The notes beneath the pieces were generated by a model. It did no database searches and was not told where the DNA came from. It worked only from the letters and a program-made list of their open reading frames with translations. A stretch of 64,000 bases of DNA from Candidatus Bathyarchaeia archaeon (GTDB taxonomy: Archaea; Thermoproteota; Bathyarchaeia; Bathyarchaeales; Bathycorpusculaceae). Made by a program: the position numbers and the translations under genes. Shown piece after piece: positions 1 through 64,000 of this stretch. Numbering within the stretch: position 1 is the stretch's first letter; the number at the start of each line of letters is the position of its first letter. The DNA is taken from positions 124,001 to 188,000 of the forward strand of contig CP166960.1 of the NCBI GenBank assembly GCA_041447175.1. The letters are read 5' to 3'.

Positions 1-1
1 A

Positions 2-277
2 ACATACGGCGTACAAGGTGTCTTGATAAACGGCGCGGCAGGTCTCGAACAGCTAACCGCACAGTTGATTTCCGCTGGTGTTTGCGCTGGTTACGCGTTC
101 GGTATGGGTCTGCTGATATTCGGTCTGATCAAGTACACAGTTGGTCTGCGTGTTCCAGCCAAAGAAGAAATCGAGGGCTTGGATGCGACAGAACACGGAT
201 TCGTTGCCTACCCAGAAGTGGTCATGAAGCCAGAAGACCCTGCATGGTTGGGCAAAGAAGACGGCAAAACAAAGTAG
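2..277 (+). CDS. amt: Ammonium transporter Amt, C-terminal fragment
   Basis: The reading frame is open from the window edge, so only the last 91 residues are present. The piece holds the final transmembrane helix (a Gly/Phe/Leu-rich stretch around FGMGLLIFGLIKYTVG) and the Amt cytoplasmic tail with GLDATEHGFVAYPE, a signature of Amt/MEP/Rh ammonium channels. The family moves NH3/NH4+ across the cell membrane and is usually gated by a GlnK protein binding this tail. A second, complete amt lies at 2470-3744. No glnK is seen between them; it could lie upstream of the window. The call rests on the tail motif and is secure; which Amt subgroup it is cannot be told from the fragment. Confidence 0.9.
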   Translation, partial: TYGVQGVLINGAAGLEQLTAQLISAGVCAGYAFGMGLLIFGLIKYTVGLRVPAKEEIEGLDATEHGFVAYPEVVMKPEDPAWLGKEDGKTK

Positions 278-551
278 TTCCAACCCAAAAACCCCTCTTC
301 CTTTTTTTGTCTGAATTTTTCGAATGCAAATGAGCCTCTTTCTTTGTGTTTCTGAAGGGATTTAGGGTTTTGAAGATTTTTTAAAATGATTGTCGCTACC
401 ATGCCGCTTTTGGTGGTGCAGATATTTAGTTAAACTCTGTTTTTGTGTATGTATATCCATTTTTTCATAAAAGTTATGCACAAATCATAAATAGTTTTAT
501 ATTGCTTGCAGTGCCTCCCAGATGGAAAATGTACACGGGGATAAGTGAACT

Positions 552-1805
552 TTGCCTATAGATGCTCAAATCCTGATTCTGCCGGTGTTCATAGCTTGCT
601 ATGCGCTTGCTTTAAGTCGAAAAGTAAAGCTTTCCTACGTTTCAGTAGGGGCATTGGGTATATTGATGATTCTGGGGCTCATCTCTTGGCAAGACACCCT
701 CTTCAACGCCATACAGTGGGATGTGCTCGCGGTCATTTGGGGCTTTATGATGGTTTCCTTCATCTTCTCCGAAAGCAAAATGCCCGAACTCATCGCAAAC
801 AAGATTCTAACTCACATCAAAACTGAAAAGTACGCTCTACTGGCAATCTGTTCCGTTGCAGCTTTCCTTTCCGCTTTCATGGCAAACGTGGCCGTGCTTT
901 TCCTCATGGCGCCCGTCGCTATCCACATGGCTAAAAAACTGGGTTCCCCCCTCTTTCCCTACATCGTTTCTGTGGGTGTATGCTCCAACATGGTGACCAC
1001 AACCACTATGATTGCTGACCCCCCTGCACTTATCCTAGCCATCCAAACTGGGTTAAGACCCTTAGACTTCTACTGGTTCCAAGGCAACCTTGGATTAGGA
1101 GCGATAACCGTTGTCGGTGTCGTTGCTGCCCTGCTCACCCTTCTTGTGATGTTTAGAAAAATGAACAAGCGCATAGAAATTGAGCCAGAGGAAATCAAAG
1201 TTGCCAAGCTGCCCAGTGTGCTGTTCTTGGGCGGCGTCATTGTGTTGTCTTTGGCTCCTGAATTCGGACTTAGCTTAGGCGCAGTTGGGCTGGCAGTGGG
1301 CATAATTGCCCTCGTTATGGGCGGCAAGCAGGCACCCAAAATGATGAAGGAATTCGACTGGGATTCCCTCATATTCTTAGCCGCCATCTTCGGCGTAATC
1401 TATGCCGTAACCACTTCCGGGCTCTTAACCGATGCAGCCCAAGCTCTAATAACAAGCGGCGCCAATAGCCCGCCATTGTTGCTCGGCATCTTAACTTGGA
1501 TGTCCGTTGGGCTATCCACATTCATCGATCCAAACGCGTACACCGTGCTCATGATTCCCATCGGTCAACAACTGGCTGCCATGGCCGGTATGAGTGCTTG
1601 GCCTCTGCTCTTTGGTGTCCTCATTGGAACGGGAAGCGGGGCAAACATTCTGCCTATGGGTGCAGCGACCAACGTGTTTGCTTGCGGCTTACTGGAGAAG
1701 CATAACTGCTTAGTGAGCACCAAGGAATACATGAAGATTGGGCTGCCGCTGTCAGTTGTTGCGGTGGGTGTGGCGTTTGTGCTCCTATGGATACTATGGT
1801 TGTGA
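552..1805 (+). CDS. ArsB/SLC13-type membrane permease (ion transporter superfamily)
   Basis: A 417-residue polytopic membrane protein with about 10-12 hydrophobic segments. Two re-entrant-loop signatures typical of the ion-transporter superfamily are visible: a TTTTMIADPPALI motif near residue 155 (compare the GDPPN motif of ArsB and citrate/Na+ carriers) and, in the second half, a GTGSGANILPMGAATNV stretch before the last helices. Family members move anions such as arsenite, citrate or sulfate, or exchange Na+/H+; the substrate cannot be read from sequence. The TTG at 552 is the first usable start because a stop codon lies just upstream in frame; GGGGAT precedes it. A TATA-like TTTTATAT lies near 495-502. 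It sits between two ammonium channel genes, but a nitrogen link is only a guess. Confidence 0.8.
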   Translation: MPIDAQILILPVFIACYALALSRKVKLSYVSVGALGILMILGLISWQDTLFNAIQWDVLAVIWGFMMVSFIFSESKMPELIANKILTHIKTEKYALLAICSVAAFLSAFMANVAVLFLMAPVAIHMAKKLGSPLFPYIVSVGVCSNMVTTTTMIADPPALILAIQTGLRPLDFYWFQGNLGLGAITVVGVVAALLTLLVMFRKMNKRIEIEPEEIKVAKLPSVLFLGGVIVLSLAPEFGLSLGAVGLAVGIIALVMGGKQAPKMMKEFDWDSLIFLAAIFGVIYAVTTSGLLTDAAQALITSGANSPPLLLGILTWMSVGLSTFIDPNAYTVLMIPIGQQLAAMAGMSAWPLLFGVLIGTGSGANILPMGAATNVFACGLLEKHNCLVSTKEYMKIGLPLSVVAVGVAFVLLWILWL

Positions 1806-1867
1806 TGAAAAATGAGCCAAAATCCAACTTTTTTATCAGTTCATTTTTTATGGAAGGGTGATTAAAT

Positions 1868-2176
1868 ATGTCTGAAGACCACATGTCGTCAAAGAAAGGC
1901 AAAAACTTCAAAGATATAATCGAGGAAGAAAAAACCAAAGGGGAAACACGCAAAAAGGTAATGCATTTTCTCACGCAAATCAACACTGGAGTTCTGTACT
2001 GCGGTTCTTTCCTAGTGGTCTTTGTTGCCATTTCTGTCTTGGTTTACGCTTGGCTCTCGCCTGAGGTTTACCTTTGGGCTGTTGCGCTAATCATCGCTGC
2101 GGGGGTATCCTCAATTTTTGCCTCCCGTTTAACCAACGCCCTCAAAAAGCGGCAATGGAAATATGCTTCCAGCTAA
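1868..2176 (+). CDS. Small two-helix membrane protein, unknown function
   Basis: A 102-residue protein with a charged, lysine/glutamate-rich first 45 residues, then two predicted transmembrane helices (about 39-60 and 68-88) and a short basic tail. I do not recognise a family. The ATG at 1868 follows GGAAGGGTG by a suitable distance. It lies 62 bases after the permease gene on the same strand and may share its transcript; a hairpin with a T-run follows at 2230-2254, which would end that unit. The composition fits a cytosol-facing regulatory or accessory subunit, but nothing in the sequence proves that. Confidence 0.7.
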   Translation: MSEDHMSSKKGKNFKDIIEEEKTKGETRKKVMHFLTQINTGVLYCGSFLVVFVAISVLVYAWLSPEVYLWAVALIIAAGVSSIFASRLTNALKKRQWKYASS

Positions 2177-2229
2177 ACGTCTGAACATATTCTCTATTAC
2201 GCATGTTTTGTTTTCTCCTTGATGGTTAG

Positions 2230-2254
2230 GCTCCCACTTTTTAGGGGGCTTTTT
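2230..2254 (+). terminator. Hairpin plus T-run terminator candidate
   Basis: A six-pair stem (GCTCCC against GGGGGC with one G-T pair) and an eight-base loop are followed at once by five T residues, with more T-rich sequence beyond. It lies 54 bases after the small membrane protein gene and before the promoter of the downstream amt. Archaeal termination mainly needs the T-run, so the stem may be incidental. Confidence 0.5.
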
Positions 2255-2469
2255 GGTGTTTTTGTTTTTTGGACATTTGTGACTTTTTGTTTTTCTTTTC
2301 TAGTTTTTGTTGAGTTTTGTGGTATTATAGATGCGGCTTTTTGAACAAGCTTTCAAGGTTGAATATTTTCGCCTTGCATGTGGATAGTTTTAAATATTTG
2401 TTTAACATAAATGCACAGAAAAGCCTGAACATTCAAAAACACGTGTCAAAAACGTTATCGGTGAACAGA

Positions 2470-3744
2470 ATGAGTGCAGTAATACCAACAAACCCTGGGG
2501 ACACAGCATGGGTAATCGTCGCAACCGCCTTGGTTATGCTAATGACACCCGCGCTGGGCTTTTTCTACGGCGGCTTAGTTCGCAGAAAAAACCTTGTCTC
2601 TACAATCGTCCAATGCTTCATCATATTCGCAGTCATCAGCATCGTCTGGGCCCTTTGGGGTTACAGCCTTGTGTTCAGCGAAAGCTACTATGGCTTAATA
2701 GGCAATCTGTCACTAGCAGGGTTAACCAGCATAGGCATCAACGACGTTAACCCCGCATTAGCCCCCAACATCTCCTCCCTGCTATACTTCGCATTCCAAT
2801 TGAAATTTGCCGCCATCACACCCGCCCTAATCATCGGCGCATGCGCAGAACGAATCCGCTTCCGCTCCCTGCTAATCTTCATCGTCCTGTGGTCAACCTT
2901 CATCTACGTACCCATCGCCCACTGGGTCTGGAACCCAGACGGCTGGCTACGCGCCGTAGGCGCAATAGACTTCGCAGGCGGAATAGTTGTGCACGTTTCT
3001 GCAGGGCTATCCGCGTTAGCTGCAGCTTTAGTGGTGGGGCGAAGAAAAGTCTGCGATGTTCCATGGAAAGACCACATGAAAACCTTAGACACCCAACCTG
3101 AAAAACCCTCAAACATACCCTACGTCATTCTCGGCGCCGCCTTGCTATGGTTTGGCTGGTTTGGCTTCAACGGAGGAAGCGCTTTAGCCGCAAACAACTT
3201 GGCTGTTTCCGCTGTTGTAACAACCAACTTGGCAGCTTCAGGCGCGGCAGTAAGCTGGATGCTCACGGATTGGCTAATTAAAGGCAAACCATCAGCGGTT
3301 GGCATGGCAATCGGCGCCGTCGTTGGATTGGTCGCCATCACCCCCGCCGCTGGCTACGTCAACGTAACATCCGCGATAATCATCGGGCTATCTGCAGGTA
3401 TAATATCAAACCTCGTTGCCAACTGGAGAGTGGGACGGTCACGAATCGACGATACACTCGATGTCTTTGCATGCCACGGCGTAGGCGGACTTTGGGGTTC
3501 AATCGCAACTGGACTCTTCGCTACAGCCGCTGTGAACGGAGTAAACGGGCTATTCTTTGGAAACCCCAGTCTATTAGTTTCACAGTTGATTGCGGTAGTA
3601 GTTGTAGCGTCCTTTTCGTTCTTCGGGTCCTTCTTGCTGCTCAAGTTCGTTAACCTCTTCAGTCCACTACGCGTGAGTCCCGAGGCAGAAGATGCAGGTT
3701 TAGATTTCAGCGAACACGGCGAAGAAGCCTACCATCTCGACTGA
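2470..3744 (+). CDS. amt: Ammonium transporter Amt
   Basis: A complete ammonium channel of 424 residues with the usual eleven helices. It starts with the extracellular PGDTAWVIVATALVMLMTPA segment and contains the ALxFFYGGLVRRKN region, the twin pore histidine contexts (GGIVVHVSAGLSALA and FACHGVGGLWGS) and the C-terminal GLDFSEHGEEAYHLD regulatory tail. The ATG at 2470 matches where archaeal and bacterial Amt proteins begin; the frame is open upstream to 2317 but that extension is not Amt-like. A TATA-like TTTAAATATT sits near 2390. It is the second Amt of the window; paired channels often differ in affinity or in their GlnK partner. No glnK follows it. Confidence 0.93.
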   Translation: MSAVIPTNPGDTAWVIVATALVMLMTPALGFFYGGLVRRKNLVSTIVQCFIIFAVISIVWALWGYSLVFSESYYGLIGNLSLAGLTSIGINDVNPALAPNISSLLYFAFQLKFAAITPALIIGACAERIRFRSLLIFIVLWSTFIYVPIAHWVWNPDGWLRAVGAIDFAGGIVVHVSAGLSALAAALVVGRRKVCDVPWKDHMKTLDTQPEKPSNIPYVILGAALLWFGWFGFNGGSALAANNLAVSAVVTTNLAASGAAVSWMLTDWLIKGKPSAVGMAIGAVVGLVAITPAAGYVNVTSAIIIGLSAGIISNLVANWRVGRSRIDDTLDVFACHGVGGLWGSIATGLFATAAVNGVNGLFFGNPSLLVSQLIAVVVVASFSFFGSFLLLKFVNLFSPLRVSPEAEDAGLDFSEHGEEAYHLD

Positions 3745-3874
3745 TCAACTCAACCCAAACCCCATCTCTTTTTACATCCATCAAAGTTTAATTCTCAATC
3801 CTTTTTGTCGGAGCCTTGATAAGCCAAAAACTCTTTACCTAACAGCCTAAATCCATTGGCTGGCGACTTGACCC

Positions 3875-4404
3875 TTGAATTCCATTGTTATCTATTCGTC
3901 AAAGGGTGGCAACACAGAGAAAGTTGCGCATGAAATTGCCTCAGAGCTAGCTTGCCCCTGTGTAGCAATATCCAAAAAAATCTACCCCATCCAACGTGAA
4001 TTTGCCAGAGTATGACATGGTTTTTGTCGGAACAGGTGTCTACGTTTCAAAACCAAACAGTGACCTGATGAATTTCTTAAAGAAAACCGACTTAAGCAGA
4101 ACTCGAAAATTCGCGGGTTTTCATAACATGGCTGGGCGCGTCCAAAAGTGGGCAAGATGTTTTTGATAAACTAAACGCCGTGATAGACGATAAAGGGCAG
4201 GAGGTTCTAGATGGCTGCTTTAAATGTTATGGGGAAGGGCACTCTTTGATAATGCGCGGTTTAGCCCGAACTTTGCCTCATGAACTCTCAGGGCACCCCA
4301 ATGCGGAGGACTTGAAGGCGGCACGAGAGTGGGCACGAAAAGTCACTAACCAAACTAAGCGGTCGTTTGCAAGCTTTCAATTGTTTTTAGATTCCTGCAA
4401 TTAA
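3875..4404 (+). pseudogene. Flavodoxin-family protein, broken by two frameshifts
   Basis: Three consecutive reading frames give one flavodoxin-like protein. The first (from TTG 3875) reads into IVIYSSKGGNTEKVA, the flavodoxin phosphate-binding loop, and stops at 4013-4015. The second carries the central strand YDMVFVGTGVYVSK. The third, from about 4120, has TWLGASKSGQDVFDKLN and a C-terminal helix. Removing one A from the seven-A run at 3974-3980 and one T from the four-T run near 4120 restores a single frame of about 175 residues. The product would bind FMN and carry electrons or protect quinones. Both faults are at homopolymers, so an assembly error is as likely as true decay. The 3' end overlaps the converging membrane protein gene by 18 bases. 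Confidence 0.72.
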
Positions 4405-5085
4405 TACGCCAATTATGCCGCTCAGAAAAACGCCGTCAAAGGTTCCTGCCCCGCCGATGCTGGCAACAGGTGCCCCAAGTTTTGGAATAACCCGCAAATT
4501 CAGTAGGTCTGCCCCTATTAGTGTACCCAAAACCCCTGATGCATAGGCAGTTGTTAACGGTTGTGACGGCGACAAAACCAAAGCTACAGCTGCAGCGGCA
4601 ACTGGGGGAATCAATGCGGGTGTCACGATGCCCACGCCTTTCACGGGACGGGATATTGCGCGGGTCACTAACGTAACGACCCCTATGCCTACAAGGCTAT
4701 AAAGAACTGTCGAGGGGTCAGCTTTAAACAGTAAATAAACGCTGACGGCTGTAGGAATAAGGGCTCCTCCAACGTTAACCGCTATGGTGGTCACAGTCTG
4801 CCCATACTCCACGCGGGGAATCCGATAAGTCATGCCTAGAGCACTCACATAGTCCTCCCTAATCATAGGCACAGAGGTTCTGACTTTCCACAACGGAATG
4901 TTGACGGCGCTTCCAAGCAGAGATGCCGCCAGCAGCAACAATATGACTAAGGGCGTGAAACCGACGTTAGCAAACGCGAAGCCTACAACGCCAAAGAAAA
5001 CCAATCCCACAACGGCGGCTGCCAAAAATATCAGGAGTAAAAAAACCAAGAGGCTATGATGGAAGTAAATTGTTTTTCGGCTCAT
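4387..5085 (-). CDS. DUF1614-family membrane protein
   Basis: A 232-residue protein with seven or so hydrophobic segments. It matches the DUF1614 pattern: an early LGSAVNIPL motif, the VGVNVGGALIPxxxS-like stretch (here AVNVGGALIPTAVS, near residue 105), and a glycine-rich end with GADLLNL and IGGAGTFDGVFLSG. The family is found in archaea and bacteria and has no known biochemical role; its glycine-rich re-entrant motifs suggest a transporter or intramembrane enzyme. The ATG at 5085 is the natural start. It converges on the broken flavodoxin gene; nothing else in the context hints at function. Confidence 0.75.
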   Translation of the reverse strand: MSRKTIYFHHSLLVFLLLIFLAAAVVGLVFFGVVGFAFANVGFTPLVILLLLAASLLGSAVNIPLWKVRTSVPMIREDYVSALGMTYRIPRVEYGQTVTTIAVNVGGALIPTAVSVYLLFKADPSTVLYSLVGIGVVTLVTRAISRPVKGVGIVTPALIPPVAAAAVALVLSPSQPLTTAYASGVLGTLIGADLLNLRVIPKLGAPVASIGGAGTFDGVFLSGIIGVLIAGI

Positions 5086-5227
5086 CTATTCACCGTTTAA
5101 AGCACAGATGGTTCTTTACTTCCAAGTGCCTACCCTTTATGTGTTTTGACAAACCACCGACTGGCTGAAGCAATCAATCTCACTTCCGTTGGCAAGTCTT
5201 AAATATTCAAACCCGCACCGCAGGTTT

Positions 5228-5774
5228 ATGGATGTCCAAGACTTAGTTCGCTAACCTTGCAGTTCGTTACTCCTATTTTGCAGCTTTAAAGCAGTTTCCG
5301 TGGGCAACGGTCGTTGAGCCACGCGGACGAAGTTTTGATTCCGCCCGAAACGTGTTTCTTCATTTAACTCTTGTAGAAGACCGCTGGATAAACTACACCT
5401 TGCAGAACCGTTTCTGCGACTGGAAAGACCCTGACTTTGAGGCATTCCAAAATTTTGATTCCATGGAAACGTACCTGTTGCAAGTGAAAGCCGCCACAGA
5501 AGCTTTTCTGGAAACCTTGAACCCTCCCGCTTTAGAACGCTTGATTGTTGTTCCTTGGGGCAAAACCCCCGAGGTATGCATTTCGGTTGAATCTGCGCTG
5601 TGTCATATGGTGGAAGACATGATTCACTACGGTGAGTTATCGGCTTTCCTTTGGCAGGCGAACGTGAACGCTCCTTATCTTCCCTTTTGGCGGTTCAAAT
5701 ATGAAGAAAACGGTTCCCCTAGAATGGCCAGCGGGATTTCCCAAACCGAAACATTCCATCTAACTCGGGCTTAA
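5228..5774 (+). pseudogene. DinB-family protein, frameshifted near the N-terminus
   Basis: An ATG at 5228 opens MDVQDLVR and hits a stop at codon 9; the other frame, open from 5247, continues as FANLAVRYSYFAALKQFPW and goes on through a full DinB domain (RNVFLHLTLVEDRWINY, then SALCHMVEDMIHYGELSAFLW). DinB/YfiT proteins are four-helix bundles with a metal bound by three histidines; candidates here are the His of FLHLTL and the His of DMIHYGE. Some members are thiol transferases or thiol-dependent enzymes; most are uncharacterised. If the break is real, translation could restart at GTG 5352, but this removes the first helix. The last 56 bases overlap the converging gene. Confidence 0.7.
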
Positions 5775-6471
5775 TCGGTTCAATTACATCCTCAATTCGG
5801 TTAACCACTTCGCCTAACGTTTCATCGCCCTTGAAATGCACTCTTATTTGAACTTCACAGCAAAGACGTTTATGGGCAAGCTCCACATATCCGCATTCAT
5901 CATCCCAAAAGTATTCGTCCACAAATTTTTCTACCTCTTTTTCGGTGATGAACTCTACGGCTTCAAATCGAGACTCAATTTCTTCGACAACTTTTCCGTT
6001 TCGTCTTTTAAGATTCTTCCGAGTAAACGCTTCCAGTTTTTCAAGCCGCTGGGCATACAGCTTTAATGCTTTGGCTGCCTCGGTGACGGTTGCCTGTTTG
6101 AGTTTTGGTGCAACCAAGCTTACATGAACTTCTGCGTGGCCTTCCCCAATAACGTCAGGGTGGTCTCTTACTATGGCGAACAAAAAGTCGCTGATTTGGT
6201 CATGCAGTTTTAGAGTGGAATCCTCTTTTGTGTTTTTCTTGATTTCTTTAACCTTCTCTTTCGGCACGTAAGCAGGGTAATACTTAGACAAGGCTCTCTT
6301 GTTAAGCCAGCCGTACCAGAAAAACACGTAACCAAAGTTTGTGGGCACCGCTTTCAGACAGCCTTTCCCGTTGTCATCTACCGTTATGTCAACTAAGTCA
6401 AGAAACAAATCCCGCATTGACCGGTTAAGTGATGCTGCAGGTATATTTTGAAGCTTAATTTTCTCCATCAT
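5719..6471 (-). CDS. Hypothetical cytosolic protein
   Basis: A 250-residue soluble protein, charged, with no transmembrane helix and no motif that I recognise. It has a lysine-rich middle (residues about 70-90 and 140-170) and a C-terminal region with alternating strand-like and helical stretches ending in a GDETLGEVVNRIEDVIEP segment. A double ATG (6471 and 6468) gives the start; the reading frame is long and its codon use matches its neighbours. It converges on the DinB gene with a 56-base overlap at the 3' ends. Function unknown. Confidence 0.65.
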   Translation of the reverse strand: MMEKIKLQNIPAASLNRSMRDLFLDLVDITVDDNGKGCLKAVPTNFGYVFFWYGWLNKRALSKYYPAYVPKEKVKEIKKNTKEDSTLKLHDQISDFLFAIVRDHPDVIGEGHAEVHVSLVAPKLKQATVTEAAKALKLYAQRLEKLEAFTRKNLKRRNGKVVEEIESRFEAVEFITEKEVEKFVDEYFWDDECGYVELAHKRLCCEVQIRVHFKGDETLGEVVNRIEDVIEPIKPELDGMFRFGKSRWPF

Positions 6472-6679
6472 AAGTACCTTAAGGAGTAGCCTTAAAGCAT
6501 TTATCCTAATTGGTTTTTCACCTTAGAATTCTTCATAAAAGCCGACCGCACATCCTTAGACCACACGCTGATTTAACCCACCTTGTTCTTTAACCAACAA
6601 GCTTCTTGGGGCAAAACAAGCCTTCAACGGAAAACGTGAAACCTAGTTAATTATATATCTAAATAAGTTACACACTAAA

Positions 6680-6928
6680 TTGGCAGTCAGGTTGGTTGGG
6701 GAGAAAATAACTTTAAAGTTAGCATTTGGGGCAATTCAAGCACTGCTTTCCTTTGTGGCGATAGTCCTCGCCTTAGTTCTGCAGTTTGACTTTTTCAACG
6801 CGCAAACCGCCCTAAACATAGCTCAAGAAACGTTAACCTTCAACGTCACAATCCTAGTGTTGGCTGGCATAATTTTCTCAATTGCAGGACTGTTTCTGGT
6901 TTATGACTGGTGGGAGGAGCACGCATGA
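6680..6928 (+). CDS. Small membrane protein coupled to an amino-acid permease
   Basis: An 82-residue protein with two transmembrane helices (about 13-37 and 51-75) and a C-terminal DWWEEHA. It begins with TTG at 6680. A strong TATA box, TTATATAT, lies at 6652-6659, so the transcript would start near the TTG and be leaderless or nearly so. Its stop overlaps the start of the permease gene as ATGA, which suggests coupled translation. It may be a small subunit or a stabiliser of the permease; no family is recognised. Confidence 0.65.
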   Translation: MAVRLVGEKITLKLAFGAIQALLSFVAIVLALVLQFDFFNAQTALNIAQETLTFNVTILVLAGIIFSIAGLFLVYDWWEEHA

Positions 6929-8514
6929 AAACTAGTTTTCGGTTACCCAAAAAAAAGAAAGGGCTCTCCCTGTTTGACCTCGTCATCACAGGTTTTAGCG
7001 GCGCAATAGGCTTTGAAATCTTTGTCCTGCTTAACTACGCTTACTTCCATCTGGCCGGACCTGACATAGTTTACGCTTTGGTGCTGGGCGGCATCATTAA
7101 TCTGCTAATAATTCTCAGCTACTGTGAACTCAGCGCAGCCATGCCCCTAGTCGGCGGCGAATACACCTACATCAAAACCGCCTACGGCGGCTACATCGGC
7201 TTCATAGCCGGATGCTTCAGGTGGCTCGCAAGCCTTTTCGCCGCAGCCCTCGCAGCCGTAGCCTTCGTGTTGCAGTTAGCTTTTCTTTTTTCACTATTTG
7301 CCCCCCAAATCCAAACCGCAATCCTAAACCAATCATGGCTAGTAGCCCTAATCGTTGTTGCCGTCATGGGCTTTGCAGAAGTGCGGGGGTCAAAAACCTT
7401 TGGAAGCTTTATCGTGATTGCCTTCATAATGCTTTTCGTGGGCTTCATTGTAGGCGGCCTCTTTCAAGGTGTTGGGCCAGCAAATCCAGCGGTGTCCGCC
7501 GCTTTGCCCTCTGGACTCGCTGGAGTTTTAGCTGCCACCGTCTATATGTTTCCAATGTTTATCGGCGCCAAAGCACTCATAGCTGGGGCTTCAAGTGCAG
7601 AAAAACCTGGACGCGACGTCCCCCGCGGGTTGATTCTAACGTCTGTTCTGATTATTCCCCTTTACCTGCTTATTGCTCTAGTTGCGGTGGGTAAGGTGAC
7701 TCCCACAGAGGTGCTTCAACAGGTTCCCCTTCTTAACTTTGCCGCGGACCAAATCTTTGGAGGCTTTGGCGGGATAGTTTTCGCAGTGGCTGGAATGGTT
7801 GCATGCTTGTCCGCTCTGGGCACCTCCATGTCGGTTCAGTCAAGCATCGCGCGGGGCATGAGCCGAGACGGGTACTTCCCAAAAATCCTTCTGTCCGTCC
7901 ATAAACGCTTTGGAACCTTCCACGTAGCCGCAATCGCTGGCGCAGCCATAATAATGGCGTTAAGTGTGTTTGGGGACGTTCCTTTTCTCGGCTACGCCGC
8001 CAGCTTTGGCTCCCTTTTAGTGTTTGCGTTAGTTAACCTTTCCCTCATCAAACTCAGAAAAACCAAACCTCACATGGACCGCCCATTCAAAACTCCCCTT
8101 TATCCGTTGACGCCTATTCTGGGTTTTGTTCTCTCTGTGGCTTTGCTTATTTTCCCCGTCGTTTTGGGGGACGGAAACGCTTCTGACGCTTTATCCTCCA
8201 GCCTCGGAATAACCGCCATTGTTTTGGCATCTTACTACCTGAGAATGGCTGGACGTTTTCGGCTGCAAATCGCCATAGGCGGCATAAGCATAGGCGCTGG
8301 CATCGCGCTTGTTGCGGCTTCTCTGGCGGGTTTAGCTGGGCTAATTAAGCCACTGTTGCCCTTCATACCCAGTTACATACAAATCCTCTTTGGCATCGTG
8401 CTTCTTGTCACTGGCTACTATAACCTGACGGCGCATGGAAAGAAAAATAACAACAAGAACTCAAACAACAAAATGTCCGCTTCTGGCATCAAGATTGAGG
8501 AAGCGTCTGGTTAA
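6925..8514 (+). CDS. APC-superfamily amino-acid permease
   Basis: A 529-residue transporter with 12-14 hydrophobic helices. The first helix carries the APC signature (LVITGFSGAIGFEIF), followed by GPDIVYALVLGGIINLL and the PLVGGEYTYIKTAYGGYIGFIAG segment; the mid region has SSAEKPGRDVPRG, typical of APC loop 6-7. The family exchanges or imports amino acids and polyamines, driven by ion gradients; the substrate is not readable. The ATG at 6925 is preferred over GTG 6910 because GGGAGG lies just upstream of it and the start overlaps the previous stop (ATGA). The tail after the last helix is lysine/asparagine-rich and cytosolic. The 3' end overlaps the converging coiled-coil gene by 26 bases. 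Confidence 0.88.
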   Translation: MKTSFRLPKKKKGLSLFDLVITGFSGAIGFEIFVLLNYAYFHLAGPDIVYALVLGGIINLLIILSYCELSAAMPLVGGEYTYIKTAYGGYIGFIAGCFRWLASLFAAALAAVAFVLQLAFLFSLFAPQIQTAILNQSWLVALIVVAVMGFAEVRGSKTFGSFIVIAFIMLFVGFIVGGLFQGVGPANPAVSAALPSGLAGVLAATVYMFPMFIGAKALIAGASSAEKPGRDVPRGLILTSVLIIPLYLLIALVAVGKVTPTEVLQQVPLLNFAADQIFGGFGGIVFAVAGMVACLSALGTSMSVQSSIARGMSRDGYFPKILLSVHKRFGTFHVAAIAGAAIIMALSVFGDVPFLGYAASFGSLLVFALVNLSLIKLRKTKPHMDRPFKTPLYPLTPILGFVLSVALLIFPVVLGDGNASDALSSSLGITAIVLASYYLRMAGRFRLQIAIGGISIGAGIALVAASLAGLAGLIKPLLPFIPSYIQILFGIVLLVTGYYNLTAHGKKNNNKNSNNKMSASGIKIEEASG

Positions 8515-10127
8515 ACGCTTCAAATTCGCTTTCAGACAACAAATCCGCGGCTCTTAACTCAAGTAAGCCGGCGCGAATGTGCTCAACTTTTTCTTTTGAT
8601 GCCAATAAATTGGCTTTTCCACATGCGTCGTGAATTTCATGGCTGAAGGCGATGTATTCGTCTAGCAGCGTGAGAAAGCGGTTTAGGACGGAAACTATTT
8701 TTTGGGAGCGCGGCTGAAACAGGTACTCGATTTTCTTTTTTCCTAACCCCCTTAGTCTGGCGCCAAACCCATCATTCCCCTACAATTGAGGGTGCCACGT
8801 AATTGCATCGTTTTTTTGCTCCCGCCTGATAGCAAATCAGATAGAATGGCATGTAAACAAGCAGGTTGCTTTGCTGTTCATGGGGAACCCCAAAGTTGTC
8901 AAAATCGTTAATTGCGGCTTCACTGATTTTGGTCAAATGGTCAATCTTGCCAATAATGGTGGAGGTGTAATCCTCAATCCGCTCCATTTCGTCCTGGCAT
9001 GTTTTAATTTCCGCATCTCGTGACGCTTCGACGTCTACCAACTCGTTTTCAGCTACCTTCAGGTTAGCCTCATTTTCCTCTTTAAGCTGATAGAGCGCGT
9101 TTTTCTTGTTTTCTTCAACTTCCTGCACTTTTGCTTCATTGTTCTTTATTTCCGAAAATAAATTGGGCAGTTGACGTTTCAGCTCGTTCTTCTTCTCTTT
9201 CAGCTTTTCTTCGGCGCCTTCATCTTTGTTAACTAAAGCATTTTTTATTTCATTTTCAACCTTTTCGATATCTGCTTCAGTTTGTTCTGACGTTTTTTGT
9301 AGCGTAAACGTCTCTTTGTGCAGCTTGATGAGTTCCTGCTCAAACTCGTCCGAAATTTGCGTCACTTTGTCAGAGTATTCTTTGTTTATCTGCGCCTTTT
9401 TTTCTTCAGCAACCCTTCTGACTTCTTCAATTTGGGTGGCGAATTTTTCTTCTGTGACTTTGATTTCTTCGCGGAGTCCCGTTAAGGCTTTTTGGGTTTG
9501 CTGGTTTACGACTTTGATTATCTCGTTTAAATCCTCAAGTTCTTTTTCAAGTTTGGAATGCAGCTTTTCGAGCGTTTCAAGTGTTTCCACAATCTGTTTT
9601 TCGTCCTGAGACGGCGTAACTAAAACCCCTTTAACCGTCGAGTCTGTCGTTTCGGCTTCTTTGACGTATTCTGTGACCTCATTTAAGAACTCTGTATCTG
9701 AAACCAACCCCTCCACGACTTGTGCTTGCTCACCATTGGAGCCTTGAAAATAATTCAAGTTATCCGAAAGGAAAGCGGCATATGCTTGACGTGATGAACT
9801 CCGTTGGGTCAGGTTATCCATGAATGTTTTCGTGTCCGGAAAAGAGTGATACATGATGGAGTGGGAGGAGAGGTCTAAGCCGTCAAAAAGTAATGTTAAA
9901 TTCCTAAAAGGAACTACCCAAAACGGGTAATACGTTTCGGAGACGAACACTACTTTTTCTGGAGGCGTTTTCTTGAACACCCCGCCGCCTTTCTGACGGT
10001 CTAATTCGGCTAAACAGATAACTATGGCTTTTTCTGCGCCATCACTTATGCTGTTCTCCTCTGTTTGCTGTTTAGCTATAAAGGGCAATAGTGTTTTCTG
10101 AGAGTTGTTCAAAGCCACAAGCCTCAA
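8489..10127 (-). pseudogene. Long coiled-coil protein with a late frameshift
   Basis: The main frame (10127 down to 8772) gives 451 residues: an N-terminal globular part of about 130 residues with a beta-rich YYPFWVVPFRNLTLLFDG stretch, then roughly 230 residues of heptad-like Glu/Lys/Leu coiled coil (about 160-400), and a C-terminal hydrophobic patch near YMPFYLICYQ. It stops at 8772, but one frame over the sequence stays open to 8489 and reads as a sensible 90-odd residue helical domain (GLGKKKIEYLFQPRSQ onward). Reading the GGGG at the junction as GGG joins both parts into about 545 residues. I do not recognise the family. It may be a structural or secretion-linked protein. Either the end is missing in this strain or the assembly has one extra G. 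Confidence 0.65.
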
Positions 10128-10272
10128 CCGCCAGATTTTTTCTAATGTCTACTGTGGATGCTGCATAAATTTATAACTTGCGACAAAACTTTTCGTTGCA
10201 CCGCTGAAAAAGCAAAAATGTTTTAACAACGAAAGCTCCTTTTTTGTTGAGGTCATTTTGGGAGTGCTCCTT

Positions 10273-10608
10273 ATGTCCGAAGCTGAAGGAAAAGAGGAGA
10301 TAACTGTAAAGGCACCTTCCAGGTCAATTATTGCTCCTGAGAAAAAAGCTGAACAAGACACTGAAAGAGCTCTTGAAGAAGAACGATACGGTGTACTTGG
10401 AGTTCCGAAAAAAATCGGAAGATTCTTCGGAGGCATTTCTCTGGGCGCAGGGGTACTGCTTTTTGCACTTTTAGCGTATTCAAACGTTTCAGGGCAAACA
10501 AGTCTGGTTTTCTTATCTTCTGCTTCATCTTTGCCAATTATCGCTTTGTGGTTGTTTGTCGGCTTACTCAGCGTGGTTGTTGGTTTTCTTTTGATGGGAA
10601 GCGAATGA
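10273..10608 (+). CDS. Small two-helix membrane protein, unknown function
   Basis: A 111-residue protein: a charged N-terminal half of about 60 residues (Glu/Lys-rich with ALEEERYGVLGVPKKI) followed by two transmembrane helices. The ATG at 10273 is chosen; TTG 10258 is in frame upstream but less likely. It starts about 145 bases from the divergent coiled-coil gene and ends overlapping, by 45 bases, a converging small membrane protein gene. Similar in layout (charged front, two helices behind) to the 1868-2176 protein but not clearly related. Function unknown. Confidence 0.65.
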   Translation: MSEAEGKEEITVKAPSRSIIAPEKKAEQDTERALEEERYGVLGVPKKIGRFFGGISLGAGVLLFALLAYSNVSGQTSLVFLSSASSLPIIALWLFVGLLSVVVGFLLMGSE

Positions 10609-10845
10609 CATCTTAATGTCTCTCTTTCTCAAAAGCAACATTGCCCCACACGCAACATCCAACGCCGCAACTGCGGAAACAACCGCCAGAGCTAACCCTT
10701 CCTGAAAAACAGCCTCGAGATTAACCGCCCCTGCAGCATCCAAAACAACCGAAACCACAATAATCAATCCTACAAAAGAAACAAATCCGCCTAGCGCTAT
10801 TTTCAGCCGCTGAGCAGTCGAAAAGACTGGCATTTCAATCAACAC
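10564..10845 (-). CDS. Small two-helix membrane protein, unknown function
   Basis: A 93-residue protein with two hydrophobic helices (about 13-36 and 48-72) and a basic tail. The ATG at 10845 has a second ATG four codons on. It converges on the preceding plus-strand gene with a 45-base overlap, so the two cannot both have conserved C-termini at will; both frames are nonetheless plausible membrane proteins. No family is recognised. Confidence 0.5.
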   Translation of the reverse strand: MLIEMPVFSTAQRLKIALGGFVSFVGLIIVVSVVLDAAGAVNLEAVFQEGLALAVVSAVAALDVACGAMLLLRKRDIKMSFASHQKKTNNHAE

Positions 10846-10940
10846 CTATTTCCTTGCGTGGAACATAACTTTTTTGTCTACAACACGAAGCAGTTGTTTA
10901 ACAAAAAAAGAAAAGAGGGCAAGTTTGTCTTGCTTGTTGT

Positions 10941-13550
10941 TTATTTGCGTCTTCGCAGGAGAAGCACTGCTGCTGCTACGATTATCACAATAACTACGCC
11001 TGCGATGGCTATGTATGTCGATGATGGCATTCCACTTGATGGTGGTGTGGGGGCTGTTGAAGGTGTTGGGCTTTGTGGTGCAGCTGAAACTGAGCCGACT
11101 CCTACGTATGTTGTTGCGTCTGAACTTCCATAAGCGCCAGAGCCTTCAAAGGTAGCAGTGATCTTGTAGGTTCCTTCTGCAGGTGGAGTCCATGTTAAGC
11201 CATAGTTTCCATTTGAGTCACTGCATGCTTCACCGATGTTGTGTGTGTTGCCGTTCTGGTCAAGCGCCATTAACTTTACAACGACACCAACAGCATCTGT
11301 TGGCTTTGTCTTCTGCTGGTAGAGGTACTCCATCCATGCTTGTTGGTCGGCGTCTGAAATTGCGGGTGTGCCCATTGCGCCTGCTGATTGGTCTGTGACT
11401 GTGCCTTGTATCATGACTGCGGCGCCGTTATCCACGACTGAGGGTGAGGCTGTGACAGTTGTTTCGCTTGGGCCTTTGCCGTAGCAGTAGATTTGATTGT
11501 CAAAGTTGTCTAATGCTACCAAGTAGCCGTCTGCAATTGCAGGGTTGTTGCCCCAACATTGGATCTTCCAGAGCAGTTGACCGTTGTTTAAGTCAACACA
11601 CCACATGAATGCGTCTCTGCGTAGAGGCATTGATGGTGAGTGTTCACTTGAGTACAGGTAGATTTTGTCATCTGCAATGGCGCCCAACGATAATGGTGTG
11701 TTCTCGTAGTAGCCTTCAAAGCCAACTGTTCCGCTTTGCCACTTCCAGAGAACTTCGCCAGTTCGGATGTTGTAGGCGATTAGTTCTCCGCCATAGCCGT
11801 AGGACAGGAGTTTGTCTTTGTAGATGGATGTGCTCATGCCATAGAATTGCCATTGCGCTTCAGGTTGCTCGGTCATCCAAAGCTGCTGCATTGTGTCAAG
11901 GTCGTATGCCCATCTGTTGCGTGTCATAGATTCACTAAAGAGGAATACGCCGTTAGCGGCATTCACCTGTGGACCTGACATTTTTCCGTAACCGAAAGTA
12001 CCACCGACAAAGTCATTGACTTCTGTTTTTGGTGGTGTGAATGTTTTGTTCCACAGTAGTTTTCCTTCTTCACCTGGTTTTAAGCTCAATGCCCAGAGGT
12101 TGCCCTCCATTGTGACCGTGTCGTTGTTCTTGCCTGAAGTTCCGCCGATGATTTGTTCACCTGGAACAATCTCATAAATGCTGCCTTGGACATCTGGAAT
12201 GGATACGTTCAATGAGAATCCATAGTTGCCGTTAAAGGTAACATTTAGGTATGGTCTCCACATCCAGTATTGGTTGGTGTCGTATCTTGTTCGGTACCAA
12301 AGGGCGTGTGTAGTGTTCCAGACTGTTAAGTATTTGTTTGCGCCTGTGCCTGCAATGTTGTAGTAAAGTATACTTCCGTCGTTACCGACAACTTGTGTTC
12401 CTCTGGCTGAGACGTTTGCTATGCTGCAGATGTAGTTGCCTGTGAATGCGTCAAACATCTTCCATGTTGCTTCTGCGCCTGCTCCTCCGTAGACGCTGCC
12501 TGATTGTCCTGTGCTCCACAGGTATGCGAAGCCTCCGTGTTGGTTAGGTAGTTCTATGTCTAACACTTGTCCAAAGTTGAGTACGTCTTCTGTTAGGGCG
12601 CCTGTAAAGTCAAAGCCGGTGCCTGATTCTGGGTAGTTATGGCCTGTGCCTCTAATTGGGCCGGTGGTGTTGTGGAAGTACAGTTCTTCGCCTGTGCGTA
12701 GGTCAAGGCAGTACCAGCCGAACCGTGGGTTTACGTTGACGTTGTAGTAGAGTCGCCCGTTGAGAATTATCGGTGGGTTAAGACCGTAGGTTTCGTATGA
12801 TAGTCCTGTGTAGTAGCCGATGTCACCGGTTTCTCCGCCCATGATGCCTCCATCCCAGTAGGGTCGTGTCCACATAACGTGTGCAGTTGATGGTCCTGTG
12901 CTGTACATGTTAATGCGGCCGTTATTTTGGCCTGGCACGTTAATGCCCCACCAGTTACCTGCAACTTGCCACCACTCTCTGTTGGCACCGTAAATTGGGC
13001 GCGTCCAGTAGCCGGATGGGAGGGGAGTTTCTTGGTAGCCTTGTATGGGTTCCTGTTGTGCTTCTACGTAAACAGGGTCGCTTTCGCTTGGCATGTAGTA
13101 GTCGCCGATGTACTGTTCGCCTGCGTAGTAGCCTTCAGGTGGAACAGGTTCGCCTGTCAATGTGTCGCCTGGGAATGTCATGTAGAATTCGTATGTTCCA
13201 ATCTGGTCAGGGGCGTACAGTGTGTAGGCTGAGCCGACTGGGTCAGATGTGAATGGTCCTAAGGTTTCTTTGCTTCCGTCCGGTTTTGTGACGTGAATTT
13301 CCATTCCGTCCCAGCGGTCACCGTAAGCTCCGACTGCCGTGTAGGGATAGTCGTTAAGCCAAATGACTAAGGTGACGGGTTCATTTATTCCCACCTTTGA
13401 TGGTGAGGCGCTGATGTATGACCAAGTTGGGATGTCTATTGGGGGGTCGTGAGCTGTAACGGCTGGCAGAACAGCAAACATTGAACTAGCAGCTAACATC
13501 AGTAACAGCGCGATAGCTATAACGCTCATTTTTTTATTTACAAATTTCAC
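10941..13550 (-). CDS. Secreted, membrane-anchored PQQ-like beta-propeller protein
   Basis: An 869-residue surface protein. Residues 1-33 form a signal peptide (basic start, hydrophobic core, AVTAH end). An immunoglobulin-like domain follows, then a long region of propeller blades with PQQ-type motifs such as NIRTGEVLWKW and DLNNGQLLWKI. After residue 700 another Ig-like domain carries a helical insert (ADQQAWMEYLYQQ) that is common in archaeal surface proteins of this sort. The tail has a short Pro/Ser/Thr linker, one transmembrane helix and RRRK, so the protein hangs outside the cell. The GTG at 13550 follows AAGGAGAG by six bases. Upstream are a TATA box and an inverted repeat (see 13590-13651). 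It may bind or act on sugars or other proteins; propeller folds do not reveal the ligand. Confidence 0.88.
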   Translation of the reverse strand: MKFVNKKMSVIAIALLLMLAASSMFAVLPAVTAHDPPIDIPTWSYISASPSKVGINEPVTLVIWLNDYPYTAVGAYGDRWDGMEIHVTKPDGSKETLGPFTSDPVGSAYTLYAPDQIGTYEFYMTFPGDTLTGEPVPPEGYYAGEQYIGDYYMPSESDPVYVEAQQEPIQGYQETPLPSGYWTRPIYGANREWWQVAGNWWGINVPGQNNGRINMYSTGPSTAHVMWTRPYWDGGIMGGETGDIGYYTGLSYETYGLNPPIILNGRLYYNVNVNPRFGWYCLDLRTGEELYFHNTTGPIRGTGHNYPESGTGFDFTGALTEDVLNFGQVLDIELPNQHGGFAYLWSTGQSGSVYGGAGAEATWKMFDAFTGNYICSIANVSARGTQVVGNDGSILYYNIAGTGANKYLTVWNTTHALWYRTRYDTNQYWMWRPYLNVTFNGNYGFSLNVSIPDVQGSIYEIVPGEQIIGGTSGKNNDTVTMEGNLWALSLKPGEEGKLLWNKTFTPPKTEVNDFVGGTFGYGKMSGPQVNAANGVFLFSESMTRNRWAYDLDTMQQLWMTEQPEAQWQFYGMSTSIYKDKLLSYGYGGELIAYNIRTGEVLWKWQSGTVGFEGYYENTPLSLGAIADDKIYLYSSEHSPSMPLRRDAFMWCVDLNNGQLLWKIQCWGNNPAIADGYLVALDNFDNQIYCYGKGPSETTVTASPSVVDNGAAVMIQGTVTDQSAGAMGTPAISDADQQAWMEYLYQQKTKPTDAVGVVVKLMALDQNGNTHNIGEACSDSNGNYGLTWTPPAEGTYKITATFEGSGAYGSSDATTYVGVGSVSAAPQSPTPSTAPTPPSSGMPSSTYIAIAGVVIVIIVAAAVLLLRRRK

Positions 13551-13589
13551 TTCGTTCTCTCCTTATCAGTAAAGGCTCTCTATGAAAAG

Positions 13590-13651
13590 AAAGTGTATAT
13601 AAAATTTGTCCGACTTCATTGCGAAAAAATGAAGTCACTTATAAAGACTTC
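13590..13651 (-). promoter_or_regulatory. Promoter with three GACTTC half-sites
   Basis: Upstream of the secreted propeller gene a TATA-like TTTTATATAC (minus strand, about 13590-13600) lies 40-50 bases before the GTG. Next to it is a perfect inverted repeat: GACTTCATT at 13612-13620 and AATGAAGTC at 13628-13636, seven bases apart. A third half-site GACTTC at 13646-13651 forms another inverted pair with GAAGTC at 13631-13636. The position, just upstream of the TATA box, fits an activator or repressor site; the binding protein is unknown. Confidence 0.55.
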
Positions 13652-13851
13652 TGTTGTTTAAAGGGGTTTTGTTGGAGCAACAGCAAATTTTGGGCATCTC
13701 TTTCTGTGTCCTAATAATGTAGTTTGTTCCGCCTTGCCATGTCTTCCTTTTAATGCCCCACAAGGTTTTCAAAAATTTACCTTAAGCGAATCGTGACAAA
13801 TCCTCCTCCAACTGTTTAAACCCAAAACGCTACTTTGATACCGGGGTGCAA

Positions 13852-14723
13852 ATGCTCTTGTCAACTGAAATCTACTATTTTTCAATAACAGGCAATTCTC
13901 TTTCCGTGGCAAAAGCCATCGCCAAAAAAACCAACGGCAACTTGCTTCCCATTCCCTCAGTCATTAACCAAAAACGCATAGCCATCCACGCAGATGCATT
14001 TGGGGTCGTTTTTCCTTGTTATCTGGCTCAACTTTTCGGGGTACCTTTGATGGTAAAAAATTTTGTCACGAAACTAGAAAACGCAAGCACAAAGTACGTT
14101 TTTGCCGTTTGCACCTGCGGGGGAATTGAAACTGTTAATTCCCTTCCACCCTGAAAAATTTGGGTAAACTATTGAAATCTAATGCTGGCGAACTTGCGGC
14201 AGAGTTTTCCGTAGAGTTGCCCATGAATAACTTGGTATACCCCTCGCGGCTCATAGAGCAAAACCAAGAAAAGATGTTCAAAAAAGCAGAGGAACAAATT
14301 GAGTTTATTTGCCAATTTGTAAACCAAAGAAAAAAGAACAAACCTGCCTCGAAAGCGTTCTTCAATGGCTGCATGGTGCCTTTGTATTCCGTTTTAAAAT
14401 ATGCCTACCTCTTGCACCTTAAGAAGACATCTAATGAGCCAAATGATACCCAATTAACGTATTATGAGCTGATTCCGCTGACTGACAAGAGCATTTGTGT
14501 GGACGCCAACTGCTCTGGATGTGGTACATGTGCGGCGGTTTGTCCAGCAAAAAACATCAAAATGGCGCAGAATAAGCCCGTTTGGCAGCATCATTGTGAA
14601 ATGTGCCTTGCCTGTGTCGAATGGTGCCCAACCAAAGCTATTCATCACTGGAACATAGCCGAAGGAAAAGCGTACCATCATCCAAGCATAACACTGCCTG
14701 ATATGCTTACACAAGCAATCTAA
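13852..14723 (+). pseudogene. EFR1-type flavodoxin/ferredoxin protein, frameshifted
   Basis: Two frames together match the intact EFR1 protein at 18678-19589. The first, from ATG 13852 (GTG 13846 is also possible), has the flavodoxin loop YYFSITGNSLSVAKAIAKK and the FGVVFPCYLAQLFG strand, and stops at 14154. The second, open before 14160, goes on with LKNLGKLLKSNAGELAAEF and ends with two 4Fe-4S motifs, CSGCGTCAAVCP and CEMCLACVEWCP. One missing base near 14140-14151 separates them. The intact protein would shuttle electrons between FMN and iron-sulfur clusters in the cytosol. Both halves keep all key residues, so the break is recent or an assembly error. Confidence 0.75.
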
Positions 14724-14782
14724 TTACGCAAGCACCTGTGGTTGCAATAAAATTTGAGTGATGGCGGCAGTCACCCGTTTTG

Positions 14783-14861
14783 TGGTGGGGCCGCTGGGAT
14801 TTGAACCCAGGATCGCATGCGCCCCAGGCATGTATCCTAATCCAAGCTAGACGACGGCCCC
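14783..14861 (-). tRNA. tRNA-Pro (anticodon GGG), CCA encoded
   Basis: The minus strand folds as a cloverleaf: acceptor stem GGGGCCG with CGGCCCC, anticodon stem CATGC with GCATG, loop CTGGGGC giving anticodon GGG, and T-arm with GGTTCAAAT. The 3' CCA is present in the DNA at 14783-14785. No intron is seen. The mature tRNA body is 14786-14861. It reads the CCC (and CCU) proline codons. Confidence 0.93.
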
Positions 14862-15035
14862 ACAGCGACTGACCTATTGTTTGGGTGGAGTAAAGTCATG
14901 AATTGACTGGCTAAACTTAAAGCTTCTGGATGGTGGGGTTTAGTTTGTTTGGTTTTGTTTTTGGAGTTTGGGTCAATATTCTAAGTTCATAAGGCTTTAA
15001 CTTCCGCTTGGCTTACTGTTACGTGATCTAGGTGT

Positions 15036-16145
15036 ATGGCTGCTGTGAAGTCATCGTCAGATTTGCCGCTTGCTTTGGTTTCGTCGTTGGATAAAGTATG
15101 CGTTGAGGCGGACCTGCTTGGCGCGCTGGGTCAAGCCGTAACAGCCACTGACATTTACGGTCAAATCGTTTACTGGAACGCCGCTGCTGAAGCCCTCTTT
15201 GGCTGGCCCGCTTCGGAAACACTCGGGCGCCAAGTAGCCGAGTTTTTTGACTCCTCCCTTCTAGAGCGTAACCCTGAAATTCTAAAACAAATACGCGCTG
15301 GCAAACCTTGGACGGGCGAAGTAACCGTTCGCCGCCGAGACGGAGACTTTTTGGCAACCATCCTCGCAGACCGACCCATTTTTGATGCTGACAAGAATTA
15401 TTGCGGTGTGGTCGGCGTTTTTACAGATGTTTCAAATTTGAAGTGGATGCAGCGTGTGATGGAGGAAGCCGTCACGGCGGTTTCGGAGTTGAATGAAAAG
15501 CTGCGTGTCGTTGAAAGCCTGACTATGCATGATATCCGCAATAAACTTGCTGCGTTAAATGCCCGCACGTACCTCCTCAAAAAGCGGCTGCGCGGCAACA
15601 ATGACGCGTTGGTTGAGCTGGCTGAAATTGAGTCTGCTTCTAATCAGATTCTGCGGATTTTGCAGTTTGAGCAAATTTACGTGCAAGTGGGTTCCGAAGA
15701 GCTGGTCGATGTGGATGTTGAGACGTTTGTGAATGAGGCAGCGGCGCTTTTCTCCGACTTGAAAGGCGCAAAACTAATCAACCATTGTCATGGGCTGGTG
15801 GTTCTCGCCGATTCCATGCTTAGGCAGCTGTTTTACAACTTGATGGACAACACGCTTAAATACGGCAAAACCGTCGAGACAATATCGGTGTGTTTTGAGG
15901 AAACTCCTTTCCAGCTTAAGCTTATTTACCAAGATGATGGCGCAGGAATCTCCAGCGAAGTCAAAAGTCATCTTTTCTCAGAGGGCTACGGGAAAGGAAC
16001 TGGTTATGGGCTGTTTTTGATTAAGCGGATTTGTGAGGCATACGGATGGGCGATTGAAGAAAACGGTGTCCACGGAGAAGGTGCACGGTTTGTCATGACG
16101 GTCCCAAAAACAAGTACAGACGGCAAAGTACGCTATCACTTTTAG
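15036..16145 (+). CDS. PAS-domain sensor histidine kinase
   Basis: A 369-residue cytosolic histidine kinase with no transmembrane helix. A PAS domain spans about residues 30-135 (AVTATDIYGQIVYWNAAAEALFGW is its first strand and helix). A short coiled linker leads to the H-box, TMHDIRNKLAAL, with the phospho-accepting His165. The ATP domain has an N-box (NLMDNTLKYG), a DDGAGI G1 box and GKGTGYGLFLIKRI as G2. Its H-box is the HDxRN type common in archaeal kinases. No response regulator lies beside it, so it is an orphan kinase. Input is probably a small molecule or redox cofactor in the PAS pocket; which one is unknown. Confidence 0.9.
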   Translation: MAAVKSSSDLPLALVSSLDKVCVEADLLGALGQAVTATDIYGQIVYWNAAAEALFGWPASETLGRQVAEFFDSSLLERNPEILKQIRAGKPWTGEVTVRRRDGDFLATILADRPIFDADKNYCGVVGVFTDVSNLKWMQRVMEEAVTAVSELNEKLRVVESLTMHDIRNKLAALNARTYLLKKRLRGNNDALVELAEIESASNQILRILQFEQIYVQVGSEELVDVDVETFVNEAAALFSDLKGAKLINHCHGLVVLADSMLRQLFYNLMDNTLKYGKTVETISVCFEETPFQLKLIYQDDGAGISSEVKSHLFSEGYGKGTGYGLFLIKRICEAYGWAIEENGVHGEGARFVMTVPKTSTDGKVRYHF

Positions 16146-16326
16146 CGCTTTCCGCTGTTTTTGATGTTTGTGTTTTGGGTTGCTTTTGGTTTTCTGTGTT
16201 TAAAACGGTTTTTTCTTGCGTCTCTGAACGGCGCAGAAAGGTAGGTTCTGGCGGGTTTTGGTTGGTTTAGTGTGTGGGTTTGTGGTTGTTTGGTTGTAGG
16301 TTCTTATAGTTTGGCTGCAGAGTTGT

Positions 16327-17313
16327 TTGGCATTGGTGCTGCCTTTGGTTGGGTTGCTTGAGCCTTTAAGTGTTAATGGCTTAACTTTCAGGAACCGGAT
16401 AGTTATGCCTCCGATGCAGTCGGGCAGAGCCTCCTTCGAAGGTGCCGTCACCAACCGTCTAATCAACTTCTACGTTTCCCGTTCTGCACTGGTGGGTTTG
16501 CCTATTGTGGAGCATGCTTACGTTTCCCTCACAGGCAGGCTCAGCCTCAAACAGTTAGGCATCTACAACGACACCTTAGTGCCTGGATTTGAAAAGTTGG
16601 CCTCAGCCATACACGGCGTCGGAGCCCCCGCTATACTGCAAATAACCCACGCAGGCGGGGTAGCCAACAAGAACGTCATCAACACCCAACCTGCCGGTCC
16701 TTCGGCGACTGGCAAAATGCGGGAACTGCAAAAACCTGAGTTGGAAGGCATCGCGGAAGAGTTTGCTTTGGCGGCAGAGCGGGCTTTAAAGGCAGGGTTT
16801 GACGGGGTAGAGTTGCATGGCGCTCATGGTTATCTGCTTTGCCAGTTCTTTTCACCCCTGCTTAACAAGCGCAACGACGAGTTTGGGGGCTCTTTGGAGA
16901 GGCGGATGCGGTTTCCGCTTTTGGTGGTTGAGAAGGTGCGGGAAGTGTTGGGAGGCAAGGTTTTGCTTTACCGGTTGGGCGCAGACGATTTAGCCCCAAA
17001 CGGCATCCAAGTCTCGGATGCTGCAGCGTTTGCGGTGGAGCTTGAACGTGCAGGCGTGGGCATCATTGATGTGTCCGGTGGGATGTGTGGGGCGGAACCC
17101 AAACAATTCAAAAACACATATGGCTACTTTATTCCGCAGGCAGAAGAGGTCAAGAAGGCTGTTCAGGTTCCCGTTATCGGGGTGGGTGGCATCACGGAGG
17201 CCGCATACGCTGATAGCCTTGTGCGGGACGGCAAAGTGGATTTAGTTGCCGTTGGCCGGGCGCTGCTGAAGGATTCTGGGTGGGCAGAAAAAGCCGTTGA
17301 AGTACTGCAGTAA
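16327..17313 (+). CDS. Old-yellow-enzyme family NADH:flavin oxidoreductase
   Basis: A 328-residue FMN-binding TIM barrel of the OYE family. It begins with LLEPLSVNGLTFRNRIVMPPM, then shows QITHAGGVANK, the paired-histidine motif GVELHGAHGYLLCQFFSP, NKRNDEFGGSLERR and a phosphate-binding end (PVIGVGGI, VAVGRALL). It lacks the C-terminal FAD/NAD domain and iron-sulfur cysteines of the 2,4-dienoyl-CoA reductase branch, so it is the short form. The reaction is NAD(P)H-dependent reduction of an activated C=C bond; the substrate is not known. No ATG precedes the conserved start; TTG 16327 or TTG 16354 begins translation, the second matching family length better. Confidence 0.88.
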   Translation: MALVLPLVGLLEPLSVNGLTFRNRIVMPPMQSGRASFEGAVTNRLINFYVSRSALVGLPIVEHAYVSLTGRLSLKQLGIYNDTLVPGFEKLASAIHGVGAPAILQITHAGGVANKNVINTQPAGPSATGKMRELQKPELEGIAEEFALAAERALKAGFDGVELHGAHGYLLCQFFSPLLNKRNDEFGGSLERRMRFPLLVVEKVREVLGGKVLLYRLGADDLAPNGIQVSDAAAFAVELERAGVGIIDVSGGMCGAEPKQFKNTYGYFIPQAEEVKKAVQVPVIGVGGITEAAYADSLVRDGKVDLVAVGRALLKDSGWAEKAVEVLQ

Positions 17314-17336
17314 CCCATAGGCATCGCCTGATAGAG

Positions 17337-18056
17337 CTATTGTTGTTTTCCTTTGTCCCAGTAGTAAAGAAACAGGTCTCTGACCCAACCCAAAAACGTG
17401 GGGTCACTGCCAAAGAAACCTGCATAATCCACCCTGCCATCAGCAAAGCGGAAACATACCACCGCCTCTTTTTCGGTCACCGCAAAAATCACGGGTGGGT
17501 CAAGCAAGGTTCTGTTTTCAAGGTTGCGCAGTTTAGTGGGTGGCTGGGGTGACAGGACTCTATATTCGACGCCTTTGGGGACTTGCTCGGACATGGTTTG
17601 GAAGTCTTTGGGAAGTGGTTCAGGCGAAACTCCCCACATGAACTTCTCGGCTTCTCCAATCAGTTGTGAGGATTTTACGGTGCTCTCCACCATCCCCATC
17701 TTCAAGGTTGCTCCCGAAAGCTCGCCAATTCTTTTCACAGACTGAGTGGGTAGCCGCCAGAGGTCGTGGGCTACAAAGTACTGTTTGTGTTTAAAGGCAA
17801 ATTCTAACGAGGCAGAAAGCTCCAGCACCAGCCTGCCGTACTGCGTTATGGCGTAAGTGCCTTCTGGCTGTTTTTGAATAAGCAAGGCTTCAGAAAGTCG
17901 CTGTAGTTGCCTAAACGTTTCCGTGGCGGTTAAATCCAGTTTGCGCGCGACATCATTCATCTTCCAGTTCTTCTGGTTGAGCTCCCGCAGCAAGTCCAGT
18001 CGGCTTTCGCTGGCTAACTCAAAAAACAGTTTCTCGATTCCTTCAGGCGTCTCCAT
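17337..18056 (-). CDS. Winged-helix regulator of the FilR1/DUF1724 type
   Basis: A 239-residue regulator. The first 80 residues are an ArsR-like winged helix (ASESRLDLLRELNQKNWKMNDVARKLDLTATETFRQLQRL). The C-terminal half, with a PKGVEYRVLSP strand and a late DGRVDYAGFFGSDPTFLGWVRDLF stretch, resembles the DUF1724/FilR1 ligand domain of archaeal regulators. The ATG at 18056 is chosen because GGTGAGG lies five bases upstream; the frame is open to 18098. It is transcribed away from the EFR1 operon across a 107-base gap and is the obvious candidate to control it. The ligand may be a redox or small-molecule signal. Confidence 0.8.
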   Translation of the reverse strand: METPEGIEKLFFELASESRLDLLRELNQKNWKMNDVARKLDLTATETFRQLQRLSEALLIQKQPEGTYAITQYGRLVLELSASLEFAFKHKQYFVAHDLWRLPTQSVKRIGELSGATLKMGMVESTVKSSQLIGEAEKFMWGVSPEPLPKDFQTMSEQVPKGVEYRVLSPQPPTKLRNLENRTLLDPPVIFAVTEKEAVVCFRFADGRVDYAGFFGSDPTFLGWVRDLFLYYWDKGKQQ

Positions 18057-18081
18057 GTTCCTCACCGATGTTAATGCGTTC

Positions 18082-18093
18082 ACACTGATGTGT
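18082..18093. promoter_or_regulatory. Short palindrome between divergent genes
   Basis: ACACTGATGTGT, four-base arms around TGAT, lies in the 107-base gap between the FilR1-like regulator and the EFR1 operon. The place suits an operator for the regulator, but the arms are short and could occur by chance. Confidence 0.3.
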
Positions 18094-18163
18094 ACCACTT
18101 TACATTGATTGCAAATAAAAGTAATCAGCCTTCGCAGCCAAGTAGAAGTCAGGCTGAAACATC

Positions 18164-18472
18164 ATGGAAAACAAAACAACCAAAACCGAACGGGTCTTCT
18201 CCATAGAACTCAACTCTCGACTTAACCTAAAAAACCTCACATTAACCAACGGTAACACTGACCGAGTCCTTGTTGAAGGCACCTTGGGCGAGCTTGTGCG
18301 CGCTGGGTTTGTGGAAGGTTTACTTCTGGAACTTTTAGGAACCAAGGGCACTTTGCGGATTAACCTGACCCCCGGGGAACTGAGAAAGGTGCCCCAAATG
18401 GCTGCCGTAGCAGATGAGGGGCGTCAATTTCCCAAAGTGGAACAAGAATCTGTGCAGGAGGTGGAACAGTGA
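18164..18472 (+). CDS. Small hypothetical protein, first gene of EFR1 operon
   Basis: A 102-residue soluble protein with alternating beta-strand-like segments (RVFSIELNSRLNLKNLTL, DRVLVEGTLGELVRA), a leucine-rich middle (GLLLELLGTKGTLRINL) and an acidic tail. I know no family for it. The pattern suggests a small beta-rich binding domain. It is the first of three genes joined by four-base overlaps: its stop overlaps the GTG of the next gene (GTGA). The operon is divergent from the FilR1-like regulator. Function is probably tied to the downstream electron-transfer protein. Confidence 0.65.
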   Translation: MENKTTKTERVFSIELNSRLNLKNLTLTNGNTDRVLVEGTLGELVRAGFVEGLLLELLGTKGTLRINLTPGELRKVPQMAAVADEGRQFPKVEQESVQEVEQ

Positions 18473-18681
18473 AAAAACTAACAATCGCCTTAATTGTCGT
18501 GATTGCCCTATTGAGCATTGCAGCGGTTAAGACCGTCATACCCGACGCAAACGTTAGCAAGGTTTGCCTGCTGGGCTACAAAGCTGCTTGCTCCTTCACC
18601 CCAATAAGCGCTGTCATCTTGGCTTTGGGTGCCGCGGTTACGTTTGTGGTTGCAAAACGTACGGTTCTGGGTAAGCTATGA
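18469..18681 (+). CDS. 70-residue membrane protein in EFR1 operon
   Basis: Two transmembrane helices (about 4-24 and 44-64) with a short loop between them that holds KVCLLGYKAACSFTP, including two cysteines nine residues apart. The start is GTG at 18469, overlapping the previous stop; its own stop overlaps the next ATG (ATGA). The conserved-looking cysteine loop could bind a metal or take part in thiol redox at the membrane face, which would fit its place before an iron-sulfur flavoprotein. The family is not named to my knowledge. Confidence 0.7.
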   Translation: MKKLTIALIVVIALLSIAAVKTVIPDANVSKVCLLGYKAACSFTPISAVILALGAAVTFVVAKRTVLGKL

Positions 18682-19589
18682 GTCAACATAAAAACCTCGA
18701 ACCGCCTTTTCTATATGGCAGTCAAAGAAAGCAACCCGCGGATGGTAATTTGGGCATAGAAATCTTTTATTTTTCGGGAACTGGAAACTCGCTGGTTGTG
18801 GCAAGAGACCTCGCCAAAAAAACAAACGCAACCCTGACCCCCATAGTCTTAGTGATGGGGCAGCAAACTGTTGAATCTAATGCGGACGCCATAGGGGTCG
18901 TGTTTCCTGTTTTCTACGCCACCAACGACCGCGGCATACCCCTTATAATCCGCAGATTCTTAGACAAACTCAAAGGGCTTGAGTCAAAATACGTTTTTGC
19001 GGTCTGCACTAGCGGGTACATGCCAGGCTCCACCATTGAAAACCTGAGAAAAGACCTTGAAGCAAAAGGTGGAAAGTTGGCGGCGGGCTTTAATGTGCGG
19101 ATGGGCAGCAAACGCGTTGCCCCTGCCAAGCAGCAAAAGATGCGTGCCAAACGCGAAAAGAAGCTAACCGCTATAGGCGACTATGTTGTTGCTCGGAAAA
19201 CTGGCAGATTTGAGACGCGGGGTGCGGTTCAGAAAATTCTTTTGGCGCCGTTGCATGCGTTTGAACGCGTGGTTTTCCAGTACCGATACCGCAGGCTGGC
19301 TCAGGCATCAGATTTGTCTTTTATGGAGCTTGTGCCTTTAGCAGACCTGAGCTTTCGGGTTAACGAGAAGTGTGTTGGGTGCGGCGTCTGCGCCAGAGTC
19401 TGCCCTGTGAACAACATAAAGTTGGTTGATGGCAAACCCGTGTGGCTGCATCACTGTGAAACCTGTTATGCTTGTTATGCTTGGTGTCCTGAAGGCGCGA
19501 TAGGCGGAGACATTGTTGCCTACAACGATTGGTATCGTAATCCGGAGGCAAAATTGTCCGATATGCTGGCTGCAAAACGGTCCAGCTGA
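18678..19589 (+). CDS. EFR1-type flavodoxin/ferredoxin fusion protein
   Basis: A 303-residue protein with a flavodoxin-like front (IFYFSGTGNSLVVARDLAKK for FMN phosphate binding, then IGVVFPVFYA) and a C-terminal ferredoxin with two 4Fe-4S motifs: CVGCGVCARVCP near residue 234 and CETCYACYAWCP near 261. The two are joined by a basic helical linker. EFR1 proteins are proposed to pass electrons between low-potential ferredoxins and flavins; no member is well characterised. It is the last gene of a three-gene, overlapping operon. A frameshifted paralogue lies at 13852-14723. The first about 25 residues are not flavodoxin-like and may be a short extension. Confidence 0.87.
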   Translation: MSQHKNLEPPFLYGSQRKQPADGNLGIEIFYFSGTGNSLVVARDLAKKTNATLTPIVLVMGQQTVESNADAIGVVFPVFYATNDRGIPLIIRRFLDKLKGLESKYVFAVCTSGYMPGSTIENLRKDLEAKGGKLAAGFNVRMGSKRVAPAKQQKMRAKREKKLTAIGDYVVARKTGRFETRGAVQKILLAPLHAFERVVFQYRYRRLAQASDLSFMELVPLADLSFRVNEKCVGCGVCARVCPVNNIKLVDGKPVWLHHCETCYACYAWCPEGAIGGDIVAYNDWYRNPEAKLSDMLAAKRSS

Positions 19590-19874
19590 CTTTTTGAGGA
19601 TTAGTGGCAGGAGTGGTTCTTGGCGTGGGTTTACTTGTACAAAGCAATCCTCTCTTGAATTCAAATTCGGTGATGTTCAGCCTAACCTGCAGAGAGTGGC
19701 TAAATGTAAAACAAAACAGGCTTATTTTAGACAATATTTTGCTCACCGCATTTTTTTCTGGTTTTTTGCCAAATCAGCCCCTCCAGTTTTTCGGGTGTTC
19801 CCCCTTTTCAGGGCAGAACGCGCCTTAACTCAAAGCAACAGATATTAACCTCAACCGTTTGGGCAAAAGTAGGG

Positions 19875-20567
19875 ATGCCTATTAAGCTCATAACTGTAGC
19901 TGGACCCCCCTCGTCTGGCAAAACCTCCGTGATTCTTCAACTGGCAGCGTGTTTGAAAGAGAAAAACATGCGCCTTGGAGCGGTGAAGTTTGACTGCCTC
20001 ACCTCCTTTGACCAAATCCGCTACCAAGAAGCAGGCATCCCCATACAGGTAGGCTTCTCAGGCAAAGTCTGCCCCGACCACTTCTTCATAAGCAACATTG
20101 AAGACGCCGTGGCTTGGGGACACCGACAAGAACTGGATATCCTCATAACTGAAAGCGCAGGGCTCTGCAACCGCTGCTCCCCCCACATCAGCCGCATCCT
20201 TGCCGTCTGCGTCATTGACAACCTCTCCGGCATCCAAACCCCTAGAAAAATTGGTCCAATGCTCAAACTCGCCGACGTAGTTGTCATCACCAAAGGCGAC
20301 ATCGTTTCACAGGCGGAGCGGGAAGTGTTCAGCTTCAATGTCCGCCAAGTCAACACCCGCGCAAACATCCTGTTTGTTAACGGCATCACGGGTCAGGGCG
20401 CCTTTATGCTCAGCAAACACGCCCTTGAAGCCCCTGACGTTACCACTCTTCGCGACATGCGCCTTCGCTTCACCACCCCTGCTTCCGTCTGCTCTTACTG
20501 CACTGGCGAAACCCGAATCGGCGAAGACTACCAAATGGGTATGCTCAAAAAACTTGAGTTCAGGTGA
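19875..20567 (+). CDS. HypB/UreG-like GTPase, probable metallochaperone
   Basis: A 230-residue P-loop GTPase of the SIMIBI class: Walker A GPPSSGKT (10-17), switch/Walker B ILITESAG (about 90-96), and TKGD (139-142) as the guanine-specific motif. Two CxxC pairs are extra: C98-C101 right after the Walker B strand and C206-C209 near the end; either could hold a metal. HypB and UreG use GTP to load nickel into hydrogenase and urease; this one is not near either enzyme. It begins an operon with an ABC ATPase (GTGA overlap) and a DUF364 protein. ATG 19875 follows AGGG. A role in metal or cofactor insertion is inferred from family and context. Confidence 0.82.
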   Translation: MPIKLITVAGPPSSGKTSVILQLAACLKEKNMRLGAVKFDCLTSFDQIRYQEAGIPIQVGFSGKVCPDHFFISNIEDAVAWGHRQELDILITESAGLCNRCSPHISRILAVCVIDNLSGIQTPRKIGPMLKLADVVVITKGDIVSQAEREVFSFNVRQVNTRANILFVNGITGQGAFMLSKHALEAPDVTTLRDMRLRFTTPASVCSYCTGETRIGEDYQMGMLKKLEFR

Positions 20568-21595
20568 GGACCATAGATTTTCGACAACTCGTGGAAACCA
20601 AAGCCATCGGCGAAATTCTGGCGCAGTATCCAGTGGCAAGAGACTTCTTAGTCAACTTTAACTTGGCAGATTTGCCCCAAACCTTCCCTTTGGCAGCGGC
20701 GCTGGAACAAGTTGATGAGGTTCGCTTTGCCGACTTCGGCTTAACCCGCGCCGACGTGGTCGACCAGTTCATTCTGTTCCTTGAAACCCTCATCGAACGC
20801 AACCCCGTACACGACAAAATTGACTCCATAACCATCCTAGGCGGACAAGACAAACAAGGAAACCAAGAAAACGTCTGCCTCACCATACATGCCGGGCAAA
20901 TCATAAGCATTGTGGGCTCCACGGGTTCGGGCAAAAGCCAACTCTTAAGCGACATCGAATGCATCGCCCAACGCGACACCCCCACCAAACGCCAAATCCT
21001 AGTCAACGGAAAAGCCCTCAATGATGAAGCCCGCTTCAAAATGGGTGGCAAACTCGTAGCGCAACTTTCACAAAACATGAACTTCGTGATGGATTTGAGT
21101 GTGGCAGAGTTTTTGGAGATGCACACCAAAAGCCGCATGTGCCAAAACTCCGCGCAGGTAATTCGCCAATGTTTTGCTTGTGCAAACGAGTTGGCGGGCG
21201 AAAAGTTCGCTGCAGAGACGAAGGTGACGCAGCTTTCAGGCGGGCAATCCCGCGCCTTGATGATTGCAAGTACTGCCCACATAAGTGCCTCCCCCATCGT
21301 GCTTATCGACGAAATCGAAAACGCAGGCGTAGACCGCAAACAGGCAATTCAGCTGCTGGCAAAAAAAGAAAAAATCGTCCTCATATCCACCCACGACCCC
21401 CTGCTGGCGTTAAACGCGGACAAACGCATCGTTATAAAAAACGGGGGCATATACAAAATCATTAAAACCTCCGCGCAGGAGCGGCAGTCCCTTTCACGGA
21501 TTGAAGCCTTAGACAGCACGTTGCAGGCGGTTCGGCATCAACTCCGCATGGGCAACCTCATCGAACTAACCGACCTAAAGGAAGAAAAAACATGA
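20564..21595 (+). CDS. ABC-type ATPase with an N-terminal helical domain, no permease
   Basis: A 343-residue protein. The first 80 residues are helical and begin with a stretch like DUF1858 (AIGEILAQYPVARDFL) but without its cysteines. The ATPase domain has Walker A GSTGSGKS (118-125), signature LSGGQ (224-228), Walker B IVLIDE (245-250) and the H-loop His277. There is no membrane segment and no permease gene nearby, so it is a soluble ABC ATPase, like UvrA, SufC or methyl-coenzyme M reductase activators, that likely drives remodelling rather than transport. It overlaps both neighbours by four bases (GTGA, ATGA), which implies fixed stoichiometry. Confidence 0.83.
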   Translation: MRTIDFRQLVETKAIGEILAQYPVARDFLVNFNLADLPQTFPLAAALEQVDEVRFADFGLTRADVVDQFILFLETLIERNPVHDKIDSITILGGQDKQGNQENVCLTIHAGQIISIVGSTGSGKSQLLSDIECIAQRDTPTKRQILVNGKALNDEARFKMGGKLVAQLSQNMNFVMDLSVAEFLEMHTKSRMCQNSAQVIRQCFACANELAGEKFAAETKVTQLSGGQSRALMIASTAHISASPIVLIDEIENAGVDRKQAIQLLAKKEKIVLISTHDPLLALNADKRIVIKNGGIYKIIKTSAQERQSLSRIEALDSTLQAVRHQLRMGNLIELTDLKEEKT

Positions 21596-22386
21596 ACGAA
21601 AAAAACTTGTCAAGTGACGCATGGCAACTGTATGATGCATTAATTGAAGGTATCCCTGAAGACTGGGTCGTGGACGATGTGGTGTGTGGCGTTTATCACG
21701 CGTTTGTGCGTTCAGGCAACGGCGCAGGTTTCTGTATGGTCGCAGAGGATGACACCCGCCCCGTCATGCTCCACAATAAACTTCCGGGCATGAAACTCAA
21801 AGAGCTCGCCGCCGCAGTGAAGTCTTGGAATTTCATCGAAGCCAGCATCGGGCAAGCCGCCATAAACGCCTACTACAACACTCTGCCGGTTGCCCAAAAA
21901 AACGGTGTTGCCGTCTCTGATAGCCGCTTTGTAGAAGACCGCTCCAATGACCCCTTCATCTCCTACCAAAACGCCATTCGAAACAAAAAAGTTGCCGTCA
22001 TCGAGCACTTCCCTTTCTTGGAGCAGTTGTTTGAACCCGTGTGTGACCTCTCGATTTTTGCTCGGCTACCTCAAGACTGCGAGTACCCGTACTCTGCAGC
22101 AGAATACCTCCTGCCCAGCTGTGACTACGTTTTCATAACGTGTGGTGCGTTTGTTGACAAGTCTCTGCCGCGTTTTCTCAAGCTTGCCTCAAAGGCGCAT
22201 GTTGTCGTTGTTGGGCCGTCTACGCCGTTGGCTTCTGTGCTTTTCCAGTTTGGCGTCCACGATTTGTCTGGCTTTGTAATCAAAGACGTTGAAAAGGCGC
22301 GGCGTATCTGTCTGGGTCAAGAAAACTATTTGATTTATTCGACGGGGCAAAAAGTCAGCTTCAAGTCTGAACAGCAGTTGCCTTGA
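21592..22386 (+). CDS. DUF364 (putative heavy-metal chelation) protein
   Basis: A 264-residue cytosolic protein. The first about 90 residues resemble DUF4213 (early VVCGVYHAFVRSGNGAGFCM strand pair), and the rest the DUF364 Rossmann-like fold (KVAVIEHFPFLEQL, then CDYVFITCGAFVDKSLPRFL and HVVVVGPSTPLASVLF). The family is labelled as a putative heavy-metal chelation domain from structure; its true substrate is unknown. As the third gene of an overlapping operon with a GTPase and an ABC ATPase it is probably the protein that holds or receives the metal or metallocofactor. Neighbouring genes give no target enzyme. Confidence 0.82.
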   Translation: MNEKNLSSDAWQLYDALIEGIPEDWVVDDVVCGVYHAFVRSGNGAGFCMVAEDDTRPVMLHNKLPGMKLKELAAAVKSWNFIEASIGQAAINAYYNTLPVAQKNGVAVSDSRFVEDRSNDPFISYQNAIRNKKVAVIEHFPFLEQLFEPVCDLSIFARLPQDCEYPYSAAEYLLPSCDYVFITCGAFVDKSLPRFLKLASKAHVVVVGPSTPLASVLFQFGVHDLSGFVIKDVEKARRICLGQENYLIYSTGQKVSFKSEQQLP

Positions 22387-22491
22387 CTAACTTTCACGGG
22401 CTTTACCCATGCCTTTTGTGGGTGGCCTTTGGCTGATGATGCGTAGAACTCTTATTAGCCACCAGCCAGTTACCCTTTGTAAGTGTTAGTT

Positions 22492-22971
22492 ATGACGGGA
22501 AAAGCAGTCATCATAATGGGCTCCGAGCGGGACTTAGAGTTCTGCCGCGAAATCGCCAAACCCCTCAAAAAACTAACTGTGAACTACGAGTTCCGCGTAG
22601 CTTCCGCCCACAAAACCCCGCTGAAAGTGCTTGAAATCCTCAAAGAATTCGAGACGCAAACCGTGGTCTACGTGACCGTGGCGGGCAGGTCCAACGCGTT
22701 AAGCGCGTTTGTGGACGCAAACACCTCCAAACCCGTCATTGCATGCCCACCCTACTCCGACAAGTACGGCGGCGTGGATGTGTACTCTTCGCTGCGAGTG
22801 CCAAGCGGCATCGGCTCCGTTGTGACCATTGAGCCTGAAGGCGCCGCAATTGCCGCAGCGAAAATTCTGGCGGTTGCTGACTCCGCTTTGGAGTGCGCTG
22901 TTAAGGCGTATCAGTTGGAGAAGCAGCAGACGCTTGAGAAAGCCAACGAAACCATCAAAAACATGAAATAG
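22492..22971 (+). CDS. purE: Phosphoribosylaminoimidazole carboxylase PurE, class II type
   Basis: A 159-residue PurE with the substrate phosphate loop IMGSERDLEF and the SAHKTP motif. The middle reads VAGRSNALSAFVDANTSKPVIACPP, where bacterial class I enzymes have an AHLPG motif. GRSN plus the N-T-xx-P-V-I-x-C-P-P order is the pattern of class II enzymes, such as the animal PAICS domain, which add CO2 to aminoimidazole ribotide directly and need no PurK. The ATG at 22492 is chosen over GTG 22483. It starts a purine stretch that goes on with purC and two purP after PEP carboxylase. No purK is in the window, in keeping with the class. Confidence 0.9.
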   Translation: MTGKAVIIMGSERDLEFCREIAKPLKKLTVNYEFRVASAHKTPLKVLEILKEFETQTVVYVTVAGRSNALSAFVDANTSKPVIACPPYSDKYGGVDVYSSLRVPSGIGSVVTIEPEGAAIAAAKILAVADSALECAVKAYQLEKQQTLEKANETIKNMK

Positions 22972-23023
22972 GTAAACCGCGTTTTACACTCGGTTCTTTC
23001 CCGCTTATATTGGAGAATTGACT

Positions 23024-24607
23024 ATGTCTGATGAAGTTGAAAGAAGAATTCCCCGCACCATGAGCACCCAGCACCCCGACAACGTGACGGTTCCAGCGTG
23101 GAGCTCTGACCCCGTTATTGACGGCAACGCTGAAGTCTACGAGGCATACTACGCTTACCAGACGTTGGGCTGCCAAGAGGTCATGTGGGACTCAGAGGGT
23201 AAAGACGTGGACACCCGCGTGGTGCGCAAACTGTTAAGCAGCCACTGGGACTTCTTTTCCCAAAACGTGCTTGGGGAAGACCTGCACCTGACTTACCGTA
23301 TCCCCAACCCCTCCATTGAGGCAGTGGAGAAAAAGGTGGTTGTGGAAACTCTCCAAAACATCCCCGTAACCTACGATGTGGCTTCCTCCGTCTACAAAAA
23401 AGACGTAACGCCCATCTTTGAAGTAATTTTGCCTTTCACAACCAGCGGAAACGAACTTGTCTGGCTCTTTAACTACTACCGCCGCGCCATAGTCGCCGAC
23501 GAAGACGCCATGCTTGACGACAAAACCGCAGCTAAGGACTGGATTGGCAGCTTCAAACCCAAAAAAGTGAACGTGATTCCACTGGTGGAAGACCAAGACA
23601 GCATCCTGCACATTGACCGCATCGTGAAACCCTACATCGAAGCCGCCAAACCTCGCTACCTCCGCGTTTTCATAGCTCGCAGCGACCCCGCTCTCAACTA
23701 CGGGCTCATATCTGCCGTGTTGCTCTCTAAAATCGGCTTAGCCAAACTCAAGCAAACCGAAAAAGATACAGGCATACCAATCCACCCGATACTCGGCGTT
23801 GGCTCCAAACCGTTTCGTGGTCACTTGTCGCCTGAGAATTTGGGGAACTTTTTGCAGGAGTATCAAGGCTTGGCGACGGCAACGGTGCAGTCGGCGGCAC
23901 GCTATGATTACCCACTGGAGCAGGTGAAGGATTTCGTGAAGTGCCTTAACGATAGCCTGCCAAACGGCGAACCCGTACCCGTTGACTCCACCGAGGAAGC
24001 GGTGTTGCTGGGTGTGCTCCAAAAGTGCAGAAAACAGTATGAGAGCGTGGCTGAGGTTTTGGCGCCGTTTCTCAACAGCGTCTCAGCATATGTGCCCCAG
24101 CGCCGCGCCCGAAAACTCCACATAGGCTTATTCGGTTACAGCCGAAACGTAGCAGGCGTGAGCCTTCCAAGGGCAATCACGTTTGCCGCCACTCTATACA
24201 GCATCGGTATCCCTCCAGAATTCATAGGCGCCCGCGTCATCGAGGATTTGAACGCCAAAGAATGGAAAGCTCTCCAGAAGTACTATGTTAACCTGAAAAA
24301 GGACTTCGCATCCGTCGGCGGCTACGTCTCTTGGCAGAACATCAACATGCTTATGGAGATGCATCTAAAAACCGCTAAACGCGCCGACATGAACGTGGAT
24401 AATCTGCGGCTGGCGCTCACACGGATTCTGGCAGACCTCAAGACGGTGGAGGAGAAGCTGGACGTGAAGCTTGGACCCCGCACATCCACACAACGCAAAC
24501 ACGAAAACTTCACCAACAACTTCCTCATCAGCTACCTCGAGAGGGAAACCGACGAAGCCAAAATCGCTTTGGTGGAAGCAGCAAAGCTACGCAAATGCCT
24601 AGGCTAA
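23024..24607 (+). CDS. ppcA: Phosphoenolpyruvate carboxylase, archaeal type
   Basis: A 527-residue archaeal PEP carboxylase (PpcA), about half the size of the bacterial Ppc. The N-terminal RTMSTQHPDNV motif is diagnostic; further on are VLPFTTSGNEL, HPILGVGSKPFRG with the basic active-site residues, and RRARKLHIGLFGYSRN. It adds bicarbonate to PEP to make oxaloacetate, feeding aspartate, which purC and pyrimidine synthesis need. The ATG at 23024 has GGAG upstream; TTG 23018 is in frame but less likely. It stands alone as a unit between purE and the toxin-antitoxin pair, 52 bases after purE. Confidence 0.95.
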   Translation: MSDEVERRIPRTMSTQHPDNVTVPAWSSDPVIDGNAEVYEAYYAYQTLGCQEVMWDSEGKDVDTRVVRKLLSSHWDFFSQNVLGEDLHLTYRIPNPSIEAVEKKVVVETLQNIPVTYDVASSVYKKDVTPIFEVILPFTTSGNELVWLFNYYRRAIVADEDAMLDDKTAAKDWIGSFKPKKVNVIPLVEDQDSILHIDRIVKPYIEAAKPRYLRVFIARSDPALNYGLISAVLLSKIGLAKLKQTEKDTGIPIHPILGVGSKPFRGHLSPENLGNFLQEYQGLATATVQSAARYDYPLEQVKDFVKCLNDSLPNGEPVPVDSTEEAVLLGVLQKCRKQYESVAEVLAPFLNSVSAYVPQRRARKLHIGLFGYSRNVAGVSLPRAITFAATLYSIGIPPEFIGARVIEDLNAKEWKALQKYYVNLKKDFASVGGYVSWQNINMLMEMHLKTAKRADMNVDNLRLALTRILADLKTVEEKLDVKLGPRTSTQRKHENFTNNFLISYLERETDEAKIALVEAAKLRKCLG

Positions 24608-24716
24608 GTTAAGCTGAACAGGATACTAAAACGTCCTTTTTTTAATTTTTGAGCCTCCCACCTATAAGAGCATAAATGTTTTAAAAGAAACCGCCAACTA
24701 GGATGCTAAGGTTCAG

Positions 24717-25031
24717 ATGTCTATGACCGTAACGTCGCAGAGGTCGCTTAGCGAAATAAAGCAGCTTCTTGAAGCTTTGAAACCGACGCTTAGGAAACGG
24801 TTCAAAGTGCAAACTATAGCTATCTTTGGCTCATATGCGCATGGAGAACAAGATGAAAACAGCGACCTTGACCTTCTGGTCACGTTCTCACAGCCTTACA
24901 ACCTTTGGGAGTTTTTGGATGTCAAAGAGTTTTTGACAAAGAAACTGCGCGTCAAGGTTGACTTAGTGCCCAAAGATTCCATAAAGAGTTTGATTAAGGA
25001 AAAAATTCTTCAAGAAGCTCTGCCCGTATAA
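24717..25031 (+). CDS. MNT-type nucleotidyltransferase (MntA-like antitoxin)
   Basis: A 104-residue minimal nucleotidyltransferase. The catalytic signature is intact: GS at residues 38-39, then D50 and D52 in the GSYAHGEQ...SDLDLLV segment. In MntA-HepT systems this enzyme adds AMP to a tyrosine of the HEPN toxin and so silences it. The HEPN gene follows directly, with a four-base overlap if its odd start is accepted. ATG 24717 and 24723 are both possible starts. A TATA-like element, ATAAATGTTTTAAA, lies 40-50 bases upstream. Confidence 0.88.
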   Translation: MSMTVTSQRSLSEIKQLLEALKPTLRKRFKVQTIAIFGSYAHGEQDENSDLDLLVTFSQPYNLWEFLDVKEFLTKKLRVKVDLVPKDSIKSLIKEKILQEALPV

Positions 25032-25387
25032 AAAGAGACTTCAGGCTTTACCTTAAAGACATTTATGACGCCATTGATGAGATAGAAGAGTTCACCAAAG
25101 ACTTCACCGAGAGCGATTTTATTAATAATAAAATGGCAATAAAAGCAACTATAACGGACCTGATAATAATTGGTGAAGCTGTGGATAAAATTCCTACAAC
25201 CTTCAAGTACTCCTATAAGCAAATTCCATGGCGCACATGGAAACGTATGAGAGACACACGAAATGAACTTGCACATGAATACTACACTATTAAACCTGAA
25301 GTTTTATGGGCAATCGTGAAATACGAACTGCCTCCAATAAAACCTCATATCAAAAAGATTATCGAGAAAGAAACCATTGAAGAATAA
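25028..25387 (+). CDS. HEPN-domain (HepT/DUF86) toxin, no standard start codon
   Basis: The open frame gives KRDFRLYLKDIYDAIDEIEEF and then a full DUF86 HEPN domain ending at 25387, 119 residues. The RNase motif R-N-x3-H is intact as RNELAH (78-83), followed by Tyr85, the residue type modified by MntA enzymes. From the upstream stop (24995) to codon 36 there is no ATG, GTG or TTG. The position where related proteins start is ATA (25028-25030), overlapping the antitoxin stop as ATAA where ATGA would be usual. Starting at ATG 25133 would remove the first 35 residues. Either ATA is used at low rate, or the toxin gene has lost its start. Confidence 0.68.
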   Translation: MKRDFRLYLKDIYDAIDEIEEFTKDFTESDFINNKMAIKATITDLIIIGEAVDKIPTTFKYSYKQIPWRTWKRMRDTRNELAHEYYTIKPEVLWAIVKYELPPIKPHIKKIIEKETIEE

Positions 25388-25439
25388 TATGGGTAACGTA
25401 ACAATTTCATTGTTAACGGTTTATTCAACACTTGTCTGG

Positions 25440-25539
25440 AGCGAGAAACGTCAGATTTCTTGTGTCAGCCCCTGCCAGCAAAGCAAGCTGAGCCCTTTCA
25501 GCGGTGAAACTACAACATCTCGCTTGACTATCAGTTTTT
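25440..25539 (+). ncRNA. Possible structured RNA before purC
   Basis: In the 250-base gap before purC, AGCGAGA (25440-25446) pairs perfectly with TCTCGCT (25518-25524). Inside, GCTGA and TCAGC can form a hairpin around GCCCTT, but the same GCTG can instead pair with an earlier CAGC, so two folds compete. Six T residues follow at 25534-25539, about 100 bases before the purC start. This could be a small RNA with its terminator or a leader that controls purC. I recognise no known riboswitch class. Confidence 0.35.
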
Positions 25540-25639
25540 TCGGGTAAATTGTTGGGTTGGGAAAAAGTTTTTGTTGATAAAAAGGCTTAAGAAGAAATAT
25601 TTCCTTCTCCAACAAAGAATAATTAGGAGTGTATCTGCT

Positions 25640-26698
25640 GTGGGCAGTGTCAAAGACTTAGAAGTAATCCAGAAACCAACCAAAGACAAAATGGGGCTGG
25701 GACGGTTCCATTTCAGTGACCGATACAGCGTGTTTGACTGGGGCGAAATGCCTGACCTTATCGACAAGAAAGGTGAAGCACTCTGCCTCATGGGTGCCTA
25801 CTGTTTTGAGCGCCTCGAAGTGAAAAGTGTGCTTACCCACTACAAAGGCTTAGTTGACAGCAACAAAAAAACCGTCAAACTGGCCCAAGCCAAAGAGCCC
25901 AGCAGCACCATGGAAGTCTCCTTAGTGAGCGTCTACAAACCCCCATCGAAAGTTGAAAACGGCAAACTTTTCTACGACTACAGCGCGTACAACCCAAGCC
26001 TGAAAAGCTGTCTTATCCCATTGGAGGTCATCTACCGCAACGGTTTGCCCGAAGGCAGCAGTGTGTTTAGGCGGCTGGAACAGGGCAAAGTGACGCTGCA
26101 GCAGCTTGGCTTAGACCACACCCCCAAACCAGGCGAAAGGCTGGCTAAACCGATTTTTGATGTCAGCACCAAACTGGAAGAAACTGACCGATACATTTCT
26201 TGGGAGGAAGCAGCCAAAATCGCGGGACTAACCGGCATTGAAGCAGCAGCCGTCAAAGTGGTTTTGTCCAAAGTGAACGAAACAATCAACGAAATCGCCG
26301 CCAAAGCAGGTTTAGTCAACGAGGACGGCAAAATCGAGTTAGCCTTTGACACACAAAGACGCCTCATGGTGGTTGATGTCATTGGGACGCTCGACGAGTG
26401 CCGCTTTACACTGGACGGGTTGCATGTGAGCAAGGAGGTGGCGCGGCAGTTCTACAAGAAAACCGACTGGTACAGTGAAGTGGAGCAAGCCAAGAAAACC
26501 GCCGACGCCCAAGGCATCCAAGACTGGAAGTCCCTTGTCAAGACGCCTGCGCCCAAGCTTGACCCCAAACTCAAAACCATCGTTGCGCAGATGTATATGG
26601 CGGCGGCTAATGAGATGACGGGTAGGAAGTTTTTTGAAACCCCCCCGCTAATTGATGTGGTGAAAGAGTACAAAGAGTGGACTGGCGAAAAACAGTGA
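25640..26698 (+). CDS. purC: SAICAR synthetase PurC
   Basis: Phosphoribosylaminoimidazole-succinocarboxamide synthase, about 352 residues. Visible are the FHFSDRYSVFDWGEMPD active-site stretch, PLEVIYRNGLPEGSS (the SAICAR synthetase signature region) and DVIGTLDECRF, where the second signature (usually DE followed by hydrophobics and D-S/C-R) lies. The enzyme joins aspartate to CAIR using ATP. The length is more than the bacterial 240 residues, as in other archaea with the large form. GTG 25640, ten bases after AGGAG, is the likely start; the frame is open to 25571. The next gene, purP, begins two bases after the stop. Confidence 0.9.
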   Translation: MGSVKDLEVIQKPTKDKMGLGRFHFSDRYSVFDWGEMPDLIDKKGEALCLMGAYCFERLEVKSVLTHYKGLVDSNKKTVKLAQAKEPSSTMEVSLVSVYKPPSKVENGKLFYDYSAYNPSLKSCLIPLEVIYRNGLPEGSSVFRRLEQGKVTLQQLGLDHTPKPGERLAKPIFDVSTKLEETDRYISWEEAAKIAGLTGIEAAAVKVVLSKVNETINEIAAKAGLVNEDGKIELAFDTQRRLMVVDVIGTLDECRFTLDGLHVSKEVARQFYKKTDWYSEVEQAKKTADAQGIQDWKSLVKTPAPKLDPKLKTIVAQMYMAAANEMTGRKFFETPPLIDVVKEYKEWTGEKQ

Positions 26699-26700
26699 CT

Positions 26701-27795
26701 ATGAAAGAACAAATCAAGCAAGTAATCGCGGATTACGACCCCAAAAAAGTCCGCATCGGAGTGTTAGGCAGTCACTCGGCGCTGGAGATTGCGGCGGGTG
26801 CCCGAGAGGAAGGCTTTGAAACCGTTGTGGTTTGCCAGAAAGGCAGAGAAAAAACCTACGCCCACTACTACAAAGCCCTGTTTAACAACTTCATTTTCCT
26901 TGACAAATTCTCCCAGATAACCGACCCTGAAACGGTTCAGCAGCTGACCGAGCTGAACACGGTGTTTGTGCCCAACCGCAGTTTTAGCGTGTACGCGGGC
27001 TATGAAGCCATTGAGCAGAAATTCGCCGTGCCCCTGATGGGTAACCGGGACATGCTGCGAACCGAAGAGCGCAACACGCCACGCAACCAGCTTTTCCTGC
27101 TTCAGAAGGCAGGCATCAAGACGCCCAAAACCTTCCAGTCCCCCGACGAAATCGACCGCCTCGCCATAGTAAAAGTGCCTGAAAAGGAACGCGCCATCGA
27201 ACGCGCCTTCTTCTACGCCTCCTCACCCCAAGAGTACGAGCAAACCTCCCAGCAACGCATCAAACAAGGCATCATAACCGAGGAAGCCCTCAAACAAGCC
27301 GTCATTGAGGAGTATGTTTTGGGCGCCAAATTCAACGCAAACCTGTTCTGGTCCCCCTTAACAGATGAAATTGACTTGTTGGGTTTTGACAGGCGCATCC
27401 AGACTGACCTTGACGGCGTTTTGGATTTGCCCGCCGCGGAACAACTGGAACTAAAAATTGCCACCCAAAACATAGAAATCGGCCACATGGGAGCCACCAT
27501 GAGGGAGAGCCAAATCGAGAAAATCTTTGATGCTGCTGAACGTTTCGTGCAGACCTGCCGTAGCGAGTTTCCGCCGGGTATGATTGGTTTGTTTGCGTTG
27601 CAGGGGGCGGTGACTAAGAATTTGGACTTTTACGTTTTTGACGTGAGCCCACGCGTTCCCGGGTGCCCCTGTGTGGAGCCAACCTCGCCCTACATGAAGT
27701 ACAAGTACGGTGTCGAGGTGGGTCCGGGCAAACGGGTCGCTATGGAAATTAAACGTGCACTGCTGGAACGTCGGTTAGAGGATGTGGTTACATGA
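26701..27795 (+). CDS. purP: PurP-family protein, first copy (diverged ATP loop)
   Basis: A 364-residue ATP-grasp protein of the PurP family (formate-dependent AICAR formylation, DUF1246 plus DUF1297 domains). The N-terminal part reads RIGVLGSHSALEIAAGAREEGF, the usual PurP opening, and the end has GCPCVEPTSPYMKYKYG. Where PurP normally has a glycine-rich KxPGAxGGRGYF loop this copy has KVPEKERAIERAFF, so one ATP-binding or phosphate-handling loop is changed. It overlaps the second, canonical copy by four bases (ATGA). It may act on another substrate, or serve as a partner of the second copy. The ATG follows the purC stop at once. Confidence 0.86.
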   Translation: MKEQIKQVIADYDPKKVRIGVLGSHSALEIAAGAREEGFETVVVCQKGREKTYAHYYKALFNNFIFLDKFSQITDPETVQQLTELNTVFVPNRSFSVYAGYEAIEQKFAVPLMGNRDMLRTEERNTPRNQLFLLQKAGIKTPKTFQSPDEIDRLAIVKVPEKERAIERAFFYASSPQEYEQTSQQRIKQGIITEEALKQAVIEEYVLGAKFNANLFWSPLTDEIDLLGFDRRIQTDLDGVLDLPAAEQLELKIATQNIEIGHMGATMRESQIEKIFDAAERFVQTCRSEFPPGMIGLFALQGAVTKNLDFYVFDVSPRVPGCPCVEPTSPYMKYKYGVEVGPGKRVAMEIKRALLERRLEDVVT

Positions 27796-28877
27796 TAACC
27801 TCCTCTGACATGGCACAAGTGCTTGAAAAGTATGACCAAAGCAAGCTGGCAATTGGCACTTTAGGTTCGCACAGTTCGCTTAACATTTTTAAGGGCGCCA
27901 AAGAGGAAGGCTTCCGCACGGTGTGCGTGTGCAAAGAAAAAGACGTCCTTATGTACCAAAAGTTTCCGCTGGTGGATGAACTCATCGTCGTCAAGGACTT
28001 CACTGAACTGCTTAACGAAGAGTTGCAGGAGAAACTGCGGCGCCTCAACGTTATCCTCATTCCCCACGGCTCCTTCACCGCCTACCTCAGCACCCAACAG
28101 CTCACCGACAGCCTTATGGTTCCGATGTTTGGCAACCGCGAACTGCTCCACTGGGAGGCAGACCGAAAAGAGCAAGAAGAATGGCTGCGCCAAGCAGGAC
28201 TCCGACTGCCCGCCGTCTTCAAGACTCCAGAAGACATTGACCGCCTTGTCATAGCCAAACTGCCCGGAGCCAAGGGCGGCAGAGGCTACTTTTTGGCGAA
28301 TTCCCCGCAGACTTTCTACAAGAAGTTCACTGAGATGGTTGCCCGCCGCTTGCTCCAAGAAGAAGACCTAGAAAAAGTGCATCTGCAGGAGTACGCTTTG
28401 GGCGTGAACGTGTACCCCAGCTACTTTAGCAGCATCATGAACGACGATGTGGAGCTTTTGGCAATGGACCGCCGCTATGAATCCGCCGTTGACAGCCTTG
28501 GCAAGGTTCCCGCAAGCCAGCAGCTAGAAATCGACTTGAACCCCACCTACACGGTGGTGGGTAACTTCCCCATTGTTCTGCGCGAATCCTTGTTGCCTGA
28601 AATTATGCGCATGGGCGATAGTGTTCACCGCAAAGCCCGCGAACTCGCCCCACCCGGCATCATCGGACCCTTCTGCCTTGAAACCGTTATCACGGACGAT
28701 CTTAAAATTTTCACTTTTGAAATCTCGGCGCGTATCGTTGCAGGAACCAACGTCGGCATCGGCACCTCACCCTACGCGTACTTGCGTTACGGGGAGAACA
28801 TGTACATGGGCAGACGTATCGCTATGGAAATTAAGCAGGCAGCGGCACAGAAGCGACTCGGCGAAATCGCCGTCTAA
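27792..28877 (+). CDS. purP: FAICAR synthetase PurP, second copy (canonical)
   Basis: A 361-residue PurP with all usual features: [22 protein letters not shown] at the front, the glycine-rich loop [14 protein letters not shown] near residue 155, [22 protein letters not shown] and the acidic [15 protein letters not shown] metal-binding end. It formylates AICAR with free formate and ATP, the archaeal replacement for folate-dependent PurH formyltransferase. It closes the purC-purP-purP operon; translation is coupled to the first purP by ATGA. Confidence 0.92.
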
Positions 28878-28891
28878 AACCCCCTTATTGT

Positions 28892-29656
28892 TTAATTTAA
28901 GCAAGCCTGCAGGACAAACTCAAAGTTTTGGTGGGTGCGGCTTCGGCTGTACCTTTTGAGTGCCTCCAAAGTTTTTTCTCTGTCAGGTTCCCCTAGTGTC
29001 TGGGCAAGGGCACGTGAGACTTCGTTGTTGCCCACAAAAAGGTAGCTGGAGAGGGCGGTGACGTTAGCGGTTTTTCGGGTGTCGCTGGCGGTTTCAAAAT
29101 CCACAATAAACGGCTCATTTTCGCCGTCCACGAGGATGTGTTTGGGTGCTTTGCTGAGTTCCCCGTGGTCTAAACCCGCTTGGTCAAGCCGAAAACACTG
29201 CTCCAGCGCCGTCCGTAGAACCTTTTGAATTTCCGCTTTGTCTTTGTGGGTTTTGAGCCATTCTGGTAAAACATCGCCGTTGATAAGCTGCATCAACAGA
29301 AAATTTTTGCTTGCCTCAACAAGCTTAGGCGCCACCCCAACTGCATTAGCCTTCGAAAGCATTTCTGCCTCGTGAAGCAGGTCTGCACGGTCCGCGTCTA
29401 AGCGGCGGATTTTCAACGCAACCCTCTCGCCTTTCACGTGGGCGACTACGACGATGCCTACAAAGCCTTTGCCTATCACGGGAAGAGGCACGCCGAAAAG
29501 GGTGGTTTTTCCATCAAACTCCACCGTTTCCACTCCAAGGCTTTGCAGTTCGGCGATGCGGCTTTGCGCTTCGGCTTCATTCGGCTGGGGGAAGCACAGA
29601 ACCGAAGCGTAGGGTTCTTGCCAAAGCTGAGCGGTAGGTATGACGGGGCGCTTCAA
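28892..29656 (-). CDS. Predicted RIO-like Ser/Thr protein kinase (COG2112 type)
   Basis: A 254-residue single-domain kinase. A GKGFVGIVVVAHVKGERVAL stretch is the glycine loop, KIRRLDADRADLLHEAEML holds the lysine and the C-helix glutamate, LDHGELSKAPKHILV is the catalytic loop (HG-x5-K-x2-N/H form of RIO-like kinases) and FIVDFETAS the DFG-like metal site. The reading frame is open back to 29827, but TTG 29656 follows AGAGGAAAAA at a good distance and matches family length. It converges on purP with a 14-base gap. Target proteins are unknown; it is common in archaea. Confidence 0.82.
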   Translation of the reverse strand: MKRPVIPTAQLWQEPYASVLCFPQPNEAEAQSRIAELQSLGVETVEFDGKTTLFGVPLPVIGKGFVGIVVVAHVKGERVALKIRRLDADRADLLHEAEMLSKANAVGVAPKLVEASKNFLLMQLINGDVLPEWLKTHKDKAEIQKVLRTALEQCFRLDQAGLDHGELSKAPKHILVDGENEPFIVDFETASDTRKTANVTALSSYLFVGNNEVSRALAQTLGEPDREKTLEALKRYSRSRTHQNFEFVLQACLN

Positions 29657-29810
29657 GGTTTTTCCTCTTTTGAGGTTACCATTGATTTTGTGGAGAAAAA
29701 CCTTTTTGGCAAATCCAACTGCAGAGCTTTTGTAAACTGGCTTTGTCTGTGCGAAAAGTGACGTATCCAGCCAGTAATACCTCGTTGCACTCTGAAAAGT
29801 CAGATGTAAA

Positions 29811-30530
29811 GTGCCCAACGAAGTCAACGTTAAACTGTATTTTCAGCGTATTTTGCCTGCACTTTTGGGAATTGCAGCGGCGGCTGTCGGTATTTTCTCA
29901 GTTGGGGCCTTAGGCGACCACTTTGCGAGAAACCCGTTTTTTGCGTCAATCGAAGTTGCCTCGTCCGTGGGCATCGACTGGTTTGGTGCAATCGTGCCCT
30001 TGGCGATGAGTTTTGTATCTGTCGTTTTGTTCCTTGGATACTTCAATTTTTCAGCAAAAAAACTCTGTTTAGCTATTGTTTTGTCTGTTTTGTTGGCGTT
30101 TCCGCTTTCGCATTTAACTGAGAGAGGCGTTATGAGTTATCCTCTGCTTTTTGCTTTCGTATCTGGTACGGTTGCCTTCGCTGTGAACGTTTTGCCTAAA
30201 CCGTTTGTGGAAACAAAGAAAAAGTATGTTGCTACGCTGCTTTTGGCGGTTTGCTGTGTGCCTGTGGCGCTTTTTGTGGTTGACCTGTTTTATCTGCCTT
30301 GTTTTGATGTTGCAGTTATAGGTGGAAATGGGTTGAGTGATGGCGTGTTGATTTCCACTTTGTATGCACCTTTAAGTGTAACCCTCCTGTTTTCTATTGC
30401 GGTTTATGTGTCGCGAACGGTTCTGCTTTTTGACACAAATATCCTTCATTCCAAGGCAGACGCCTCTGCTGCGCGTTCTTCTGGTGCAGCGGTTCAAGCA
30501 GACAATGCGGATGAACGCCTCAAGTTATAA
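29811..30530 (+). CDS. Membrane protein with about six helices, unknown
   Basis: A 239-residue protein with hydrophobic helices near residues 13-33, 54-77, 84-100, 108-126, 140-160 and 180-203, and a polar Ala/Asp-rich tail. Start is GTG 29811. I recognise no family. The gene is divergent from the kinase gene, which starts about 155 bases away. Possibly a transport or signalling membrane subunit, but nothing visible supports a specific role. Confidence 0.68.
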   Translation: MPNEVNVKLYFQRILPALLGIAAAAVGIFSVGALGDHFARNPFFASIEVASSVGIDWFGAIVPLAMSFVSVVLFLGYFNFSAKKLCLAIVLSVLLAFPLSHLTERGVMSYPLLFAFVSGTVAFAVNVLPKPFVETKKKYVATLLLAVCCVPVALFVVDLFYLPCFDVAVIGGNGLSDGVLISTLYAPLSVTLLFSIAVYVSRTVLLFDTNILHSKADASAARSSGAAVQADNADERLKL

Positions 30531-30784
30531 AACTGTCTGTGCCCGCTGCTGTTGAAATACAAACGTAGTGTAGCACAGCTTGTTCCTGGCTCTGTTTGCT
30601 TGTTGTCTGACTGTATCGTTTTAGGCGTAGGCGAGAGTGGAAACGTGCCTTTTGATTGTGTTCTTTATGACATTTTCAGTTACCATATTTATTGTATTCA
30701 CATGCTGTTTTTTTGGCGTTTGCATGAAATACTTTATATCTGCCGTTTGCACCAAGCTTTCAAGAAGCTACGGGGAATGAGTAG

Positions 30785-31060
30785 TTGACAAGTGTAAGAA
30801 AACGGTTGGACCATGTCCTGATTGAGTTGAACGCCATGGGCACCGAAACCAACGAGGAAGCTGCCCGAAACGTAATCGCCGAACTGGCAGTCATCAAAGG
30901 TGCCTACCGAGAAACCAAAAACGCGCCCATGTGCTGCTTCCAATATGCTGGCGAACAAAAAATTCTCTGTGACGTTACTGGACCATTGGAGCATGAACGG
31001 TTCATGGAGAAATGCCGACAGTGCCAAGCCCAAATTGGGCATCTGCTAAGAAGCCTCTAA
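30785..31060 (+). CDS. Small cysteine-containing hypothetical protein
   Basis: A 91-residue soluble protein that is helical in the first half and has five cysteines in the second: a CC pair near residue 49, one at about 62, and CRQC near 77-80. The pattern would suit a small iron-sulfur or zinc site. TTG 30785 is the start; a TATA-like CTTTATATC lies about 45-50 bases upstream. It stands alone; the 250 bases before it hold no other convincing gene. No family recognised. Confidence 0.6.
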   Translation: MTSVRKRLDHVLIELNAMGTETNEEAARNVIAELAVIKGAYRETKNAPMCCFQYAGEQKILCDVTGPLEHERFMEKCRQCQAQIGHLLRSL

Positions 31061-31131
31061 CTGCCGTAGCATGAAAAATGTAACAGGTATCCACGTTTGT
31101 CTTTTTGTATTAACTAAGTGTTGGGACAAGC

Positions 31132-31158
31132 TGTTCTTTTATGAGAACATATTGTTCT
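31132..31158 (+). promoter_or_regulatory. Three-half-site element (TGTTCT) upstream of beta-helix gene
   Basis: TGTTCT at 31132-31137, AGAACA at 31144-31149 and TGTTCT at 31153-31158 form two overlapping inverted repeats with spacers of six and three bases. A 27-base element with the same layout (21 of 27 bases equal) lies at 56934-56960 upstream of another secreted-protein gene, in the same orientation to its gene. It ends 40 bases before the ATG here. This looks like a transcription-factor site; the shared TTTTA between half-sites may be part of the TATA region. Confidence 0.65.
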
Positions 31159-31198
31159 TAGAGGAGAGCTAATAGGCGCTTCTCCAGTTAAATAACTG

Positions 31199-33271
31199 AT
31201 GAAAAACATGAAAAACATAGTTGCCTTAACCCTGATTACCATAAGCCTCACCGCGCTCTGCATAGGAGCCGCTCAATTCACGCAGGCAAACCCGCAAACG
31301 CTGATTGTCCCAGACGACTACCCCACAATAAATGCGGCTCTTGGATGCGCAGTCGAAGGGGACACCATTTTTGTTAGAAACGGTATATACAACGAAACAG
31401 TAACAGTCAACAAGGCGGTTTCGCTCATCGGCGAAAACAAAGAAACAACCATAATTAACGGGCAAATCACAGGAACCGTACTTGTAGTCCGACATGACAA
31501 CGTGAACGTCACCGGCTTCACGGTAGTCTACGGTTTCTCGCCTCACACTCCACAGTCAATCTGGATGTGGAGCACCAGACTCGCAGGCATCCACATGTTA
31601 AGCGTAAAAGGCTGCAACATCAGCGGCAACAAGGTCTCGGATTGCGGCGCAGGCATCTGGCTCTACGACGCCCACCAAAACACCATTTCAGGCAACACCT
31701 TCGCTAACAACGACTACGGAATGCGGATTGAAAAGTCCACAAACAACAACCTCACAACCAACGTCGTAACGGGCAACTGGGGCGGCATCCGACTCCTCTT
31801 CACCTCAGGCAACAAGCTATCAGGCAACTACATGAACAACAACGCCCAAAACTTGGGCATCTCAAACGAGAACCTTGCCTTCGCCACCGACGAAGTTGAC
31901 TCATCTAACCGTGTGGATGGCAAACCAGTGTACTACTGGGTTGGCGCCTCAGACATGGATGTGCCTGCGGATGCGGGGTATGTGGTTTTGGTGAACTGCA
32001 CCAACATGAAGGTTCAAGGATTAAGCCTGTCCAAGAACCAAGAAGGCATGATTTTGTCAAACACTCAAAACGTAGCCGTCAGCGGCAACACCGTAACAGA
32101 ATGCACAACGGGCATCATAATGCAAGACTCAGCTTTCGACGAAGTGTTTGGGAACAGCGTGAGGACATCAACGGGCATAAACGCCAATGGAACAGGAACA
32201 AAAATAATAAACAACACCATAACCGCGCAGAACGTTGGGATAGGCACAGGTGGCTCTTTCTTCACAGTTGTGAACAACACAGTAGACATTAGTGAATGGC
32301 AGGGTAACCTGATTAAGTGCTCAGGAACCTACACTAACATAACCGAAAACACATTAACGGGCACAAGCTACACCTACACGATTATAGAAGGCTCAGATAA
32401 CCTGTTTTATGAAAACACGTTAATTAACAGCTACGGGTTACGGGTAACTTCCGACCGAAACCTAATTGCCCAAAACAACGTAACGGGCGGCAGCATCTCC
32501 GTCAGCGGCAACAACAACACCGTATGCGTAAACAGGATAACAAACGGGTTCGGCTTAACTGTCGCAGGACACTACAACCACTATTTCGCCAATCAAATCC
32601 ACGACAATACTCAAGGAGCAGACACAGGCGGCTTAGAAGCATACTCCTCACACAACACGATATACCAGAATAATTTTGTAGGAAACCAGCAACAAATCAA
32701 AAATTACGACAATACAGGCAACTTGTGGGATAACGGCAAAACCGGCAACTTCTGGAGCGACTACAACGGCACCGACCAAAACAGCAACGGCATCGGCGAC
32801 ACCCCATATGCCATTATGGGCAACGCGTTCACTACCGGCGGGTTGGTTCCGATAGTTACGGGTCAAGACAACTATCCGCTTATGGCGCCCTTTGACATTT
32901 CCAGTGTAACAGTTGAGTTTCCTCAATGGGTGCTCACTACTCCAACTCCGCCACTAACCCCTACGCCTACACCAACACCTACGGCGAACCCATCGCCAAC
33001 CCAAAACGTCACACCAACACCCGCCACTTCCCCAACAGACTCACCCAAACCCAGGGAATCACCACTGCAGTCGGCTACTATGCAACCTACACCTTCATCA
33101 ACAAATCCTACACCCAGCCCAGCAGACAACAACCCCGGTTTGTTTAACGGCGGCTTCGTGTTTATTCTGGTGGCAGTTGCAGGAGTCACAGTTGCAGTTG
33201 GAGCAGAATTGCTGCGTAGAAAAAAGCGGACGCCAAATCTAAACGGCGTGCCCGAGGCAGATTCTATATAA
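31199..33271 (+). CDS. Secreted NosD-like parallel beta-helix protein
   Basis: A 690-residue surface protein. A signal peptide covers residues 1-30. Then comes [14 protein letters not shown], the usual start of NosD/right-handed beta-helix proteins, and a long run of helix turns with Asn-rich steps such as [16 protein letters not shown] and [16 protein letters not shown] Pro/Thr linker (about 580-645) and one transmembrane helix with RRKKR end the protein, so it is anchored outside the cell. Beta-helix proteins bind or cut polysaccharides, or act as adhesins; which applies is unclear. The promoter carries a three-half-site element also found before the secreted protein at 56884. Confidence 0.88.
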
Positions 33272-33296
33272 GTCCGTTTATAATCTAAAGCAGCCA

Positions 33297-33977
33297 ATGA
33301 GACTCGGGGTGCTGTTTTCAGGCGGCAAGGACTCCACGCTTGCCTTGCATAAAGCCGCGGAAAAAGAAGAAGTAGCCTGCTTAATCACGCTGCGGTCAAA
33401 GAACCCAGAAAGTTACATGTTTCACACCCCCAACATTGACATAACTACGCTTCAAGCGCAAGCCCTTAAACTGCCTCTGCTGGTGAAGGAAACTGAGGGC
33501 AAAAAAGAAGCCGAACTAGATGACTTAGAAAAAGCGCTCGTGGAAGCGGCGAAACGATTCCAAATTGAAGGCATAGTCACGGGCGCCGTGGAATCCGTCT
33601 ACCAAGCTGAACGCGTCCAACGCATCTGTAGCCGCCTTGACCTTTGGTGTTTTAACCCGCTGTGGAAGAAGAACCAAAAAGACCTGCTGGAAGAGCTGCT
33701 GCAGCGGCGGTTCTGCACGGTCATCTCGGGCGTTTTTGCTTACCCGCTGGATGAGACGTGGCTGGGCAAAGAAATAGACGCCCAAATCATTGAGCGGTTG
33801 GTGCGTTTGCAGCAGGAGTATGGCATCAGCCCATCAGGGGAGGGCGGCGAAATAGAAACCACCGTGCTGGATGCGCCCTTGTTTAGGTGGAAAATCAAAA
33901 TCGAAAACAGCACCTTCAAAGCGCGGGGCAACGCGGGCGTGTACCGTATACAACAGGCGAGGTTAGTGCCCAAATGA
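33297..33977 (+). CDS. Dph6-like ATP-binding protein (diphthine-ammonia ligase family)
   Basis: A 226-residue PP-loop ATPase with SGGKDS at 8-13, MFHTPNIDITTLQAQAL, GIVTGAVESVYQAERV and the C-terminal GEGGEIETTVLDAPLF signature of the ATP_bind_4 family. Yeast Dph6 makes the last step of diphthamide on EF-2 using ammonia; archaeal members are thought to do the same. An EF-2 gene is 2 kb downstream, but that EF-2 lacks the histidine to modify. It overlaps the amidotransferase gene by four bases (ATGA), and that partner could feed it ammonia. Confidence 0.85.
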   Translation: MRLGVLFSGGKDSTLALHKAAEKEEVACLITLRSKNPESYMFHTPNIDITTLQAQALKLPLLVKETEGKKEAELDDLEKALVEAAKRFQIEGIVTGAVESVYQAERVQRICSRLDLWCFNPLWKKNQKDLLEELLQRRFCTVISGVFAYPLDETWLGKEIDAQIIERLVRLQQEYGISPSGEGGEIETTVLDAPLFRWKIKIENSTFKARGNAGVYRIQQARLVPK

Positions 33978-34534
33978 TTCTGGTTGTGGACATGAATCAG
34001 AAGAAGGATTCACTGGGCTACTGCGAGTTCGTATTACCCATTTTGGAAATCGTTAAACATCAGGAACAATACAGGGTTAAGCACTATGCAGAGGTAACCG
34101 AGGAAGACCTAAACAGCTGTAGCAAAGTCATCCTCTCAGGCACGCCACTAAAAGATAACACCGCCGTGGGACACGCAGAAGAAAGGTTTGTGTGGCTAAG
34201 AACAGTGAACAAACCTGTTTTAGGTATCTGCGCGGGCATGCAAGCCATGGGTGCAGTGTTTGGTTTGTTGTTAACGCGGTGTCTGGAAATTGGCATGACA
34301 CCCATGAGGACGCTTACCGCTAACCCTCTTTTCTCAGGTAAGTTCAGGGCTTATTCACTGCACAACTTTTGTGTTGAATCCTCCGACGAATTTGAGGTCC
34401 TAGCCGAATCGGAAAAATGTGTACAAGCCCTCAAGCATAAACAGAAACCTATCTACGGGGTCTTGTTCCATCCCGAAGTGAGAAACCCCGAAATCCTCAT
34501 GCGGTTTCTCAGCTTAAAGACGATGGACTGCTAG
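33974..34534 (+). CDS. Class I glutamine amidotransferase
   Basis: A 186-residue stand-alone GATase1 domain. The nucleophile is Cys86 in LGICAGMQ, and the other triad residues are His166 and Glu168 in LFHPEV. The start ATG at 33974 overlaps the Dph6-like gene (ATGA). It resembles the amidotransferase subunit of archaeal GMP synthase, but in those species the synthetase subunit is a separate gene not seen here. Its pairing with an ammonia-dependent ligase suggests that it supplies NH3 to that enzyme. That coupling is an inference from the overlap. Confidence 0.78.
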   Translation: MILVVDMNQKKDSLGYCEFVLPILEIVKHQEQYRVKHYAEVTEEDLNSCSKVILSGTPLKDNTAVGHAEERFVWLRTVNKPVLGICAGMQAMGAVFGLLLTRCLEIGMTPMRTLTANPLFSGKFRAYSLHNFCVESSDEFEVLAESEKCVQALKHKQKPIYGVLFHPEVRNPEILMRFLSLKTMDC

Positions 34535-34538
34535 CTGC

Positions 34539-35345
34539 TTATTCTTTTCTGGCTTGAACTTCTAACCGTTTAACTTTGACGCGCACTACACCTGAGTCAT
34601 CCATGGGGAACGCGGCTAAGTAGCGGTCTGCGATTTCGGTTATGAAGGAATCCCGCAGGTTTTCTGGAACCCGCTCGGTGAAGGGGAGCCAAACGGACCT
34701 TATCCAGCCGATTAAGCCTTCTTTTCCTTGTAGCTCCATAACTTTAGGGTAAAGCTCGATGCGTTCGGCTTTGAATCCTGCATCTTTAAGCCACGGCAAA
34801 TACTCTTCAGGTCCGTAGAAGCCGTAGGGGAAAGTGAAATTCTTAAAGTAAGGTTTGCAGTCTTCCTCGCTGATGAGTTCTTCAAGGACAGCGATCACGT
34901 CGTCAGCGTTGCCTTTTCCAGCCATCTGAAACAGGAATCTTCCACCCTTGTCCAGACTCGCGTACACGCCTTCAAGAACCGCTTGATGGTCAATGATCCA
35001 GTGTAACGTTGCGTTTGAGAAAACGACGTCAAATTGTTCTCGGAAAGTCAACTCTCGAGCATCCATCCGCAGAAAAGTTAAGTTGGGGTAATGGCAGTGG
35101 GGAAAGTTTTTCCGTGCACAGATTATCATCTCTTCGGAGCTGTCGACGCCTACCACTTGACCATTTGGCAGGTAGGAAGCTAAAAGGGCAGAGACTTTGC
35201 CGTCGCCGCAGCCTATGTCAAGCAAGCTTTCGTTGCCTTTTAGTTCAAGTTTTGGGATGAGTTCTGTTGCCCACTTATACTGATTTGAAGAATTCATTGC
35301 ATATTCTTCGGCGTTCCAGCAATAATTTTTCGCAACGTTCACCAT
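34539..35345 (-). CDS. Class I SAM-dependent methyltransferase (Tam-like)
   Basis: A 268-residue methyltransferase with motif I SLLDIGCGDGKVSALLA, a VVGVDSSEEMI acidic strand, and the FDVVFSNATLHWIIDH region typical of trans-aconitate methyltransferase-like proteins, followed by FPYGFYGPEEYLPWLKDAGF. ATG 35345 fits a minus-strand TATA (TTTATA near 35380); the frame is open to 35456. Substrate unknown: small acids are the usual targets of this group. It converges with the amidotransferase gene, four bases apart. Confidence 0.8.
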   Translation of the reverse strand: MVNVAKNYCWNAEEYAMNSSNQYKWATELIPKLELKGNESLLDIGCGDGKVSALLASYLPNGQVVGVDSSEEMIICARKNFPHCHYPNLTFLRMDARELTFREQFDVVFSNATLHWIIDHQAVLEGVYASLDKGGRFLFQMAGKGNADDVIAVLEELISEEDCKPYFKNFTFPYGFYGPEEYLPWLKDAGFKAERIELYPKVMELQGKEGLIGWIRSVWLPFTERVPENLRDSFITEIADRYLAAFPMDDSGVVRVKVKRLEVQARKE

Positions 35346-35524
35346 TTTGGTCGCCAAATCTTGAACAAAAGTTTTCAGGATATAAATGTTTAGAGCACGA
35401 TTGGACAAATAATAGATTATAACACGCCTATTCGTAGACAAGGCTTGTTTTGCCAACCAACAACTTGCCTCAAAGATTCTTAAAGGAGAGAAGCATATCT
35501 GTTGAGCGCAACGAGGAAAACAAG

Positions 35525-35878
35525 TTGAGCTACAAAAGAAACATGCATCCCAAAGTGAGCAACGCCGAAATAGAAGTTTTCAAAGCCCTCAGCCAGCAGG
35601 GACTAACAAGCGGCATGGTCACCCAGCAACCCATCATCCTCAAATCAACCATCCCCGACTTCTGCTGGCTAAACAAACGCAAAATCGTTTTCCTCGACGG
35701 CAACCCTGTCCACACCAAAGACCGTGCACAACAGCGGGATGCTGAAATTGATGACCTTTTGGAACTTCAAGGCTGGGAGGTTCTGCGAATCCCCTATGAC
35801 CCGCCGTTAACGACGCAGGCGCTGCAGGAAATCATGGAGACCATTAAAAAGTTCCTTGGCGCAAGCGATAATGAATAA
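35525..35878 (+). CDS. Vsr/DUF559-like PD-(D/E)XK nuclease domain protein
   Basis: A protein of about 117 residues with the core STIPDFCWLNKRKIVFLDGNPVH, which gives the D-x(n)-D/E-x-K-like nuclease strands, then DDLLELQGWEVLRIPYD and a final helix. This is the fold of very-short-patch and DUF559 endonucleases, often linked to DNA repair or mobile elements. TTG 35525 follows CGAGGA and is taken as the start; the frame is open to 35450, and ATG 35543 is also possible. It lies alone before the EF-2 gene. Its DNA target is not known. Confidence 0.7.
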   Translation: MSYKRNMHPKVSNAEIEVFKALSQQGLTSGMVTQQPIILKSTIPDFCWLNKRKIVFLDGNPVHTKDRAQQRDAEIDDLLELQGWEVLRIPYDPPLTTQALQEIMETIKKFLGASDNE

Positions 35879-35944
35879 GCTTGCTGCTGGGAGTCACAAA
35901 TTTAATAGGGCAACGATACATCTGAAATGCTGTTTGTGTACCAA

Positions 35945-38086
35945 ATGCCAAGGTTTAAGCAGCTAAACGAAATTCAGCAGCTCATGAGCCAAAAAGGGCA
36001 AATCCGCAATTTAGGCATAGTGGCACATATTGACCATGGAAAAACGACTCTGGCGGATGCACTTCTGGCTGGCGTGGGGTTGCTTTCGCCGCAGATGGCG
36101 GGTTCTGCACGAGTTTTAGACTACTTAGCTGAGGAACAGCGGCGGAAAATCACCATAAAAACCGCCAACATCAGCCTCCTCATCAAGCGCCAAAACACAC
36201 CTTACTTGATTAACTTGGTGGACACGCCTGGACATGTGGATTTCACGGGCAAAGTCACAAGGGCACTCCGAGCCATTGACGGCGTGGTTGTGTTGGTTGA
36301 TGCGGTAGAAGAGATTATGGCCCAGACGGAAATCGTGACGCGGCAAGCACTTGCAGAGCGGGTACAGCCAGTGCTTTTCATCAACAAAGTAGACCGCTTA
36401 ATCACCGAAATGCAGCTGAGCGCGGAACAAATTGAACAGAAACTTTACCACATCATAGGCGGCTTTAACGACCTTATCGAGCTTTATGGCGAAAAACCCT
36501 TCAGCAACCAATGGAAAGTTAACCCCGCAAAAGGCAGCGTTGCGTTCGGCTCGGCTCTGCATGGGTGGGGCTTCACGTTGGGCATTGCCAAGGGTAAAGG
36601 GGCCAAATTCAACGACGTTATTGCTGCCTACAAAAACGCCTCGCAACAGCAGCTAAGTAAAACATTGCCCGTTTATAACGCAATCTTTGAAATGGCAGTC
36701 AGCAGTCTTCCTGACCCGAAAACCGCGCAGGCTTACCGTGTGGAGAAAATCTGGAGTGGCATGCAAAAGTCTGACGCGGGAGCAGCCATCGCTGGTTGTG
36801 ATGACGAAGAAATGGCGGTTATGTGTGTGACACAGGTGGAACCTGACTTAACAGGGGGCAGCATCGTCACGGGCAGGCTGTTTTCGGGCACAATCAGGGA
36901 AGGGGATACGCTGCACTGCGTTAATGCCCTGCGGGAAACGGTTGTCAAAAAAGTCTATGTTTACATGGGCTCCTTTAAGGAAGTTGTGAGTCAAGTTTCT
37001 GCGGGGAACATTGCGGTTTTGGCGGTTTCTGAAGTTCTGCGGGCAGGCGAAACCCTCGTGGACGTAGCGCACAAGGTAGGCATGGTGCCGTTTGAGGGCA
37101 TAAACTATGTTTCGGAGCCTGTGGTGACGGTTGCGGTGGAGCCTAAAGACCCCAAAGACATCTTTGACGTGCTTAAAGCGTTGCATAAGCTTGTCACTGA
37201 AGACCCAAACCTTGCAGTGAACGTTGACAAAGAAACAGGCGAATACCTGCTCAGTGTTATGGGGGAGCTGCATTTGGAGGTCGCATTAAACCAGCTCAAG
37301 GTTCTGAGCGGAGGATTGGAGGTTTCGGTTTCTGCACCCCGAATCGTGTACCGCGAAACAGCAACAAAGAAAGGGGCGGCTGCATCTGCTCTGAGCCCAA
37401 ACAGGCAAAACAGGTTCACGGTGCAGGTGGAGCCTCAAGAGCAAGGGCAGCCAGAGCAGATTCAAGTATATGAGCAGGGCAGTGTGCTTTCGATTGATGA
37501 GTACAGAAATGTCCTAGTGAACTGCAACTTGGAGAAGGAGCCTGAAATTCAGGAAGTCTTAGAAGCCATCATTAGCGGCTTTGAGTTTGCCTGCAATGCA
37601 GGTCCCTTATGCGCTGAACCCATGCGGCATGTGAAGGTGAACCTGCTGGATGTGCAGCTTAGCGTGGATAAAGAGCAACAAAGCCCCACAGAGGTCATGC
37701 ATGGCGTGGGAAAAGCCATCTTTGGCGCCTTTTTAAGCGCTCAACCTGTGCTGCTGGAACCAGTGTACAAAACAGTCATAACCGTCCCTACCGAGCTGGC
37801 AGGGGAATGCTCCCGAATCGTGGAAACTCGACGCGGAAAAATCTCCGCCTTCGAACAAAAAGGGCAACTAACAGTCATCACAGGGCACATCCCCGTTTCA
37901 GAAACGTTTGGGTTATCCAAAGAGTTACGGTCGGCAACCTCAGGAAGGGCGTTTTGGCAAAACATGCTGGAAAGCTGGTTGGAGGTGCCCAAAAAGGTGG
38001 CGCCAAAAGTAATCACGGCGGTAAGGCAGCGGAAGGGGTTGGCTTTGCAGGTTCCCGACGCGGAGAGGTTTTTGGAGGAGCATTAA
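35945..38086 (+). CDS. Elongation factor 2 paralogue without diphthamide histidine
   Basis: A 713-residue EF-2-like translational GTPase. G1 is AHIDHGKTT, G3 DTPGHVDF, G4 NKVD; switch I reads RRKITIKTAN where standard aEF-2 has RGITIKAAN. Domains II to V are all present (VTVAVEPKDPKD, GELHLEVALNQLK, SAPRIVYRET, SPNRQNRF, PVSETFGLSKELR, RQRKG). In domain IV the loop that holds the diphthamide histidine aligns as VDKEQQSPTEV instead of DPAHRGPAQ, so Gln578 replaces the modified His. It may be a second EF-2, as in some other archaea, or the only one. Start at ATG 35945 (MPRFKQLNEI, the usual start). The next gene overlaps its stop as TAATG. Confidence 0.9.
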   Translation: MPRFKQLNEIQQLMSQKGQIRNLGIVAHIDHGKTTLADALLAGVGLLSPQMAGSARVLDYLAEEQRRKITIKTANISLLIKRQNTPYLINLVDTPGHVDFTGKVTRALRAIDGVVVLVDAVEEIMAQTEIVTRQALAERVQPVLFINKVDRLITEMQLSAEQIEQKLYHIIGGFNDLIELYGEKPFSNQWKVNPAKGSVAFGSALHGWGFTLGIAKGKGAKFNDVIAAYKNASQQQLSKTLPVYNAIFEMAVSSLPDPKTAQAYRVEKIWSGMQKSDAGAAIAGCDDEEMAVMCVTQVEPDLTGGSIVTGRLFSGTIREGDTLHCVNALRETVVKKVYVYMGSFKEVVSQVSAGNIAVLAVSEVLRAGETLVDVAHKVGMVPFEGINYVSEPVVTVAVEPKDPKDIFDVLKALHKLVTEDPNLAVNVDKETGEYLLSVMGELHLEVALNQLKVLSGGLEVSVSAPRIVYRETATKKGAAASALSPNRQNRFTVQVEPQEQGQPEQIQVYEQGSVLSIDEYRNVLVNCNLEKEPEIQEVLEAIISGFEFACNAGPLCAEPMRHVKVNLLDVQLSVDKEQQSPTEVMHGVGKAIFGAFLSAQPVLLEPVYKTVITVPTELAGECSRIVETRRGKISAFEQKGQLTVITGHIPVSETFGLSKELRSATSGRAFWQNMLESWLEVPKKVAPKVITAVRQRKGLALQVPDAERFLEEH

Positions 38087-38949
38087 TGGGGCTTTGCGAG
38101 TTGCCGTTTTGGCTGGACGTGACGTTGTGTTGTGGGCAGGTTTTCCGCTGGGACAAACTGGGGGACTGGTGGTACGGCGTCGCTGGTGAACATGTTTTTA
38201 AGGTTCGGCAGATCAACGGCAAATTCGAGTACGTAAACGTTGACGAAGCGTTTGTGGAGCACTATTTCGGGTTGGATGATGACCTGCAGAAAATCGCCGA
38301 CAGCATAAACAAAGACCCTCACATAGCCATGGCGCTTAAGGCGTATTGGGGTCTACGGTGCATAAGGCAGAACCCATGGGAATGCCTCATCTCCTACATC
38401 TGCGCCACCTACAAAAGCATACCCGCCATTAAACACATGCTCAACAACATAGCCGAAAAATTCGGCGAAAAAACCGTGCTGGATGATAAAACGTTCTACA
38501 CGTTTCCAACATGCGAAAAACTCGCCGCCGCTTCAGAGCAGGATTTGAAGGCTTGCGGATTAGGTTACCGGGCGAAGTACGCGCTTGCAACAGCACAGCG
38601 AGTTCACAAAGGCACATTTGACCTCCAAGCAGTAAAGAAGTTGCCTTACGTGGAGGCAAAGAAGGCTTTGATGGAGCTTCCGGGCGTGGGTGCAAAAGTG
38701 GCGGACTGCGTCTTGTTTTTTTCGCTGGACAAAACCGAGGCGTTTCCGGTGGATGTCTGGGTGAAGCGGGTCATACTGAACCATTATGGTGACAAGTTGG
38801 AGCCAGTGGTTTTCCAGCGGCTGTCCCGCGGTGATTCGTTGAGCAGTGGCGATTATGAGCGGCTCTGCAGTTTTGGCAGAAGCTACTTTGGGAAATACGC
38901 AGGGTACGCACAGGAGTACCTGTACCATTTTGAACGCATGGCAATTTAA
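38086..38949 (+). CDS. ogg: 8-oxoguanine DNA glycosylase, OGG1 type
   Basis: A 287-residue HhH-GPD glycosylase/lyase. The front has the OGG1-specific VTLCCGQVFRW segment; further on are the RNPWECLISYICATYKS-like stretch (RQNPWE...), the helix-hairpin-helix LPGVGAKVADC with catalytic Lys204, and FPVDVWVKR with the activating Asp223. It cuts 8-oxoguanine from DNA and nicks the strand. The ATG at 38086 shares one base with the EF-2 stop (TAATG). The plus frame is open far upstream inside the EF-2 gene, but that part is not part of the family. Confidence 0.92.
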   Translation: MGLCELPFWLDVTLCCGQVFRWDKLGDWWYGVAGEHVFKVRQINGKFEYVNVDEAFVEHYFGLDDDLQKIADSINKDPHIAMALKAYWGLRCIRQNPWECLISYICATYKSIPAIKHMLNNIAEKFGEKTVLDDKTFYTFPTCEKLAAASEQDLKACGLGYRAKYALATAQRVHKGTFDLQAVKKLPYVEAKKALMELPGVGAKVADCVLFFSLDKTEAFPVDVWVKRVILNHYGDKLEPVVFQRLSRGDSLSSGDYERLCSFGRSYFGKYAGYAQEYLYHFERMAI

Positions 38950-39029
38950 GCAGCCAGTTTATGCATTGCTGAGGTAGGTAGGTTAGCTACTTTTTTGATA
39001 GCCTCTATCCCGCTACGGTTTCTGGTTGG

Positions 39030-39683
39030 CTACTGCGTGTCGAGCAGGTGGTTTATCAGGCGCTGCTCGGCTTTTCTTAGATGCTCCACCAAAGTTGAGT
39101 CTCCAATGCCCAGCTTTTTTGCCAACTGCTGTGAGGTGATTTTTCTGGGGATGTCGTAGTAGCCAAGTTTGTGGGCTGCCACGAGAATCTCCCGTTGCTT
39201 TTCAGTGAGCTGATTTAGCGGCGAGTTGAGCGAGAAATCTGCATGCGTAAGGAGGATAACTTTGTAGCGGATGCCTTTCTTAGAGATTTTCTCTAAAAAC
39301 GTGCCCACTTGCCGTTCGCTACCTATGAACGAAATTTTGATTTTGCCATCTCGAATTTCTAAAGGCGGGAACAGATATCCTTCCACGACACCCACGGATT
39401 CTAAAACAGTAGACAGGATGGGTCCACCCCGCATAAACACCGTGTAAACGCCGTTTTTTTCCTTCTCCAAAACTTGCGCTTCCACCAAGAAACCGTTTGC
39501 CAACAAGTCCTTCACCTTTGCGGAGGAGTCTTTGAATTCCACTTTCCAGATGGCGGCGAATTCTGTTTTGTCTTGCCTTAGAAAATGTTGCAGTTCAAGC
39601 GATTTTATCTGTTGAAAAACTGAGGTTTCAAAGCCAAGTTTGGCGAGTTCTTTTTCGGAAACTTCCAGAATCATCCGGCGCAT
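39030..39683 (-). CDS. Bat-type HTH regulator
   Basis: A 217-residue regulator with the C-terminal HTH_10 domain of bacterioopsin-activator type: LTEKQREILVAAHKLGYYDIPRKITSQQLAKKLGIGDSTLVEHLRKAEQRLI. The front 150 residues are a beta-rich ligand domain (VFMRGGPILSTVLESVGV, KISFIGSERQVGTFLEKI) without haem or PAS signs. The gene is divergent from the large MMPL transporter gene across 124 bases, so it probably controls that gene, in the way that many transporter genes carry their own regulator. ATG 39683 or 39674 is the start. Confidence 0.85.
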   Translation of the reverse strand: MRRMILEVSEKELAKLGFETSVFQQIKSLELQHFLRQDKTEFAAIWKVEFKDSSAKVKDLLANGFLVEAQVLEKEKNGVYTVFMRGGPILSTVLESVGVVEGYLFPPLEIRDGKIKISFIGSERQVGTFLEKISKKGIRYKVILLTHADFSLNSPLNQLTEKQREILVAAHKLGYYDIPRKITSQQLAKKLGIGDSTLVEHLRKAEQRLINHLLDTQ

Positions 39684-39725
39684 GTTTGGTGCTACGCTTT
39701 TTCACCCTATATGTTTTGCGGAGAG

Positions 39726-39739
39726 CCGAGTATGCTCGG
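39726..39739. promoter_or_regulatory. CCGAG inverted repeat between Bat-type regulator and MMPL gene
   Basis: CCGAG-TATG-CTCGG, five-base perfect arms four bases apart, lies in the 124-base divergent promoter region. It is a candidate operator of the HTH_10 protein, or could form a small hairpin in one transcript. The arms are short, so the call is tentative. Confidence 0.35.
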
Positions 39740-39807
39740 GTGAACGTTAATCCGAACGGCGCCTTTTCTCCTCTGGAAAACTTATTCACTCAATTGGGGG
39801 TTTCCCT

Positions 39808-42800
39808 ATGCATGCAGAAAAGCAAAACAGTTTCACAAAAATTGGCAAGCTAATTACGAAACGCAAATACGCGGTTCTCGTTGCTTGGCTGCTGATTCTT
39901 GTCTTGGTACTTCCCTTTGTTTTAGACCTTAGCGGAGTCGTCTCACTGCAGATGGACACCGCCTCAGACAAAAACTTGGAGTCACAAAAGGCAAGCGACA
40001 TGATCAGCGCCCAGTTCGCGTCAACCGTATCTAATGAAACCTTGATGATTGTGGTTTCCTCACAAAATGCCTCTTCCATGCAAACCCAAGACTTCATCAA
40101 CCGCGTCATCAACGACATAAAAGCAAACCCAGACATTTCAAACTTGGAAAATGTAACCAGCATCTACACTGTACTGGTTCCAGTGCTTAACCAAACCAAT
40201 GAAGCCACCTACACCGTATACGAGAACGCTAACTTAACCTTCAACCTGCTTTACGGGGTACCAACCGCGTATATGACCGTTTGGTCCACTGCATACAACC
40301 AGACCGTGGACACTTTGGTTTCGGGGCTTAACCAAACCAACGACGGGGTCTATCTTGTTTTCTACAACGCAAACATGACCTACAACCTACTCTACGGGGT
40401 CCCAACGGTCTACATGAACGTCTGGTCCACCGCGTACAATCAAACCCAAACCACTCTTACCTCAGGGTTAGGGCAGACCAATCAAGGCGTCTATGAAACC
40501 TTCGACAACGCAAACATGACCTACAACCTACTCTACGGAGTGCCCGCTACGTACATGAATGTGTGGTCCCAAGTCTACAACCAAACCCAAAGCATACCCA
40601 TGTCCAACGAACTCGCTTACAGCCAAACAGCAGATATTCTTAGCCAAGCCGACCCCACTGCCTTCGCCATGTACACGTCGCATCTGCTTGACGTCTTTAA
40701 CGCCTCATGGGCACTCAGCTTCCAAGACCCCTCCACCAGCCAGTACACGCCAATTCAGCGGGCATCCGTCGCAGCGGACCTGACCAACCAGCAATACATC
40801 AATAACTTTTTAGCCAACAACGAAACCGAAAAAGCCTTCGCCACTGCCTTAACCAGCGCCTTCTCACTGGAAGATTTCCTAACAAACACCCCAACCCAAA
40901 ACGCCGCAGCACTGCAAGAGTTCTCAGCTCAATTCGTTGCGGCTGCATCGAACTCTTCCCTTGAATTCGTTAACGCAGCCTACAATCTGGGCAGAAACCC
41001 CAGCGCAGTAGCCTTAGCCGCACGTTCTGATGACATCATCTGGCATGCCCAAAGCTACAACCTGGGGCAAGACTTTCTGCAAATGTTTAACCAAGTCTCC
41101 TACGACCAAACTGCAGAGATTCTAAGGCAAGCTGACCCCGAATCCTTCGACCAATACGTCTCCCACCTGCTAGACATATTCAACGCCGTCTGGGCGCAAA
41201 GCCTCCAAAACCCCGCAACCCAGCAGTACACACCCACTCAGCGGGCTTCATTTGCATCAGAACAAACCAACAAGCAATACGTTGACAGCTTCTTTGCGGG
41301 CAACCAAACCGCTCAAGAATTTGCTAATGCCCTCACGGAAACCTTTTCTCTGCAGGATTTCCTGACAAACACGCAAGCCCAAAACAACGCCAAACTGGAA
41401 GACTTCGCGCTCCACTACATTGCTAACTCGTCGGATGCTTCAATCGAATTTGTCACTGGCGCCTACGACCTTGGCAAAGGTCCCGCTTCTGCTTCGCTGG
41501 ATGCACTAGCGGAAAGCATCATCTGGAACCCCCAGACCTACAACATGGGTCAAGACTTCATCGGCACCTTCAACGAAGTCTCCTACAATCAAACAGCCAC
41601 CATCCTAAGGGATGTTGACTCCGAATCCTTCGACCAGTACACAGCGCATCTGCTGGACCTGTTTGATGAGGCTTGGGTGCAAAGCTTCCAGACCCAGAAC
41701 TGTACCCCCGAACAACGCGCCACCGCCGCCAGCGAACAAGCAAACGCCCAGTACGTGGATGCCTATTTGGGTGACAACAAAGACTTTGGCGTCGCCATCA
41801 TGAGCACATTTTCCCTGCAGGATTTCTTGGCTAATGACACCGCACATATTGACCAGAAACTGTGCGACTTCTCGGTTGAGTACGTCTCTAACTCTTCGGG
41901 TTTGTCTCCGACTCTGATTAGCTCCACGAACGCGCTGGGCAAGGAATGCTCTGAAGCGTCCCTACAAATGCTGGCGGGCAACATAGTCTGCAACCCCAGC
42001 CGCTATGAGGTGAGCGAACAGTTGGCTTCAGGCATAAACTCGCTTGTTTCCCCCTCCAAAGACGTCACATTAATTTCGGTTGGCTTAACCTCAACCAGCG
42101 AAACCAGCCTCACCGCCTTAAGAGACATCATCAAAACCGAACTGAAAGCAGACGCAGGCGACGTAACCTCAGCCCTCGTCACTGGGCGCTCTGCCCTCAA
42201 CTCTGACTTTGGCGCCTCCGCAACCCAAGACTTAGACTTCATTTTACCTGTCACCGTCGTTCTGCTGCTTGTCGCCACAGGATTATTCTTTAAATCCATC
42301 GTTACACCACTGGTTACTCTGGGCACAATCGGCGTCGGCTTAGGCATCTCCCAGATATTCGTGGTAGTCATCGGTACCTACGTTAACCAAGTGGACTTTA
42401 TGATCCCAACCATCCTCCTTACCGTTCTTCTTGGCGTAGGTACCGACTACAGCATCTTCATCATCGCCCGCCACCGCGAAGAGCTAGTTCACGGATTATC
42501 GGTCAAAGACGCACTAGTGAAGTCGGTGACTTGGGCAGGGGAAAGCATAGCCACCAGCGGAACCACCGTCATCATCTCCTTCTTGGGACTTTCCGCAACA
42601 ACCATGATTCTACTACAAACCTTAGGCATAATCGTAGGCGCAAGCGTAATTGTCGCGTTACTGGTTTCATTAACTTTGGTACCCGCATTAGCCGCAATCT
42701 TGGGCAACAAACTCTTCTGGCCCACCTCAGGTGCCCGATTCCAACGCTTCGCTGAAGCTCACCGCGAAAAATCACAGAAAAAAGACGGCTACTTCGCCCG

Positions 42801-43965
42801 AAGCGGAAAATTCTCCGTAAAACACGCCAAAGTCTTAGTTCTGGTAGCAATCCTCATTACGGTACCCACACTTTACATATGCGCAACCAGCACACCCACC
42901 TACGACTTCTTGGGCGGCGCATCCAAAAACTTGGAGGCCATCAGCGCCTCCGACACCCTCTCCTCGTCTTTTGGCGGCGGCAGCCTCTTCCCCACCTACA
43001 TCGTGGTGACCTTCTCGCAGCCACTGATTGACGCAACCGGCGCCTTCAACACAGCAGAAATGTCTTCGGTGCAGGCAATCTCAGACCACCTCTTAGCCTA
43101 CGAGGGCGTGGGGGAAATACTCAGCCCAACCATGCCCTACGGAGAACCAATCGCCTATTCCAGCTTAGCCGTCTCTGACAGCCCAACCAGCGACTACAAC
43201 GCAGTGATACAAAACATAGGCGCAGACAACAAAACCGCTCTCATCACACTCAAATTCCAAATTGACCCCTACTCAAACCAAGCCCTTAGCGAAGCCCAAG
43301 ACATACGAACAAACCTTCACAGCACCTACGACGACACCAACGGCATAACCGGCATCTACGTAGGCGGAACCACCGGAAGCATGCTGGACGTAAAACAAAT
43401 CTTTGACAACCAATTCAACACTATCTTACCCATCGTCACAATAGGCGTAGGTCTCGTCCTGTTTGTAGTGCTCGGCTCACTTGTTCTTCCAGTGTTTGCC
43501 ATCCTGTCAGTGCTTATGAGCATCGTTTGGACCTTAGCCGCAACAATACTGGTTTTCCAGTCCGCTTTCAACTACGGCTTACTGTTCATTACCCCGATGA
43601 TTCTGCTGGTTCTGCTACTGGGCATAGGCATGGACTACAACATCTTCATCCTCACCCGCATCCGCGAAGAATCCGCCAAAGGACAAAAACTCAACGACGC
43701 CATCGTCCACGCCATCGAACAAACCGGGGGCATAATAACCGCCGCAGCCATCATACTCGCAGGTTCCTTAGGCGCCCTGATGCTGTCCAGCAACTTGCTC
43801 CTCAAAGAAATGGGCTTTGCCTTTGCATTCTCCATCCTCATCGACGCGTTGGTCGTGCGAACCTACTTGGTTCCCGCTGTGATGTCGGCGCTTGGAAAAT
43901 GGAACTGGTACAACCCGTTGCCGTTCTTTAAACGGTCCAAAAAACTGTACGAAAAAGAAAACTAA
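39808..43965 (+). CDS. MMPL/RND-family transporter with long repeated outer domain
   Basis: A 1385-residue RND-type protein. One helix near residues 21-41 anchors the front, then an outside domain of about 720 residues follows, much longer than usual. Six helices at about 810-960 form the first membrane unit (with GVGTDYSIFIIARHREEL), a second outside domain covers 1030-1200, and the second membrane unit ends with LGIGMDYNIFILTRIREES. The two GxGxDY motifs hold the proton-relay aspartates. The outer domain contains three 47-residue and three 161-residue repeats rich in Asn-x-Ser/Thr, so it is probably glycosylated. MMPL proteins export lipids or drugs; the cargo is unknown. A Bat-type regulator gene is divergent from it. 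Confidence 0.88.
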   Translation: MHAEKQNSFTKIGKLITKRKYAVLVAWLLILVLVLPFVLDLSGVVSLQMDTASDKNLESQKASDMISAQFASTVSNETLMIVVSSQNASSMQTQDFINRVINDIKANPDISNLENVTSIYTVLVPVLNQTNEATYTVYENANLTFNLLYGVPTAYMTVWSTAYNQTVDTLVSGLNQTNDGVYLVFYNANMTYNLLYGVPTVYMNVWSTAYNQTQTTLTSGLGQTNQGVYETFDNANMTYNLLYGVPATYMNVWSQVYNQTQSIPMSNELAYSQTADILSQADPTAFAMYTSHLLDVFNASWALSFQDPSTSQYTPIQRASVAADLTNQQYINNFLANNETEKAFATALTSAFSLEDFLTNTPTQNAAALQEFSAQFVAAASNSSLEFVNAAYNLGRNPSAVALAARSDDIIWHAQSYNLGQDFLQMFNQVSYDQTAEILRQADPESFDQYVSHLLDIFNAVWAQSLQNPATQQYTPTQRASFASEQTNKQYVDSFFAGNQTAQEFANALTETFSLQDFLTNTQAQNNAKLEDFALHYIANSSDASIEFVTGAYDLGKGPASASLDALAESIIWNPQTYNMGQDFIGTFNEVSYNQTATILRDVDSESFDQYTAHLLDLFDEAWVQSFQTQNCTPEQRATAASEQANAQYVDAYLGDNKDFGVAIMSTFSLQDFLANDTAHIDQKLCDFSVEYVSNSSGLSPTLISSTNALGKECSEASLQMLAGNIVCNPSRYEVSEQLASGINSLVSPSKDVTLISVGLTSTSETSLTALRDIIKTELKADAGDVTSALVTGRSALNSDFGASATQDLDFILPVTVVLLLVATGLFFKSIVTPLVTLGTIGVGLGISQIFVVVIGTYVNQVDFMIPTILLTVLLGVGTDYSIFIIARHREELVHGLSVKDALVKSVTWAGESIATSGTTVIISFLGLSATTMILLQTLGIIVGASVIVALLVSLTLVPALAAILGNKLFWPTSGARFQRFAEAHREKSQKKDGYFARSGKFSVKHAKVLVLVAILITVPTLYICATSTPTYDFLGGASKNLEAISASDTLSSSFGGGSLFPTYIVVTFSQPLIDATGAFNTAEMSSVQAISDHLLAYEGVGEILSPTMPYGEPIAYSSLAVSDSPTSDYNAVIQNIGADNKTALITLKFQIDPYSNQALSEAQDIRTNLHSTYDDTNGITGIYVGGTTGSMLDVKQIFDNQFNTILPIVTIGVGLVLFVVLGSLVLPVFAILSVLMSIVWTLAATILVFQSAFNYGLLFITPMILLVLLLGIGMDYNIFILTRIREESAKGQKLNDAIVHAIEQTGGIITAAAIILAGSLGALMLSSNLLLKEMGFAFAFSILIDALVVRTYLVPAVMSALGKWNWYNPLPFFKRSKKLYEKEN
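40186..40608 (+). repeat. Three tandem 141-base repeats in the MMPL gene
   Basis: Units at 40186-40326, 40327-40467 and 40468-40608 each encode 47 residues around the core NANMTYNLLYGVPT followed by YMNVWS and YNQTQ. The copies differ mostly at third positions, so they are old enough to have diverged but are kept in frame. Confidence 0.85.
40618..42050 (+). repeat. Three 483-base repeats in the MMPL gene
   Basis: Units begin at about 40618, 41101 and 41584, each 161 codons (the last is cut a little short). Each opens with SYxQTAxIL, then D-x-S/T-x-F-x-x-Y-x-x-H-L-L-D, a YTPxQRA segment, FSLQDFL and a closing NxGQDF. The repeats are strongly similar in protein sequence and build most of the outer domain of the transporter. 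Confidence 0.85.
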
Positions 43966-44072
43966 CACAACTGTTAGCCTTTCTTCTTTTTTTTGTTTAC
44001 GTTTTGCTAGGTAGACTAGAAATCCTGAAAGAGTAAATAGTAGTACTGTTTTGTTATTCGACGGTGTTGTTT

Positions 44073-44420
44073 GTGAAGGCTTCTTTTGGCTTCGTCAAGG
44101 TGTTTGGACACAAGTTTGAGCACGACATAATTGTGCATGTGGATGGTCGTGTGACGAAAAGGAAGAAGAAAAAATCCAAACCCCTAAAACCCCTCTATGG
44201 ACACACGCCGCTCTCAGAGAACGAACTGGATTTTCTGAAGGAAGAAAAACCCCAAGTCGTGTATGTAGGAACAGGATACGAGGCTGCCTTGCCCATCACG
44301 GATGCAGCCAAGAAAATCCTACGCAAATATGAAACGGTAATCAGACCCACTCCTGAAATCATTGACCGTATGGAGCTAGAGAAACGGGCTATGGCAGCTA
44401 TAATCCACGTAACATGTTGA
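44073..44420 (+). CDS. MTH938-domain (DUF498/NDUFAF3-like) protein
   Basis: A small protein of about 115 residues: an early FGHKFEHDIIVHVDGRVTKR strand pair, a lysine-rich patch, then EKPQVVYVGTGYEAALPITDAAKKIL, the family hallmark, and a final helix. The mitochondrial relative NDUFAF3 helps to assemble complex I; the archaeal role is unknown. GTG 44073 fits family length; the frame is open nine bases further up. It lies as its own unit after the MMPL gene, and a CCCC/GGGG stem with a T-run follows its stop. Confidence 0.85.
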   Translation: MKASFGFVKVFGHKFEHDIIVHVDGRVTKRKKKKSKPLKPLYGHTPLSENELDFLKEEKPQVVYVGTGYEAALPITDAAKKILRKYETVIRPTPEIIDRMELEKRAMAAIIHVTC

Positions 44421-44513
44421 CCCCCCGAGGTTTTGGGGTTTCAGCGGGTGTGTCACGCTTAAATACCGCTAAAGCGACTGTATTCTATAGATTTTACATA
44501 GGAGTTAGGAAAA

Positions 44514-44798
44514 ATGCCCGCAGTTGAAGTCGGTAGAATATGCATGAAAAGTGCAGGACGCGAGATAGGCAAAAAATGCGTAATCATTGATGTCATGGAT
44601 AAAAGCTTCGTCCTCGTAACAGGACCCAAAGCAGTCACGGGAGTTAAACGGAAACGTGCCAACATAAACCACATTGTTGCGCTTGAAGACAAGCTGGACC
44701 TTAAACGAGGCGCCTCCGACGAAGAAGTTACCCAGACCCTAACCGCCGCCGGTAAACTCGAAGAGATGAAGCAGACAGCCCAAACTGCCACCCAGTAA
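44514..44798 (+). CDS. rpl14e: Large-subunit ribosomal protein L14e
   Basis: A 94-residue L14e (eL14) with the typical opening VEVGRICMKSAGREIGKKCVII, the DVMDKSFVLVTGP strand and GVKRKRANINHIVALEDKL. It binds 23S rRNA in the large subunit. It precedes the cbf5 gene, a gene order kept in many archaea. A TATA-like TTAAATACC near 44458 and TCTATAG near 44484 are possible promoter elements; GGAGTTAGG lies just before the ATG. Confidence 0.95.
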   Translation: MPAVEVGRICMKSAGREIGKKCVIIDVMDKSFVLVTGPKAVTGVKRKRANINHIVALEDKLDLKRGASDEEVTQTLTAAGKLEEMKQTAQTATQ

Positions 44799-44860
44799 CG
44801 TAAACTCTTATACTTCCTCGATACTCTTTTTCTACGTTTAACAGGAGAAACAGTAAGGTT

Positions 44861-45874
44861 ATGCCAAAAACCGCCCCGCCATGGGAGACTAAACGTGAAG
44901 TCCACATAAAAAATGAGGGCCCAACCGACCCAAAATACGGTAGCCGCCCAGACAAAAGACCAGCTGAACAATACATACGCTACGGACTCATCAACCTTGA
45001 CAAGCCCGCAGGTCCAACAAGCCATGAAGTCGCCGCTTGGACAAAACGATTGCTGAAAGTTCCATCCATCGGACACGGAGGAACCCTTGACCCCAAAGTC
45101 ACAGGCGTTTTGCCCATCACATTAAACGACTCCACCAAAATCGTGCAGGCACTGCTCTACAGTGGCAAAGAATACATCTGTGTCATGAAACTCCACGGGG
45201 ATGTACAGGCAAGCCACATCCGCAAAATTTTGGGAGAATTTGAAGATGAAATTTATCAACGTCCCCCGCTGAGGTCGTCAGTGAAACGGCAAATCCGCAC
45301 CCGCAAAATCTACTATAACGAATTCATTGAAATGCAAGGACGAAACGTGCTGTTTCGGGTGGGATGCGAGGGCGGCACTTACATCCGTAAACTCTGCTAC
45401 GACATCGGCGAAATCGCAGGTGTCGGCGCCCACATGCAGGAACTGCGAAGAACTCGGTCTGGCCCGTTAAGCGAAAACAGCAAGGGCTTTGTCACGTTAC
45501 ACGATGTGGCTTACTGGTTTGACGAATGGCAAAAAGACCAAGACCCCCAAACATTACACAAATTTATTCAACCCATGGAAACCGCGCTGGAACTGATTCC
45601 CAAGCTTACGGTAAGGGACTCCGCGGTTGATGCTCTCTGTCACGGCGCCAACCTTACCGCTCCGGGGGTTCTCTCGATAGAGGGCGAAGTAGCCAAAAAC
45701 ACCTTAGTGGCAATCTTTACCCTAAAAGGCGAAGCAATAGCTCTTGGAAAAGCTCAGCTGAACACATTTGAAATCCTTAACGCGAAACGGGGAACCGTAG
45801 CTAAACTGGAGCGGGTTCTCATGGAACGCGGCACTTACCCCAAAACATGGAAAACCGACAGTACCCAGAAATGA
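44861..45874 (+). CDS. cbf5: rRNA pseudouridine synthase Cbf5 (TruB family)
   Basis: A 337-residue Cbf5/dyskerin homologue. The catalytic Asp77 is in GHGGTLDPKVTGVLP; before it is INLDKPAGPTSHEVAAW, and after it KEYICVMKLHGDV, RPPLRSSVKRQIRTRKIYY and GGTYIRKLCYDIGE. The C-terminal part, from about 250, is the PUA domain. With Nop10, Gar1 and L7Ae it forms the H/ACA RNP that turns uridine into pseudouridine in rRNA; it can also act on tRNA U55. It follows L14e and overlaps the next methyltransferase gene by four bases. Confidence 0.95.
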   Translation: MPKTAPPWETKREVHIKNEGPTDPKYGSRPDKRPAEQYIRYGLINLDKPAGPTSHEVAAWTKRLLKVPSIGHGGTLDPKVTGVLPITLNDSTKIVQALLYSGKEYICVMKLHGDVQASHIRKILGEFEDEIYQRPPLRSSVKRQIRTRKIYYNEFIEMQGRNVLFRVGCEGGTYIRKLCYDIGEIAGVGAHMQELRRTRSGPLSENSKGFVTLHDVAYWFDEWQKDQDPQTLHKFIQPMETALELIPKLTVRDSAVDALCHGANLTAPGVLSIEGEVAKNTLVAIFTLKGEAIALGKAQLNTFEILNAKRGTVAKLERVLMERGTYPKTWKTDSTQK

Positions 45875-46491
45875 AGCCCCATAAACCTGAAGGCACAGAC
45901 CACTACTTCTCTGAGAAACCCAAAAGCCCCGCCCACTTCGGGCTCATACACACCAGCCTTCGCGGGAGAAGCTTCGAGTTCACCACGGCAAGCAGCGTTT
46001 TCAGCACCAAACGTGTAGACTCAGGCACCCGTATTCTTATAGAAAACATGGTTCTACCCCAACAGGGATGGGTACATGATGTGGGGTGCGGTTACGGCGC
46101 TGTTGGCATTGCAGCAGCCAAATTCAACCCCGCCCTCCACTTGGTTCTTACGGACGTGAACCGCAGGGCAGTGCTTTTGGCAAGACAAAACGCCCAAAAA
46201 AACCGCGCCCTCAACGTGGAAGTTCACCAAGGCAGCCTCTACGAGCCTGTGCAAGAAATCAGGTTCAAGGCGGTGCTTTCGAACCCACCAGTAAGTGCAG
46301 GCATGCAGATTGTCCAAGCCATAATCCAAGGCGCGCCCACAGTTCTAGAATGCGGGGGCACGTTGCAGATGGTGGTGCGCAGCAAAATCGGCAAAAAAAC
46401 CCTCCCCGAAAAGTTCATGGAAGCCTTTGGGAATGTGGAGGTTTTGGCGATAGAAAGCGGATACCGCGTTCTTATTGCCCAAAAACAATAG
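45871..46491 (+). CDS. RsmC-like class I methyltransferase
   Basis: A 206-residue methyltransferase. Front: HYFSEKPKSPAHFGLI, known from archaeal RsmC/TrmN-like proteins; motif I WVHDVGCGYGAVGIAAA; acidic strand VLTDVNRRAV; catalytic SNPPVSAG in place of NPPY/F. This type methylates amino groups of guanine in rRNA or tRNA. ATG 45871 overlaps the cbf5 stop (ATGA); ATG 45847 in frame is also possible. Its coupling to cbf5 supports a role in RNA modification. Confidence 0.88.
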   Translation: MKPHKPEGTDHYFSEKPKSPAHFGLIHTSLRGRSFEFTTASSVFSTKRVDSGTRILIENMVLPQQGWVHDVGCGYGAVGIAAAKFNPALHLVLTDVNRRAVLLARQNAQKNRALNVEVHQGSLYEPVQEIRFKAVLSNPPVSAGMQIVQAIIQGAPTVLECGGTLQMVVRSKIGKKTLPEKFMEAFGNVEVLAIESGYRVLIAQKQ

Positions 46492-46501
46492 CTGCTACGG
46501 G

Positions 46502-47257
46502 TTAGTCTTTTTTTATTTCCTCCACAAGCTTAGCCACGTGTTCAATGACGTAGTCGTTCATGGTTTTGCCTTTCTCCTCGGAAGCAGAAGTGGGGTCGCC
46601 CATGACTCCGCTGGGGAAATACCGTTCAGGGTCAGGAACAACTTCGAATCGGGGCATACGCGGAAAACTCGTCACCCCTTCGCCCTTGATTAAGTCGGGT
46701 CGGATTGCCATAACGCGGCTGGTTTCCACCCCGCCAGCGTGCCCGTCCCCTTTGGGGAACCCTAACTCTTCGGTCAGTTCATCTGCGAAGTCGTAGTCAG
46801 ACAAAACCATAATGCGGGTGCGTCGTTTTGCTTTGGAGTTCTCGGAGGCTTGGATGGCTTCTTGGGCGGCAAGCTTTAGCGCCGTCATATGTGTTGACCC
46901 GGCGTGTCCAGTTAAGACGATGATGCGGTTAAAGCCGTTGCGGACCAACTCGGAGAGCACGTCCCGCGCGAGGTAATACAGCGTTTCGAACTTGATTGTT
47001 ATGGTGCCGGGGAAGTTTCGTCCGGCGTTGCATATGCCGTGCCTAAATGCGGGTGCAAGCAGGCACCCCGTTTTTTTGGCAACCTCAACGGCAATGAACT
47101 CCGATTGGATGCTGTCAGTGCATAGGGGAAGGTGGACGCCGTGTTCCTCAACACTGCCAACGGGGAAAATGACGACGGTTTTGTCGTCGGCGGCTTTGGC
47201 GGCTTCTTTGGTGCTGAGTTCATCAAGCCATATGTGAGGCAAGTTCTTCATAATCAT
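46502..47257 (-). CDS. Creatininase-family amidohydrolase (ArfB-like)
   Basis: A 251-residue metal-dependent amidohydrolase. Metal ligands are in VGSVEEHGVHLPLCTD, TGHAGSTHM and DGHAGGVETSR. The archaeal branch includes ArfB, which removes formyl from an intermediate of riboflavin and F420 synthesis; others hydrolyse creatinine or similar amides. Nothing near it (no rib or cof genes) settles which. ATG 47257 or 47251 is the start. It ends 11 bases from the end of the converging methyltransferase gene. Confidence 0.85.
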   Translation of the reverse strand: MIMKNLPHIWLDELSTKEAAKAADDKTVVIFPVGSVEEHGVHLPLCTDSIQSEFIAVEVAKKTGCLLAPAFRHGICNAGRNFPGTITIKFETLYYLARDVLSELVRNGFNRIIVLTGHAGSTHMTALKLAAQEAIQASENSKAKRRTRIMVLSDYDFADELTEELGFPKGDGHAGGVETSRVMAIRPDLIKGEGVTSFPRMPRFEVVPDPERYFPSGVMGDPTSASEEKGKTMNDYVIEHVAKLVEEIKKD

Positions 47258-47320
47258 AACTCCAAAATAAGTTAACTGAACGGACGCAATATAAGTGTTA
47301 CAAACGTTAATTTGCTTCGA

Positions 47321-47668
47321 TTAGAAGCCTTCACTTTTGTCGGAGACCAATCTGAGCAGATGCACAATTTTTTGTTGATCAATGTCTTTGGTTTGGGCAA
47401 TTTCGATGTGCCGCATGGTTTTGCCGTTGCCCTCCAAACAGCCAATTTCCTCCTCCGAGAGACCTCTTAAGGAGAAACCTAGGTTAACATGGTCTTTTAG
47501 GGCGACAATGTAAAATTTTCCTCCTCCAAATGTTGGTACTCCCCACTTCATTTCCTCCTTGGTGTTGGGCAGCCTTTCGTGGATGAGGAGTCGAAGTTTT
47601 TGGCAAACCTCTTTTTGGGGCGGATTTTGTTTGGCTATGTAGGCGTCTACTTTTTTGTTTGTTTTCAT
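47321..47668 (-). CDS. DUF1801-family protein
   Basis: A 115-residue protein with the DUF1801/YdhG pattern: VDAYIAKQNPPQKEVCQKLR at the front, EEMKWGVPTFGGGKFYIVALKDHVNLGF in the middle, and GKTMRHIEI near the end. The fold is a small alpha/beta sandwich that seems to bind a ligand; some bacterial members respond to iron. It is a single gene next to the creatininase-family gene on the same strand. Confidence 0.83.
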   Translation of the reverse strand: MKTNKKVDAYIAKQNPPQKEVCQKLRLLIHERLPNTKEEMKWGVPTFGGGKFYIVALKDHVNLGFSLRGLSEEEIGCLEGNGKTMRHIEIAQTKDIDQQKIVHLLRLVSDKSEGF

Positions 47669-47811
47669 AGGGGTCCATCCAAAGAATTCGGCTTAGTTAC
47701 AAATTGAAGTCCCTGCTTATAAGAAGCCATGAACTTGTTTTCCAGTAAAGGTTTATGTGGCGGTTGCGAAACTATAATAAAACCGCATGCATCTCTAACA
47801 AGGAAATATGC

Positions 47812-47926
47812 GCCGGGGTCTCCTAGCCAGGTAGGGAGCAAGCCTGGAGATGCCTAAAATCAAACAAGCACCAATTAGCTTGTGGCCTCTTTGGCCGCGG
47901 GGGTTCAAATCCCTCTCCCGGCGCCA
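47812..47926 (+). tRNA. tRNA-Ser (anticodon GGA) with a 27-base intron, CCA encoded
   Basis: Class II tRNA with acceptor stem GCCGGGG with TCCCGGC, anticodon stem CAAGC with GCTTG, a long variable arm (GGCC-TCTTT-GGCC) and T-loop TTCAAAT. Anticodon GGA is at 47846-47848. A 27-base intron, 47850-47876, lies at the usual 37/38 position. The bulge-helix-bulge is visible: bulges AGA and UUA, cut after their second base, around CUGG with CCAA (one mismatch), then UGC with GCA. CCA is in the DNA at 47924-47926. TATA-like TATAATAAAA lies about 35 bases upstream. Confidence 0.92.
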
Positions 47927-47940
47927 TCCAACCTATAGAG

Positions 47941-49017
47941 CTAGACATAACGTGGTTTAGTCGAAGACTGTTTTCGTCTTTTTGTCGGCATTAAACTTGC
48001 AGCTATGGCAAGCACTGGACCAACAATTAGTCCAGCCCACGCAAATAAAGCGGCTACACCTAAAATGACAAAGTAGACGCGTTTCTTTACGGTGGCTTTG
48101 TCAATGTTTTTGAGGGCAACTCTCAAAGTAAGAAGCCCTAAAACAAACGGGATAATTACGAAGATGACTGTAAGAATGGCTTCAGCACCCAAAGCCACCT
48201 GCGTTGCGGCGGCGAGCATCTGGAACAGGGTTGTGGCAGCGGTGCCGATGAAGGTTATGCCCGCGACTGCGCCAACCCACGCCATGATGTTTGAAAGCGC
48301 TTCTTCTTTTCGAAGTTTCCATGTGAGCAGAATTATGCCAACAATTAATGTTGTAATCATTGGGGCAAAAATGACCGCTAAGCTTTGCCCTTCCCACTGG
48401 TAAATGCTGACAAGGTTAAAGGGGATAAGGACCCACTCTTCTAAGGTGTAGATTTCTCTTTTGCCTATAGCAACACCATAATTGCCACCTTGCGGCACCT
48501 CGGCATCTTCAAAAACAACCAGATAGTACTGTCCTGCGGTAGGGTTTGGGAGGGTTTCTTCAGCTAAAGCGATGAAGGTTCCAGGGGAAAAAGGCTCGTA
48601 GGTAAGTTCACCTTCCGTTTGGTTTACAAGCATGGCGTTGGAGCCCAAGGGAACGGTGATTTGTGGGGGTATGTTGCCTTGTGGGGGTATTTCGGGACCG
48701 ATTAGGACCAGCCGTGGCGTAAAGTTTTTGTCTTCGGGGCGGGGGGACTTGTAGAGAGTGACCCATATTTCTTGCCCAGATGTTACGTTGAAGGTGTAGT
48801 ATTGGGCGTCACCGTCACTACTAAGCTGCGCGTATATTGCCCAGGATTTGGTGGGGTCAGAGATAACCGTAGCGTCGTCGATGGATTCATTGTCTCCCGT
48901 TTCCAGAGGCGTATGAGCTACTGTGGCGGGGATAAGCGCGACGAAAAACAGAAGAGCTAACGTGGCAGTTGAGAGTAATTTGAAGTTCAAGCTCTCAGCC
49001 TCAACATAATTCTTCAC
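47941..49017 (-). CDS. Exported-domain membrane protein, unknown
   Basis: A 358-residue protein with a signal peptide (about 10-34, ending AHT), an outside beta-rich domain of about 170 residues in which DGDAQYYTFNVTSGQEIWVTLYKS resembles bacterial pre-peptidase C-terminal domains, then five or six membrane helices from residue 215 on and a basic tail. I know no named family with this order. It may be an envelope sensor or export partner. It lies right after tRNA-Ser on the other strand, 15 bases apart. Confidence 0.72.
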   Translation of the reverse strand: MKNYVEAESLNFKLLSTATLALLFFVALIPATVAHTPLETGDNESIDDATVISDPTKSWAIYAQLSSDGDAQYYTFNVTSGQEIWVTLYKSPRPEDKNFTPRLVLIGPEIPPQGNIPPQITVPLGSNAMLVNQTEGELTYEPFSPGTFIALAEETLPNPTAGQYYLVVFEDAEVPQGGNYGVAIGKREIYTLEEWVLIPFNLVSIYQWEGQSLAVIFAPMITTLIVGIILLTWKLRKEEALSNIMAWVGAVAGITFIGTAATTLFQMLAAATQVALGAEAILTVIFVIIPFVLGLLTLRVALKNIDKATVKKRVYFVILGVAALFAWAGLIVGPVLAIAASLMPTKRRKQSSTKPRYV

Positions 49018-49114
49018 TTGCCTTAATAAAAACTTGATTCTGATACGCCCCTGTCAATAAAAGTCAAATGTAAAGCAACCCTTCATTGCATGGGCGATTA
49101 AAAGTTGGAGGAAG

Positions 49115-49458
49115 AAAACGCAAAACCTAATTGCCTACTGTGGTCTGTACTGCGGCGACTGCCATGGGTTTAACGGCAAAATCCCCAATTGGCACGCGAC
49201 CTCAGAGCCGAACTCAGAAAAGCCAACTACGACAAATTTGCAGCATTCATGGCGCAATAAGGGTTCGGCAAAGATTTCACAAATTACGAAGAATGCTGTA
49301 AAGTTGTAGGCGCCATGGTGAATGTTCCGCTGCAAAAGGGCTGCCTGAACGGAGGCGGCTCACTCTTCTGCAAAATCAGGAAATGCCCTCACAAAATAGG
49401 TCTATACGGCCTGCGGGCATCGCCCAGTCAAAAAAAAAACAACCTGAAAACGCTTTGA
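49115..49458 (+). pseudogene. DUF3795 protein remnant
   Basis: Pieces of a DUF3795 protein: NLIAYCGLYCGDCHGFNGK (the cysteine motif of the family), then in another frame DLRAELRKANYDKFAAFMAQ, a TAA stop at 49258-49260, and GFGKDFTNYEECCKVVGAM with KGCLNGGGSLFCKIRKCP. At least one frameshift (near 49190) and one stop break it, and no start codon is in frame. The complete family binds iron-sulfur or zinc through these cysteines. Two or more faults make this a true pseudogene rather than a single read error. Confidence 0.72.
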
Positions 49459-49482
49459 ATTAGTTCCCGAATCACCGCTTTT

Positions 49483-49881
49483 TTATTGCCTTTGGTTTAT
49501 GATTGCTACTTTGATTTGGTTTATTTGTTCGTTTTTTCTGAGGTTGTCTATGAATTTTTTAATTAGTGGTGCCTTTCCTTTCAGGATTATGACTTCGAGG
49601 CAGAAGCCTTCGTGAACGTGGGCGTGAAGGAATGTGGAGACTAAGCCGCCGTAGATGTGTTGGGCTTCGAGTAGGCGTCGGCGGTCGGCGTTTTCGCGGT
49701 ATATGATGGTTATTGTGGCGGTGGTTTCGCCTTTGAGTTCTTCGATTTGTAGGTCTTCGGTTAGGTATAGGCGTAGGGCTTGGCGTATGATTTCGGAGCG
49801 GCTTATGAAGCCTCTTTCTTTTATGTTTTGGTCGACTTGTTCGAGGAGTGTGTCGGGTATGGATAGGCTAACTATGGTCAC
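49483..49881 (-). CDS. nikR: NikR-type ribbon-helix-helix metal regulator
   Basis: A 132-residue repressor. Residues 1-45 are a ribbon-helix-helix DNA-binding domain (VSLSIPDTLLEQVDQNIKER, then SRSEIIRQALRLYL). The rest is the ACT-like NikR domain with metal ligands in AQHIYGGLVSTFLHAHVH and EGFCLEVIILKG (three His and a Cys in the NikR order). It binds nickel or a similar metal and then DNA. GTG 49881 follows AGAGG and fits family length; the frame is open to 49944. It is divergent from a metal ABC importer; the long-spaced dyad at 49952-49985 lies between them. Confidence 0.88.
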   Translation of the reverse strand: MTIVSLSIPDTLLEQVDQNIKERGFISRSEIIRQALRLYLTEDLQIEELKGETTATITIIYRENADRRRLLEAQHIYGGLVSTFLHAHVHEGFCLEVIILKGKAPLIKKFIDNLRKNEQINQIKVAIINQRQ

Positions 49882-49951
49882 GTTGGTCCCTCTTTTATGG
49901 GTGGTTTTGTTGCTAATATGTTTTATTAATTTTCGTGGGAACACGCCATCA

Positions 49952-49985
49952 ACATTATTAACTTAAGCAAAGTATTTAATAATGT
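49952..49985. promoter_or_regulatory. Long-spaced dyad operator, NikR type
   Basis: ACATTATTAA (49952-49961) and TTAATAATGT (49976-49985) are a perfect ten-base inverted repeat 14 bases apart. NikR tetramers bind two half-sites with a long spacer, so the layout fits. The right arm overlaps a TATA-like TATTTAATAA about 25-30 bases before the importer ATG at 50005, so bound repressor would block the promoter. It also lies near the nikR start, which suggests self-control. Confidence 0.7.
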
Positions 49986-50004
49986 CGAGGTTTCGCACAT
50001 CCTT

Positions 50005-50940
50005 ATGAACACAAAACAGAAAATGTTCCTCGCAGCAACCATCATAGTAATCATATGCATAAGCGCAGCCTCAGCGTTTCTGCTAATGCCGTCAGAATCT
50101 TCCAACCTCAAAATCGTAGCCACCTTCTACCCGCTTGCCTTTCTCAGTCAACAAATAGGCGGCGACCACATAGAAGTAACCCAGCTGGTACCCGACAACA
50201 CCGAAATTCATTCATGGGAACCCTCTGCCTCACACATTGTTGCCACCCAAGAGGCAGACATCATAGTTTACAACGGCGGAGGAGCAGACCACTGGATGGA
50301 AGACGACATCCTGCCCGTTATCTCAAGCACAAAAACCCAAACCATCGTGCAAACAACTCAGGGACTAACCCTTCTGCCAAGTAGCGGAGATGAGCACGAC
50401 CACGGCAGCTATGACCCCCACACTTGGCTAAGCCCCTATATGGCTAAGCAGCAAGCCGAAAAAATCTACAACGCCATCGTGCAAGCAGATCCCGAACACG
50501 AAAGCTACTACACTGAACGCTGGCTCAATCTCAAAAGCACGTTAGAACAGTTAGACGCCGACTACACCACAGGGCTCTCCACCAAACAGAAAGAAGATAT
50601 TTTTGTGTCCCACGCCGCCTTCGGATACCTTGCCAGCAGATACGGCTTTGAACAGCACGGCGTAATCGGGCTCTCTGCAGATGAGCAACCAAGCGCCGCC
50701 GCCATCGCCAACATCGTGAACATGATGAAAGAACACCAAGTCTTCGTCGTTTATGTCGACCCCGTCTACTCCACCCAGTATGCCCAGACAATGAAAAGCG
50801 AGTTAGAGGCGCAGACAGGACAACAGGTCACAATTTTAGAGTTGCATTTGATGCTGGGTCCAACAAGCGAAAAAGATTATATTGAGCAAATGCAGACAAA
50901 CTTGGCTAACCTTAAAATCGGCTTAGAAGCAACATCATAG
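50005..50940 (+). CDS. Metal ABC transporter substrate-binding protein (ZnuA-like)
   Basis: A 311-residue cluster A-I binding protein. Signal/anchor helix at residues 7-27, then LKIVATFYPLAFLSQQIGGDHIEVTQLVPDNTEIHSWEPS (metal ligand His in the IHSWEPS loop), HDHGSYDPHTWLSP (His-rich loop plus second ligand His) and FVSHAAFGYLASRYGF (third His), ending VVYVDPVYSTQYAQ. It binds Zn, Mn or Ni outside the cell and hands it to the permease. The NikR-like regulator suggests nickel or zinc. First gene of an operon with ATPase and permease genes. Confidence 0.9.
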   Translation: MNTKQKMFLAATIIVIICISAASAFLLMPSESSNLKIVATFYPLAFLSQQIGGDHIEVTQLVPDNTEIHSWEPSASHIVATQEADIIVYNGGGADHWMEDDILPVISSTKTQTIVQTTQGLTLLPSSGDEHDHGSYDPHTWLSPYMAKQQAEKIYNAIVQADPEHESYYTERWLNLKSTLEQLDADYTTGLSTKQKEDIFVSHAAFGYLASRYGFEQHGVIGLSADEQPSAAAIANIVNMMKEHQVFVVYVDPVYSTQYAQTMKSELEAQTGQQVTILELHLMLGPTSEKDYIEQMQTNLANLKIGLEATS

Positions 50941-50960
50941 CCACAAACGGCGAAACAAGA

Positions 50961-51752
50961 ATGATTCAAACTCATCCAGCACCACCCCCTATTTTGGAGA
51001 CAGAAAACGTCGACGTTTCCCGAACCGGCGAACCCATACTCCAAAACGTCAGCTTCTCCATAAACAAAGGCGACTACGTAGGCATAGTTGGCCCTAACGG
51101 CGGAGGCAAAACCACCCTCATCCTTACGTTGCTTAAATTTTTGCCCCGCACCAAAGGCTCCATCCGGCTGTTTGGGTCTGACATTGACAAGTTTTCATCA
51201 TGGGAAAAAGTTGCTTATATTTCTCAGCAGGCAACCGCGTTTGACAAACAGTTTCCCTTAACTGTTAGGGAGCTTGTGTCGTTGGGTTGCATCCGAAAAG
51301 GAAACGTAGGGCGAAGGTTCACCTCTGAAGACTGGGCAGCAGTGGACGAGAGCATCCGCTTCATGGGGTTAACCGACGTCGCCGACAAACGCATTGGACA
51401 ACTTTCTGGGGGACAGAAGCAGCGGGTTTTTGTTGCCAAAGCCTTAGCCAGAAACCCCGAAATCATTTTCCTAGACGAACCCGTGGTTGGCGTGGACTCC
51501 ACCACTTTAGAAAAATTCTACAAAAAACTGGGTGACCTTAACACCCAAAAGCAAACCACCATCTTGATGGTCACCCACGATTTGACCTCGGTTTTCTGCC
51601 GCATGTCCAAGGTGCTGTGCGTTAACAAAAAAGTCGAAATCGCCAACATAACCAGCGACTTAGACCAAGAAGCGCTTCTGCAAAGAGCTTATGGTGACCA
51701 CTTCCACTTTGTCTTCCACAAACATGACTGCACGGGAGTCTTTGAGAAGTGA
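50961..51752 (+). CDS. Metal ABC transporter ATP-binding protein (ZnuC-like)
   Basis: A 263-residue ATPase: Walker A GPNGGGKTT, Q-loop YISQQATAF, signature QLSGGQKQRVFVAKAL, Walker B EIIFLDEPVVGVD and H-loop VTHDLTS. The end has DHFHFVFHKHDC, a His/Cys-rich tail that could sense metal. It energises uptake by the permease encoded next (GTGA overlap). It starts 20 bases after the binding-protein gene. Confidence 0.92.
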   Translation: MIQTHPAPPPILETENVDVSRTGEPILQNVSFSINKGDYVGIVGPNGGGKTTLILTLLKFLPRTKGSIRLFGSDIDKFSSWEKVAYISQQATAFDKQFPLTVRELVSLGCIRKGNVGRRFTSEDWAAVDESIRFMGLTDVADKRIGQLSGGQKQRVFVAKALARNPEIIFLDEPVVGVDSTTLEKFYKKLGDLNTQKQTTILMVTHDLTSVFCRMSKVLCVNKKVEIANITSDLDQEALLQRAYGDHFHFVFHKHDCTGVFEK

Positions 51753-52564
51753 CGGCAGTTAACATTTTTGACCTGTTTGGTTACCAATTCTTCCAAAACG
51801 CCCTTTTAGGCGGATGCATAGCCGCAGTAGCCTGCGCCACTGTGGGGCTGTTTTTGATTTTGAAGAAGGAAGCCATGATAGGGGATGGCTTGTCGCATAC
51901 GGCGTTTGGCGGCATCGCCATAGGGCTCCTGTTTGGCATTAATCCCCTGCTAACTGCTTTGGGGGTTAGCATATTGGCGGTGCTTGCGATTTCGTATATG
52001 CGCCGAAAAGGCATCGCGCCCTCGGACTCCGCCATAGCGGTCATGTTGGCGTTAGGTTTCTCCACAGGACTCATTGTTATAAGCATAGCAAACGGCTTTA
52101 ATGTGGAGCTGTTTAGCTACCTCTTTGGCTCGATTTTGACCATTGACCATGCTGACTTGATGATGGTTGCATTGCTGGGGTTGGCAGTTTTGCTGTTTGT
52201 AGGCATCTTCCGAAGGGAACTGCTGTCTATGGTGTTTGACGAAGACGACTCCCGCGTCATGGGCATACCCACCAGAACACTTTCGGTAGCCTTCGATTTG
52301 CTGGTCGCAGTAACCATCGTGCTCTCCATCAAAGTAATCGGCACCATTTTGGTGGTTGCGCTTCTCGTGCTGCCTGGGCTTTCGGCGCTTAAGCTGGGGC
52401 TTTCGTTTAGAAAAACCGTTTTGGCGGCCATCGGGTTTAGCCTCGCAAGCACCGTGCTGGGCATTGTGCTTTCGGCTACGCTAGACATTGCTACTGGCGG
52501 ATTGATTGTGTTTACGTCGGGGATGTTTTTTGTGTTCACGTTTGTGTACAAAAAACTGGGCTAA
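51749..52564 (+). CDS. Metal ABC transporter permease (ZnuB-like)
   Basis: A 271-residue ABC-3 type permease with eight or nine helices: FQNALLGGCIAAVACATVGLFLILKKEAMIGDGLSHTAFGGIAIG at the front (the usual GDxxSH motif), and further on VIGTILVVALLVLPGLSAL and FSLASTVLGIVLSATLDIATGGLIVFTSG at the end. It forms the channel for Zn, Mn or Ni. GTG 51749 overlaps the ATPase stop, so the genes are coupled. It is the last gene of the three-gene operon under NikR-type control. Confidence 0.92.
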   Translation: MTAVNIFDLFGYQFFQNALLGGCIAAVACATVGLFLILKKEAMIGDGLSHTAFGGIAIGLLFGINPLLTALGVSILAVLAISYMRRKGIAPSDSAIAVMLALGFSTGLIVISIANGFNVELFSYLFGSILTIDHADLMMVALLGLAVLLFVGIFRRELLSMVFDEDDSRVMGIPTRTLSVAFDLLVAVTIVLSIKVIGTILVVALLVLPGLSALKLGLSFRKTVLAAIGFSLASTVLGIVLSATLDIATGGLIVFTSGMFFVFTFVYKKLG

Positions 52565-52684
52565 CATAGGCAATCATAAAACGGCGCCCGTAGCCCTCTG
52601 CACATTTTTCAAGTGAAGCCAAACTGTGTTTTGAAATGAAATTTTAATTAAGGGATTGAGCATTATTTATGATGAGGCAGTTTT

Positions 52685-53524
52685 ATGGGAGCATCAACTA
52701 TAAACCTAAAAAAGGAGTTCCCAAGCATCCTCGACAGCGCATACGCACAATACAAACGTAATCTTTCGCGCTACAAAGAAGCCAAAGAAATCATGACCCG
52801 CCAAATCATCACCACCACACCTGAAGCCTCTATGGAGGAAGCCGCCAAAACCATGGGTCAACAACACATCGGAAGCCTAATTGTAACCAAATACGGCGCC
52901 CCAGTAGGCATAATCACCGAAAGAGACCTACTAACCAAGGTTTTAGCCAGCGGAAAAGACCCCGCCAAAGAAAACGTCGAAGACGTAATGAGTTACCCGC
53001 TTGTCAAAATCAGCGCCGCCGCCCAAATCAAAGCAGCCGCCCAAATGATGATACACCGAAAGGGCAGACTTACCGTTTTTGATGCAGGCGAACTAGTCGG
53101 AGTGATCACGGCGTCAGATTTAATTCGGAGCTTGCCCGAGGTTCCTGAAACCGCCGTGAACGTGGACGACTTCATGACGCGGCAGGTTGTCACGGCAGAC
53201 GAGAAAACCCCTGTTATGGATGTTGCAAAGATTATGGGAAAAGAAAGAGTGGGCAGCGTCATAATCTCTCGCGATGGAGAACCGTTTGGCATCTTTACGG
53301 AACGAGACCTGTTGACTGAGTTTTTGGCAAAAGATAAGACATTACATTTGGAGGTTGGACATGCAGCCTCGACGCCGATAGTCACTATTCCGCAGGGTAC
53401 CAGTGTTCACATTGCGGCTGCTGCTATGGCAATGAAACACATCAAACGGCTACCGGTCTCGACACTGGACAAAATCGTGGGCATAATTACAGCTCGTGAC
53501 TTGGTTGAGGCATACGCAAAGTAA
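52685..53524 (+). CDS. Four-CBS-domain protein
   Basis: A 279-residue soluble protein made of two CBS pairs: the four units begin near residues 36 (EIMTRQIITTTPEASMEEAAKTM), 98, 160 (DFMTRQVVTADEKTPVMDVAKIM) and 223, each ending with a GIITERDLL, GVITASDLI, GIFTERDLL or GIITARDLV motif. Such proteins bind AMP, ATP, SAM or similar ligands and act as energy sensors or as regulators of other proteins. No partner domain is fused. The TATA region is AT-rich (52640-52670). Single gene. Confidence 0.9.
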   Translation: MGASTINLKKEFPSILDSAYAQYKRNLSRYKEAKEIMTRQIITTTPEASMEEAAKTMGQQHIGSLIVTKYGAPVGIITERDLLTKVLASGKDPAKENVEDVMSYPLVKISAAAQIKAAAQMMIHRKGRLTVFDAGELVGVITASDLIRSLPEVPETAVNVDDFMTRQVVTADEKTPVMDVAKIMGKERVGSVIISRDGEPFGIFTERDLLTEFLAKDKTLHLEVGHAASTPIVTIPQGTSVHIAAAAMAMKHIKRLPVSTLDKIVGIITARDLVEAYAK

Positions 53525-53649
53525 CCAACGGTACAACAATATTGGCTGCATAAGGGGTCGAAAACATCGAGAGACTGCAAAAGGAAAAGGGATAGGTTAG
53601 GCTATTTTCGGCTTTTAAGAGTGCTGCAAGCCAGAAGGTGAATCCGCAT

Positions 53650-54264
53650 TTAATCCAGCTTTTCGAAGGCTTCCAAAATCAGTTTCTTCAAGTTGTCTAA
53701 CCCAACAGTTTTAGTTTCCAAAACTTCAAGACCCAACTGTAATTCTTCGATTTCAGCCTTACCTTTTTCTGCGTCACCCAAAGTGTCCAAAAGCACAATC
53801 CCTCTAATTCCGCTGAAAAAACCCTTCAACGCATCCTCAGCCATACCTTCCTGTTTGAGTTTCTCTTGGGCATCACGAAAAAACTCAATCATACCGGGGT
53901 CCATGAACATGAATTCGTGGTTTGGGTCTGCCTGCTCAATTTTGCTCTTCCCGCCAAGAAGGCAGTCGATGCAGTTTAAAGCATCAATTTTGACCAAGCC
54001 GTATTCTTGGGCGAGTTTTTTCATCTCGCCGTTTAAGCCAAGGCACAGGTCGCCATATACCAAAATCGGTTTATTAGCATAACGCGGCAAAGTGCGTTCA
54101 ATCATCAGGCGCAGATTTTTCTCTAACAACTCAAAATCTACATGGAACGCTTTTGAAACAAACACAACATCCGCTTCGACCTCATGTTGCGCTCTGAGCT
54201 GCTGGATTTCTTTTTTGAGAACACTGCACGCAAGAATACATTTTTTGTGGCGGGGTTCGGGCAT
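53650..54264 (-). CDS. DUF1638-family protein
   Basis: A 204-residue protein with the DUF1638 hallmarks: an early ILACSVLKKEI, YGDLCLGLNGEMKKLAQEYGLVKIDALNCIDCLLGGK in the middle with conserved cysteines, and an F-M-D-P-G motif. The gene family is often found near corrinoid methyltransferases in methanogens and acetogens, but none is near here. Function unknown; the cysteine/aspartate motifs suggest metal or corrinoid handling. ATG 54264. Confidence 0.82.
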   Translation of the reverse strand: MPEPRHKKCILACSVLKKEIQQLRAQHEVEADVVFVSKAFHVDFELLEKNLRLMIERTLPRYANKPILVYGDLCLGLNGEMKKLAQEYGLVKIDALNCIDCLLGGKSKIEQADPNHEFMFMDPGMIEFFRDAQEKLKQEGMAEDALKGFFSGIRGIVLLDTLGDAEKGKAEIEELQLGLEVLETKTVGLDNLKKLILEAFEKLD

Positions 54265-54364
54265 GAAATCAAGTCACCATTAATTGTGTTTAGGGGCTAA
54301 TTTGTTTTTTGAAAAAGCTAACAAAAAAGATTGGGCACGAAGTGTTTAAAAAAGAAGAAGAGGG

Positions 54365-54655
54365 TTAGGGACGGTATTCTTTGATTGGGGTGGCAGGCAT
54401 TGTGGTGGTTTCAACTACTCCATCAATTGAGCGGATTTTCTCGCCCACAAAATGGACAGCTTCATCGTTGCTGTTAGCTTCAAACCACACGGCAAAGTCC
54501 CATTCTCCAAAAACGTTGTAGGTTGCGTTGAGCCTCACGCCTTCGCTGGGTATCTCGGAGATTTTCATGAGTGAATTGTAGAAGGCTTCAGTTTTGGTGG
54601 GATTGAGCTTGACCAGCACAAGGTAGCGCTGTTTGGGTTCTATGGTTTTCTGCAT
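54365..54655 (-). CDS. Stand-alone Lrp/AsnC ligand-binding domain
   Basis: A 96-residue RAM/AsnC_trans_reg domain without HTH: LVLVKLNPTKTEAFYNSLMKI, YNVFGEWDFAVWFEANSNDEAVHFVGEKI and VVETTTMPA. Such domains form rings that bind amino acids or other ligands, and may act as partners of full-length Lrp proteins. It lies on the same strand as the DUF1638 gene, 100 bases upstream of it. ATG 54655. Confidence 0.85.
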   Translation of the reverse strand: MQKTIEPKQRYLVLVKLNPTKTEAFYNSLMKISEIPSEGVRLNATYNVFGEWDFAVWFEANSNDEAVHFVGEKIRSIDGVVETTTMPATPIKEYRP

Positions 54656-54826
54656 GGTGTTTTCACCGCAAAACGGTAGCTTGCTGGGGGGTTTAAAGTT
54701 GTGTGGCTACTTTATGCGACCACAAGCCAAGTAGTCGGCGGGTTTCCTTGTTGCTCAAAAGCTCTGCTTTTTCTTTTAGTTTAGGGTTTATTTTGTGTTT
54801 TTCTGGGGCAAAAAAGGGTTTGAAGG

Positions 54827-56884
54827 CTAGAAACGCCAAAAACGAATTAATTTTGAAGAAGTTATGCGCCTGCCACGTTTTCTCCAGAACAGACCTGCAA
54901 CCATCAAACTTGCACCTACAGCAACAACGGTAACACCCAGCCAAAACGGCTCAGGTGAACGTGAATTGCCGCTTGAGGACGCAGAGTCTGAGGGTGAAGC
55001 CTGCAGCGTATGTGTCGGCTCAGGAGGGGCGGTTAACTGCGAAGATTGCGGTTGCGCTATGTCAGGTGTTGGCGTGGTTGTAGTTGTCGGGTTCGCGGTT
55101 GAAGCCTGCGATGGCGTAGCGGAGGGTGCCACAGTGAACTGAATCAGCCCTGAGGTGCCCACAAGCCCTAACTCGTCCTCAGCAAACACCATCAAAGTGT
55201 GCTCTCCCGAAGCTAAATCCGCCAGAGAACTGTTGTGAGTAAGAGTCTGGTTTGCTTGCCCGTCTAAACTGTAGCTTGCTGATGCAAGGGGCTTGTTTGC
55301 CGTGAGGTTCACGGAGAGGTCGTCGGGTTCAACGCTGTTTTGAAGCAAATTAACCGTGACAAACAAGGGAACTGTGTCAACCACAAAATTCTCAAAGCAA
55401 ACAGTCTGTGACCGCCCGCTGTTGTAGTCAGCGTCGGCAGCATACAAGGTGATGTTGTGGTTGCCGTCAGGCAAATCGGGGATTGTAGTGTTGCCAGTTA
55501 TGGTTATGTTTAGGCCTGAATCGATTTGGTAGCCCATCCAGATGGCAGGCTTGTTGAGGGAGAAAAACAGTGGAACGCTACTGTTTGTGTAGATTTTGTT
55601 TTCAGGGGACAGAATCGAAATTTGAGGCGGCGTTAGGTCCTCAACTTGCTTTAAAGTTACGCGCCACATGCACGCGTCAAGTCCAGTGAGAAATTGCCCA
55701 TAGCTTTGCTGGGTGCCCGCCATCAAAAACTGGCTGGAGTTCGGCTGGAGAATGCAGTAAGCACGCGTGAATTGCAAATTGTCCTCGGATAAGGCGTCAT
55801 AAGTTTTGCTCCACAGAACATCACCCTCTGAATCGGTTATTATTAGGCACGCGCGGTCCCCACACATCGCGTAGCCGCCCTCATTTGTCTGTACAATGGA
55901 GTACACGCCCAAGATTCCGCCGTAATCTTTTTCCCACAGCATGTTTCCTTCAGCGTCGGTTTTGACAAGCCAAGGTGAAGAAGAATTGAAACCGCTCGTC
56001 ACCAAACATCCAGCTAACGCGTAGCCGCCGTCAACCGTTTGAGTCACCGACTCCACATGAGCTTCTGCTCTTGGTCCAGAGTACGTTTGGTTCCACTGCG
56101 TTTGACCGTTGGTATCAATTTTGATGAGCCCAAATGCGTTTGGGTTGTCTGTGGCTATCACGTATCCGCCGTCGTCTGCGGGGCTGATTGCTTTGGTGCC
56201 TTGCCCAGGGTAGGTGGCGTTCCACTGCATATTGCCCTCGGAGTCAGTTTTTATCACCCAAGTGCTCTGGAAGGATACGTCGGAGTTGGTGTAGCCAGCT
56301 AAAAGGTATCCATCGTCAGATGCCAAAGCAATAGTGGTTAATGCGTCGTCTCCTACTCCGCCAAAGGTCACGTTCCACAGCAAAATGCCGTCTACATCAG
56401 TCTTCACCAGATAGGCGTCTGAGCCTCCTGCGCCAAATGATTTGGTGTAGCCCGCCAACACATATCCGCCGTCGCTGGCTACAACTATATCTTCTGCCAC
56501 ATCATCTTGGGCGCCACCAAAGGTTTTTCGCCACTCCACAGAATCCATGTAGTAGCTGCCCATTCCGGGAAAGACGTTTAGGTGTGATGCAGTTTTTATG
56601 AGCCACACATCCAAGTCGCCTGCGCCCAAAGAAGCTGTGTAGCCTGCAAGCACAGTGCTGTTATCGCTTTTTGATTCTGCAATAGCATGAACCACGTCGT
56701 CTTTGTCCCAGCTTACCCCGAATTCGCTACTCAGGTTCAGCATGCCTTGTGATTGACTCTTGTATTCAGCTTGGGCAGGTAACGACCAACAGAGAGTCAG
56801 AATTAAAGCTACCAGTAAGACACTGGCAAACGCCTTGCCTTTTGGCATTGGAAAATTGTGCAAGATTGGTTTTTGGCTTTTCAC
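54827..56884 (-). CDS. Secreted, membrane-anchored propeller-like protein
   Basis: A 685-residue surface protein. A signal peptide lies within residues 14-40 (ending AQAEY). Then come six or seven repeats of about 50 residues with the pattern W-x-K-T-F/Y-G-G-x-x-D-D... DGGYVLAGYT... D(A/S)YLVKTD, which fold as a beta-propeller. From residue 420 there are two Ig-like domains (PPQISILSPENKIYTNSSVPL and a second), then a Thr/Pro/Ser linker of about 70 residues, one transmembrane helix and an Arg-rich tail. ATG 56884 or 56848 starts it. The promoter shares a 27-base element with the beta-helix protein gene at 31199. Confidence 0.85.
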   Translation of the reverse strand: MKSQKPILHNFPMPKGKAFASVLLVALILTLCWSLPAQAEYKSQSQGMLNLSSEFGVSWDKDDVVHAIAESKSDNSTVLAGYTASLGAGDLDVWLIKTASHLNVFPGMGSYYMDSVEWRKTFGGAQDDVAEDIVVASDGGYVLAGYTKSFGAGGSDAYLVKTDVDGILLWNVTFGGVGDDALTTIALASDDGYLLAGYTNSDVSFQSTWVIKTDSEGNMQWNATYPGQGTKAISPADDGGYVIATDNPNAFGLIKIDTNGQTQWNQTYSGPRAEAHVESVTQTVDGGYALAGCLVTSGFNSSSPWLVKTDAEGNMLWEKDYGGILGVYSIVQTNEGGYAMCGDRACLIITDSEGDVLWSKTYDALSEDNLQFTRAYCILQPNSSQFLMAGTQQSYGQFLTGLDACMWRVTLKQVEDLTPPQISILSPENKIYTNSSVPLFFSLNKPAIWMGYQIDSGLNITITGNTTIPDLPDGNHNITLYAADADYNSGRSQTVCFENFVVDTVPLFVTVNLLQNSVEPDDLSVNLTANKPLASASYSLDGQANQTLTHNSSLADLASGEHTLMVFAEDELGLVGTSGLIQFTVAPSATPSQASTANPTTTTTPTPDIAQPQSSQLTAPPEPTHTLQASPSDSASSSGNSRSPEPFWLGVTVVAVGASLMVAGLFWRKRGRRITSSKLIRFWRF

Positions 56885-56933
56885 GCGCTACACCAGTTAT
56901 AACTGTAGGGGGATGGCTTTTATTTCTCTCTGA

Positions 56934-56960
56934 GGAACAAAGTGTTCCTCTAAAAGAACA
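56934..56960 (-). promoter_or_regulatory. Three-half-site element (TGTTCT) upstream of secreted protein
   Basis: Read on the minus strand: TGTTCT, six bases, GGAACA, three bases, TGTTCC. On the plus strand the core is GAGGAACA-AAG-TGTTCCTC (56932-56950), a perfect eight-base inverted repeat, with AGAACA at 56955-56960. It equals the element at 31132-31158 in 21 of 27 bases and has the same direction to its gene, whose start is 49 bases on. The divergent trehalose gene lies on the other side, about 170 bases away. Confidence 0.65.
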
Positions 56961-57127
56961 ACGGTCGTCCCTGTTGTCTTTTAAGTCGTGTTCGCCGTTA
57001 CTCCGATTCATCGCGGATTTGTCTGTTGGTTACTCCTTATATTGAACCCGACTGTTTTGTTTATTTAGCACAAAATTAATCTTTGATGAAGCGCATTTGT
57101 GACGTGTTTTCCTGTAGTGAATCCACA

Positions 57128-59401
57128 ATGAGCCGCTTATTGATAGTTTCCAACAGATTGCCTGTTAACGTTTCTAAAGAGAAGGGGCAACTCCGCGTAG
57201 AACGCAGTGTAGGCGGGTTAGCTACAGGCGTCGGCTCAGTTTACAAATCCCAAGAAAGCCTCTGGGTTGGCTGGCCTGGCTACAACGTGCAGAAAATGCA
57301 GAAAGACGAGCGCCAACAAATCGTTGAGTTGCTTGCGCAGGAGCGTTGTCACCCTGTTTTCCTTACCTCCCACGAAGTTAAACTGTACTATGGGGGTTTC
57401 TGCAACAACATCGTTTGGCCGCTGTTCCACTACTTCAACCAGTACGCGAAATATGACCCAAACTATTGGAGTAGCTATAAGAAAGTTAACCAGAAATTTT
57501 GTGATGCCATCATGGAGGTAGCCCAACCTGACGATGTGTTCTGGGTTCATGACTATCACCTTATGCTACTGCCTAACCTGATTCGGGAACGTTTGCCTCA
57601 AGCAAAAATCGGTTACTTCTTCCACATTCCCTTCCCCTCCTACGAGCTTTTCAGGATGCTCCCGTGGAGAACCGAAATCTTGGAGGGCATTTTGGGCGCG
57701 GATCTTGTTGGGTTTCACACTTACGACTATGTACGGCACTTTCTTTCGAGTGTACGGCGAATTTTGGGCTGTGAGCACACCTTAAACGAGGTGCAAATTG
57801 GTACAAGACTTGCTCGCGTGGACATTTTTCCAATGGGCATTGACTATGAACACTTTGTCAACGCCGCCTCAAGCGACAAAGTCAAAAAAGAAGCCGAACG
57901 CATCCGGCGAAAAATCGGAGATGGTCAAAAAATAATTCTCTCCTCTGACCGTCTTGACTACACCAAGGGAATTTCGCCACGCCTTGAAGCCTTCGATGCA
58001 TTGCTCAGTAAGAAAGCCGAATACCGTGGCAAAGTCTCGTTTGTTCTGATTGCGGTGCCCTCCCGAATAAACGTTTCACAGTATCAGACTTTAAAGAAAC
58101 AGATTGACGAGTTGGTGGGGCGTATAAACGGTAAATACGGAACCACTGGCTGGATACCTGTGCGTTACTTTAACCGTTTTGTGCCCTTTGAGATGCTGGT
58201 TGCCTTCTATACGCTTGCAGATGTGGCTTTGGTTACGCCGTGGCGTGACGGCATGAATCTGATGGCAAAAGAATACGTGGCAAGTAAAGTCAACGGCTCA
58301 GGTATGTTAATTCTTTCAGAGATGGCTGGTGCGGCTCAGGAGCTTGGGGAAGCCCTCATTGTTAATCCTAATAACCAAGAAGAAATTGTGATGGCAATCG
58401 AAAAAGCACTTTCCACGCCTATAGAGGAACAGAAGCGACTTAACTGCGTGATGCAGAAGCGGTTGATGCGTTATGACATCAAACGTTGGGTTCAGGATTT
58501 TTTTAATCGGCTTGACGACGCGTGGATTGCTCAAGAACGCAACTCCCAGCATTTAATAACTGCCAAAATTCGAAAGGAACTGGTTGATAGTTATAAACGA
58601 GCCAAAAAACGGTTAATCATGCTTGACTACGATGGTACGCTTGTGGCTTTTGCTGATAAACCTGAAAAAGCTGTGCCCACCCCAGAAGTTACCGACGTTT
58701 TGAAAGCCCTCTCAGCGTCTTCTTCAAACGAGGTTGTAATCATCAGTGGACGTGACCGCAACACCCTCACAAGCTGGTTTAGTTCACTTGACCTCGCGTT
58801 AATTGCGGAACATGGGGCTTGGATGCGGGAACGTTCAGGAGAAATCCGTGCGCCTCAGTTGCTATCCAACGATTGGAAAAAAGAGATTTTGCCCCTTCTG
58901 GAGCTTTGGGCCGACCGAACGCCAGGCTCCTTTATCGAAGAGAAACCCTACTCCTTAGTTTGGCATTATCGTAACACTGAGCCGCTTTTGGGATCTTTGC
59001 GTGCAAACGAAATCAAAGACGACTTAGTGTATTTGACCTCCAACCTTGGTCTGGCGGTGGTGGAGGGCAACAAAGTGGTTGAAATCAAAAACGCGTCCGT
59101 AAACAAGGGTGTAGCGGCGCAGAACTGGCTCTCCAAACTGGCGGTGGTGGAGGGCAACAAAGTGGTTGAAATCAAAAACGCGTCCGTGAATAAGGGCAGG
59201 GCAGCCGAAAATTGGCTTTCGAAAGGTGGCTGGGATTTCGTTTTGGCTATAGGCGACGACAGAACGGACGAGGACCTTTTTGAGGCGTTGCCGTCTTCAG
59301 CTTACACCATCAAAGTGGGTCTTGTTGCGAGCAAGGCGCGGTATAACTTGGTTTCCCAGCGGGATGTGCTGCCTTTACTGCGTGAATTAACCAGCCCGTG
59401 A
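57128..59401 (+). CDS. Trehalose-6-phosphate synthase/phosphatase fusion
   Basis: A 757-residue bifunctional enzyme. Residues 1-480 are the glycosyltransferase GT20 synthase: LLIVSNRLPVNV, SVGGLATGVGSVY, VWVHDYHLMLLP and DRLDYTKGI(S). From 490 on is the HAD phosphatase, with Asp500 in LDYDGTLVAF, IISGRDRNTL and a late GDDRTDEDLF. Together they make trehalose from UDP- or GDP-glucose and glucose-6-phosphate, giving stress protection. A 29-residue segment of the phosphatase domain is doubled in tandem (642-670 and 671-699). ATG 57128 is the usual start; the frame is open to 57083. Confidence 0.92.
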   Translation: MSRLLIVSNRLPVNVSKEKGQLRVERSVGGLATGVGSVYKSQESLWVGWPGYNVQKMQKDERQQIVELLAQERCHPVFLTSHEVKLYYGGFCNNIVWPLFHYFNQYAKYDPNYWSSYKKVNQKFCDAIMEVAQPDDVFWVHDYHLMLLPNLIRERLPQAKIGYFFHIPFPSYELFRMLPWRTEILEGILGADLVGFHTYDYVRHFLSSVRRILGCEHTLNEVQIGTRLARVDIFPMGIDYEHFVNAASSDKVKKEAERIRRKIGDGQKIILSSDRLDYTKGISPRLEAFDALLSKKAEYRGKVSFVLIAVPSRINVSQYQTLKKQIDELVGRINGKYGTTGWIPVRYFNRFVPFEMLVAFYTLADVALVTPWRDGMNLMAKEYVASKVNGSGMLILSEMAGAAQELGEALIVNPNNQEEIVMAIEKALSTPIEEQKRLNCVMQKRLMRYDIKRWVQDFFNRLDDAWIAQERNSQHLITAKIRKELVDSYKRAKKRLIMLDYDGTLVAFADKPEKAVPTPEVTDVLKALSASSSNEVVIISGRDRNTLTSWFSSLDLALIAEHGAWMRERSGEIRAPQLLSNDWKKEILPLLELWADRTPGSFIEEKPYSLVWHYRNTEPLLGSLRANEIKDDLVYLTSNLGLAVVEGNKVVEIKNASVNKGVAAQNWLSKLAVVEGNKVVEIKNASVNKGRAAENWLSKGGWDFVLAIGDDRTDEDLFEALPSSAYTIKVGLVASKARYNLVSQRDVLPLLRELTSP
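59051..59224 (+). repeat. 87-base tandem duplication in phosphatase domain
   Basis: Copy one is 59051-59137, copy two 59138-59224. The first 50 bases are identical in both copies, then the other 37 bases differ at many third positions while encoding similar residues (NKGxAAxNWLSK). Only one copy is expected in the fold, so this is either a recent partial conversion or an assembly join of two strain variants. Confidence 0.9.
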
Positions 59402-59426
59402 AAATTAAAAAGAAAAGGCAGGGCGA

Positions 59427-60611
59427 CTACATTTTTGCGTCGCAAACATTGGGGCTTTTTCTCAGCGCCTCGATAATTTTCGGCTCCACCCGTTGATGCA
59501 GCACATAAACCGAAACCGCATAGCCACTTTTACCTATCTGTCTTGAATAGTTGGCGCGTATGTTGATGTCGTTTTCAGCCAAAATCTTGTCGATGTTTGC
59601 GAAAACTCCTGGGACGTCTCGGTGGTGGATGAATAACGTGTAGACGGGTTTATCTTCGAATTCTATGCTCTCGCCTGCGTTAACCGCGTTTGCAAAGTCT
59701 CCGCCAAAAAGGTACCCTGTCACAACTTTGGCGATTTCTATAGATGTCTCGCGCTGTGCCTCCACAGTTGATGCGCCTAAATGCGCCGTGAAGACTACGT
59801 TGTCAAGTTCTCTGAGTTTGTTTTGGAATTGTGAGCCTTCACCTTTGGGTTCCTGTTCGTAAACGTCAAGGGCGGCGCCTGCAATTCTTTTTTCTTTGAG
59901 GGCATTGTAGAGGGCTTCTTGGTCTATGTTTGCGCCGCGGCTGGTGTTAATTACGTAGGCGGTTGGCTTCATCAAGCTAAGCTCGTGTTCGCCGACTATG
60001 ACGTTTTTTCCGCCCGTGTGAATGGTGATGTAGTCCGCTTTGGAAAGCACTTCTTCTTTGGGGACGTATTTTATTTTTGACTCTGCATATGGGCAGAGGT
60101 CGTAGCCCAAAACTTCCATTTCAAACCCACGTTTAGCTATGTCAGCTAATCTTTGTCCGATTCTGCCGCAGCCCAAAATGCCTAAGGTCTTGTAGGAAAG
60201 TTCAGTTCCTTTGAGTTTGCTTTTTTCCCAAACTCCACTTTTCAGGGTCATGTGTGCTTGGGGAATGTTTCGAGAAACACTGAGCAGTAAGCCTATTGCG
60301 AGTTCTGCTACTGCGTTGGTGTTTCCGTAGGGTGCAGATTTGACGACGACGCCATTTTCTGAAGCTGCTTCTACGTCTATGTTGTCATAGCCAACGCCTG
60401 CGCGGCCAATGATTTTGAGTTTTCCTTTGGCTCCTGCTTGGATGACTTCGCGTGTAACTTTGGTGGCGCTTCGCACAACTAAGGCATCAAAGTTTTCGAT
60501 GTCTGTGATTAAGGTTTGGGGGTCTCTTTTTTTGGTGTCGACCTCTACTCCGGCTTGTTCGAATAACTGTACGCCTTCTTTTTCTAAGCCGTCATTAAGT
60601 AGTACCTTCAC
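59427..60611 (-). CDS. serA: D-3-phosphoglycerate dehydrogenase SerA
   Basis: A 394-residue dehydrogenase. Substrate domain at both ends of an NAD domain: VRSATKVTREVI, GRAGVGYDNIDVEAA, LGILGCGRIGQRLAD (dinucleotide loop), INTSRGANIDQEAL, and FTAHLGASTVEAQRE with the catalytic His. The C-terminal 75 residues are an ACT domain (IHHRDVPGVFANIDKILAENDINI), the usual serine sensor, without the intervening ASB domain, so it is the short form. It oxidises 3-phosphoglycerate as the first step to serine. It converges on the trehalose gene, 26 bases away. Confidence 0.93.
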   Translation of the reverse strand: MKVLLNDGLEKEGVQLFEQAGVEVDTKKRDPQTLITDIENFDALVVRSATKVTREVIQAGAKGKLKIIGRAGVGYDNIDVEAASENGVVVKSAPYGNTNAVAELAIGLLLSVSRNIPQAHMTLKSGVWEKSKLKGTELSYKTLGILGCGRIGQRLADIAKRGFEMEVLGYDLCPYAESKIKYVPKEEVLSKADYITIHTGGKNVIVGEHELSLMKPTAYVINTSRGANIDQEALYNALKEKRIAGAALDVYEQEPKGEGSQFQNKLRELDNVVFTAHLGASTVEAQRETSIEIAKVVTGYLFGGDFANAVNAGESIEFEDKPVYTLFIHHRDVPGVFANIDKILAENDINIRANYSRQIGKSGYAVSVYVLHQRVEPKIIEALRKSPNVCDAKM

Positions 60612-60703
60612 TTTTGGTGGCTCCTTGAAATGCTATTAACCCACTAGGATTTAAGTAAATAATCAAAGAACCCCCAAACACACCAGCAAAAGAAGCTTTT
60701 CTC

Positions 60704-61000
60704 CTACTGCTTGCTTTGGGGTTTTGTAGATTTTGTTTTGCTGATGCGGGTTTTGGCGATTTCAAAAGTTGAAAGCATGTTGCAGTAGGGACAGTGCAGG
60801 CGGCGTCTGTTGCCGTACCGAAGCGATGTGAGGGTGGCTCCTGGAACCCAGTGGAAGTTGAATTGTTTGCGGCAGTGGGGGCAGGTAAGTCTTGAGGTGT
60901 AATGCGGTCCGTATCGGGGTAATAGTATGAAAAACACTGCGAAGCCTACAATAACTATGGGAACAACCGCAGCAAGCAGCAAGTCAATCATGTAAACCAA
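60704..61000 (-). CDS. Membrane-anchored zinc-ribbon protein
   Basis: A 98-residue protein with one N-terminal transmembrane helix (about 5-28) and a zinc ribbon: CPHC near residues 40-43 and CPYC near 70-73, followed by a lysine-rich tail. It would display a small zinc domain on one face of the cell membrane. No family name known; similar one-helix ribbon proteins are common in archaea. ATG 61000 or 60991. Confidence 0.7.
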   Translation of the reverse strand: MVYMIDLLLAAVVPIVIVGFAVFFILLPRYGPHYTSRLTCPHCRKQFNFHWVPGATLTSLRYGNRRRLHCPYCNMLSTFEIAKTRISKTKSTKPQSKQ

Positions 61001-61194
61001 TCATCCAAGGGAAAAGTTTCCTTATTAACGTTCCCTGCACTCGCGGGGTCTTTTGATGCTTGGTTGCATAGGCGCTGGTTTGTGGATTTGTGTATGTTGC
61101 AAAAGGTTTATAGTGAAACTACCCCCTATTGAACATGCAATCGAGGGGACATCCAAGTGTCCTGTTGCTGCAGCAGGTTCTCTGGGGCTGAGGC

Positions 61195-64000
61195 ATGAAA
61201 ACTCTAAAACTTTCAAATATAATCGTCGTAATTGTATTGCTGGTTATGTTGGATGTAGCGTTTTTCGCTGGGTACGCACAGGGGCTTTCGCCTCAATCCA
61301 ATGTTTCTGACCTCTCCGTCTCCTATGGTGACTTATCTCACTATGAATGGCCACAATTTACTGGTGATGACGCCTTTACCCATTACTCGGATGGTCCTGC
61401 TCCTGAAGCTCCCGACATAATGTGGACTGCTAACATAACTGGCATACAGCCCTACATTTCGGCTTTCAACAACAAAATCTACGTCTGCACTCACACCACC
61501 GTGTATGCTTTAGACGCCTCGTCAGGTGCTCTTGTCTGGAATTTTAACCTGTCCACTCCCTTAGAATGGCCTGCAGTCTACAAAATCGATGGACACCACA
61601 TGGTCATAGGTAACACCTGTCTTGACCCCGATACAGGCGAAGTCCTGTGGACAAGCTCAATTTTCAACGCAGGACCCGTACCCCTGTTTAACTATAACGT
61701 TTACAGCCCTGAAGAAAAAATGTTCTACACCTTAGCCTACTCATACGTGCAGGGGTGGAACTTCTCTAACCCAAACATCCCGCCTAGATTGGTTTGGGAG
61801 ACCTACGTTTCAGGCAGCGGACAAGAAGGCTCCGGCATCCAATACGGCGACGGCAAAGTCTTCCCTGGCTCCTTCCAGTCCCACCAGATGGCGTTGGATG
61901 CCAAAAACGGTTCAGTGCTGTGGGACACCAACACGAAGGCATCCATGATTTTCTCAGGAACCTACTACGACGGCAAATTCTTCCGCGGAGGCGCCCACGA
62001 CAACACTTTCTACGCGTTTGACGCTGAAACAGGCGACATAATCTGGACCTACAGCGCGGACACCGAAGACGGCTACTTCTGTACGGGTGTTGCAGCAGCC
62101 TACGGCATGGTTTACGAGCCTAACCGTGACGGCAACATTTACGCGTTTGATGCAAACACTGGTATCTTAGTCTGGACGTATTCTGGTCCCGGGCCGATGA
62201 TGTTTCCAGGTAACCCTACCATCGCCGACGGAAAGGTCTATGTGACGACTGGTCAAGCTGCGGCTTATGGAGATGTGAATAACACTGCTTCTGAGTTTGC
62301 GTGTCTTGACGCATACACTGGGCGGGTCCTCTGGAAGTTGCCTATTGAAGGGTTTGCGCCCCGTGAATCTGTGGCCATCGCCTACGGCAATTTGTACATG
62401 ATTCCTGGCAACGTAACCACCGCTGTGGACACCATCTCTGGGGCGGAGTATTCAACGGCAAACCAAGTTTGGGCCATCGGCACGCAAGCGTGGCCTATGT
62501 TTCGCCATGACTCCGCGCACTCAGCTGCGGGTCAGTCCGGGCCAACCAGCCTAACCTTACGGTGGAACTTTGCCACCAAGGGCGCTGTGGTTTCTTCGCC
62601 AAGCATAGCTGATGGAGTTGCCTACTTTGGTTCCCAAGACAAATACATTTATGCTGTGAATGCTCGGGACGGGGTGCTTTTGTGGAAGTATCTTACACAT
62701 GACCGTGTTTCTTCTTCTCCCGCGGTGGTTGACGGCAAAGTCTACACTGGTGCGGATGACGGGTTCGTTTACTGCCTGAACGCCGCAACTGGCGACCGTG
62801 TTTGGGCTGCGTATGCGGGTGGTGAACAGCAGGGCAACTTTAACGCGGCAGTCCAGTTGCGCTCCTCACCAACTGTCGTTGATAACCGCGTTTACGTTGG
62901 CTCCCTTGACAACTCCACCTACTGCTTGAACGCTTCCGACGGCTCAACTGTCTGGCAGTACCAGACGCAGGGCTACATAACCTCAACCCCCGCTGTTGTT
63001 GACGGCGCCGTTTATGTTGTTGCGCAGGAGCCCCTTTCAGGAGCCCTCTACAAACTGAACGCGGCTGACGGCTCCATAATTTGGAAGCACCTTATTCCCT
63101 ACGAGCCGGTGTTCATCGGCGGCACCGATATGCATGCGTCGCCAACCGTTGCCGACGGCATGGTGTTTGTTGCTTCCGACGCTTCCGCCTATTACGGCAT
63201 AAACGCAGTCACAGGCGAAACTGTGTGGAGCTACAAGGACCCCGAAGCAGCAGAATTCATTGTGTGCTCCCCCATATACGTGAACGGCAGGGTCTTCATT
63301 GTGGACAAATTCTCCATCGTTTGCCTTAACGCTTCGGATGGCAACATGGTCTGGAGCAGCTTCACTGGAGACGAGTTGTATGTCTCGCCTAGCTACGCGG
63401 ACAACAAGCTTTATGTGGTGACGGATGAACGCCACGTTTGGGTCTTAAACGCCACAGACGGCCAAAAGCTTGGGTTATTCACGATGGACTCTAACAGTTG
63501 GTCTGCCCCCAGCATCTACGAAGGCCGCGTCTACGTGGGCAGCAACGACTGGAACGTCTACTGCCTTGCAGACTACCCCGCGTTAAGCAGCAACCTCACC
63601 GTTACTCTAGACAAAACCGAAGTGGAAACCGGCGAGTTAGTCACGGGGTGGGGTCAGTTCACGCCTTCAATGCCAAACACCACCGTAACGGTTATGATGG
63701 TTAACCCTGACGGTGAAGTGACAAACGTGGACGTTGACACCACCGCGACTGGAAGCTTCACCTTCACCTTAACGCCCGAGGTCGTTGGCAACTGGTCGAT
63801 AGCGGCAGAGTGGATTTCTGACAAAAGCTTCTACCGCTCCACAGTCAGCGAGATGGCTATGTTACTGGTGAATGCTCCTCCAACCCCCACGCCGACCGAA
63901 ACCCCCACCGAAACACCTACACCAACGCTTACGCCTTCTCCTGAGCCAACTCCTACACCCTTTGAGCAGCTCAAGTTCGCTGGGGTACCCATGCTATACG
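61195..64000 (+). CDS. Secreted PQQ-like beta-propeller protein, 3' end outside window
   Basis: Open from ATG 61195 to the window end (935 codons). A signal helix covers residues 5-28 (IIVVIVLLVMLDVAFFAGYAQ). Repeats of PQQ type fill residues 60-800, for example YALDASSGALVWNF, YAFDAETGDIIWTY, YCLNAATGDRVWAAY and YKLNAADGSIIWKH, perhaps two eight-bladed propellers. Then an Ig-like domain (LTVTLDKTEVETGELVTGWG) and a Pro/Thr/Glu linker begin; the anchor is not reached. It belongs to the same class as the protein at 10941-13550. A TATA-like GTTTATAG lies about 90 bases upstream. Ligand unknown. Confidence 0.85.
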   Translation, partial: MKTLKLSNIIVVIVLLVMLDVAFFAGYAQGLSPQSNVSDLSVSYGDLSHYEWPQFTGDDAFTHYSDGPAPEAPDIMWTANITGIQPYISAFNNKIYVCTHTTVYALDASSGALVWNFNLSTPLEWPAVYKIDGHHMVIGNTCLDPDTGEVLWTSSIFNAGPVPLFNYNVYSPEEKMFYTLAYSYVQGWNFSNPNIPPRLVWETYVSGSGQEGSGIQYGDGKVFPGSFQSHQMALDAKNGSVLWDTNTKASMIFSGTYYDGKFFRGGAHDNTFYAFDAETGDIIWTYSADTEDGYFCTGVAAAYGMVYEPNRDGNIYAFDANTGILVWTYSGPGPMMFPGNPTIADGKVYVTTGQAAAYGDVNNTASEFACLDAYTGRVLWKLPIEGFAPRESVAIAYGNLYMIPGNVTTAVDTISGAEYSTANQVWAIGTQAWPMFRHDSAHSAAGQSGPTSLTLRWNFATKGAVVSSPSIADGVAYFGSQDKYIYAVNARDGVLLWKYLTHDRVSSSPAVVDGKVYTGADDGFVYCLNAATGDRVWAAYAGGEQQGNFNAAVQLRSSPTVVDNRVYVGSLDNSTYCLNASDGSTVWQYQTQGYITSTPAVVDGAVYVVAQEPLSGALYKLNAADGSIIWKHLIPYEPVFIGGTDMHASPTVADGMVFVASDASAYYGINAVTGETVWSYKDPEAAEFIVCSPIYVNGRVFIVDKFSIVCLNASDGNMVWSSFTGDELYVSPSYADNKLYVVTDERHVWVLNATDGQKLGLFTMDSNSWSAPSIYEGRVYVGSNDWNVYCLADYPALSSNLTVTLDKTEVETGELVTGWGQFTPSMPNTTVTVMMVNPDGEVTNVDVDTTATGSFTFTLTPEVVGNWSIAAEWISDKSFYRSTVSEMAMLLVNAPPTPTPTETPTETPTPTLTPSPEPTPTPFEQLKFAGVPMLY

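Follow-up and report, generated by a model that had tools for sequence, protein, structure and literature searches.

A control sequence before dozens of secreted surface-protein genes of uncultured Bathyarchaeia and its candidate membrane-anchored regulator

What is the role of a short sequence that stands, in two similar copies, just upstream of two genes for secreted proteins? The window, i.e. the whole stretch of 64,000 nt analysed here (positions 124001-188000 of a single-contig Bathyarchaeia genome of 2.73 Mb), holds both copies (Table 1). The first-pass annotation had described them as 27-base elements with 21 of 27 bases equal, ending 40 nt before the ATG at 31199 and 49 nt before the GTG at 56884, and we find them exactly there. 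The GTG lies 76 nt from the first base of element 2, matching other targets. We find the element to be one copy of a control sequence that precedes dozens of secreted surface-protein genes in these uncultured archaea. As far as can be judged from sequence, this supports the proposal that the two genes share one regulator, with a genome scan defining a regulon around them.

Table 1. Elements, boxes and target genes in the window (window positions)
Feature	Position	Strand	Basis
Element 1, three strong half-sites TGTTCT-N6-AGAACA-N3-TGTTCT; TGTTCTTTTATGAGAACATATTGTTCT = TGTTCT-TTTATG-AGAACA-TAT-TGTTCT	31132..31158	+	Pattern match; profile E 1.1e-12 over 31130-31181
Element 1 constant box GGAGAGCTAATAG	31163..31175	+	Copies lined up; TATA position by analogy with paralogue promoters
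Imperfect extra half-site GGGACA, 3 nt upstream of element 1	31123..31128	+	1-mismatch match, opposite strand
Element 2, three strong half-sites TGTTCT-N6-GGAACA-N3-TGTTCC; TGTTCTTTTAGAGGAACACTTTGTTCC = TGTTCT-TTTAGA-GGAACA-CTT-TGTTCC (56960-56934)	56934..56960	-	Pattern match; profile E 6.0e-11
Element 2 box AGAGAGAAATAAAAG (diverged GGAGAGYTAAAAG) at BRE/TATA position	56915..56929	-	3 mismatches to constant box
Target gene 1: secreted NosD/beta-helix protein, signal peptide and C-terminal membrane anchor	31199..33271	+	
Target gene 2: secreted PQQ-like propeller protein, C-terminal membrane anchor	54827..56884	-	

Could the likeness between two promoters be accidental, given that short half-sites recur randomly in any genome? 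In the window, the pattern at up to three mismatches gave 5 matches versus a shuffle mean of 0.40, all five being elements 1 and 2 read on both strands. Throughout the genome, TGTTCY-N6-RGAACA-N3-TGTTCY at up to two mismatches matched 25 times (some of these being one site read from both strands) versus 0 for the reversed control, and a search for the downstream box described below gave 16 matches versus 1 in the control. A sequence-only profile of the element returned 35 matches at E <= 1, with about 18 distinct sites below 5e-6. When 84,980 bacterial and archaeal species were scanned for exact matches to the extended element, all 21 hits came from stretches titled Bathyarchaeota or, by the older name, miscellaneous Crenarchaeota group; within the collection searched, the element is restricted to Bathyarchaeota. 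A class-wide profile at E <= 1e-6 matched in 35 of 256 genomes, 30 of them in the window's own family (f1) and 5 in a second family of the same order (f4). The genome scan that the annotation had proposed thus delineates a regulon whose genes encode secreted and anchored proteins; its matches were neither scattered at random inside genes nor missing from relatives. The genome scan, the 84,980-species scan and the hydrophobic segments of the targets (51 of 53, see below) together refute chance similarity, which we regard as vanishingly improbable.

What do the targets have in common? We counted 63 distinct sites at >=20 bits in the retrieved loci and none in shuffled sequence, the former not being an unbiased count as loci were mostly retrieved for holding a site. 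The gene start usually follows the element's first base by 60-85 nt. Among targets of at least 80 aa, 51 of 53 bear an N-terminal hydrophobic segment (signal peptide or anchor), compared with 187 of 741 other ORFs in the same stretches, and 35 of the 53 (103 among the 741) have a C-terminal one as well. Folds recognized by Pfam include NosD/beta-helix, PQQ-like propeller and PKD; for target gene 2, PQQ_2 scores slightly under its gathering score. The regulon hence consists of secreted, mostly membrane-anchored surface proteins.

Some individual loci deserve mention. Good copies of the element at four places in the window's genome (L094, L095, L100 and L101, at about 2541580, 2382660, 1782150 and 1802140, respectively) are followed by no long ORF or by an early stop after the signal peptide, and represent decayed surface-protein genes or assembly frameshifts. 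At L093 (923844 and 925583 of the same genome), two related beta-helix genes stand in tandem with one element copy each: a recent duplication of a regulon member together with its promoter. Four targets (L098, L099, L104 and L111) show a PEF or EFP motif right before the C-terminal membrane helix (IPEFPLW, VPEFQVW, VPEFTVT and EFPAW), possibly a sorting signal.

How far does the element reach, and how is it built? While the three half-sites of the 27-base version stand, its 3′ limit was too short: with the copies lined up, a constant box that had not been selected for, GGAGAGYTAAA, appears 4 nt past the third half-site in most of them, extending the consensus to TGTTCYTTTnnnRGAACAnnnYGTTCYnnnRGGAGAGYTAAA, so that element 1 spans 42 bp (31132-31173). 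An alignment of 33 sequences reads TGTTCYTTTnGnRGAACAnnnYGTTCYYnRGGAGAGYTAAAAG; because its 21 foreign rows were chosen by pattern, only the unselected columns (TTT after half-site 1 and the final AAG) are independent there. Rather than three half-sites with unequal spacing, as noted originally, we count four, forming two inverted repeats in tandem at 21–22 bp. These 18-bp repeats, TGTTCY-N6-RGAACA and YGTTCY-N6-AGAGYT, typically lie 21 bp, or two helical turns, apart, and the last half-site is degenerate and runs into the TATA region (in element 1, AGAGCT at 31165-31170, inside the box and merging into the presumed BRE/TATA region). The tandem layout is plain in one copy from the window's genome (L108), TGTTCTGCAGGGAGAACC-ATAC-GGTTCTGCAGGGAGAGCT-AAA. 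Variants shift the middle half-site and mostly keep the distance from first to third (N5/N4 = 21, N7/N2 = 21, N6/N4 = 22). Of the binding modes initially suggested, two dimers would fit better and a dimer plus monomer worse, since four half-sites form two tandem inverted repeats.

Generic promoters of the genome yielded a weak BRE/TATA signal, farther from the start codon than in the targets, so our TATA assignment draws on position and on the promoters of a universal paralogue (see below). We rejected the idea that the box is just a general BRE/TATA box, as 10 of 12 occurrences of GGAGAGYTAA, in own-genome sequence enriched for site loci, belong to these elements. Two further resemblances were noted. 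GGAGAGC and GCTTCTCC form an imperfect inverted repeat around the element 1 promoter box (31163-31185), which is absent from the other copies lined up and probably due to chance. AGAACA-N3-TGTTCT resembles the vertebrate steroid response element, in our view a coincidence.

Inverted repeats can also pair as RNA, and the element might act as a structured leader that folds in the mRNA and affects translation or termination. However, for neither possible hairpin did covariation exceed that of shuffled letters (275/500 and 281/500 shuffles reached the observed score), and no Rfam match for the element was found. Moreover, the TATA-like box lies 3′ of the half-sites, which are therefore probably not transcribed. 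Given this position and paired columns that show no compensatory changes beyond shuffles, we read the element as DNA and reject the RNA hairpin, leaving a leader function highly improbable.

Which protein might bind here? Clustering the ORFs near the sites brought out one DNA-binding family, of ~150 aa, at 14 loci (two pairs of which are one place retrieved twice), and no second one stood out. Its members combine an N-terminal winged helix (PVGPRDVMRGANLSSPSVAYRHLQKLEDLGL) with two C-terminal hydrophobic helices, predicted to be membrane helices. An AlphaFold2 model built from only 4 sequences (pLDDT 77.5, pTM 0.58) consists of the winged helix and long helices at 86-107 and 114-147, so that, as predicted, one protein would unite a DNA-binding domain with at least one membrane helix, the structural mark of transmembrane one-component transcription regulators (TTRs). 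Pfam reports winged-helix similarity only, mostly under the cut-offs; one divergent member (L058) alone passes generic winged-helix cut-offs, with PF01726 just above threshold there and below it in most others. NCBIfam gave nothing above cut-off (TIGR00498 far under it), and neither database returned a family covering the whole protein. Matches in the PDB, to winged helices of IclR, MarR and LexA, were weak (best E = 0.01).

Genes of this family keep close company with the element. In relatives, 9 of 40 element loci have one within 1.7 kb, versus 0.33 expected. The window's genome encodes 8 paralogues, and 4 of 9 weak sites there, picked after being seen, have one no farther than 1.5 kb away. 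Site and regulator gene are adjacent in two genomes of family f4 (G106 and G122). The arrangement is either operator, secreted gene, regulator, or a regulator divergent from the operator (L046, L061). This shows an excess of genes for winged-helix proteins with two transmembrane helices beside the element and its variants; likely, then, a previously unnamed membrane-anchored DNA-binding protein reads the element. Separately, in four genomes of genus g12 (G047, G130, G148 and G154), the EF-2 gene has a regulator paralogue no more than a few hundred bases away.

Does any one branch of the family follow the canonical element? In the tree, a single clade (clade A; support 99/96) holds 1-2 members per site-bearing genome examined, and its profile separates 26 members at >=227 bits from all others at <=210 bits. 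Among family-f1 genomes with sites, 26 of 30 carry a clade-A gene, versus 1 of 25 tested without (counting a cut gene in G043), a comparison that treats genomes as independent, such that Fisher values overstate the evidence and shared descent weakens the test. The four site-bearing exceptions are the window's genome and G048, with diverged members, and G058 and G139, with no clade-A gene. G043, which lacks a site, was considered as a natural clade-A knock-out and rejected: its gene is cut by a contig end rather than lost, which makes this genome a counter-example. On an EF-2 tree of 30 genomes, the regulator trait changes 5 times and the site trait 3 times; of just 4 tree-independent pairs on well-supported branches, which makes for an underpowered test, 2 agree, 0 oppose and 2 are uninformative. 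The association between clade A and the canonical element is good but not decisive.

Alternatively, an unrelated soluble regulator or a TFB variant may read the element, the membrane winged-helix genes being further targets in the same operons. Such an arrangement would account for regulator genes often lying downstream of a target in the same direction, for the majority of clade-A genes having no adjoining element (4 of 26 have one) and for a GGAGAG box at the BRE position, where TFB binds. Yet the neighbouring family is itself a DNA-binding family and no other is prominent near the sites, its different subfamilies accompany different operator variants, certain regulator genes (again L046, L061) are oriented divergently to the element and clade A tracks the canonical form. 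We deem a soluble reader unlikely. The best explanation as a whole, in which we place considerable confidence, is that a one-component winged-helix regulator, anchored in the membrane, uses the element as its operator.

If so, different regulators might recognize different operators, of which we distinguish three types: N6/N3, N5/N4-GAATTATTAG and N5/N4-GGAACG. The subfamily 'SSPSVAYRHLQKLED' (L046; SSPSVSYRHLQKLED in L061) adjoins an N6/N3 operator with GGAGAGYTAATAG, 'SSPSVAHRHLQKLE' adjoins TGTTCT-N5-RGAACA-N4-TGTTCTTCGGGGAGAATTATTAG, and 'SSPSTAYRQLQKLE' adjoins TGTTCC-N5-GGAACG-N4-TGTTCCGTRAGNAGAGCTAATAG. This pairing is suggestive of specificity, not proof of it, because neighbouring genes are inherited together and the match could reflect descent. 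Within one genome, several paralogues seem to recognize variants of the operator. In the window's genome, the promoter of the clade-A gene at 96879 itself contains an almost complete operator, TGTTCC-N6-GGAACA-N4-AGTTCC, followed by GCAGAGCTATAAAG. One paralogue, present in 7 of 7 relatives examined, mostly has TGTTCTAAnnATTGGACTTATAT or something near it in its own promoter, that is, the proximal repeat alone and then a clear TATA box at the matching position; this probably represents ancestral autoregulation. The upstream regions with this conserved promoter are those at L206, L235, L237 and L239-L241. Tentatively, and with a little less than even confidence, we picture an expanded bathyarchaeal family of minimal membrane-anchored winged-helix switches, each with its own operator dialect and often with a secreted-protein gene as neighbour, the membrane-bound product of which may serve as co-sensor; one member would have risen to be master regulator of the surface proteome. 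If true, paired changes in recognition helix and operator would constitute a natural specificity code.

How does this candidate compare to known systems? Its winged helix may resemble the DNA-binding domain of LexA/DinR (PF01726, below cut-off in most members), and the Gram-positive LexA box is likewise made of GAAC/GTTC half-sites. However, LexA carries a C-terminal self-cleaving peptidase domain where the present family has two membrane helices, and Pfam and NCBIfam gave no peptidase match; the spacing of the half-sites differs, too, and the targets here are surface proteins. Lacking the peptidase domain, the regulator was rejected as a LexA.

Similar in architecture are ArnR and ArnR1 of Sulfolobus acidocaldarius, likewise one-component archaeal proteins, which pair an HTH at the N-terminus with two membrane helices at the C-terminus and control surface structures (PMC6396743). 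ArnR has two inverted-repeat boxes just upstream of BRE/TATA, between -43 and -84, both required for binding in vitro (PMC6396743), a layout as found here. ArnR differs in having, between its HTH and the membrane helices, a HAMP and a sensing domain (PMC6396743); the ~150 aa of the present proteins leave no room for either, and none was predicted by Pfam or in the AlphaFold2 model. The ArnR boxes read TCGAC-N5-GTCGA and its targets are type-IV-pilus-like structures (PMC6396743), whereas the operator here is TGTTCY/RGAACA and the targets are beta-helix, propeller and other secreted proteins. By analogy, the regulator would work like ArnR and other transmembrane one-component regulators, and it is not ArnR by architecture or operator. 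DNA-binding domain and membrane helices in one protein are shared with TTRs in general (PMC10269533); that paper makes no mention of Bathyarchaeia, for which the present proposal comprises an operator, with variants specific to paralogues, and a list of targets. EarA of Methanococcus maripaludis, as cited in PMC13286277 and PMC6396743, is similarly a winged-helix activator upstream of a weak BRE that controls a surface structure; according to the same passages it binds TACATA repeats, unlike here, and they describe no membrane helices, again unlike here.

On this reading, the canonical element would be recognized by the clade-A subfamily, which in the window's genome would govern about 20 surface-protein genes at scattered places. 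A spacing of two helical turns between the repeats would put two regulator dimers on the same side of the DNA, just upstream of and touching BRE/TATA, where they might activate by aiding TBP/TFB at a promoter with a weak-looking BRE. Strengthening the BRE bypasses EarA, according to the passage in PMC13286277; the same would be expected here of an activator at a weak BRE. As the regulator has no other sensor domain, the signal would be received by the membrane helices themselves or by a partner in the membrane; speculatively, a natural candidate for such a partner is the secreted protein encoded next to the regulator in the operon-like modules. We infer binding to the element, the dimeric state and activation, and hold the last of these to be fairly probable. 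Conversely, the same membrane regulator might be a repressor at the same operator, its bound dimer blocking TBP/TFB until a membrane signal releases it. The fourth half-site, AGAGYT, does lie within the BRE/TATA region, and operators also occur in regulator promoters, as in negative feedback. Still, the three strong half-sites stand upstream of BRE/TATA, the usual position for archaeal activators (compare the ArnR boxes, PMC6396743), and it is the degenerate box that touches the promoter, which leaves repression a possible if doubtful mode. Most likely, the regulator is a membrane-bound activator of the surface-protein regulon.

Bathyarchaeia abound in sediments and have hardly been cultivated; in the literature we searched, we found no account of a regulon in them. 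The operator, the list of targets and the candidate regulator are now concrete and testable in vitro without a culture. Much of the cell-surface make-up may be set through one membrane-bound switch; if true, this would place Bathyarchaeia beside ArnR as a further archaeal case of membrane-bound control of cell-surface genes. The paralogues and their operator variants, in turn, offer a route to a protein-DNA recognition code.

Follow-up and report, generated by a model that had tools for sequence, protein, structure and literature searches.

A loop-less original EF-2 apparently displaced by a divergent second EF-2 in an order of Bathyarchaeia

Why does an archaeal genome with genes of the diphthamide pathway carry an EF-2 gene whose product has no diphthamide histidine, and which of its two EF-2 copies is the original one? 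These questions are raised by one gene in the window, a stretch of 64,000 nucleotides within a single 2.73 Mb contig of the genome of a Bathyarchaeia archaeon, whose order comprises archaea of soils and guts. The features of the window used herein are as follows.

33297 to 33977, forward strand: Dph6 (diphthine--ammonia ligase; TIGR03679 276 bits, cut-off 197).
35945 to 38086, forward strand: EF-2-type GTPase without the diphthamide loop (class A), 713 aa.
36140 to 36157, forward strand: switch I, RRKITI, with K where canonical EF-2 has G/Q, from the alignment.
37334 to 37753, forward strand: domain IV, shortened to 140 aa (163 in canonical EF-2), measured between conserved anchor motifs.
37661 to 37693, forward strand: what is left of the tip loop of domain IV, SVDKEQQSPTE, with the Gln codon of the diphthamide site at 37676-37678.
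38083 to 38949, forward strand: OGG-type DNA glycosylase gene directly downstream of EF-2, used as the synteny anchor.

The window gene encodes a complete protein of the EF-2 family. The reading frame is intact, giving 719 aa from an upstream ATG at 35927 and 713 aa from the ATG at 35945, which is the start used by its relatives. Pfam matches to domains G, II, III, IV and V follow the full EF-G/EF-2 order, and domains I-III share 56-59% identity with canonical EF-2 of the same order. AlphaFold predicts an EF-2 of five domains (pLDDT 84, pTM 0.73) with low confidence in switch I, and the best PDB matches of this model in the structure comparison were all archaeal EF-2. By sequence, the best archaeal EF-2 in the PDB scored 607 bits and the Efl1 chain 5anb 245 bits, and identification of the window protein as Efl1 by homology was thus rejected. 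However, with the archaeal EF-2 equivalog model TIGR00490 the window protein scored 668.4 bits, below the curated cut-off of 738.45, and the Pfam EFG_IV match starts only at position 59 of the 121 in the profile. The earlier note, made from the window sequence, had stated that all EF-2 domains other than the diphthamide loop were kept; this holds for the domain order and the GTPase motifs but not for domain IV, which is shortened and in which most universal positions are no longer kept.

To place these differences, 141 distinct EF-2 proteins from relatives of the window genome were aligned and divided into three classes: class C, canonical EF-2 with the His loop; class B, a long-branch clade also bearing the His loop; and class A, the window type, in which the diphthamide loop is lost. 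The diphthamide His of the Sulfolobus EF-2 chain 8hl1 aligns without gaps to the first Gln of DKEQQSPTE, that is, to residue 578 when numbering starts with the ATG at 35945 (codon at 37676), as the earlier note had proposed. The diphthamide column is His in all 53 class C and all 37 class B proteins and in none of the 51 class A proteins, where it is occupied by Q (20), by a gap (16) or by L, F, N, E, A, D or C, and the tip loop as a whole is hypervariable or deleted. The loop state is common to more than 35 species, and a sequencing error or frameshift as its cause was thus excluded. The second deviation that had been noted, K for G in switch I, was also borne out, with K in 31 of 37 close relatives and G or Q in all class C and B proteins. 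Domain IV of class A is about 23 residues shorter than the canonical domain. Of the 152 columns universal in classes C and B, the main clade of class A (37 rows) no longer keeps 16 of the 25 that lie in domain IV versus 5 of the 127 elsewhere (p=2e-11), including 1 of 73 in the G domain; the P-loop, DTPGHVD and NKxD are retained in all class A proteins, apart from single small variants. Judged from this alignment, the whole domain-IV tip is eroded in class A, and the variable or deleted residue at the diphthamide site argues that Gln is not a conserved replacement; on the same ground, Gln as a general functional substitute for His was rejected. Separately, frames of about 1060-1330 aa, in which the EF-2 match begins just past the P-loop, were observed in eight genomes of the class Bathyarchaeia (G064, G030, G035, G040, G076, G082, G091 and G109), and point to probable inteins in EF-2.

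The prediction of two EF-2 proteins and of diphthamide machinery in this genome proved right. The second EF-2 (L001, class B; G000:C1:1687343-1689556) has 738 aa, carries the loop EDPVHRGPAQ with its His and scores 838 bits with TIGR00490, above the cut-off. Dph2 and Dph5 are both present above their family cut-offs, each was found in 59 of the 61 genomes scanned, and the Dph6-like gene seen near EF-2 is a Dph6 by the family score given above. Directly after dph6, and overlapping it, comes a class-I glutamine amidotransferase gene (the pair spans 33297-34534 of the window) with the catalytic motifs GICAGMQ and LFHPE kept, and the same pair stands beside EF-2 in L061, L062, L065, L068, L181 and L182. 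This recurrence suggests that the amidotransferase may feed ammonia to Dph6; a class-II fusion has been proposed for ammonia supply to Dph6 in other archaea (PMC3541065).

The origin of the two copies was examined using an EF-2 tree built without the domain-IV columns, together with synteny. Class A is nested inside the canonical Bathyarchaeia EF-2 of the order at 100/99, and class B forms a separate clade outside A plus C at 100/100. The loop may have been lost once or several times, a single class A clade not being rejected (AU p 0.28). Classes C and A occupy the same locus, directly upstream of the OGG-type glycosylase gene (29 loci), and were never found together in one genome among the genomes of the order examined. 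The nesting and the shared locus show that the window gene is the original, vertically inherited EF-2 of the order at its ancestral place rather than an added copy, and that the His-bearing class B is the newcomer, a divergent second lineage. The earlier note had taken the window gene for a paralogue added beside a standard copy; tree and synteny overturn this, and rule out a recent paralogue of the standard copy. Class B was found in this order only. It is placed on a long branch as sister to other Thermoproteota classes (that clade 99/97, the partner group 96/85), and no close relative was found among 167 genomes of those classes in a 200-genome sample of the phylum, each of which had at most one EF-2 match, at about 50% identity or less to class B, with two having none at that threshold. 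Class B might have arisen by transfer or by ancient duplication, between which the branch support is not enough to choose. In L183, L057 and L067 the class B gene and the C or A gene are arranged head to head, and in L169-L172 and L215-L217 class B has a core-translation neighbourhood, which consists of uS19 and ArgRS in one family and of HisRS and glutamine synthetase in a second. Marker phylogenies based on EF-2 can confuse the two copies in this order.

The genomes of the order present a series of states: C only in 16, A and B in 27, B only in 6, A only in 9 and a fragmentary state in 1, while C and B were observed together in 3 genomes (G141, G143 and G148) and in L057. Loop loss goes with the presence of B: A outnumbers C 27 to 3 where B is present and is outnumbered 9 to 16 where it is absent (p=4e-5, with counts uncorrected for kinship). 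Four genomes are true cases of the B-only state. The glycosylase gene adjoins the gene upstream in G084, G133 and G136, where EF-2 has been cleanly deleted, and in G137 these two genes are separated by a frameshifted N-terminal remnant (L203:392-603, G137:C35), which is the original EF-2 caught as a pseudogene. For G138 and G139, the other two B-only genomes, no glycosylase gene was found, and the original locus is unreadable there.

These losses might suggest that class A, once displaced, became a decaying relic without any function, and the weaker constraint on A than on B and C points in the same direction. Per-domain dN/dS is mostly 0.05-0.15 in class A pairs, with a maximum of 0.43 for the two closest sequences, and class B pairs give 0.02-0.13 and class C pairs mostly 0.02-0.06; over the whole protein it is 0.08-0.13 for A and 0.05-0.06 for B. 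For the same two species, A is 74% identical and B 95%, and A is thus the faster-evolving copy, a point against the reading proposed below. However, a whole-protein dN/dS of about 0.1, intact frames in some 50 divergent copies, and GTPase motifs that are invariant while a single universal G-domain column is lost are hardly those of a decaying gene. Class A appears to be under looser yet clearly purifying selection, and we consider a relic improbable.

Herein, we propose that a displaced EF-2 has survived with another task on the ribosome. First, the His-bearing class B would have taken over translocation and would be the substrate of the diphthamide pathway. Second, the original EF-2, freed of translocation, would have shed its diphthamide His together with the loop and some of domain IV. 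In translocation, it is the diphthamide-bearing tip of domain IV that reaches into the decoding centre, and the G domain, along with domains II, III and V, binds to the large subunit at its GTPase centre. The part lost from class A would thus be the part that reaches the decoding centre, and the parts retained would be the GTPase core and the domains that dock on the large subunit. Third, from this pattern we infer that class A is most likely a ribosome-dependent GTPase that does not translocate. We assign this reading, that B took over translocation and the loop-less original survives as a non-translocating ribosome GTPase, a probability of about 0.6.

Despite the loss of the tip, class A might still translocate without diphthamide or a normal loop, serving certain mRNAs or states of growth, or acting as the chief factor of some lineages, since its GTPase motifs and domains II, III and V are largely retained and the body of domain IV remains under purifying selection. 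Genomes with A only bear directly on this point. In G072, the syntenic place of B holds a broken C-terminal remnant (L235:2207-2469, G072:C58), no other B copy was found in that genome, and A may be its sole EF-2; B was not found in G135 and G145 either. However, Dph2/Dph5 dN/dS is 0.115/0.110 in G072/G145 against 0.120/0.108 in the genus of the window, and this equal constraint argues that a His-bearing EF-2 still exists there. In genus g14, the A-only state looks like an assembly artefact, because uS19 and ArgRS, universal genes that neighbour B, are also missing or the contig ends there; a loop-less protein as sole EF-2 was ruled out for this genus. Moreover, the part of class A that is lost or hypervariable, down to deletion of the loop, is the part needed at the decoding centre. 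We therefore regard continued translocation by class A as unlikely, and it seems less likely still that in some lineages, e.g. the Bathycorpusculum-like G072, the loop-less EF-2 performs all translocation without the diphthamide His while the dph genes persist.

For the displaced, non-translocating EF-2 that we favour, the most plausible concrete job would be a task on the large subunit, such as the release of aIF6, as an archaeal counterpart of Efl1. Sulfolobus EF-2 made in E. coli, and so without diphthamide, releases aIF6 from the 50S subunit by ribosome-dependent GTP hydrolysis, and Efl1 is absent from archaea (PMC8024482). Two points count against the proposal: canonical EF-2 releases aIF6 with no dedicated copy, and the B-only genomes do without A. 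Taken alone, an Efl1-like role on the 50S subunit is a tentative assignment. A role in ribosome hibernation or 50S storage might also be considered, as canonical aEF2 together with PurH makes inactive 50S dimers in Methanosarcina acetivorans (PMC13324472) and the window protein has one of its best matches, by sequence and by fold, in the EF-2 chain of the 50S dimer entry 9ou7. However, 9ou7 matches no better than other archaeal EF-2 chains, and the Methanosarcina activity uses an ordinary EF-2, so that this role seems rather improbable for class A.

Since EF-2 is, to our knowledge, essential and near-universally single copy in archaea, the series of genomes with the original alone, with both copies and with the newcomer alone amounts to a rare natural experiment in the replacement of a core translation factor. 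It would separate translocation, for which the diphthamide loop and the dph genes are kept, from the other duties of EF-2, and the natural tip-less proteins provide material to test these other functions, e.g. aIF6 release.

Compared with known systems, class A shares five domains, all GTPase motifs and the ancestral locus with canonical archaeal EF-2 (TIGR00490) but has no diphthamide His, a short domain IV and a score below the equivalog cut-off. Bacterial EF-G2-type paralogues are likewise second translocase-like GTPases with a divided or changed role; they are EF-G rather than EF-2, and were compared with class A by family scores alone. Eukaryotic Efl1, the GTPase that releases eIF6, is like class A an EF-2-derived GTPase beside a standard EF-2 (PMC8024482), but the origin of class A is independent and its Efl1-like function is only predicted. 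The closest parallel is found in the loop-less or diphthamide-less EF-2 paralogues of archaea lacking dph, in Asgard and others, as Narrowe et al. 2018 are summarised in PMC10307638. In that summary, as in the window genome, a second EF-2 beside a canonical copy misses residues required for diphthamide. A separate origin of class A is expected from our tree, in which Asgard sequences were not among the taxa. No paper describing a displaced loop-less EF-2 in Bathyarchaeia was found in a literature search that covered few subscription journals. The paralogues so summarised accompany the loss of dph, whereas Dph2, Dph5 and Dph6 are intact and constrained in the present case, and the loop-less copy here is nested in Bathyarchaeia. 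Thus, relative to the known loop-less paralogues, what appears to be new is an intact dph set together with a loop-less copy that is the vertically inherited gene and was probably displaced by the divergent class B.
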